From a virus, in the IMG/VR virus record IMGVR_UViG_3300050821_015718, positions 1 through 27,948 of that record: a stretch of DNA of 27,948 nucleotides, one strand, 5' to 3'. The position numbers and the translations under genes were made by a program. This document shows positions 1-27,948 of this stretch, in pieces. Each line of letters starts with the position of its first letter. The first letter of the stretch is position 1. The notes beneath the pieces were generated by a model. It was not told where the DNA came from and searched no databases. It was given only the letters and a program-made list of their open reading frames with translations.

Positions 1-1361
1 GCGAAGTCCGAGAACGAGCCGGGCGCACTGTAGTAGATAGTCGGCCCATTCGCAACCCACACATGACCTGTATAAGTCTCAACCGCTGACCCCTGGATAG
101 CAAACGGCATGATGGAGATCGTAGCGGTCGCGACCGTGACAGTATCCGTCACCGCGAGCGTCGGCGGAGTATTCGACCCATAAAGGCCGCCGCTCGTCAC
201 CGTCACCGAAGTGATGACGCCGCTCAGGTTGATGACCGGCGAGTAAGATGCCTGCGCAACCGGCGAGCCGCCACCCGAGCCCGTCACCGTCGCCGAAGGC
301 GAGTAGTTCGTCCCGGTCGGCGTGCCAGTGACGCTGCTGACGTAGTAGCCGCCGCTGTCGCTGACCGTCAGGGTGGGCGGCACCGAGCTATAATACTCGT
401 TGCCGACAGTGAACCCCGAGGGGATAGGCGTTGCAGCCGTGATGACTCCCCCGACTACAGTCAGAGCTACGTTGATCTCCGTCGTAACCGGCGAACCACC
501 GCTCACCGAAACCGTCGCAAATTGACTGTAGCCGCTGCCGCCATTATCGACCGAAATGTCATGCACGTAGAAGCGAACACCGGACTGCTGCATATGCGCG
601 GTCAGCACCGCACCCGAGCCGCCGGTATTCTGCGTCAGAACTGCCGTCAACGATGCGCCGGACCCGCTCGTCGTTCCGCCGTTCATGGTCAGGGTCGGAG
701 CATCGCCAGATTGAAAACCCGTGCCGGGGTTGGTGATCACGACCGAGGTCACTTGCCCGTTGGACACGCTCGCCTGCGCCATGGCGCCCGTGCCGTGACC
801 GCCCGCTATGACGATCGCGGGCGGATTCTTGTAGCCCTTGCCCGCACCAGTAAGCACCACTGTCGGCGACAGGGAGCCGGCACCGTAGACATTATTTCCG
901 TCCCAAACCCAATACCCGTTAGTTTGAGCAGAAACTAAAATAAGAAATTGTTGTCCCCACTGGCTGACCCCTTGGTTGAGAATCGAAGGATTGATAATTT
1001 TACTAGCCGCCAACAGGTTCGTCGTCACGCCCGTGTCGGTGCGCACCGCGACCACCGAGCCGTCGGAGAGAAAGACGATGCAATAAGGCGTTGCCCCGAT
1101 GTTGAAGAACCCAAAGAAAACGATCGTAAGCCCGCCCGGCACCGTGTAAAGCGTAGTCCCAACACCGAATAGCGTGCGAAGGTTGTTGGGACCGATGGGG
1201 AAAAACCCGTCGAGCCAGTAAGCGTGCTCGTCGTCGATGCCAGCACGCACCGACGAGGTATCCATGCCCATCCACTTCTCAAATATAAGGGGCTGCGGTC
1301 CCGCCGGCAAATACGGATTCGATTCTTCCTGAACAGGCTGTTGCGGGTCTTCGAGGGACAT
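1..1361 (-). CDS. Virion (stopper/tail-type) protein with beta-repeat insertion, partial
   Basis: The frame is open from an ATG at 1361 to the left edge, so about 453 N-terminal residues are seen and the C-terminus is missing. The ATG overlaps the stop of the upstream neck gene (ATGA), and no separate ribosome site is visible. Residues 1-160 look like a structural domain (EKWMGMDTSS, WVWDGNNVY). Residues about 165-420 are glycine/threonine-rich beta repeats of the type GxGY-x-PPT followed by V-T-S-V-x-V-T. The core fold seems to resume with HVWVANGPTIYYSAPGSF near the edge. The position directly after two neck proteins suggests a head-tail stopper or tail tube/hub component. The family assignment is inferred from context and style, not from a recognised signature. 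Confidence 0.8.
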   Translation of the reverse strand, partial: MSLEDPQQPVQEESNPYLPAGPQPLIFEKWMGMDTSSVRAGIDDEHAYWLDGFFPIGPNNLRTLFGVGTTLYTVPGGLTIVFFGFFNIGATPYCIVFLSDGSVVAVRTDTGVTTNLLAASKIINPSILNQGVSQWGQQFLILVSAQTNGYWVWDGNNVYGAGSLSPTVVLTGAGKGYKNPPAIVIAGGHGTGAMAQASVSNGQVTSVVITNPGTGFQSGDAPTLTMNGGTTSGSGASLTAVLTQNTGGSGAVLTAHMQQSGVRFYVHDISVDNGGSGYSQFATVSVSGGSPVTTEINVALTVVGGVITAATPIPSGFTVGNEYYSSVPPTLTVSDSGGYYVSSVTGTPTGTNYSPSATVTGSGGGSPVAQASYSPVINLSGVITSVTVTSGGLYGSNTPPTLAVTDTVTVATATISIMPFAIQGSAVETYTGHVWVANGPTIYYSAPGSFSDF

Positions 1362-2290
1362 CAGATGCGCCCGTAGCGATTAGGCGCCTGCCCGATACGC
1401 GCATACTGGCTATAGCGCAGCAAGTGCATGTCAAATAGTTCTAGGTAAAATTTTGCCGCGTTGAAATTTTGAAGGTCAAGGTAGCACAGGTGAGCAGCAA
1501 AATATTTAACTGCCTCACTCCAAGGATCGGGAACAATCTCAACACTCAAATCCGTCACCAAATCTTGAGGTAGGCACAAGCAATCCAGCTCGTACTGGTA
1601 CGCCTGCGAGGGCAGCGGATAAACGTACAGGCTGCCCGCCGTACCCTGCCCAAACTGCGCCGCAAAGGCCGGCACGTACTGATAGCCCGCCGTGTATCGA
1701 CGAATCATCGACTGATAGTCCGAGAAGCTCGCGACGTAGAGCGTGTAACGATAGTTCGCGTAGATGACCGCCACCGAGCGCGCGTAATAGACCGCCCCCG
1801 CTCCGGGAAATGCACTCAAGTCGATGTCGGCGAAATTATAGACCTCCCTTCCTACGCTCAATTGATTGCTCAGCGACGTGTTCGCGACCGCTATCGCGCC
1901 AGTTCCCCCACCGTCCACGATCGTGAGCGCCGGCTGCCAATAGCCATATCCGCCGTAAGTGATGTCGATATTAACGACCTTGCCGCCGCTGATGATCGGC
2001 GCCGCAGTCGCCTGGCTGCCATTGGGAAACGGCCCGCTACCCGACGGAAAGTCAGGCGCGCTCACCGTCACGGTCGTGGCAGAGGTGTAGCCCGAGCCCT
2101 GCGCCGTCATGGTTGCCGACACCACCGACCCCGAGATGGGCGTGAGCACTCGCACACACTGCGCCCGCATCGCCACCTCGCGACGCGCAGTGTTGACGTG
2201 AGCGACCATGTCAAGCGGGTTGAGCAACTCCTGCTTCGCATCGCGGAGGAGGCGAACGGTATCCTTCATGTACGAATTTAGACTTGCCAT
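1361..2290 (-). CDS. Neck/head-tail connector-like protein, paralogue carrying a beta-repeat insert
   Basis: 309 residues from an ATG preceded by GGAG eight bases upstream. The frame stays open to 2437, but the extra residues are Cys/Arg-rich and overlap the previous gene, so the later start is preferred. It is a paralogue of the gene at 2409-3161: both have an N-terminal (V/I)NTAR motif, RVL, YNF, GS-x-Y-x-x-P, DC-x-C-x-P and AV-x-(Y/F)FAA. In this copy, residues about 53-145 are an added Gly/Thr-rich beta repeat (QGSGYTS, TYGGYGYWQP, DGGGTGA), placed between RVL and YNF. Its stop overlaps the next start. A role at the portal-tail junction is inferred from gene order after the capsid gene. 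Confidence 0.8.
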   Translation of the reverse strand: MASLNSYMKDTVRLLRDAKQELLNPLDMVAHVNTARREVAMRAQCVRVLTPISGSVVSATMTAQGSGYTSATTVTVSAPDFPSGSGPFPNGSQATAAPIISGGKVVNIDITYGGYGYWQPALTIVDGGGTGAIAVANTSLSNQLSVGREVYNFADIDLSAFPGAGAVYYARSVAVIYANYRYTLYVASFSDYQSMIRRYTAGYQYVPAFAAQFGQGTAGSLYVYPLPSQAYQYELDCLCLPQDLVTDLSVEIVPDPWSEAVKYFAAHLCYLDLQNFNAAKFYLELFDMHLLRYSQYARIGQAPNRYGRI

Positions 2291-2309
2291 GAGTGATTCT
2301 CCATGGCAT

Positions 2310-2352
2310 AAAAACGGGGTGCATGAACGCTGCAAACGTTCAGTTGCACCCC
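2310..2352 (-). terminator. Intrinsic terminator between the two neck paralogues
   Basis: On the minus strand, GGGGTGCA pairs with TGCACCCC, followed by a second paired block TGAACG/CGTTCA with a two-base bulge and a 7-base loop. The stem is followed directly by a TTTTT run (2310-2314). It lies in the 118-base gap between the neck genes and just ahead of the ribosome site of the downstream copy, so it could partly reduce transcription into the distal tail genes. Confidence 0.65.
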
Positions 2353-2408
2353 TGACCAAAACGACTTCCGGTTCACTTGCACAAAGAGTTTGCAAACAGC
2401 AACTAACA

Positions 2409-3161
2409 TCACTGACTCGCCGCCTTCTCAAGACCAAGCTTAGCCGTAAGCGTCAAATCGGGCGATTGCTCATACTGGTAACGCAGAACTGACGGATTCG
2501 CAAACTGCCGTGCGCGTCCCACAAACGTCTTGTACTGCCCAAACAAGCGCTCAGCGTCCGCAATCCGCGCATTTGTCTGCGACGACATGAGCGCGAGATA
2601 GGCGGCAAAAAACGGCACTGCGTCAGTGAAAAGATATGGTGTCGCCTCGACAGTCGCATCGTTCACCAAAGCGATCGGGTAACACACACAGTCACACGTG
2701 AGCACGTAGACCACGTCAGGCGGCGGATCCAGGTAAAAGCTCCCCGACGCCCCACTCCCCGTGCTCTGCCCGCTCGCCCCTTGCCCCAGTTGACTCCACT
2801 CGACCGGCGGGCCCGCCTGCGGCTCCGGGTTGTTCAAAGAAAACAGCTCGAACCACGGCCACGCGCGCGACTCGACGCGCTGAAACCCGTCTCCCACCGC
2901 ATAGCGCACCGAGCGCACATGAATCACGCCCTGCACGCCCGTCGTGGACGCGACCCCAACGTTAATGGATGAGAAGTTGTAAGCCCGCTGGTTAATGACA
3001 GTGTTGATCGTGCCAAGGACTCGGATTGCTTCACTTTCTCCCGCAAGCTGCCCACGTGCCGTGTTGATCCAGCCCGTCAGGTCAGACGTCGCGTAGAGTG
3101 GCGCCGGCGCCGCCGGATTCTGCAGGAGCTGCTGGGTTTGAAGCAAATACTGATTGAGCAC
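2409..3161 (-). CDS. Neck/head-tail connector-like protein, uninterrupted paralogue
   Basis: 250 residues from a GTG start with GGGAGG seven bases upstream. The N-terminus is helical (YLLQTQQLLQ, WINTARGQLA), then comes a mixed alpha/beta body with RVLGT, YNFSS, GSFYLDPPPD, TCDCVCYP and AVPFFAAYLA. The motif order matches the neighbouring gene at 1361-2290 but without the beta-repeat insertion, so it is likely the ancestral form. Proteins of this size and style after the capsid gene usually act in the connector/neck; this is context inference. The Cys-rich DCVCYP segment is shared by both copies. Confidence 0.8.
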   Translation of the reverse strand: MLNQYLLQTQQLLQNPAAPAPLYATSDLTGWINTARGQLAGESEAIRVLGTINTVINQRAYNFSSINVGVASTTGVQGVIHVRSVRYAVGDGFQRVESRAWPWFELFSLNNPEPQAGPPVEWSQLGQGASGQSTGSGASGSFYLDPPPDVVYVLTCDCVCYPIALVNDATVEATPYLFTDAVPFFAAYLALMSSQTNARIADAERLFGQYKTFVGRARQFANPSVLRYQYEQSPDLTLTAKLGLEKAASQ

Positions 3162-3179
3162 CGGCAGTCCTCCCGCCGG

Positions 3180-3404
3180 TCACACGCGCCTCAAGATCGG
3201 ATTGGCGGGCGTCGAGCGCTCAGCGTCCAACACAAAATACGACTGCGAGCCGTCGGCATTCAGGCACAACAGCCGCGAGTTAAGTTGCTGCGCCCGCGCC
3301 ATGGCGCCCGGCGTCGCACCCGAATCAGGCAGCGTATGCATCTTCTGCCCAAACTTCTGCCCGGCACCGACGCCCATAACCGCGAGGCTGTAAGTCTCAG
3401 CCAT
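3180..3404 (-). CDS. Small virion-region protein, 74 aa
   Basis: ATG immediately after the stop of the upstream gene (TAG-ATG), with no own ribosome site, which suggests coupled translation. It has a Gly/Ala/Gln-rich N-terminal half (VGAGQKFGQKM) and a C-terminal beta-type segment (SQSYFVLDAE). No family is recognised. The place between the repeat-bearing protein and the neck genes suggests a minor virion or assembly component. Confidence 0.6.
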   Translation of the reverse strand: MAETYSLAVMGVGAGQKFGQKMHTLPDSGATPGAMARAQQLNSRLLCLNADGSQSYFVLDAERSTPANPILRRV

Positions 3405-4595
3405 CTACGGCGCCGGCTGGTAAATCGCCACATCAGGCTTGGAGCCCATCGTGAGCACGATCGTGCTCGTACCAACGATTGTTCCCGTCGTGGCAGTGAC
3501 AGGATCGGAGATCAGCATCGGCGAAGGCGCCTGGAAGAACAGGCCGCCGTCGTAGATCGTACCCACCTGCGCCGCGATCGTGCCGGCGCCGCCGACCGTG
3601 AGCGCGATCTGAGCTGCGCGCGGACGACCGCGCAAGAAAAGGAAATCCTCCGAGTTGGTGAACGTACCCTGCGGCGGATAGCCGCCTGCAGTCGTCACGT
3701 AGGCAAGCGTGCCGGCGTCACCCGAGATCGTCGAGCCGCCAATCACGGAGGCGGTCACAACAGTCTGCAGCATCACCGGGTTGACGCTGCCCGATGTGCC
3801 CACGCCCGACACCACCAGCGAGATGTTCGCCGGGTTCGAAATCGGGTTGCCGGGGTTGGTGCAAAGCAGACCGGTGAGCGAGCCCGACGCACCGACCGTG
3901 AAGGTGATTGTCCCAAGCGTAATGCCCGTCGCGAGGTTCGGATCAGTCGGGTTCGGCAGGCACACCGCATTGAACGTGTTGCCCGTGTAACCCGCACCCG
4001 GATTGGTAAAGGTGAAGCCGCTGACGGTGCCGCCCGAGATCGTCGCGTAGCCCGACGCCGCGATGCCGCCAACACCGTTCGGGTTCGTGGCCACCGGAGG
4101 CGGCGAAGGAATGAGCACAATCGGCGGCACACCGTAACCGGCGCCCGCATTCGCGGTCACGATCGTCGCCGTGCTCATCGACAGCTGGCCGCCAACAATC
4201 GGCTGCCACGTCGAGCCGCCACCGCCCGTCACCGCAACCGTGGTGGACGCCTGCACGTAGCCCGAGCCGGGCGCAATGATCACACCACCGACCGGACAAC
4301 CGAGCCGGTTCGCGATGCGCACGTTGAACCCGTCGCTCTTGACGAACGAAACACCGTTGTTCCACGCCGCAGCAGCCGCGAATGTCCAAATGCCGGTAAC
4401 CGGATCCAGCATCTCCAACACAAGGTAGGACCCGAGCGACACGTACCAGTCGCCGGCAGGTATGGGCAACTGATCGCCCGCATTAAGGCAGACCTTGTTA
4501 GTCGAGACATCGATCGGCGCGTTCTGGAGCGCTGAGGGATAGAGGGCTTGAGGTAAAGAAAGCCCAATTCCAGGACCTGAAAGGGGAGCCGGCAC
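3405..4595 (-). CDS. Repeat-rich virion protein downstream of capsid (decoration/fibre-like)
   Basis: 396 residues from a GTG start with a strong AGGAGG site. Residues 1-100 form a distinct N-terminal domain (GDWYVSLGSYLVLEMLDPVTG). Residues about 105-290 contain several GxGY repeats (APGSGYVQAST, NAGAGYGVPP, NPGAGYTGNT), poor in charged residues and rich in Gly, Thr, Ser, Val and Pro. The C-terminal 100 residues (SEDFLFLRGRPRAAQIALTVGG) look like a separate beta domain. It follows the major capsid gene, the usual place for a head decoration or completion protein. The repeats resemble those in the genes at 1-1361 and 1361-2290. The function is inferred. Confidence 0.75.
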   Translation of the reverse strand: MPAPLSGPGIGLSLPQALYPSALQNAPIDVSTNKVCLNAGDQLPIPAGDWYVSLGSYLVLEMLDPVTGIWTFAAAAAWNNGVSFVKSDGFNVRIANRLGCPVGGVIIAPGSGYVQASTTVAVTGGGGSTWQPIVGGQLSMSTATIVTANAGAGYGVPPIVLIPSPPPVATNPNGVGGIAASGYATISGGTVSGFTFTNPGAGYTGNTFNAVCLPNPTDPNLATGITLGTITFTVGASGSLTGLLCTNPGNPISNPANISLVVSGVGTSGSVNPVMLQTVVTASVIGGSTISGDAGTLAYVTTAGGYPPQGTFTNSEDFLFLRGRPRAAQIALTVGGAGTIAAQVGTIYDGGLFFQAPSPMLISDPVTATTGTIVGTSTIVLTMGSKPDVAIYQPAP

Positions 4596-4606
4596 TGATT
4601 ACCTCC

Positions 4607-5659
4607 TCAGAACGACGCACTGGAAGCGGACAGGTTATAGCCCCAGAAACCCGAGCTGGACTTGGCCGAGACGAAGTTATAGCCGATCACCACAACGCCC
4701 TGCTGGCCAATCTGCCCAAGCGGCACCAACGAGTAGAAGCCACTAAAGTCAAACGCGGCATCCTCGCTGAGATACATCGCGGTGTACTTGACATTCACCC
4801 CGAACACGTTGCCCTGCGGCACAAAGTGGTCGGCAAAGATCGGCACGCCACTGACAATGAGGTTCGGGAACGAAGACCTGATCTCGATGTCCTTGCTACC
4901 CACTCCCGACATGCCGGGGTAGACAACCTGCTGCTCGTTTCCGATGAAGTCCTTATTGAGGGTCGCGTAGTCACCGGGCGACATAACAACGAAAGTCGGC
5001 GCCTCGCCGCCCGCATTGTTCGTGACATAAGCGAGCAACGTGGACATCGTCGAGCGCGTGAATCCGACCGTGCCGAGATTGAACGTACCCGACCCTAGAT
5101 TGATATACTGACCCTTGAAAGCCGAATTGCCCGCAGCCGTGCGCGAGATGCCGCCATAGGTCGGGAAATTGGTCCCGTCATCGAACGCATCCTGCATCGA
5201 ATTTGGGAACAGCGAGTTCGACGAGTTGTTTGTGAACGACAACCGCGCCATATTCTGCCGCGTCACCGCAAAAACGTCGTTCATCCTCGCCTTGAGGAGA
5301 CTGATCTCACGATCGGTCGCCTGCAGCACCGTCTCACCAAACGGGAGAGGCACCGGGACCACCCAATAGGCAAGATTCCACTGGCCGTTCTGAATACCGG
5401 GAGTGATGACGGGCGAATTGAAGCCGCCGCCGTAGCCAGTGAACTGGCCTTGCACCATCGACTGTCCTTGCATTGGGACAGTAATCTGGTTGAGACCGCC
5501 GGCCGCGCGCTGCGCATTACCGGTCATGTAAAAAAGGAAGGGACTTCCGAAGTAAATTTGTACAAAGAGACGCGGGACAAAAGCCCTGCGTACCACGGCC
5601 GACAACTCCTGGTAGAGTGAACCAGCAGCTGGCGCGACGCCAATACCCGGAAGTGGCAA
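4607..5659 (-). CDS. Major capsid protein
   Basis: 350 residues. The only well-placed start is TTG at 5659, five bases after a perfect AGGAGG; no in-frame ATG lies near the N-terminus. The body has features expected of an HK97-fold capsid subunit: an N-terminal arm, a long helix (DREISLLKARMNDVFAVTRQNMARL), a segment resembling the P-domain/A-domain junction (MSPGDYATL), a VSGVPIFADHFVP strand region and a glycine-rich C-terminal end. It comes directly after a scaffold-like gene. The assignment rests on length, order and style rather than a single diagnostic motif. A TTG start for what should be the most abundant protein is unusual. Confidence 0.88.
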   Translation of the reverse strand: MPLPGIGVAPAAGSLYQELSAVVRRAFVPRLFVQIYFGSPFLFYMTGNAQRAAGGLNQITVPMQGQSMVQGQFTGYGGGFNSPVITPGIQNGQWNLAYWVVPVPLPFGETVLQATDREISLLKARMNDVFAVTRQNMARLSFTNNSSNSLFPNSMQDAFDDGTNFPTYGGISRTAAGNSAFKGQYINLGSGTFNLGTVGFTRSTMSTLLAYVTNNAGGEAPTFVVMSPGDYATLNKDFIGNEQQVVYPGMSGVGSKDIEIRSSFPNLIVSGVPIFADHFVPQGNVFGVNVKYTAMYLSEDAAFDFSGFYSLVPLGQIGQQGVVVIGYNFVSAKSSSGFWGYNLSASSASF

Positions 5660-5673
5660 TTAAGCCTCCTGTT

Positions 5674-6270
5674 TTAGCGCCTCGACTGTCCGCGAATATC
5701 GCTCAACGCGTCCCGCGCAAGCTTGTCCACAACCGGGACCGACTCGCCGTGCGACTCAATGAGCTTCTTGAGGTCGGCCTGATCGTCCGCCGGCGGCTCC
5801 ATGAAGTTCCAAGAGCCGGGTCCTGTCCCGCTGTTCGCAACCAGCTGCTGCGGCGGATGAAGCTGGACGAAGTGGGCCCAAGCGATCTCCGGCTTGGTAA
5901 TACCCTCCTCCTCCATGATCTTGCGCACCGCCGCAACACCCTCGTCGGTGAGGTGCTGCTCGCGACGAAGCTTGTCGAGCCCGCGCTCAATCCCGGTGCT
6001 CAGCTCAGCAAGCTTCTTCTCCTGCTCGCGCGACGCCTTCTCATCAGCGAGTTGCTTCGACAGATCCTCGACCGACTTCGCGAGCGGCGCCACGCGCTGC
6101 TCCAGCGGGTCGGGCTGATCCAGCTCAGGAATCTCGGCCTTCGGATCAAAAGCCTTGTTGGCTTCAAGCAGCTTACGCCGCGCGGTCGGATTCTTCATCC
6201 ACGCGCCGATCTGCGCGCGCAGCTGGGAGTTAGCGCGAAACTCCTCCTCATCCACCTCGATGCGCGGCAT
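5674..6270 (-). CDS. Scaffolding-like protein
   Basis: 198 residues, highly charged, with a helical/coiled-coil centre at about residues 50-110 (LAKSVEDLSKQLADEKASRE) and a C-terminal basic tip (GQSRR). Phage scaffolds are typically small, acidic, coiled-coil proteins encoded just before the capsid gene and end in a basic patch that binds the capsid; all of this fits. The ATG follows the previous stop with no gap (TAA-ATG), so translation is likely coupled. No protease domain is visible, so capsid maturation would not use a scaffold-fused protease. Confidence 0.75.
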   Translation of the reverse strand: MPRIEVDEEEFRANSQLRAQIGAWMKNPTARRKLLEANKAFDPKAEIPELDQPDPLEQRVAPLAKSVEDLSKQLADEKASREQEKKLAELSTGIERGLDKLRREQHLTDEGVAAVRKIMEEEGITKPEIAWAHFVQLHPPQQLVANSGTGPGSWNFMEPPADDQADLKKLIESHGESVPVVDKLARDALSDIRGQSRR

Positions 6271-6450
6271 TTACTTGGTCCCGATGCTGGTGCCGGCATT
6301 CGGGAAGTGCGAGATCGTCAGCGCGGGCGAGGTCTCCTGAGCCGGCAAGTGCGACTTGCGCCCCTGGATCTGATCCTCCTCCATGCCCACCCGAACAATC
6401 TGGTCGTCACTCTTGGGAATCGACTTGGCGGAGTTGCGAAAGATATCCAT
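6271..6450 (-). CDS. Small protein of the head operon, 59 aa
   Basis: Starts at an ATG six bases after GGAG; the longer upstream frame lacks a good site and overlaps the previous gene. It begins MDIFRNSAKSIPKSDDQIVR, with a central Glu/Gln/Arg stretch and a C-terminus TISHFPNAGTSIGTK. A few residues of its tail (PNAG/PNSG, TSIG) resemble the tail of the zinc-ribbon protein at 9838-10383 (FPNSGART), perhaps a shared binding motif. No family is recognised. Confidence 0.65.
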   Translation of the reverse strand: MDIFRNSAKSIPKSDDQIVRVGMEEDQIQGRKSHLPAQETSPALTISHFPNAGTSIGTK

Positions 6451-6460
6451 GAATTTCTCC

Positions 6461-6634
6461 TCACACGTCGTGACCGCGCCTCGGACGCGTAATATTCTCG
6501 ACCGCAAGATCAGGACGCTTCCACTCGCCAGACATGCGCGGCGTACCGGGCGGCGTCTCCTCGCGCGTCATCCACACCGAGACGACCTCCTTGGTGGGAG
6601 GCATCGTCTCCTTGCACCGGAATAGGTCAGTCAC
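6461..6634 (-). CDS. Very small protein, 57 aa, GTG start
   Basis: A 57-codon frame begins at a GTG that overlaps the stop of the upstream gene (GTGA) and ends 10 bases before the next ATG; its stop is followed directly by the GGAG site of that gene. It reads MTDLFRCKETMPPTKEVVSV at the start and ends in an Arg-rich tail (TRPRRGHDV). It fills an otherwise empty 180-base gap in a tightly packed operon, and both junctions are those of a real gene. It resembles a small beta-hairpin protein; the function is unknown. Confidence 0.6.
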   Translation of the reverse strand: MTDLFRCKETMPPTKEVVSVWMTREETPPGTPRMSGEWKRPDLAVENITRPRRGHDV

Positions 6635-7059
6635 GCGGCCATCCCCGGCGCACCACCAGGCAGCGAAGCAGCCTGTGGCTGTCCCCCACCCTTGAGCGCC
6701 TGCATCTGCTGGTTGGCCTGCGTGGCCCGCATCATCGTGTTCTCGGCCATGCTCTTCTCGGACGCAGGTGTGACCGAGCCGGCCGGGACGTGCTTGGCGA
6801 GCGCGCCTAACGCCTTGAGGGCAGCCTTGCCGGCCTCAGAGGCGGAGCCAAGAAGCGGAATCGCCCGCTCCAACTGCTTCACGATCATGCCGAGCTGCTG
6901 CAACCCGGCAGCTTCGTAGCCCTTATTGGGGGTCGGGCCCGTCGCCGACGATACACCCATAGGAGACTGCGCAGCTTGAGAACCGCCGGGAGCAGGTTGA
7001 GACGAAGGGATGACGGGCACTTGTGGCAGCCTGTTACTTGCGCCGGCCGCGTCGCCCAC
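6631..7059 (-). CDS. Ala/Gly/Gln-rich head-region protein, 142 aa
   Basis: Low-complexity N- and C-termini rich in Pro, Gly, Gln and Ala flank a helical middle (LQQLGMIVKQLERAIPLLGS, KAALKALGALAKHVP). The middle could be an amphipathic or membrane-active helix pair. The apparent GTG start at 7059 has no ribosome site. A strong GGAG site and ATG lie at 7078 in another frame and encode a 14-residue peptide that stops at 7034, so the gene may be translated by re-initiation, or one base may be missing or extra in between. The position between portal and scaffold suggests a minor head component. Confidence 0.6.
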   Translation of the reverse strand: MGDAAGASNRLPQVPVIPSSQPAPGGSQAAQSPMGVSSATGPTPNKGYEAAGLQQLGMIVKQLERAIPLLGSASEAGKAALKALGALAKHVPAGSVTPASEKSMAENTMMRATQANQQMQALKGGGQPQAASLPGGAPGMAA

Positions 7060-7078
7060 GCCGATTGAACGTCAGCAT
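7034..7078 (-). CDS. 14-codon mini-ORF with strong ribosome site
   Basis: ATG at 7078 with GGAG seven bases upstream encodes MLTFNRRGRRGRRK and then a stop inside the following gene. The upstream end of its leader is a 40-base hairpin (7089-7128) whose last stem bases touch the ribosome site. It could be a basic leader peptide controlling the 142-aa gene, or the true N-terminus of that gene with a frameshift in this copy. Confidence 0.35.
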   Translation of the reverse strand: MLTFNRRGRRGRRK

Positions 7079-7088
7079 AGTGACTCTC

Positions 7089-7128
7089 CTTGTTGCGCAC
7101 GGGACTATTCCCGCACATGCGCAACAAG
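7089..7128. repeat. 40-base inverted repeat in divergent control region
   Basis: Perfect 11-bp arms, CTTGTTGCGCA (7089-7099) and TGCGCAACAAG (7118-7128), enclose a second 5-bp stem CGGGA/TCCCG with a CTAT loop. It lies between the minus-strand head genes and the plus-strand HTH gene at 7205. In minus-strand RNA the hairpin ends at the GGAG ribosome site of the 7078 start. It could be an operator for the HTH protein, a translational switch, or both. Confidence 0.6.
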
Positions 7129-7204
7129 AATCCGCCCGCCCCTTGCGAATCTCAATGGGGTTTGTTATGGACGTTCTAGGAGATATCAGAATGTTCTTGC
7201 GCGC

Positions 7205-7402
7205 ATGACGCCCGCCGACCAGTTTTTAGACGTCCGCGACTGCGCCAGGATACTCAAGATGAGCGCGCGATTCGTTTACCTCGCGCTGCGCTCAGGACGA
7301 GGCCCACGATACCAACGGTGGGGCGGCCCACGCGGACGCTACCGAATACGCTACTCCGACCTGATGCGATGGGCGCAGCGGTCGAACAGAAAGGGACAAT
7401 GA
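7205..7402 (+). CDS. Small HTH (excisionase/MerR-like) DNA-binding protein
   Basis: 65 residues on the strand opposite to its neighbours. The core DVRDCARILKMSARFVYLAL, followed by GRGPRYQRWGGPRGRYRIRYSDLMRW, fits the helix-turn-helix-plus-wing layout of HTH_17 proteins (excisionases and small regulators). The start ATG overlaps the TGA of a short upstream frame (ATG at 7166 or 7190, ending MFLRA), with AGGAGATATC as ribosome site, so it is probably translated by coupling. A role as local regulator of the divergent head genes, or as an excisionase remnant, is inferred. Confidence 0.7.
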   Translation: MTPADQFLDVRDCARILKMSARFVYLALRSGRGPRYQRWGGPRGRYRIRYSDLMRWAQRSNRKGQ

Positions 7403-7761
7403 TGCACTGCCTCACCATCTGCTTCGGACCAGCCGGAACAACGTGGGCGCTGATGTTCAAAACGAAAGAAGCGGCAGAAGCAGCCTACGCAAGAGAATGG
7501 GTCACTCCTGGACTTGGAATCGAAGTAGTCGATGACTTCGAACAAAACATCACCATCAAAACTGACGATGTGCACGCCGTGATGCTCGAAGACATGAGCC
7601 TCAGCAAGCTCGCCCACATCGAGCGCGCCCTCCACAACGTGCGCACGCAAGCCGAGGGCAATAAGATGGCCCAGGCCGATCCAGCACTTCAACATCTGAC
7701 TCGAGGACCGGGAATCATCTCGCCGGTACCGATGGGAAACGGGAGATTTCCTGCGGGATAA
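7399..7761 (+). CDS. Hypothetical protein, 120 aa, paired with HTH gene
   Basis: The ATG at 7399 overlaps the stop of the HTH gene (ATGA), so the two form a plus-strand pair inside a minus-strand operon. It begins MMHCLTICFGPAGTTWALMF, then has an acidic middle (GIEVVDDFEQN, VMLEDM) and a helix (LAHIERALHNVRTQAEGNKM). The mixed alpha/beta start followed by helices suggests a small soluble protein. No family is recognised. The later MMH start is chosen over 7318 because the earlier part lies over the HTH gene in another frame. Confidence 0.6.
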   Translation: MMHCLTICFGPAGTTWALMFKTKEAAEAAYAREWVTPGLGIEVVDDFEQNITIKTDDVHAVMLEDMSLSKLAHIERALHNVRTQAEGNKMAQADPALQHLTRGPGIISPVPMGNGRFPAG

Positions 7762-7884
7762 AAACAACACTTTACAAATGACGAACGGTTGTAGGTGACG
7801 GGCCAGACGCCGTGCCAGAGTCTTCAGGAACCTTCCACAATCCAGTCACTTTTATCCCCCACCCACCTGCCGCAACAACACCTT

Positions 7885-8181
7885 ATGTACACAACCTATT
7901 CCAGCGCGCACCGCCGCCCCTGTATCGTCCTAGTGCCAGGAGATTCAACCTTGCCCGTCGCCGACATTGCCAAGCGCTGCCGCGTAGTCGGCGCAACCGT
8001 CGGCGACCGATTCGTCATCAAGGTGGGATCAGCAGGGCCCAAACTGTGCACCATCATTGACATCATTAACCAACAACATCAGCTGCATGCCCCCAAACCA
8101 TCGTGTCGCGCTAGTGCTTCCCTCCCCCGCCTACCTGACGCAGCAGCACCTTCTCCCCGACCTCCGGGTGCTCCTCCATGA
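7885..8181 (+). CDS. Possible small plus-strand gene, 98 aa
   Basis: This frame covers most of the gap between the plus-strand pair and the portal gene. The first 60 residues look protein-like, with alternating hydrophobics (CIVLVPGDSTLPVADIAKRC, GDRFVIKVGS, LCTIIDII) and G/C-biased third positions. The last 30 residues overlap the 3' end of the portal gene on the other strand and are Pro-rich. No ribosome site precedes the ATG. If unreal, 7762-8110 is a 349-base gap with no other feature seen. Confidence 0.35.
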   Translation: MYTTYSSAHRRPCIVLVPGDSTLPVADIAKRCRVVGATVGDRFVIKVGSAGPKLCTIIDIINQQHQLHAPKPSCRASASLPRLPDAAAPSPRPPGAPP

Positions 8182-9838
8182 GCTTCTGCATGAACGCAGC
8201 CTTCTCCTTCTTGCGCTCGCGCGCCGAGAGCTTGGCTGCCTCCTTGCCCGGATAGGGCATGTTGTCGAGCACGTACTCGTCGTCCACAATCCCGACCTTG
8301 TGGGACGCGAAGATAAGTTGCTCGTTCTCATTAGCGAAAATCGGCGAGGAGCTGTGGCTATCCACCGTCACCCGCCGGTCGGGCGGCAGGTCGTGCAACA
8401 GGAACTTGGTGTCCTCCGTGTCCTGCACAGTATCGGCCTTCGTCCAATAAAAACGACCATCCTTCGCCTCCATGATCGATAGCGTCAGATCAGCGTGCGT
8501 GGCGCACTGCCGCTCCACCAGGAGCGACCGGTCGCGCAGGGTCGGCGACGCCGTCTTAAGGAGCACGTCGGCGTGAACACCCGCTCGCACACCCGGCTCA
8601 CCCTTGCCCTGCATGATGTCGGGGAACGACCCCAGCTCGTTGATCTTCTGCTCAAGGTGCTGGATCATCGGAAGCAACTCGGCCGGAAATTTCGGCGTCA
8701 GATCCTTGATGTCCGCGCCCTGCCCTTGCATGACGTAGCCGGCGAGCCGCCCCTGTGCGTACAGCTCGTCCGTCATACCCGTCTCACCAACGAAACCGAG
8801 GAACTTGTCGATCTGCGCCCCCATCAGGCGCCGAGCATCAAGATACCACTCTGAGAGCAGGCCCTGCGCCTCAATGAGGTCAGTCAGCTCGCTGCGCCCC
8901 CAGAACCAATTCGTCACCTCGTTAGGCTGGATCAACCGATAAGGCTGGAGCTTCGAGTCCTTGATCAGGAGGTTCGCCTTGGCGTACAGAGGCGCCACCA
9001 CGATGTCGGGCTCGATGAAGATGATCGTCGTGTAGTCAGTCTCGTCCTGCACCCACAGCTCGTGGACCTGAACAGTCGGCGCCAAGACCTGCGGGCCCAT
9101 GATCCCGTAATTGGGGTCGCTACCAATCTGCACGATCCCACCCGGCACCGGAGTCGAAGCCGACGTTAAGCCGGGATTGAGCTGCGAGGACGAAAGCACT
9201 TGGTGGAAGTAGCTCGTAACCTCCGACATGACCGCACCAGTCTGCGCGTGGGACTTGATCCTGTCATAGAGCTTTTTCGCCTCCGGCAGATGACACACCC
9301 GCCGCCACACTTCGGGCAGCGTCATCACGGTCGTCTCACACAGGGCCGGCTGCTGGTTGATCTTATTCTCCGATTCGTTGTAGACGCCAAACTGCCACGG
9401 CATAATGAGCTTCTGGTAGTAGGACGGCATCTCACTCTTACCCTCGACCTGCGGCCATTGCTTCATAACGCAGGCGCCGTACTTGAGCGCCTCGAACACG
9501 CCGCGCCCGAACAGCATGTCGGTGTCGCTCTTGTCCCACTGCCGCGTGAGAATGTTGGCGGACACTGCGGCGCGATCGTACTCGCGCTTGGGGTAGAGAT
9601 TCTCGTAATCCACGTCGAACTTAAGCTGCACCGGGCTAAACAGATGCGCCGCCGAGCGCTCGAGATGTGAGTGCATCAGATTGACAAGCGCCTTGGTCCC
9701 GTCATAGCGACCAGTCTCAGCGATCGCGTTCATGAGCCGCGCATGCGCGGCGCGCGCATTGACGCTCACCCGGCATTGCTCGATTATCTCCTGGGCGAAA
9801 GCGATAAGTTGGCGCTTCTCGGTAGGAACGAGGAGCAT
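8111..9838 (-). CDS. Portal protein
   Basis: 575 residues, a normal size for a portal subunit. It contains the helical N-terminus (EIIEQCRVSVNARAAHARLM), tryptophan/proline-rich wing segments (IMPWQFGVYN, VTNWFWGRSELTDLIEAQGL), and a C-terminal region with PTLRDRSLLVERQC followed by charged helices (ARERKKEKAAFMQKL). WGRSELTDL is the type of stem/crown-adjacent motif seen in tailed-phage portals. It lies two genes downstream of TerL, as usual. The ATG overlaps the previous stop (TGATG) with no own ribosome site, which implies coupled translation. Confidence 0.85.
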   Translation of the reverse strand: MLLVPTEKRQLIAFAQEIIEQCRVSVNARAAHARLMNAIAETGRYDGTKALVNLMHSHLERSAAHLFSPVQLKFDVDYENLYPKREYDRAAVSANILTRQWDKSDTDMLFGRGVFEALKYGACVMKQWPQVEGKSEMPSYYQKLIMPWQFGVYNESENKINQQPALCETTVMTLPEVWRRVCHLPEAKKLYDRIKSHAQTGAVMSEVTSYFHQVLSSSQLNPGLTSASTPVPGGIVQIGSDPNYGIMGPQVLAPTVQVHELWVQDETDYTTIIFIEPDIVVAPLYAKANLLIKDSKLQPYRLIQPNEVTNWFWGRSELTDLIEAQGLLSEWYLDARRLMGAQIDKFLGFVGETGMTDELYAQGRLAGYVMQGQGADIKDLTPKFPAELLPMIQHLEQKINELGSFPDIMQGKGEPGVRAGVHADVLLKTASPTLRDRSLLVERQCATHADLTLSIMEAKDGRFYWTKADTVQDTEDTKFLLHDLPPDRRVTVDSHSSSPIFANENEQLIFASHKVGIVDDEYVLDNMPYPGKEAAKLSARERKKEKAAFMQKLMEEHPEVGEKVLLRQVGGGGKH

Positions 9839-10383
9839 CAGACGCGCCGCCTGTAGCCTGGTTGCATCACCTCATTCGCGGGCCGGTCACCGACCTTGTC
9901 CCATCCCATGCGCTCAGCATGCGCGCCCCGAAGCATAGTCTGGGTCCTGGCGCCCGAGTTGGGGAACGGACCGCTCGCTACGGGACCGCTGAAACCAAGC
10001 CCGCTGTCGCGCTGGAACCCAAACGGCGACTGCGGCGCCTCAACGGCGCGCGACACCTCGTTGTTCACCGGCACTGCTGCCACATCGCCCTCATGTCTGG
10101 TCGGATTAAGGTCCGTGATCCGGATGCCCGACATCTCGGACACGGGAACACCCAGCGTCTCAGCCGCCATCTCGGCGCGGCGATCCGACCCGCGCTCCAT
10201 GTCGCGATAGACCTTGTCGCTCGCCGTTGTTGAGGCGTGACGAATAAACGGCACGACTATATCCTCGTCGTCGCGATCATGCCCCACGTAGGCACCACAC
10301 AGCGCGCAATTCTTGGGCATCCCTTTGGTGGGATCCCAACGGAACTTGCCGCGGCAATCAGGGCACTTGAGCAAAAAGGCCAT
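9838..10383 (-). CDS. Zinc-ribbon protein between TerL and portal, 181 aa
   Basis: The N-terminal zinc ribbon is CPDC (residues 7-10) followed by CALC about 18 residues later, and an acidic DRDDEDIVV segment. The rest is low in hydrophobics and probably extended (RITDLNPTRHEG, SPFGFQRDSGLGFSG, SGPFPNSGART). ATG codons at 10389 and 10383 are both possible; the latter has better spacing from GGG. Proteins in this position in tailed phages are often unknown; a packaging or portal accessory role is an inference. Confidence 0.7.
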   Translation of the reverse strand: MAFLLKCPDCRGKFRWDPTKGMPKNCALCGAYVGHDRDDEDIVVPFIRHASTTASDKVYRDMERGSDRRAEMAAETLGVPVSEMSGIRITDLNPTRHEGDVAAVPVNNEVSRAVEAPQSPFGFQRDSGLGFSGPVASGPFPNSGARTQTMLRGAHAERMGWDKVGDRPANEVMQPGYRRRV

Positions 10384-10561
10384 TATCATCAACCCAGGCC
10401 GTAGTCACTATCGCTATCTGTTCTTTACCACAGTGAATGCATCGACGCTTCAAAGGCTGATCATTCCTAATTCTTGGAACAAATTCCATCACGCAAGCAG
10501 CAACTTTGTTTCCACACTTGTGAACTGCAAAATCGCTCTGCGACCCTAACGGTAGCGCCAT
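10358..10561 (-). CDS. Small CxxC protein, 67 aa
   Basis: The ATG at 10561 lies inside the last codons of TerL (16-base overlap), and its end overlaps the next gene by 26 bases. It has HKC near residue 16, a Cys at 23, and CIHCGKEQIAI at about 41, so a four-ligand zinc site is plausible. Two successive small zinc proteins between TerL and portal would be odd; a split or duplicated ribbon is possible. The overlaps make it less certain than its neighbours. Confidence 0.5.
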   Translation of the reverse strand: MALPLGSQSDFAVHKCGNKVAACVMEFVPRIRNDQPLKRRCIHCGKEQIAIVTTAWVDDNGLFAQVP

Positions 10562-12462
10562 GACAATCTCGCCAACTCACGCTGCTGCTGGACCCTCGCG
10601 CGTTGCTTCTCGGCAAAGAACGACTCCAGCTTGTTCCGGTTAAACAACTCCACCGCACCCTGCATTGTCAAGGCCCGCCTCGCCGCCTCCGCCTCCTTGG
10701 TGAACTTGCGCGCAATCAGGTTCTTCCTGATCTCCCGCTGCCAATAGTACACCATGAGGGCCGAAGCGACCGCTCGATCGTCCTTCTTGCCGCTCGGCGC
10801 CTCGATCGAATCGCCGTCCTGCGCGATCGTGCGCATCTCCTCGATCAAGTCGGCCGAACGCACCTGGAACAACCCCGAAATCACATAGTCCCGCAGGTGG
10901 TTCATGTACATGATCTTGAGGTTGGTGTTGGTCTTCATGTGCCAGTTCTGACCAGACGCCATTCCATCCGGCCGCGCGTAGATGAACGTGCGCACATTGC
11001 GAAAAATATTCCTGAGACCCTTCTCCTCGATCTCCCTGGCCTGGTAGCCGTGCTCGATCTGGTGGCGCAGATTCTTCACCTCGTTGAACACCGCCTGTCC
11101 CGGCCCGTTCAGCTCCAGCACGTAGCGCACCTCGGACTTCTCGGAGCCGCCGTACCAGCCCATGATGGCCGCGAGTATCCATGCGAGCTGCTGCGGCGTC
11201 GGATGCGGCGAGGCAAACTCCGCCACCTGGTCAATCCCGTCGGCGTAGCACCGCCCCACCTCGATCGCGGAGCGATCGTTATGCTCATTCTCCCCGAACG
11301 CCGGGTCCACGCCCAAGCAGTAAATGCCCTCGGGATCGGGCTCCTCCCACACCTTCAACTCGGTCAACTTGACGCTCGCCCGATGCACCATCATGCGGGC
11401 GAACTCCTCGCCCGGCGTGAAGTGGTAGCGGTCAAAGCGCGTCGAGACGTTGTTGCTATACTGCGCGGTGAGCTTATCGGACGGAAAAAACTGCGAGCCC
11501 GTTATCTGGAACGCCTCGTCCTCAGTCCACGGCTGCTCCTGGATGCGAGTCGTCGAACCCTCATACTCAGTCTCCTCACCGCCGGCCTCATAGGTCGCGG
11601 TCGGATCCATCTTGCGCCTGATCCAAGCGAGCTGCTCCTGCGTGATTTCATGCCCGTACAACTCGCGAACCAGTTGGATCTTGGCCAGCTCGCGCTCGGT
11701 CGGCGACTGTTCGCCGTATAGCAAAAAGTCAGGATGATCGCGGTCGATGCACTGCGATTCTTTGGACCAAAAACCCAAAAATATACACTTACAATGTGCT
11801 GAATCCCTGCGAGCTTCTTCCCACATATCCTTCCACTTATTAGGCCCTCTCGCAGTCGATTCATAAATATACAATCGATCGGGATTTATGTCTGAAAGAG
11901 ATTGCTCAAACGCTTCAAGTCCTTCATCGTTATCGAACGAACATATTTCCGATAACGTAGCAAAAGCCAAACCAATAGAACGTCCTAAAGTGCCAGAAGA
12001 TTTTGACTTTTTAACGCCCGCCGATTTGAACAATATTTTGGAATTATTCTCCAACGTCAAACCTTCGCGGTTACCTTCACCCGCTCCCTTGACTTTGGGA
12101 AATCCCAAAGATAGCGGCAAATCACGAATCATTGCAACCAGCTCTTGCCGCGCATTTTCTCGATTTGGAGCCGTATCAAATACAAGCGCGCCAGCAAGAC
12201 CGCGATGCAGTCCCAGCATAAAGATCGTAAGCGCTCGCACTAAAGTGCTGATGCCTAGCTGTCTAGACTTCAAAATAAATATCCGGTGAATGTCCTGTTC
12301 AAGAGCATCAAAAATTTCAGTAATGACCCGAATCTGTCCGCCGTACAGATGCTCACCAAGACAAATATGTCCACCGTCTTTCGAATCTATGTAGCATCTA
12401 GCCAAAAACTGCATAAACGCAGCTTCAACCGCGTCCCGCTTCTTTGCTGACCATCCTGCCAC
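10546..12462 (-). CDS. Terminase large subunit
   Basis: 638 residues. The ATPase part has the Walker A variant KSRQLGIST (residues 65-73) and a Walker B ending in LSE (E172 as likely catalytic). The RNase H-like nuclease part has GVDPAFGE (D387 region), VLELNGPG (E450) and KKDDRAVAS (D561/D562), the three acidic sites expected. It drives DNA into the procapsid and cuts concatemers, docking on the portal. The start is GTG, inside the last 38 bases of the HNH gene. Bases 11750-12462 (N-terminal ATPase half) are about 44% GC by hand count in sampled lines, against about 60% in the rest. Confidence 0.93.
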   Translation of the reverse strand: MAGWSAKKRDAVEAAFMQFLARCYIDSKDGGHICLGEHLYGGQIRVITEIFDALEQDIHRIFILKSRQLGISTLVRALTIFMLGLHRGLAGALVFDTAPNRENARQELVAMIRDLPLSLGFPKVKGAGEGNREGLTLENNSKILFKSAGVKKSKSSGTLGRSIGLAFATLSEICSFDNDEGLEAFEQSLSDINPDRLYIYESTARGPNKWKDMWEEARRDSAHCKCIFLGFWSKESQCIDRDHPDFLLYGEQSPTERELAKIQLVRELYGHEITQEQLAWIRRKMDPTATYEAGGEETEYEGSTTRIQEQPWTEDEAFQITGSQFFPSDKLTAQYSNNVSTRFDRYHFTPGEEFARMMVHRASVKLTELKVWEEPDPEGIYCLGVDPAFGENEHNDRSAIEVGRCYADGIDQVAEFASPHPTPQQLAWILAAIMGWYGGSEKSEVRYVLELNGPGQAVFNEVKNLRHQIEHGYQAREIEEKGLRNIFRNVRTFIYARPDGMASGQNWHMKTNTNLKIMYMNHLRDYVISGLFQVRSADLIEEMRTIAQDGDSIEAPSGKKDDRAVASALMVYYWQREIRKNLIARKFTKEAEAARRALTMQGAVELFNRNKLESFFAEKQRARVQQQRELARLSWRYR

Positions 12463-13117
12463 GAGAATACTGCCTAAAAGGTCTACTCACGGCCTGACTG
12501 AATGTCATGCCTTTGTACATCCTAGACTTTATAGACCCGTAGTTCAACCCCAGCATCTCGCATGCTGATTTTAGTACGATCCGTTTGCCTCTGCACAAGA
12601 CCCATACGGTGTTGCGTTTATTGTTCATCTGCTCTTGACGAGTCGCCCAACAGCAATTACTAGGACTATATCCCTGCCAATTGCGTTTACGCTCAATCCA
12701 GTGCTTAAGAGAAGGACGTTCACCCATATCAGCTAAAAAATTTTCAAATCCGACTTTTCCGCGCCAACGTCGGCAAATTTTTATCCCTCGCTCACCGTAA
12801 TATTTGTACGCTTTTTCTTTTGGATTGTAACAACGACTGTGCATACCGGCCCAAACTTTATACTCAGGCGAGCCGGTTTTACCGTGCTTCAAATTAGACT
12901 GTCGTAATCCTACTCGAATTTGGCACCCACAAGAACGACTACGTCCGCACTTCAAATTGTCACCAGTTACTATCGTTTCTTTACCGCACTCGCAAAGACA
13001 ACGCCAAAAAGCGTACCCCTTGCCTGACTTCCGTCCTACAAAATACAAAACTCGTAATCGACCAAATTGCTTACCGACCAAACACTCTCTTGGATAAGAA
13101 GCACCGGCAATAATCAT
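12425..13117 (-). CDS. HNH-type homing endonuclease (AP2/NUMOD-like phage family)
   Basis: 230 residues. The order GKQFGRLRVL, W-x-C-x-C-x-CG, GRSRSCGC, YKVWAGMHSRCYNP, YYGERGIKICRRW, DMGERP, IERKRNWQGY and NCCWATRQEQMNN is that of the small phage HNH proteins with an N-terminal zinc/AP2-type DNA-binding region. The C-terminal part (VLKSACEMLGLNYGSIKSRM) looks like a NUMOD-type helix-turn-helix. Its ATG overlaps the previous stop (ATGA) and its tail overlaps TerL by 38 bases, so it sits as an in-line intruder between a small gene and TerL. It is AT-rich, 37-48% GC in sampled lines. Confidence 0.85.
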   Translation of the reverse strand: MIIAGASYPRECLVGKQFGRLRVLYFVGRKSGKGYAFWRCLCECGKETIVTGDNLKCGRSRSCGCQIRVGLRQSNLKHGKTGSPEYKVWAGMHSRCYNPKEKAYKYYGERGIKICRRWRGKVGFENFLADMGERPSLKHWIERKRNWQGYSPSNCCWATRQEQMNNKRNTVWVLCRGKRIVLKSACEMLGLNYGSIKSRMYKGMTFSQAVSRPFRQYSRGRMVSKEAGRG

Positions 13118-13383
13118 CGCCTCAAAAACCCCGCCTGATTATTCCTCTCCTGCGCGGCGAGCAGCTGTAGCTCCGCGTCGCACTTGGACTTGAGCATCAG
13201 CCAGAACGTCGTCCCGTCCTGTCTGGCGTCGAGGATGACGGTCGCGAGCGGGTTGCCGGCGCCGGCCGGCGGCACCACCACAAACGCGCCGCCAAAGCCA
13301 GACGCGACGTTGCGATCGATCTCCTCAGCAACGCGGAGGAAGAACTCCGCGTTGGTAGGAGGTTTGGGCCGCTCGTCGGGCAT
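13114..13383 (-). CDS. Small protein upstream of HNH/TerL, 89 aa (possible small-terminase slot)
   Basis: ATG at 13383 with GAGG five bases upstream; the coding bases before it are a TTG extension. The helical N-terminus (NAEFFLRVAEEIDRNVA) is followed by a Gly/Val-rich strand (GGAFVVVPPAGAG) and a helix (FWLMLKSKCDAELQLLAAQE). Its location just before TerL, once the HNH gene is removed, is that of a small terminase, but no DNA-binding motif is evident, so the function is left open. Confidence 0.65.
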   Translation of the reverse strand: MPDERPKPPTNAEFFLRVAEEIDRNVASGFGGAFVVVPPAGAGNPLATVILDARQDGTTFWLMLKSKCDAELQLLAAQERNNQAGFLRR

Positions 13384-13591
13384 CAATTCCTCTTTCGCCG
13401 TCTCTCCGAGCTGTCACGACTTCGGCGGGTCCAGGGCCTTCCTCTCAGTCAGTCCTGCACACCCGTCTGTTACCCTGCCGACCTAGCTGGCCGTCGTTCA
13501 CCGTGGCATATCGTGGGCAGTACACGTCCCGATAGTTAGCGGTTCCTCATATCGGACTATGCTGGAGCCAACACCCCGCAGCAGTATTCAA

Positions 13592-13948
13592 TCAAGGACC
13601 AGGATTCATCGGTACAGGCTGCGAGACGTGCGTGGCGTCCGCCGTGTCAAGCACAATGTTGGTTGGAGTCACGTCCTGCACGATGTCAACGACCAACGTC
13701 GCCACCTTCAAGCCAGCCGTATCAGACACCGTGACTATGATCCCGGGCGACACCTGAACGAGCGGCGTAAGGACGATAGCGGGATTGCCCCCCTTGTCCG
13801 TCCCGACCGCAGTGCCGAGACTCGCCGGCTTGTCGGAAGTCACCGAGAACACGTCCCCGGTCGGAACCGGCTCGGTTGCGCCCGCAGCATTCTGGGTCTT
13901 GATCGTGATGGTATCGATCTCATCATTGGGTAGCTCGTAGTTAGGCAT
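13592..13948 (-). CDS. Ig-like beta protein, 118 aa
   Basis: Start chosen at an ATG after AAGG with 8-base spacing; the frame stays open to 14050 but the extra N-terminus is basic and has no good ribosome site. The sequence (DTITIKTQNAAGATEPVPTG, DVFSVTSDKPASLGTAVG, VQVSPGIIVTVSDTAGLKVA, VDIVQDV) is a run of alternating beta strands typical of bacterial Ig-like folds, which often decorate virions. The C-terminus is THVSQPVPMNPGP. A weak surface-binding role is inferred. Confidence 0.65.
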   Translation of the reverse strand: MPNYELPNDEIDTITIKTQNAAGATEPVPTGDVFSVTSDKPASLGTAVGTDKGGNPAIVLTPLVQVSPGIIVTVSDTAGLKVATLVVDIVQDVTPTNIVLDTADATHVSQPVPMNPGP

Positions 13949-14060
13949 CGGGTTTCCCTTCTTGGTTCGACGCATCGGCAGTTCAAGCCCTATGACAACG
14001 GGCTTGTGGTAAAACCTGTACAAAAATTCAACCAATTGCTGCAAAGTCATAAACGCTTTT

Positions 14061-14276
14061 TCACCTCACGTAGCGGTGAGAAAAAATATTCTTGACCTGC
14101 GCGTTTAGCGCTTGCCCCACCGATGGCGCATTCGCAACCTGAAGCGCCAACTCCTCGCTCACGCCCGCGTAGGCACTAACACGACCTGATTGCCAAGTTA
14201 CGAGCAACTCGCCGACGTCGCTGTCGTAACCAACCTCGGTGACGTGGGAAGAGTAGACAGGTTGATTCCAAGACAC
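14061..14276 (-). CDS. KTSC domain protein
   Basis: 71 residues with a GTG start six bases after a strong AAGGAGG. It follows the KTSC pattern: SSHVTEVGYD, a beta hairpin LLVTWQSG, AYAGVSEELALQVANAPSVG and a C-terminal Lys/Ser pair (VKNIFSHRY). KTSC proteins are small, common in phages and bacteria, and named after conserved Lys, Thr, Ser, Cys positions; their function is poorly understood (some are linked to lysyl-tRNA synthetase C-termini). The match is made by eye. Confidence 0.75.
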   Translation of the reverse strand: MSWNQPVYSSHVTEVGYDSDVGELLVTWQSGRVSAYAGVSEELALQVANAPSVGQALNAQVKNIFSHRYVR

Positions 14277-14295
14277 AACAGTTCCTCCTTATCCA

Positions 14296-14427
14296 TCACC
14301 ACATTGGCGGCGAGTTTCCAGCCGAATCGCCGTCGCGTCCCAGTTCCGGCTTACCGCCCCGCCAGCCAATTTGCCAGAAGCCAAAAGCAAGCAGCAATCC
14401 AACTGCTAGCAGGGCTAAATAAATCAT
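14296..14427 (-). CDS. Small single-pass membrane protein, 43 aa
   Basis: The ATG overlaps the stop of the upstream gene (ATGA) and 43 codons follow. Residues 2-20 (IYLALLAVGLLLAFGFWQI) are a clear transmembrane helix, followed by a polar Gly/Asp/Ser/Pro-rich tail. The junction and composition are strong evidence despite the size. It may be a lysis accessory (holin/antiholin- or spanin-like) or a membrane-sited host-interaction peptide. No other lysis gene is in the window. Confidence 0.6.
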   Translation of the reverse strand: MIYLALLAVGLLLAFGFWQIGWRGGKPELGRDGDSAGNSPPMW

Positions 14428-14774
14428 CGCACCATTCCGTGCTGCTTGGCAGCATCTACCATTATCTGATGGAGGATCGGAAGCAAGACCGCGTCATTAT
14501 CCTCCACGGTCTCGTCCGCGAACAACAGAAAGGGAGCCTTGAGAAGCGGCCGACGCTCGGGATCGTAGAACGGGTTACCCTCCGACACCCGCCACACCAG
14601 GACACGCCTGCGGTCGCGATTATGGTCCCCCAGCGTCCTGAACTCGGCCTCCATCTCGTCCACGACATTAACTGCACGCTGACGGTTCATAGCGAACGTT
14701 TTCCCCGGCAAGCGAATGCGTACCTGCCGGTCAGGGTGATCGGCGAAGAATTGAGCATCTTGATCCGTCACCAC
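14424..14774 (-). CDS. Hypothetical phage protein, 116 aa
   Basis: GTG start inside the tail of the upstream gene. The frame begins with DAQFFADHPDRQVRIRLP, has RRVLVWRVSEGNPFYDP in the middle and ends in a helical acidic segment (ETVEDNDAVLLPILHQIMVD). The HPDRxxRIR start resembles small proteins common in proteobacterial phages, but I cannot name a function. It is coupled to genes on both sides. Confidence 0.7.
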   Translation of the reverse strand: MVTDQDAQFFADHPDRQVRIRLPGKTFAMNRQRAVNVVDEMEAEFRTLGDHNRDRRRVLVWRVSEGNPFYDPERRPLLKAPFLLFADETVEDNDAVLLPILHQIMVDAAKQHGMVR

Positions 14775-14959
14775 TGTTCTTCACCAACTAGTTTTCTGTG
14801 AAACGAATGTTCCAACTCTTTGATCCGCCTCGCCGCCTCCTGCAAAAGCTCGCGCATGTCCGCAGCGTCTGCACGATAATAGCGCGTATTTATGCTAGCC
14901 TTAACGTGCGCGTCGCACTTGGCTGCCGCCGTTTCAAGCCGCATCACGAGATCGGTCAT
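14768..14959 (-). CDS. Small helical protein, 63 aa
   Basis: ATG with GGAG nine bases upstream. Mostly one long amphipathic helix (LVMRLETAAAKCDA, AADMRELLQEAARRIKELEH). The stop overlaps the next gene's start. Such short coiled-coil proteins are frequent in phage accessory regions; no family is recognised. Confidence 0.6.
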   Translation of the reverse strand: MTDLVMRLETAAAKCDAHVKASINTRYYRADAADMRELLQEAARRIKELEHSFHRKLVGEEQW

Positions 14960-15078
14960 TTCAAAATCTCCATAGCCAAACGGTTATCCACGAACAAGGC
15001 GGCCATCCTTCTACCCTGGTCCTTATCCTGACAACTCTAGAGGGGGAGACTCGCACCCTTATATCATACAGGCTCACC

Positions 15079-15093
15079 GCCGGCTAAGCCGGC
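15079..15093. repeat. GCCGGC short hairpin
   Basis: GCCGGC, a 3-base spacer and GCCGGC give a tight stem in the 160-base gap between the TPR-glycosyltransferase stop and the 63-aa gene. It lacks a T-run on either strand, so it is not a standard terminator. On the minus strand a TATGAT box (15060s) lies just past it, but without a clear -35 element. Confidence 0.35.
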
Positions 15094-15120
15094 ATGCATT
15101 CGTCCTTGTTTTCAGACTGA

Positions 15121-16521
15121 CTAGCACTTCGCTTGACTAACTCTCTCCTCCAACGCCACCACTATCTCACCAAACACACGAGACCAGTCCTCGCCACGTT
15201 GCTGCCTAAACACACGGTGCTTCGGGGTCCACAGCAGTTTCTCGCCCGCGAGTCCGATTCGATAATCACGGCCCCCATATGAATAGGGTATCCACGCCTC
15301 TTTGCCAACGAGCGCCGCGATGTGCCCGAGAGCCGACTCGCAGCATATCACAAGGTCAAGGTTGCGCAGAAGCGAGACCGTGTCAGCAACGTCTGAGATA
15401 TAAGGCGTGAGGTCGCGAATGAACCCCGCCGCCCCCGCGTCATGCATCTCCTTGCCGCGATCGTCCTTTTGAAGTGAATAAAGCTGCACACCCGACACGC
15501 GCAGCAATTCAAAGAACTGAGTCACCGGGATGTTACGATAACGATCGATGTCATTCAAGGGCGAGCCCGCCCACGCGATACCAACATGCAGCTTGCGATC
15601 AAGCACGCGCCACGAGTGCGGCATGCCAAGAACAGGCGCCTCGATCTGCTTGGCACTGACGATCTCTGGGTTCTTGAGCCCGAGCGCGTGCGGCAAACTC
15701 ACGAACGTCGTCCAGTAGTCAGCCTCCGGGAACGGGCACGGCGCCGGCAGCAAATTCACATTGTTTAGTTGCGCAAAGGCGTGCGCAAAGAGACGCAGCA
15801 GCGCCGGCTGGATGTAAAGATGAAGGTAGCGGGCCCGCTTCGACGCAGCCTCTACGAACCTTGCAAAGGACAGCGTGTCACCAAGCCCCTGGTCGGCCGC
15901 CACAAACACGGTCTTGTCGGGCTGCCCCTCCCACTTCTCGTAGGGAAACTTGAGGAATTGCGGCAAGCGCCACTCGAACCGGCGCTCAAAGTGCTTGAAA
16001 CCACGTTCGTAATCACCGTTGAACAGACATGCAAACGCAACCGCGACCTCACAGTTGGCATTCTCGGGCGCATCCTTGGGAACAAGCTTCCAGCACTTCT
16101 CAGCCGCCACCTGCATGTGAACATTATCGCAGAGATGCGCGCGAATCAGAGAGAGGTTGAGCCACCCCAGGAAGTGCGTGTCGTCGATCTTAAGAGCGGC
16201 GTCAGTCGCGGCCAGGGCCTCATCGGTGCGGGTCAGCGTATGCAGGCGCCAACCGAGGTTGACCAAAGCGCGAACCTTCTCCTTGGGCTCCATCTCACAT
16301 TGAAGTGCCAACCGCCAATTCGCGACCGCCGCCTCGATGTGGTTGAGGTTCGAGTTGTTGCACCCCGCCTGGAAATGCGCCTCATACCAGGTCGGATCGG
16401 CGATGCAGGCGGACGAAAAAAGTTGGTAGGAAGTGGTCAGGTGCCGAGGATCGCTCGCAGTGTTATGCGTCTCTACGGCCTGATTATAAAACTTGACAGC
16501 ACTCGCTCGATCACCCATCAT
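15121..16521 (-). CDS. TPR-repeat glycosyltransferase (GT9/GT41-like)
   Basis: 466 residues. Residues 1-190 are helical TPR repeats (YEAHFQAGCNNSNLNHIEAA, ALVNLGWRLHTLTRTDEALA, WLNLSLIRAHLCDN). Residues 195-450 are a GT-B-type glycosyltransferase domain: KTVFVAADQGLGDTLSFARF (204-222), GIAWAGSPLNDIDRYRNIP (314-332), YSLQKDD (348-354) and DVADTVSLLRNLDLVICCES, matching the heptosyltransferase-like half of TPR-glycosyltransferases. It could attach a sugar to protein Ser/Thr or to lipopolysaccharide; the substrate is unknown. The start overlaps the stop of the upstream 59-aa gene by one base (TAATG). Confidence 0.85.
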   Translation of the reverse strand: MMGDRASAVKFYNQAVETHNTASDPRHLTTSYQLFSSACIADPTWYEAHFQAGCNNSNLNHIEAAVANWRLALQCEMEPKEKVRALVNLGWRLHTLTRTDEALAATDAALKIDDTHFLGWLNLSLIRAHLCDNVHMQVAAEKCWKLVPKDAPENANCEVAVAFACLFNGDYERGFKHFERRFEWRLPQFLKFPYEKWEGQPDKTVFVAADQGLGDTLSFARFVEAASKRARYLHLYIQPALLRLFAHAFAQLNNVNLLPAPCPFPEADYWTTFVSLPHALGLKNPEIVSAKQIEAPVLGMPHSWRVLDRKLHVGIAWAGSPLNDIDRYRNIPVTQFFELLRVSGVQLYSLQKDDRGKEMHDAGAAGFIRDLTPYISDVADTVSLLRNLDLVICCESALGHIAALVGKEAWIPYSYGGRDYRIGLAGEKLLWTPKHRVFRQQRGEDWSRVFGEIVVALEERVSQAKC

Positions 16522-16700
16522 TATTCTTTCTTAATTGAACCGAGATCGACCCACTTATTTACTGATTTAACCTGTACGGAACCTAATTCGTATGAGTGTA
16601 CACCAATTTTTGGCACTGGATACACATCTAAAAATAAATTATAACATTTATTTCGCCATTCTATAAATAAGCTAAACGAAATTTTCATACAACAACTCAT
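16521..16700 (-). CDS. Small AT-rich gene, 59 aa
   Basis: A 59-codon frame that starts on the stop of the preceding 41-aa gene (ATGA) and ends one base into the start of the TPR gene (TAATG). The two precise overlaps and the lack of other coding space support it. It begins MSCCMKISFSLFIEWRNKCY and continues FLDVYPVPKIGVHSYELGSV; the sequence is Cys/aromatic-rich and Lys-rich at the end (DLGSIKKE). Its DNA is far more AT-rich than its neighbours. Unknown function. Confidence 0.55.
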   Translation of the reverse strand: MSCCMKISFSLFIEWRNKCYNLFLDVYPVPKIGVHSYELGSVQVKSVNKWVDLGSIKKE

Positions 16701-16822
16701 TCTAATATTCTAAAAAATAATAGCAACTCTTCGAGAGCAAACGTCAGCACTCCAGCAACTAGCCCGCACACTATCCAAAAAAGTAACAAGCTTGCCCATT
16801 CACGCCTAGATAGCCAAATCAT
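16697..16822 (-). CDS. Tiny membrane protein, 41 aa, nested behind recombinase
   Basis: The ATG at 16822 lies within the last codons of the recombinase gene and the TGA overlaps the next ATG. It encodes MIWLSRREWASLLLFWIVCG and then LVAGVLTFALEELLLFF, one or two hydrophobic helices with a basic N-terminus. Size and layout fit a small membrane protein of the type seen in toxin or lysis accessories. The overlaps at both ends are the main evidence. Confidence 0.5.
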   Translation of the reverse strand: MIWLSRREWASLLLFWIVCGLVAGVLTFALEELLLFFRILE

Positions 16823-17528
16823 TCGACTGTATTTTACCATTGCGTAACATCCTCCTCACCTGCGTCGCCTGCACCGGCTTCTCGCCGCGCAATTTTACAC
16901 CCATCTGGTTGAGCCGCGTCGCCACGCGGTGCGGACGCGCGTGCATCTCGCGGTACAGTTTAGCGGTCAAGCGAATGACCTCCTGCTCCTCGGGCTGGGG
17001 CTCTAGCCTCGCCTGCCTGCCCTCTCCCACGACCCGAAAACCGTAAGGAGCCTGCCCGCCGATGTGCCCGCCTGAGCGGCGTTTGCCGGCACGGCCCTCG
17101 ACAGTGCGCTCGCTGATGCGCTCGCGCTCGAACTCGGCCACGAGGGCGAGCAGACCGAAGAACAGCTTGGCGACCCCATTACCGGTCACCGGCTCGGCCC
17201 CCATATCGATAAGAATCAGGTCGATCCCTCGCTTCTTGAGCTGCTCGGCCGTCAGCATGGCGTCGGAGGCCGAGCGAAACAGGCGATCAAGCTTGTTCGC
17301 CACGATCACGTCACCCGCCTTGGCGGCCCCGAGAAGCTCAGCACCCGCAGGTCGAAGCCCGAGCGAGATCGAGCCCGAGACGCCCGCGTCCTCGTAGTGG
17401 GCAAAGTCATGCGCAGAGGCACCTCGCAACTGCGCGACAGCCCAGTTTTTGCGACGCTGCTCAGCGAGCGAGGTCGCGCCATCGGCAGCCTGCTCGATCG
17501 TTGAAACTCTTGAATAGCTCAATATCAT
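16806..17528 (-). CDS. Serine recombinase (resolvase/invertase family)
   Basis: 240 residues. The N-terminus ILSYSRVST carries the catalytic Ser (S9) and Arg (R7); KLDRLFRS (79-86) and EFERERISERT (132-142) are the conserved catalytic-domain segments. The C-terminal part (GGQAPYGFRVVG, HRVATRLNQMG) resembles a shortened Recombinase domain, not a long large-serine-integrase tail. It could act as a resolvase or as an invertase of a nearby segment. No inverted crossover sites or transposon ends were found by eye. Start ATG is one base after the previous stop. Confidence 0.88.
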   Translation of the reverse strand: MILSYSRVSTIEQAADGATSLAEQRRKNWAVAQLRGASAHDFAHYEDAGVSGSISLGLRPAGAELLGAAKAGDVIVANKLDRLFRSASDAMLTAEQLKKRGIDLILIDMGAEPVTGNGVAKLFFGLLALVAEFERERISERTVEGRAGKRRSGGHIGGQAPYGFRVVGEGRQARLEPQPEEQEVIRLTAKLYREMHARPHRVATRLNQMGVKLRGEKPVQATQVRRMLRNGKIQSNDLAI

Positions 17529-17529
17529 C

Positions 17530-17793
17530 TCAGCACTCCATCACCGGAGGCAAGTACCTCACCGTAACCAGATAGGGGTTGTCGGGAGGAGGCGAGAACT
17601 CGATCGTATCTTTGTACACCGCGCACACTGTCGGTATCCCAACATCCCGATACACGTCAATCGCTGTCGGATTCACGATCTGGATTATGAGCGCACACAG
17701 CTGGTTATGCCGCTGATTCCCCTCCAATCTAACTTCCAGCACCTTGCTATAAGCCGGCAGCCGGTACTTGGCCTTCCCCTTCCTGAGCTTCAT
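17530..17793 (-). CDS. Small beta protein, 87 aa
   Basis: ATG with an excellent GGAGGTGA ribosome site. The N-terminus is basic (KLRKGKAKYRLPAYSKVLEV) and the rest alternates hydrophobics (QLCALIIQIV, VCAVYKDTIEF, YLVTVRYLPPVMEC). No family is recognised. It heads the recombinase/TPR operon segment. Confidence 0.65.
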   Translation of the reverse strand: MKLRKGKAKYRLPAYSKVLEVRLEGNQRHNQLCALIIQIVNPTAIDVYRDVGIPTVCAVYKDTIEFSPPPDNPYLVTVRYLPPVMEC

Positions 17794-17820
17794 GACTCAC
17801 CTCCCGTGTAGTCACCCTTA

Positions 17821-18828
17821 CTACACGAGCACCTTAGTGTCAAGCCTCTGGCGCTCGACCGCGCGCCTCACGCCCTTAGCGAGGGACACCTTCGGATGGT
17901 AAAACTGCCGCATCTTGGCGGGGTCGGCGACGCGCCAGAACACGCCCTCGGGCTTAGCCTTATCGCCTACAATATAAGTAAAACTCTTTGGCCATCTATC
18001 GGGAGGCACATAGTTCATCTCAGCCATCACCTTTGACGCCAATTCCTTAAACGTCGTCGGATCGCCACTCCCAATGTTAAGCGCCTCGCCCGGCTTGAGC
18101 TGCCACACCGTGGCCATCACGCAGCCTACCACGTCGTCAATGTGAACAAAATCGCGGACCTGGTCGCCCGAGCCCCACACCACCAGGGGGGCTTCGCCTG
18201 CAACTGCCCGTCTGACGATGCTGGGAAACGGATAAGCGAGATCCTGGTCCTCCCCGTAGCCCGAAAACGGACGATAAATCACGACGTCAACGCCGCACTC
18301 GACCGCGCGCCGCGCCAAGTACTCACCCGCGAGCTTCGCCCAACCGTAGGTCTCGTCGGGAACGCCGAGACGGTCTCCGCCGAAAGTAACAAGCGACTCA
18401 CAGAGCGAGCAGTGAGTTTCGCGACGCTGGAACATTGTTGGATAGACAGCGGACGACGAGAAGTAGACGACTTTCTGGCCCTTCTGAGGAGCGCGAGAAA
18501 CCCAGCGGAAGAAGTCGGCGTCGATCGCGAAGTTCTGCGCGACAGCAAGGGGATCATCCTCAATCTTTTGGCGCCCACCCACCACGGCGGCGCAGTGGAT
18601 GATAAGATCATAGCCCTCGGACGAGCCCTGCGCCACGAACCACCGGCGCACGTCGGCCTCGACGAACGACAGATTGACCTCGTAGTTAGCCCTGAACATC
18701 CACTGGTGGGGAGGAAGCCCCGCCGAGAGGTCGTCCACGCCCGTGACCCACCAACCATCATCGAGGAGGCGCTTCGCGAAGTGACGTCCGACGAAACCGC
18801 CGCAGCCAGTAATCAGTGCGCGCTTCAT
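17821..18828 (-). CDS. NAD-dependent sugar-nucleotide epimerase/dehydratase
   Basis: 335 residues from an ATG that overlaps the stop of the upstream HAD gene (ATGA); an in-frame extension exists but lies over that gene. Extended SDR features: GxxGxxG in TGCGGFVG (7-14), catalytic Ser in YFSSSAVYP (122-130), YGWAK (Y161, K165), and VVIYRPFSGYGEDQD, then VRDFVHIDDVV and LNIGSGDPTTFKELA. Such enzymes make UDP- or GDP-linked sugars for glycan synthesis. With three glycosyltransferases nearby, it probably supplies or alters a donor sugar; the exact one cannot be told. Confidence 0.88.
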   Translation of the reverse strand: MKRALITGCGGFVGRHFAKRLLDDGWWVTGVDDLSAGLPPHQWMFRANYEVNLSFVEADVRRWFVAQGSSEGYDLIIHCAAVVGGRQKIEDDPLAVAQNFAIDADFFRWVSRAPQKGQKVVYFSSSAVYPTMFQRRETHCSLCESLVTFGGDRLGVPDETYGWAKLAGEYLARRAVECGVDVVIYRPFSGYGEDQDLAYPFPSIVRRAVAGEAPLVVWGSGDQVRDFVHIDDVVGCVMATVWQLKPGEALNIGSGDPTTFKELASKVMAEMNYVPPDRWPKSFTYIVGDKAKPEGVFWRVADPAKMRQFYHPKVSLAKGVRRAVERQRLDTKVLV

Positions 18829-19221
18829 TTCTTGTTCCACGGTTTGAATGCAAGAAGAGTCTCCACGTCCGGCCACACACCCGTGAAGGTCAGCGCACGA
18901 TCATCAATTGTGACAAAAGCTGCCGGCTTCTCGGTCGGCCATTCGATGTCAGCCAATTTGTCATTGGCTTGCGTCGCGTGCGCACCCCAGTAACCCCGGA
19001 AATGATAATAGAGCCATGCCTTCATGGCATTGAGCCCGCCAGGCTGATTGGAGCGCGACGAAAAGATCGCGACCCGGAAATACTCAGTCGCATCCCAAAT
19101 GAACTGCATCGCGCCATCGACGGGCGGATCAGGGATAGTGTCAGCGCCCTTCCAGCCGCTCACATAGCTATGGATTACACCGTCGAAAATCCAAGCAAAG
19201 AATAGGTTTTGTACTAGTCAT
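18825..19221 (-). pseudogene. HAD phosphatase-like gene with a +1 frameshift in the DxDG motif
   Basis: The ATG at 19221 has a perfect AGGAGG site and reads MTSTKPILCLDF, then hits TAG after five more codons. If one C is skipped at TTT-C-GAC (19185-19189), the reading continues DGVIHSYVSGWKG and on to the normal end, giving a 131-residue protein with the HAD motif D11-x-D13-G, SSRS (motif II) and K-P-A followed by IDDRA (motif IV). The joined protein is a standard phage HAD-type phosphatase. The shift site has a classical +1 slippery form (UUU then C, followed by a rare CGA codon), so it could be programmed, or it may be a mutation or a sequencing error. Confidence 0.7.
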
Positions 19222-19260
19222 TTGCTGCCTCCTTTCCATTGTAGCCACCATCTGTTTTTC

Positions 19261-20517
19261 TCAAACTGGCGGCAACTTGTGCCAATCGAACGCCCAGCCA
19301 GGAAGAAACGGCTGCGGCTCGCGGGTTCGTACGCCGTAAAAAATTACACCAGGAGAAAGCGCCGTCAGCCGTACCTCGCGGTAAGCGATTCCCGTCGGCA
19401 CCGGGATCGAAACGACGTCACCAAGGGGTAGGTTAGGCTCCACCACGAATCCGCTGCGCAGGTCTTCGACGCGCAACGAACCGCCCTCTTTCCCGCCACT
19501 CACGAGAAACTCGACGGGACCCGCGAGGGGGATCGTTACCGCCGGCACTCCATCAGACCACCCAAATCCTGCTGATCCTGCCCGCCACGCGAACGGCCCG
19601 AAGCCTTGGCTGAACTCCAAACGCCAATCGCCATTGCGACGCGCGCCTATGCCCTCTAACTGATGGGCAAAGTACGTGCACGCGCCATTCTCGTGCATCG
19701 CGGTTTCAGCGCTTGGATCCCACTCGCCGCGGCGGATGGCAGCAGTGCGCTCAACAAAAGTCGTGAACGCCGCGTCGTCCCGCCTTGTCTCCACGGGGGC
19801 AGCGGCAATCTTAAGTCCCTGCTCGGCAAGTGGCGGGTCCTGCCCAATCATCTCGACGGTCGAGGGGACAAGAGCAAGCGAGGCAAAGCCATAAGAAGCG
19901 AGCACGCGATCGTTACCCCAGTCCGCACAGAGCACCCCGTCATTCATCCCAAACGCCCACCAGCGCCCGATATCAAGCCCCGAGAGGCGGCAGAACAGCC
20001 GGCGGTTCTCGACCGTAAGGGACGTACGCATGTGCGCGAGGGAAATCGCCGCAGCCTCGCGGGTCATGATCTGAGTGCCCCAGCCGAGGTTATGCATCAC
20101 GGCGTATCCGTCACGCTGGATGAGGATTCTATCCTCGTAGCAGCGGGCGGACGCGGCCCCAACTCCCAGACCTTCACTTCGACCACGATCAAATAGCGCC
20201 ATAGTTTCAGCAAACCAGCCCTCCCGTAGCAACGTGTCATTCTCAACGAGTCCCACATGCGTGTAATCTCCACCCTTGAGCATCGTAGTTAGCGCGTAGG
20301 CAACCGCCGCATCGGGCCCGCCACACACATTGCCGTGCGCAACGATGCCGTGACGCTCCCCAGCGCGCATCTGGGTCTCGTGAGGGAAACTCTTACCCTC
20401 CTCGGAAACAGAGCCGTCGCACCACAGGATGCTGGCGTCGCAATTTAAAAGCGGCTCGATCGTGCGACGGGAAAGATCGACGCGGTCCTTAGTGAGAAAG
20501 GCGAGGCAAACTTTCAT
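19261..20517 (-). CDS. Glycosyltransferase (GT-A type) with C-terminal beta domain
   Basis: 418 residues; ATG overlaps the stop of the preceding gene (ATGA). It begins MKVCLAFLTKDRVDLSRRTI, typical of GT-A family 2-like enzymes, and has ENDT (92-95) as a DxD-like metal site, THVGLVEND before it, and GWGTQIMTREAAAISLAHMR. Residues about 270-410 form a beta-rich domain (WRLEFSQGFGPFAWRAGSAG, GGSLRVEDLRSGF) that may bind carbohydrate. It likely transfers a sugar to a virion protein or host glycan. Confidence 0.8.
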   Translation of the reverse strand: MKVCLAFLTKDRVDLSRRTIEPLLNCDASILWCDGSVSEEGKSFPHETQMRAGERHGIVAHGNVCGGPDAAVAYALTTMLKGGDYTHVGLVENDTLLREGWFAETMALFDRGRSEGLGVGAASARCYEDRILIQRDGYAVMHNLGWGTQIMTREAAAISLAHMRTSLTVENRRLFCRLSGLDIGRWWAFGMNDGVLCADWGNDRVLASYGFASLALVPSTVEMIGQDPPLAEQGLKIAAAPVETRRDDAAFTTFVERTAAIRRGEWDPSAETAMHENGACTYFAHQLEGIGARRNGDWRLEFSQGFGPFAWRAGSAGFGWSDGVPAVTIPLAGPVEFLVSGGKEGGSLRVEDLRSGFVVEPNLPLGDVVSIPVPTGIAYREVRLTALSPGVIFYGVRTREPQPFLPGWAFDWHKLPPV

Positions 20518-21608
20518 GCTAACGCGCGCTCACAGTCGCGGCACCACGCCTCGCCAAGCTCGGCAACACCGTCAGGCAAGCGCTGCAGCATCCTCTCAGT
20601 CTTCCATATCAATTTGACCGTCTGCAACGTAGAAAGATCGGCAGCAAACGCATCCCTAGCGAGCCAGACAGCGAACTCGACGACATGCTCCATCCCCCAC
20701 AACTCAGCCTTTAAGTCCTTGATAAGGTCATGCTGATTGCGCTGCTGCCACACGAACGGCCTGCCGTAATGAACGAAGAGATCGCGCTCTCGCATGACTC
20801 GCTGCGCGACAAGACCGGCGAAGATATCGTCGTGGCGGCCAAACTGCGGCACCATGAAGAAGCAGGGCGCAAGCTCGCGCAAAAAAGCGATGTTCTGGGC
20901 ATTGAGGGGCGCCCACACCTGCCGCGGGTCGGACACGACGCCGGCGCGGAGAACCTCCGACACCTGGTGCACGGTCGGATGCCTGGAGATGCGGTCAACA
21001 GCGGAAGTGTCAGGATTCCCCAAGACGACACCCTGCGCGACGCCGATCCTCGCGTCCACGACGGGCTCGAAAGAGCGAAGAGAAGAAAGCTGCTGCGGAA
21101 AGCCGCGCTGGCAAACGGGGTCCATGCCGTCGGCAGGAAACTGGAGGTAACCAGGATCAAACCAACCACTTCCACTAACTTTTAATCCACTAAAAAACGG
21201 AGCGCCAACCACGTCCGAATAACTGCCGTGACTAGACAAATACCAACGTTCTTTCTGCCAAGAAGCACGCCACAAATCGTAAAAACTATCAAAATAACGA
21301 TCAACGGGAATGTTATCATCATCGATCGAAACGATCACGTCGGCGCCCCACTTTAACGCCTCAAGGAGCGCGATGTTGCGGCGCGCAATTGTTTTCCAAC
21401 CTAAAAGAGAAGAACATTCCCAACCCAACTCTTTCTGGCGGTCGGGCGAATACACCTCACAGTCGGGGATAGAAGCGCAAAAGTCATAAGCGGCCTTCGG
21501 GGTCTTCTGGTCCATCGCAACGAAGAAACGAACACTCGGGTCAAGGCGCCGATAGAGCGCCAGGACGGTGGGAACCCTGATGGTCGTGAGAATAAGTGCG
21601 GTCTTCAC
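20514..21608 (-). CDS. Glycosyltransferase with DDD site (RGP/STELLO-like)
   Basis: 364 residues; GTG start overlaps the previous stop. The pattern ALILTTIRVPTVLALYRRLD, the RRNIALLEALKWGAD segment and SIDDDNIPVDRYFD (D96-D98) resemble the reversibly glycosylated polypeptide/STELLO group of GT-A enzymes. The rest includes LSSHGSYSD, PQFGRHDDIFAGLVAQRVM and a helical tail. The segment 21181-21300 is lower in GC (near 38-47% by hand count) than its surroundings. Substrate unknown; works presumably with the epimerase and the other transferases. Confidence 0.75.
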   Translation of the reverse strand: MKTALILTTIRVPTVLALYRRLDPSVRFFVAMDQKTPKAAYDFCASIPDCEVYSPDRQKELGWECSSLLGWKTIARRNIALLEALKWGADVIVSIDDDNIPVDRYFDSFYDLWRASWQKERWYLSSHGSYSDVVGAPFFSGLKVSGSGWFDPGYLQFPADGMDPVCQRGFPQQLSSLRSFEPVVDARIGVAQGVVLGNPDTSAVDRISRHPTVHQVSEVLRAGVVSDPRQVWAPLNAQNIAFLRELAPCFFMVPQFGRHDDIFAGLVAQRVMRERDLFVHYGRPFVWQQRNQHDLIKDLKAELWGMEHVVEFAVWLARDAFAADLSTLQTVKLIWKTERMLQRLPDGVAELGEAWCRDCERALA

Positions 21609-21862
21609 GCTACATCACCATACAAACTTTGGGTCATGTATTTTTTCATCACGATATCGGCGTCCCTTATCCGCTGCACCAGCAACACTATCGTCTCTTC
21701 AGACTGACTAGTCGAATCAATGCCCCACTGCACCAACTCTTCCCATCCCACAGGCTTGATCGCCTTCACGGGCATTAGCGACGAAGCGCGCACGATTGCG
21801 GGCGCGGCCAGGAGGGACGCCGCGGTACCAACGAGGAAGCTGCGTCTCGACTGGATGATCAT
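21605..21862 (-). CDS. Small protein with twin-arginine signal peptide
   Basis: 85 residues from an ATG after AGGAAG; the longer frame has no site. The N-terminus IIQSRRSFLVGTAASLLAAPAIVRA is a Tat-type signal: twin Arg in S-R-R-S-F-L, a hydrophobic core and an A-x-A-like cleavage site near residue 26. The mature part is about 60 residues, charged and helical (EELVQWGIDSTSQSEETIVL). Exported or membrane-sited; short Tat-signal proteins of this kind occur in many proteobacterial phages. The task is unknown. Confidence 0.75.
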   Translation of the reverse strand: MIIQSRRSFLVGTAASLLAAPAIVRASSLMPVKAIKPVGWEELVQWGIDSTSQSEETIVLLVQRIRDADIVMKKYMTQSLYGDVA

Positions 21863-22059
21863 GCTTCCTCCCCGTCCCTTGCCACGATACCCGACGTCAC
21901 GCGAACGCGCCGCCTGCGTTTTTCTCTCCCCTCCCACTCCCGCAGGATCTGCGCGATTTTGAACGAGACGGCGCAACCCTGCTGCTCGGCCGCGGCGCGC
22001 ACGCTGCGCAAGAGATCAGGGGCGAGGCGGACAGAGGTGGGAAGAAGCTTAGCGGACAT
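21859..22059 (-). CDS. Ribbon-helix-helix DNA-binding protein
   Basis: 66 residues; ATG overlaps the upstream stop (TGATG). A short basic strand (LLPTSVRLAPD), then two helices (LLRSVRAAAEQQG, SFKIAQILREWEG) and a basic tail (REKRRRRVRV) follow the ribbon-helix-helix plan of Arc/MetJ-type repressors. It could regulate the surrounding operon. The assignment is by size and motif order. Confidence 0.65.
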   Translation of the reverse strand: MSAKLLPTSVRLAPDLLRSVRAAAEQQGCAVSFKIAQILREWEGREKRRRRVRVTSGIVARDGEEA

Positions 22060-22277
22060 CAGTCACTGCGCGGCGTGCCATCCGGCAGACGTGTCACGGC
22101 AATGTTCGCCCACATAGCGTTCGATCGATGCCCGCGAATCACAAAGGTCTTGTCCGGACCTTCAGGCAACTCTTTTTCGAGTACGTCACCATAAGCCTTC
22201 GCCGCTGCCCTCACGCGCGCCATACACTGCATCTGCTCCTCGGTCGGCTTCAAGTACTCGTAGGTGCTGGAGTGCAT
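22059..22277 (-). CDS. Acb2-like small helical protein (candidate anti-CBASS sponge)
   Basis: 72 residues with AGAGG nine bases ahead of the ATG. It has a helix (EEQMQCMARVRAAAKAYGDV), a loop with PEGPDKTFVIRGH, and a second helix with SNAMWANIAVTR. The sequence style (two helices, basic/aromatic loop, closing MWAN-x-AVTR) resembles the Acb2/Tad1-type helical hairpin that traps cyclic nucleotide signals of CBASS and Thoeris defence. The assignment is by eye, so it may be an unrelated small helical protein. The terminator 22293-22349 lies just upstream. Confidence 0.55.
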   Translation of the reverse strand: MHSSTYEYLKPTEEQMQCMARVRAAAKAYGDVLEKELPEGPDKTFVIRGHRSNAMWANIAVTRLPDGTPRSD

Positions 22278-22293
22278 CGTTGCGATCCTCTTG

Positions 22294-22349
22294 AAAAAAG
22301 GCCGGGCGGCCCTAGGCCATCGGGGGGAGGGGGTGCGGGCCGCCCGGCC
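22294..22349 (-). terminator. Intrinsic terminator with perfect 13-bp stem
   Basis: On the minus strand GGCCGGGCGGCCC and its exact complement (22300-22312, 22337-22349) form a 13-bp stem with a 24-base purine-rich loop, followed at once by six T residues (22294-22299). It should end transcription from the J-domain operon. The ribosome site of the next gene follows directly, so it may act as an attenuator for the Acb2-like/glycan operon. I see no coding frame in 22278-22445. Confidence 0.8.
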
Positions 22350-22445
22350 CGCTCGTCGCAGCGCCCAGCAGTACCCGGCCGCAGAGACGAGCTATGTAGT
22401 CAGTACCACTACAGAAGGAAGGCGTCAAGTGCCTCATTGATCGTT

Positions 22446-23108
22446 TCACGGCGCTTTGCGATAAAATCGCGCCTGCGCGGAGTTGATACCCTCGAAGATA
22501 GCCGCCATGCGCGCCATGTCGGGATCAATATCAGGGGCGTACTCGTAACCGTCGAGCAGCGCGATGGCGTCGCGGTAAGCAGTAATCTGAGCGTCGATCT
22601 GAGCGAGCGGCCCCGCAGTCGAAGCAGCCTGCTGCTTGAGGGCGCGACGCAGCAGCGGGTTCGCGGTTTTCTTGGCACGGAGCCTCGCCTCCACCTGCTC
22701 GAGCTTCTTGCGGGCGCGCTCGATCGGGCGCTTTTGCTCCTCGTATTTGGTGATCTCCTTGCGAAAAGCTTCCCGCGCGAGCGAGACGAGGTCCACGGTC
22801 GTGGGATCGGGGGCGCCAGAACGCACATGGTGCTCCACGGCGGCAGCGAAGAAACCGACGCAGACAGACACTGCCTTGGAAAAGGAATTGTCGGCGGCAC
22901 TTTCATCGATGGTGCCGTCACGGTCGAAACGCGCACGTCTGGCGGGATCGGCGAGAACGAGGTGTGCGCGGGACAAGCGCGAGAACGCCTCAGCGCTGCC
23001 GCCGGCATCGGGGTGCAGTTTTTTGGCACGAGACCGATATGCGCGCCTGATAGCGAGGGCATCTACGGCGCGGTCCACGCCTAAGACCTGATAAGGGTCG
23101 AAAGTCAC
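22446..23108 (-). CDS. J-domain (DnaJ-like) protein
   Basis: 220 residues; GTG start overlaps the upstream stop (GTGA). Residues 4-65 are a J domain: DPYQVLGV, AYRSRAKKLHPDAGG with the HPD motif (32-34) and FSRLSRAHLVLADPARRARF. The rest is a long helical, charged region (EEQKRPIERARKKLEQVEAR) without the Gly/Phe or zinc-finger regions of full DnaJ. It can recruit host DnaK to a phage target, for example during replication or assembly. The target is not visible. Confidence 0.88.
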   Translation of the reverse strand: MTFDPYQVLGVDRAVDALAIRRAYRSRAKKLHPDAGGSAEAFSRLSRAHLVLADPARRARFDRDGTIDESAADNSFSKAVSVCVGFFAAAVEHHVRSGAPDPTTVDLVSLAREAFRKEITKYEEQKRPIERARKKLEQVEARLRAKKTANPLLRRALKQQAASTAGPLAQIDAQITAYRDAIALLDGYEYAPDIDPDMARMAAIFEGINSAQARFYRKAP

Positions 23109-23524
23109 GTAGCGGGCTCCTTGGAAAGGGCGCGAATGTGGATGGCAATCTCACGACCAACTCCGTAACCGCGTCCCCATTCATCACCGACCATCGCGCA
23201 TCGCTCAATCGTCGCGGCTTCGATGGCGGCGAGATTTATCGCGGCGATTTCCTGCTCCTCTCGCACACGGGCTTCGGCGGCCTTTAGTCGCTCGACCTCC
23301 TGCGCCAGCGCGGCGAGGGCATCGGCAGCTTCTTGGCAATCCGGGTCCGGCTCGGCGAGCATCATCCAAGAACCACCGTTCAGCCCGAATGCTTTACGCG
23401 CTTGGAGCCGCGCTATCAGCTCTGCGGTCGGTGCGTCGGTCGATGCTGGTCTCTGGTGCAGCACCCTGCCGAATTGGGCGACATCAAGCATTTCCGTAGT
23501 GACTGGTTTCGGTGCATCGATCAT
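23105..23524 (-). CDS. Coiled-coil protein, 139 aa
   Basis: ATG preceded by GAGGG and overlapping the previous stop (ATGA). The N-terminal half is varied (FGRVLHQRPAST, GGSWMMLAEPDPDCQEAA) and the C-terminal half a long helix (LAALAQEVERLKAAEARVRE). Its gene is coupled to the J-domain gene, so the two may work together. No named family. Confidence 0.7.
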   Translation of the reverse strand: MIDAPKPVTTEMLDVAQFGRVLHQRPASTDAPTAELIARLQARKAFGLNGGSWMMLAEPDPDCQEAADALAALAQEVERLKAAEARVREEQEIAAINLAAIEAATIERCAMVGDEWGRGYGVGREIAIHIRALSKEPAT

Positions 23525-23724
23525 ATTACCCTCGTGAGGTTCTTCGGAAACTCGTGAAACCGTCCTTGTTGGGAATCAATCTCGATCAGGACGCGCCAAC
23601 GCGGGTCATCAACAAATGGAAGCGCTATAAAATCCCTGACTTGACCAGTCAGCCCAACGGCTCCGCTGAGGCAACTCACGGTATCCCCAACGCTCAGTTC
23701 TACAGTCTTTAGTGAGTCGGCCAC
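23521..23724 (-). CDS. Small beta protein, 67 aa
   Basis: GTG at 23724, seven bases after GGAG, is preferred over 23772, which lacks a site. The product (VELSVGDTVSCLSGAVGLTG, WRVLIEIDSQQGRFHEFP) alternates strands and could be a small SH3-like/OB-like barrel. Its stop overlaps the next start. Unknown function. Confidence 0.6.
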   Translation of the reverse strand: MADSLKTVELSVGDTVSCLSGAVGLTGQVRDFIALPFVDDPRWRVLIEIDSQQGRFHEFPKNLTRVI

Positions 23725-23778
23725 TGCTAGACTCCGTTTAGCGAGTGTGAGGCGGACGGGAGCCAGTAGCACGAAGGA

Positions 23779-23797
23779 TGTAGTTGGGGCAACTACA
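23779..23797. repeat. 8-bp hairpin downstream of the methylase gene
   Basis: TGTAGTTG, GGG loop and CAACTACA form a perfect 8-bp stem overlapping the last codons of the methylase. No T-run follows on the minus strand, so it may protect the 3' end of the message or be a weak terminator rather than a strong one. Confidence 0.4.
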
Positions 23798-24812
23798 ATT
23801 CCAACGCCGCCCTTATGAACTCGGCGGCGACTTGCGGGACGATGGCGTTGCCGAGGGCGCGCAATTTAGCCACTCGGGCGGAAACCCCATGAGCCAACGG
23901 GAATGTTCCGGGTTCAACTGGCCGGCGCTTGCCGTCCCTACAATCGATCCACTCGGCTTCGGCCCAAAAGCTTCGCCCGCATTCAACGCTCGTCCCTCCT
24001 GGAAATCCTCCCGCCGACGCTTCTCGTTCGCGGTCGGAGACGCCCAACTCGCCAACATGACTGCCTGCTCGTTCAGCGGTCTCGCGTTGCGCTCCATTGT
24101 CTCCTGACTGGCGCGACGGTCGCGCCAGTCCCTCGCCGAGGGCGTCGCCCACGCCACCTGCTGCGACAGCGGCACTCCCGTGTCCCACGGTCGTGGCGGA
24201 AGATTGCCACGACGGCCGTCCACCGCAGATGGGCTGCACCAACTCGCCACCGTTTGTAAATTCACTCTGCATCCCGTTCGCGACGGTCCGGTGTTCAAAG
24301 CGTTTTGCGCCTTGGTCGTGGGCCACGAACCACAGACGTTGCCGGATGTGGGGAGCGCCCGCGCCCGCAGCGCAGAGATCGGCCGCCCCGACGGCGTAAC
24401 CCTCGGTTTCCAGGTCAGACCAAACAAGGTCGAGCCACTCAAGCCCCTGGCGCGATGCAACCTGCTCGCCAAGGATAACTGGAGGTCGGCAGACGCGGAT
24501 GAGATGGTGCCACGCGGGCCACAAGTGCCGCTCGTCGTCAAACCCGCCAAGAGCGCCCGCTTGGGAGAAAGGCTGGCAAGGACACGATCCCGTCCAAACT
24601 TTTCGATCAGCCGAGAAACTTGCAAGGCGTAGTGCGTATGGCCACCCTCCGATGCCGGCGAAGAAATGGCACTGGGTATAGGGAGTAAGGTCGGAAGGGG
24701 TGACATCACGGATATCTCGGGTGTCCACGTCGCCTGCGGGTATGAGGCGGTTGGCGATGAGATTGCGGAGCCACTGGTCGGCATAGGGATCAATCTCGTT
24801 ATAATAGTTCAT
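23793..24812 (-). CDS. DNA (cytosine-5) methyltransferase
   Basis: 339 residues. Motif I is HFFAGIGGWPYALRLA (49-64), motif IV GSCPCQPFS with catalytic Cys (C79), motif VI is GEQV (115-118; canonical ENV with Gln replacing Asn), motif VIII is HIRQRLWFVA and motif X GNAIVPQVAAEFI near the end. The short variable region between motifs VIII and IX sets the target sequence. It probably methylates phage DNA against host restriction. The ATG overlaps the HNH stop (ATGA) and lacks its own ribosome site. Confidence 0.93.
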   Translation of the reverse strand: MNYYNEIDPYADQWLRNLIANRLIPAGDVDTRDIRDVTPSDLTPYTQCHFFAGIGGWPYALRLASFSADRKVWTGSCPCQPFSQAGALGGFDDERHLWPAWHHLIRVCRPPVILGEQVASRQGLEWLDLVWSDLETEGYAVGAADLCAAGAGAPHIRQRLWFVAHDQGAKRFEHRTVANGMQSEFTNGGELVQPICGGRPSWQSSATTVGHGSAAVAAGGVGDALGEGLARPSRQSGDNGAQRETAERAGSHVGELGVSDREREASAGGFPGGTSVECGRSFWAEAEWIDCRDGKRRPVEPGTFPLAHGVSARVAKLRALGNAIVPQVAAEFIRAALEL

Positions 24813-25477
24813 TGGGAAAACCGCAATTTTTTATTTTTTAGCTTCGGACGCACAGGAACCGTGATCGCGTCTGCTAAAGACCAGCTTTGATTCAAGCGAC
24901 TGCGAACTACTGTCTTGTTTATATGTACTCGTTCCAACAAATCGATGAGCAACAAGCGCTCTCCCTCGTGCTCCACCCATACATTATTGCGCATATTTCG
25001 TTTTTGCTCGTCCTTTGTCGCCCACCGACAGTTCAGCGGCTCGTAGTTGCCGCGACAATCGGGATAGCGGTCGATTGAATGTGCTGGTGAGGGGCGCGGT
25101 CCCATGCTCTCAAAAAAGTTCTTAAATTCTTTCCAGAAGGCGCAGACGCGTACACCAATCCCACCGTACTTAGAATATGAAGCGTTATTTTTGCGCTCGC
25201 ATCGCTCTCGCATACCCCGCCAAACCTTGTACTCCGCGGGATAACGGAGCGTCAGTCCTGGTGACCTGACTGTCGGCGGCCTCCAAAAATGCCCATGCCG
25301 CGCGCACGACTTGCGGAGCCCTCCACGCAGTCTGTCGCCCCGAACAACAACCTCCTGCCCGCAAGTGCACCGACACAACCACGTCGGATTGCGACTGGCG
25401 TAGCCGACGCGAGATAGCGCGGTGAGATTGCCAAATAGCTTACCCGTCAAATCAACGAAACTGCCATTAGCGCCCAT
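24809..25477 (-). CDS. HNH-type endonuclease, second copy
   Basis: 222 residues from an ATG six bases after AGGTG. The same plan as the gene at 12425-13117: TGKLFGNLTALSRVG, WLCRCTCG, YKVWRGMRERCERKN, YGGIGVRVCAFW, MGPRPSPAHSIDRY and NCRWATKDEQKRN, with a C-terminal helix-turn-helix (RVHINKTVVRSRLN). Some Cys positions vary (SCARHG in place of SCGC), so zinc binding may differ. It is coupled to the methylase gene, as the other copy is to TerL. Confidence 0.85.
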   Translation of the reverse strand: MGANGSFVDLTGKLFGNLTALSRVGYASRNPTWLCRCTCGQEVVVRGDRLRGGLRKSCARHGHFWRPPTVRSPGLTLRYPAEYKVWRGMRERCERKNNASYSKYGGIGVRVCAFWKEFKNFFESMGPRPSPAHSIDRYPDCRGNYEPLNCRWATKDEQKRNMRNNVWVEHEGERLLLIDLLERVHINKTVVRSRLNQSWSLADAITVPVRPKLKNKKLRFSQ

Positions 25478-25500
25478 TCTGATCACCTCACTAAAACAAC

Positions 25501-25529
25501 AACATAAAACACAAAATTAACAAACACAA
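25501..25529 (-). promoter_or_regulatory. Candidate promoter for the HNH/methylase operon
   Basis: On the minus strand TTGTGT, a 17-base spacer and TATGTT form a fair sigma70-like pair in an AT-rich stretch, about 25 bases before the HNH ribosome site. It is weaker than consensus at -35. It would drive the minus-strand genes from 25477 leftward. Confidence 0.4.
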
Positions 25530-25879
25530 TATGGGTGATCAAAATTTCAATTTTCAAAAATTTGGGGGAAGGCGTGGCGCGGGGAGGACAATATCCCGAC
25601 TCCGCTCGACCCGACGGGCGAAATTTTAGGTTGCACAACCACGACCCGCACCAATACGTTGAAATTATCATGTTACCCACAAATAGCGATTTCAGCCGCG
25701 CACAAGATCACTGCCGTTTGATATGTCGTGACAGTGCGTGATAGTTGAAAACTAATCCTCAATAAAATCAAGCCGTTACAAGGCGCTTGGCAATGTGCGG
25801 TCGGCATACAGCGTTGTAAGGCCGTAAGGAAAAGGCGCGGCCATATGTCGCAGTTTGCGCGATGTGGCTTGCTTCGAGC
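25530..25879. other. Non-coding divergent control region
   Basis: About 350 bases lie between the minus-strand HNH operon and the plus-strand regulator, with no convincing gene. It has an AT-rich left end, a single GGTTGCACAACC site (25629-25640) related to the origin iterons, and otherwise mixed sequence. Divergent promoters probably lie here. Confidence 0.5.
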
Positions 25880-25893
25880 GGTCGGTACCGACC
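25880..25893. promoter_or_regulatory. 14-bp perfect palindrome upstream of regulator
   Basis: GGTCGGTACCGACC is a perfect 14-bp palindrome ending 12 bases before the ATG at 25906. Such dyads next to a regulator are typical operators for dimeric HTH proteins, so self-regulation is possible. Confidence 0.45.
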
Positions 25894-25905
25894 ACACAGA
25901 ACACC

Positions 25906-26289
25906 ATGCTGCGAGATTTTATCACCGAGGCTCTATCTGAGTGCGAGGAGCATGGTCCCGAAAACCAAGCCTCTCCCGTGTTCCGTGCGCCTTCCACAGT
26001 CCCGTTTGAGTACGCTCTCCGCGTCGCTGTGCCGTGGTCAGCCTCGCCGGCGCCTGGTGCCCCGCGCTTCCCTGGAATGCACCGCTACACGTCCGAAACG
26101 ATCTTTGCCGGGCGCGTAGGATACAGCACGATTCACAGCTGGCGTTTCCGCCATAATCCGCCCGACTGGGCAATCGATACGCTCGCCGCACATCTCGACG
26201 AGATAGCCTCTAAAGCCGCAAACGCGGCCCGCCTGTTACGCGAATCAAAAAAGCCGGCCCCCACGAGGACCGGCTTGAAAGGTCGATAA
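25906..26289 (+). CDS. Putative HTH regulator on the opposite strand
   Basis: 127 residues from ATG at 25906; an in-frame upstream start at 25855 would overlap the palindrome. The region YSTIHSWRFRHNPPDWAIDT followed by LAAHLDEIASKAANAARLL has a compact helical HTH look (phage Cro/repressor style, with WR and P-x-W-A-x-x-x-L). The N-terminus is acidic and the C-terminus basic. It runs against most genes and sits upstream of the operon, as a repressor would. The family is not certain, and no ribosome site is visible. Confidence 0.6.
   Translation: MLRDFITEALSECEEHGPENQASPVFRAPSTVPFEYALRVAVPWSASPAPGAPRFPGMHRYTSETIFAGRVGYSTIHSWRFRHNPPDWAIDTLAAHLDEIASKAANAARLLRESKKPAPTRTGLKGR
26247..26276 (-). 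terminator. Intrinsic terminator of the small early operon
   Basis: On the minus strand AAGCCGG and CCGGCTT pair around a 12-base loop, then a TTTTTT run follows (26247-26252). It lies inside the 3' end of the convergent plus-strand regulator gene and ends the minus-strand message from 26939-26299. Confidence 0.7.
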
Positions 26290-26298
26290 GCAAGGCTG

Positions 26299-26520
26299 CT
26301 ACCGCGTCTCATACTCGATGATTTCCGACTCATCATGCCAGGCCTTTTGTGCCGCCATGCGCGCCTCGTACAAGCGCCGCAATTCCGAGCCGGGATCACC
26401 TTGCCCGGCTTTCGTGTAGCGCACGTCGCCTGCGTGCTTGCCAAACTCCGCTTGCAAAGCTTCTGACCACGCATGATCCGCCGCTTGCGCCTTGCGATGC
26501 AGTTCCGTTCCTAGTCGCAT
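26299..26520 (-). CDS. Small helical protein, 73 aa
   Basis: ATG after GGGAGGGTT; the ORF upstream adds five residues without a better site. Helical and charged: ELHRKAQAADHAWSEALQAE, LRRLYEARMAAQKAWHDESE. This style (short helices with W-H near the end) is frequent among unknown phage proteins. It is the last gene before the terminator at 26247. Confidence 0.65.
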   Translation of the reverse strand: MRLGTELHRKAQAADHAWSEALQAEFGKHAGDVRYTKAGQGDPGSELRRLYEARMAAQKAWHDESEIIEYETR

Positions 26521-26522
26521 GT

Positions 26523-26711
26523 TCAACCCTCCCAAACGCCAATAAAATGCGAGACGTTCCCACGCTCAATCCAAACCGCAACGCGGCCGAAGCGCGCCAA
26601 CATCTTGCCCGCACGATCAAGCGTGACCGCTAGGTTCCAGACACAAACGTCTCGTGGACAGCGCAAGCGCGCTATCTCAAGCCCGTCACGCATGATTCGA
26701 AGCTTGTACAT
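26523..26711 (-). CDS. Small beta protein, 62 aa
   Basis: ATG with GGGAGGGT upstream. The sequence MYKLRIMRDGLEIARLRCPR, then VWNLAVTLDRAGKMLARFGR and VAVWIERG, is a compact alternating beta/helix fold. Unknown function; grouped with the two neighbours by the same ribosome site. Confidence 0.65.
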   Translation of the reverse strand: MYKLRIMRDGLEIARLRCPRDVCVWNLAVTLDRAGKMLARFGRVAVWIERGNVSHFIGVWEG

Positions 26712-26723
26712 GTTTACCCTCCC

Positions 26724-26939
26724 CTAGTTGATTTGCGTCGCCTCTGACTGTGGCGCCGGCCGGTAATGCTCCACGCGCGGTTCAAAGGCGCGATTGCGAT
26801 GCTTCTCGCAATAGTGCATCGTGATCCCGCTCGCCGCACCACGCTGCCACACAGCCTTGACGCAGCAATGCCGCCACAGTCCATCACGACACCTGATCTC
26901 GGCATCGCACCAATACTGATTCTCGCCCATGTAAGCCAT
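26724..26939 (-). CDS. Small Cys/His-rich protein, 71 aa
   Basis: ATG after GGGAGGGTT; the longer frame is unsupported. Cys/His-rich positions (YWCDAEIRCRDG, RHCCVKAVW, MHYCEKHRNRAF) suggest a zinc-binding fold. The tail is polar. Follows a terminator-like hairpin (26958-26985), so it may be transcribed from its own promoter. Confidence 0.65.
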   Translation of the reverse strand: MAYMGENQYWCDAEIRCRDGLWRHCCVKAVWQRGAASGITMHYCEKHRNRAFEPRVEHYRPAPQSEATQIN

Positions 26940-26957
26940 TGTAACCCTCCCAAAGCT

Positions 26958-26985
26958 AAAACCGGCCGGCGGTAGTGCCGGCCGG
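26958..26985 (-). terminator. Terminator-like hairpin in leader of 71-aa gene
   Basis: On the minus strand a perfect 9-bp stem CCGGCCGGC/GCCGGCCGG with a 6-base loop is followed by TTTT (26958-26961). It lies right ahead of the GGGAGGG ribosome site of the 71-aa gene and after a promoter-like repeat, so it could act as an attenuator. Confidence 0.6.
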
Positions 26986-26990
26986 AATGT

Positions 26991-27005
26991 TGTACTCTCT
27001 AAATA
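26991..27005 (-). promoter_or_regulatory. 15-bp repeat copy A (TATTTAGAGAGTACA)
   Basis: The 15-base TATTTAGAGAGTACA on the minus strand occurs here and at 27138-27152 with no mismatch. Each copy lies upstream of a small minus-strand gene (here 52 bases before the 26939 start). The shared end TACA could be a -10-like element, the rest an operator for an early-gene regulator. Confidence 0.5.
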
Positions 27006-27013
27006 GTCGGTAG

Positions 27014-27100
27014 TTAGAAAAGTGTGGCACAGCTGTTTGCAACGTGCGCTTGTGCCTGTTCTCGCGCGTGCTGCCACTTATCTTCTGTTACTGTGCTCAT
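27014..27100 (-). CDS. Possible 28-aa gene
   Basis: ATG at 27100 with GGAGGGT upstream, the same ribosome-site style as its neighbours. The product MSTVTEDKWQHAREQAQAHV and a short tail is a charged helix. The size makes it uncertain, and it could be a leader peptide before the hairpin at 26958-26985. Confidence 0.4.
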   Translation of the reverse strand: MSTVTEDKWQHAREQAQAHVANSCATLF

Positions 27101-27135
27101 GTCACCCTCCGTGCGAACTGTCCGCCGCGACTTTT

Positions 27136-27164
27136 TGTGTACTCTCTAAATAAGTACTTGTCAA
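27136..27164 (-). promoter_or_regulatory. Promoter with TTGACA box overlapping repeat copy B
   Basis: TTGACA (consensus -35) is followed by 17 bases and TACACA (a partial -10) on the minus strand. The spacer holds the repeat TATTTAGAGAGTACA (27138-27152). It would start the early small-gene message; an activator or repressor on the repeat is likely. Confidence 0.55.
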
Positions 27165-27186
27165 GCACCCTACTAAATTACCTTTT

Positions 27187-27471
27187 GTTGCACCTCCCGA
27201 CCAGCGCCGCAACACCCTGTTGCACCGCTATCCTCAACGATTTCAACGATGTTGCACCTGTTGCGCGTGTTGCACCGTTTCTACTATACCGTTATAGAAT
27301 CTGTTCATATATATGAATATATATTCATATGTACTATATAAATTACTATTCCTTATTACCATAACACTCTATAGAAAAGTGGTGCAACAGGTGCAACAAT
27401 GGTATAACCCATTGAAATCGTTAAAGAATTTTCTGTTGCGCCTGGTGCAACAACGACGAAACAGGTGCAAC
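27187..27471. other. Candidate replication origin: iterons around an AT-rich palindromic core
   Basis: Four GTTGCACC copies (27187, 27219, 27251, 27269) on the left face four GGTGCAAC copies (27381, 27390, 27444, 27464) on the right; two degenerate copies (27260, 27435) are also seen. Spacings on the left are 32, 32 and 18. Between them lies an AT-rich core with perfect palindromes TTCATATATATGAA (27304-27317) and ATGAATATATATTCAT (27313-27328), a likely unwinding site. It sits next to the helicase gene. This is the usual design of an iteron-controlled origin, or of a dense operator array. No gene is seen in 27165-27484. Confidence 0.65.
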
Positions 27472-27484
27472 AGCGTTGATTCTG

Positions 27485-27948
27485 CTAAATTATTTGCTTA
27501 ACATAGCCGCGTGGCGTGCCATCTTGAGTCCTGATAACCTGCGGACCATCCCAACCAAGGCGACGCATCGCGTAGACCAAACGTTTTGCCGTGGCGTCGT
27601 TCTGCTTCTCCGCGCCTAGGCCAAGTACGTGCTCGAGCACATCGCGCGTTGTCACGCGCCATTCGCCGCGCCCGTTCTGACTCTTTTCGAGCTTGGCCCA
27701 GCTGGTTTTTTCCGTTCCTGCGAGGATGTCATCCCATGGATCTTGATCCCGCCTGGTTTCCTGCAGCGTTGCAGCATCGCTCCACAGCGATTCGCTCAAG
27801 ACCAGGGGTTCGCCCTGGTCCTCGATCACACTCGCCTCTGCCCACAGCTGGTCGCGGTCGCGCCGCAGCGCCTCCAGGTCGATCCGCCCGCAGCGCACGG
27901 GCCAAAACCGCCGATTGCCGGTTTGTGACTGCAGGTAGGTTTCGTTAT
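27485..27948 (-). CDS. VapE/VirE-family primase-helicase C-terminus (partial)
   Basis: The frame is open to the right edge, so only the C-terminal 153 residues are seen. It starts NETYLQSQTGNRRFWPV, the very typical TGNRRFWPV of virulence-associated E/P4-type phage helicases, then has IDLEALRRDRDQLWAEA, a segment with DPWDDI, and a C-terminal winged-helix-like part (TTRDVLEHVLGL, AKRLVYAMRRLGWDGP). It ends close to the iteron array, which fits a role in replication starting there. The ATPase motifs lie outside the window. Confidence 0.88.
   Translation of the reverse strand, partial: NETYLQSQTGNRRFWPVRCGRIDLEALRRDRDQLWAEASVIEDQGEPLVLSESLWSDAATLQETRRDQDPWDDILAGTEKTSWAKLEKSQNGRGEWRVTTRDVLEHVLGLGAEKQNDATAKRLVYAMRRLGWDGPQVIRTQDGTPRGYVKQII

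Follow-up and report, generated by a model that had tools for sequence, protein, structure and literature searches.

Directly 3′ of a VapE-type helicase gene lies an array of short repeats that, from its sequence and from comparison with known origins, we take to be a replication origin of the SaPI/PICI type, probably read by the C-terminal tail of the VapE protein (probability roughly 0.87). The array was found in a virus record from IMG/VR that is 27,948 bases long and carries no completeness estimate; we refer to this whole stretch as the window. This kind of origin is already known from satellites, and what is new here is its broad use by tailed phages together with covariation between the VapE tail and the repeats. 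An earlier sequence-only reading had proposed an origin whose facing repeats would suit two-way helicase loading, and this main idea is supported by our comparison and by the layout reported for SaPIs and PICIs (PMC6092414, PMC9894130).

An exact word search of the window located four forward copies of the iteron TGTTGCACC at 27186-27276 and four reversed copies at 27381-27472, separated by an AT-rich core. The four-plus-four count of the earlier reading is thereby borne out, as is its remark that the array is unlike plain direct-repeat origins: all exact copies of the left arm are forward and all those of the right arm reversed, as in SaPI/PICI origins and not as in those of the RepA type. 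The elements of the array are as follows.

27186-27194, plus strand: iteron TGTTGCACC, outermost copy of the left arm (exact word match)
27206-27214, minus strand: degenerate inverted iteron GCCGCAACA in the left arm, mirror counterpart of 27434-27442 (mismatch-tolerant scan)
27218-27226, plus strand: iteron TGTTGCACC, left arm (exact word match)
27250-27258, plus strand: iteron TGTTGCACC, left arm (exact word match)
27259-27267, plus strand: TGTTGCGCG, a degenerate iteron of the left arm lying between its two inner exact copies, with a 9-bp period (mismatches allowed)
27268-27276, plus strand: iteron TGTTGCACC, innermost copy of the left arm (exact word match)
27280-27378, no strand: AT-rich core, proposed unwinding site, which holds both palindromes (base composition)
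27381-27389, minus strand: iteron TGTTGCACC (complement GGTGCAACA on the plus strand), innermost copy of the right arm, adjoining the AT-rich core (exact match)
27390-27398, minus strand: iteron TGTTGCACC (GGTGCAACA on the plus strand), inner tandem of the right arm, with a 9-bp period (exact match)
27434-27442, plus strand: TGTTGCGCC, a degenerate iteron in inverted orientation within the right arm (mismatches allowed)
27444-27452, minus strand: iteron TGTTGCACC (GGTGCAACA on the plus strand), right arm (exact match)
27464-27472, minus strand: iteron TGTTGCACC (GGTGCAACA on the plus strand), outermost copy of the right arm (exact match)

The first of these copies as seen from the helicase gene (27464-27472) begins 12 nt past the VapE stop codon, and such a position directly 3′ of the initiator helicase gene, which is also that of SaPI/PICI origins, is enriched across the 173 loci surveyed below. 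Placement past the stop codon sets the array apart from lambda O-type origins, in which the iterons lie inside the initiator gene. Elsewhere in the 27.9 kb, exact GTTGCACC occurs only twice (at 2343 and 16357), and 300 Markov-simulated sequences with the same dinucleotide make-up held a mean of 1.0 copy of GTTGCACC, with at most two within 300 bp, counting both strands. With mismatches allowed, three extra copies appeared, one in the left 9-bp tandem and one inverted in each arm, so that the exceptions to the orientation are mirrored as well. A related single site, GGTTGCACAACC at 25629-25640, had also been pointed out; the site exists, but it is at chance level, with four occurrences of GTTGCAC outside the array against a chance estimate of 3.4 (7-mer, two strands, 28 kb). 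Inside the arms lies a second mirrored pair, TTGAAATC / TTGAAATCGTT, at 27231-27246 and 27412-27427; CATTGAAA, a word related to this pair, shows modest enrichment 3′ of the VapE genes of relatives (11/175 versus 37/3417).

The GC content of the core is mostly 15-30% per 20 bp and falls to 12% in the poorest 40 bp (AT 75-88%). Two overlapping palindromes, TTCATATATATGAA at 27304-27317 and ATATGAATATATATTCATAT at 27311-27330, are both perfect, as had been described, but neither conservation nor unusual foldability accompanies them: the core as single-stranded DNA folds no better than shuffles (z -0.78), and the palindromes are absent from the aligned cores of relatives. For these reasons they look incidental, and we discounted a functional cruciform. 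An Rfam search returned no matches.

Alignment with the cores of close relatives revealed a difference in orientation. The window core aligns to those of L122 and L123 in the forward direction and to that of L124 only as the reverse complement, with a score of 76 reversed versus 36 forward and a shuffle maximum of 38. The L124 core, ca. 190-330 bp past the VapE stop, is inverted relative to 27280-27378 of the window and to L122 and L123, while the arms keep their orientation. A symmetrical origin would permit its core to function in both orientations; the inversion, seen in this single case, could have arisen by recombination between the inverted arms.

Two features of the adjoining gene bear on how the repeats might be recognized.

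27485-27946, minus strand: VapE-type (PF05272) replicative helicase gene, 3′ part, open at the contig end (PF05272, E 1.9e-14)
27488-27667, minus strand: C-terminal tail of winged-helix-like form (residues 94-153), proposed to bind the repeats (AlphaFold2; covariation of tail and repeat word)

The PF05272 match confirms the assignment of a VapE-type helicase gene next to the array. Since the window holds only the C-terminal 153 amino acids of the protein, up to the stop at 27485, its domain order was read from the full-length relatives L123 and L124, whose open frames of ca. 820-850 amino acids comprise a Prim-Pol domain, a PriCT-2-like stretch, the VapE helicase, and a C-terminal tail. AlphaFold2 modeled the tail as a block in the order strand-helix-helix-hairpin with a pLDDT of 91-97. 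A profile of helicase plus tail matched PDB entry 7PDS ('Similar to D. nodosus vapE') with an E-value of 1.6e-65. The 153-residue fragment by itself gave no significant fold match in the PDB, and the longer relative L123 was used instead; the best fold match of its helicase-plus-tail model was again 7PDS ('PriRep1 with dsDNA', E 9e-23), followed by NrS-1 PrimPol. We take 7PDS to stem from the work of Qiao et al. 2022 on Reps encoded by SaPIs. With its PF05272 AAA+ part, the 7PDS fold, and a C-terminal domain, the protein falls into the VapE-type/SaPI1 Rep family, the N-terminal part being known from relatives.

The protein that binds the repeats had been described as not in view, but the C-terminal tail of the adjacent VapE protein is the likely reader, as both the winged-helix-like model and covariation with the repeats suggest. 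Repeat profiles were compared with VapE tails and with the ATPase part at 55 loci by partial Mantel tests. Repeat similarity tracks tail similarity when the ATPase is given (r 0.29, p 0.0005), in contrast to ATPase similarity when the tail is given (r 0.05, p 0.19). The repeat word thus appears to follow the tail and not the ATPase, on evidence that is strong but not conclusive, since the Mantel result could be inflated if the tail evolves faster. These data bear directly on a different assignment of roles, in which the array is an origin bound by another phage or host initiator and VapE is loaded only afterwards. The sequence-only reading held this view; lambda-type phages indeed keep the origin binder and the helicase separate, and for several of the small genes around the array no family could be assigned. 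We consider it improbable given that, from locus to locus, the repeat word varies together with the VapE tail and that SaPI Rep reads an iteron origin directly downstream of its own gene through its C-terminal domain, as Cch2 does with its own downstream origin (PMC7581432).

If the VapE tail is the reader, initiation can be pictured as follows. The winged-helix-like tail would recognize the 9-bp repeat, and because the copies flanking the core face opposite ways, two helicase hexamers would assemble on them head to head. The hexamers would then melt the AT-rich core and move apart, and the primase fused to the helicase would start the new strands. We infer binding, melting, double-hexamer loading, and bidirectional replication alike from the arrangement of the locus.

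The genome from which the window derives is, as judged from its genes, a full-size tailed phage of ca. 67 kb, of which the window is a fragment, and not a satellite. Its large terminase (TerL) is 86% identical over the full length to that of G002 and G003, two contigs of 67 kb, and in G002 as in the window ca. 15 kb separate the VapE stop from the large terminase. TerL identity to the relatives G004-G006 is 57-59% over the main match. Unlike a PICI, a satellite of ca. 15 kb without phage structural genes, the window encodes a large terminase and a portal homologue, and its close relatives measure 63-67 kb.

Several other loci in these genomes deserve mention. In G004 (C1:55980-58895), the terminase aligns in two parts (query 1-510 and 509-638) set ca. 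1 kb apart within a single open frame of 975 amino acids, suggesting that something, for example an intein, has been inserted in frame. The protein encoded at 24809-25486 (minus strand) of the window matches HNH endonuclease families (phrog_374, E 8e-56), and that encoded at 12425-13117 (minus strand), without a Pfam match, looks by eye like a related paralogue; both are possible homing endonucleases. The stretch 17821-21608 (minus strand) combines a sugar-nucleotide epimerase (PF01370) with a reversibly-glycosylated-polypeptide-like protein (PF03214) and is possibly a glycan-modification cluster.

To what extent the layout recurs was assessed on a non-redundant set of 173 VapE loci drawn from IMG/VR, GTDB genomes, and cultured phages. 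We computed a mirror score for 7-mers with at least two forward copies on the left and at least two reverse copies on the right, minus misplaced copies, with a cut-off of at least 5. In the 500 bp past the VapE stop, 47 of the 173 loci reached this score; of the 2,694 control windows taken at these loci, 9 did. The repeat words vary by locus (CTTACAC, TGTTCCC, GGTCCGG, GTCCAAC, CCAGAAC, and others), and adjacent copies are mostly 8-12 bp, often 9 bp, apart. For the 67 arrays with at least five copies, the mean mirror fraction was 0.850, as compared to a maximum of 0.830 in 1,000 random-orientation draws. Perfect mirrors are limited to 21 of these 67 arrays, and 20 of the 54 loci in a mismatch-tolerant scan have an innermost pair that faces the core. 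The exact 7-mer score was zero at 103 of the 173 loci; some of these hold degenerate or displaced arrays, e.g., L122, L125, and G006, the last with its array ca. 650 bp downstream of VapE, and others may have no array at all.

The closest relatives of the window phage show the same layout past VapE with other words: CTTACAC in L124, GTTACACG in L122, GTTGC/GCAACA in L123, and GGTGTAAC in L125. Cultured phages also carry it. In Marinobacter phage PS3, GGTCACCCC / GGGGTGACC follow directly past the VapE gene, and in the Pseudomonas phages vB_Pae_U5, Haddon, and LPPA36, CTGTCCCAC / GTGGGACAG lie one small gene further on. In the PS3 publication, VapE is classed among the auxiliary metabolic genes and no helicase is reported, yet the gene directly precedes a mirror-iteron array; gene and array are likely a missed replication module. 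Searches with the terminase families phrog_2 and phrog_9 were too specific to sort the wider set into phages and satellites. With good though lesser confidence than for the window itself, we regard the mirror-iteron origin with a self-loading helicase as a replicon that is not confined to phage satellites but widespread among prophages and tailed phages of full size; in it, tail and 9-bp repeat coevolve as an interchangeable recognition pair and the AT-rich core can invert between the arms, as between L124 and the window phage.

An exact 18-mer scan of IMG/VR for GGTGCAACAGGTGCAACA was rejected as a route to further origins: among the matches listed, most were coding-type repeats, as indicated by spacing in multiples of 9 bp, uniform orientation, and raised local GC. 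Runs of GGTGCAACA with these same properties occur, among the matches listed, in the IMG/VR loci L003-L120; they look like coding repeats and are a trap for exact-word origin searches.

GC skew had been suggested as a check on the origin. Since the window contig ends 460 bp past the array, skew was read from relatives. In all five near-complete relatives (G002-G006), which are kin and do not amount to five independent tests, the detrended GC skew reaches its minimum 0.9-2.7 kb upstream of the VapE stop. After coding-strand correction, the minimum lies 1.6-2.7 kb upstream of the stop and the maximum 21-29 kb away. The check therefore gives a minimum near VapE, but one that sits close to the start of the gene and off the repeats, and no such minimum was seen in G007, Marinobacter PS3, or Pseudomonas U5. 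As to base composition, the lowest-GC 100 bp of the whole contig falls just past VapE in G002, G004, and G005 and is tied with one other place in G003, and in the fifth relative the 100-bp minimum is displaced together with the array.

One further element borders the outer end of the array.

27136-27164, minus strand: promoter-like TTGACA-17-TACACA for the next minus-strand genes (sequence inspection)

A consensus promoter scan did not score this element, which also occurs past the array in G002, G003, and L122; its TTGACA-17-TACACA context recurs three times in G002 and once in G003. An identical TATTTAGAGAGTACA is present at 26991-27005 and 27138-27152 (minus strand), the second within the TTGACA-17-TACACA context; as judged from the letters, these elements are possibly an early-promoter family with a conserved spacer. 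Repeats by promoters are common regulatory sites, and with a conserved TTGACA-17-TAYA bordering the array in the window phage, G002, and G003, the array could be imagined as an operator for a phage repressor or an activator of the minus-strand promoter, with no origin function. We hold this to be improbable as well: the promoter-like element lies at the outer edge, outside the array; the repeat word varies among relatives in step with the VapE tail; the array sits one gene further on in the cultured Pseudomonas phages; and a plain operator needs no 100-bp AT-rich core between facing arms. Least probable of all is a partition, packaging, or recombination site, which can likewise show short inverted repeats around an AT-rich center, given that the large terminase gene is 15 kb off, no recombinase gene was found adjoining the array, and the association with VapE holds in ca. 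50 loci, including cultured phages of other kinds.

An origin of the SaPI/PICI type would give a likely function to VapE, often labeled 'virulence-associated', in many phages, and for each of them the place of the origin and its repeat word become predictions open to individual testing. The loading of helicases head to head, elsewhere studied chiefly in eukaryotic viruses, would become testable in many bacterial systems. The SV40 T-antigen origin works alike in that facing repeats direct two head-to-head hexameric helicases (PMC9894130), but T-antigen belongs to a eukaryotic virus and its unrelated origin-binding domain is N-terminal (PMC7581432). NrS-1 PrimPol, the second-best fold family, is like VapE a phage primase-polymerase with a helicase-like C-terminal region, but is the weaker structural match (TM 0.47 versus 0.69). 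SCCmec Cch2 resembles the window system in that the initiator helicase binds repeats just downstream via its C-terminal domain (PMC7581432); it differs in its three 5-bp direct-repeat iterons, with inverted repeats dispensable for binding, and in a helicase of the D5_N/Primase_Cterm type instead of the VapE type.

The closest precedent for the proposed mechanism is provided by the SaPI/PICI origins (SaPI1, SaPIbov1, EcCICFT073), which share the layout and the downstream position. Here, too, the proposed origin lies directly 3′ of the initiator helicase gene with opposed repeats, and the initiator is of the same helicase family with a C-terminal DNA-binding domain, putative in the window (PMC6092414, PMC9894130, PMC7581432). 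In PICI origins, an AT-rich region always lies between two sets of iterons, and the pri-rep-ori segment of EcCICFT073 maintains a plasmid (PMC6092414); SaPI repeats in opposite orientations are described as recruiting two head-to-head hexamers (PMC9894130). The window phage differs from these elements in its iteron word TGTTGCACC and in the fusion of primase-polymerase to helicase, although pri and rep are fused in some PICIs too. It is also a tailed phage of full size that encodes a terminase and a portal of its own, whereas SaPIs and PICIs are 15-kb satellites. According to a published account, the satellite origin layout is common to no replicon but phage satellites (PMC6092414); that it is found in tailed phages of 63-67 kb, as well as in cultured phages of Marinobacter and Pseudomonas, points to a single replicon type common to satellites and phages.
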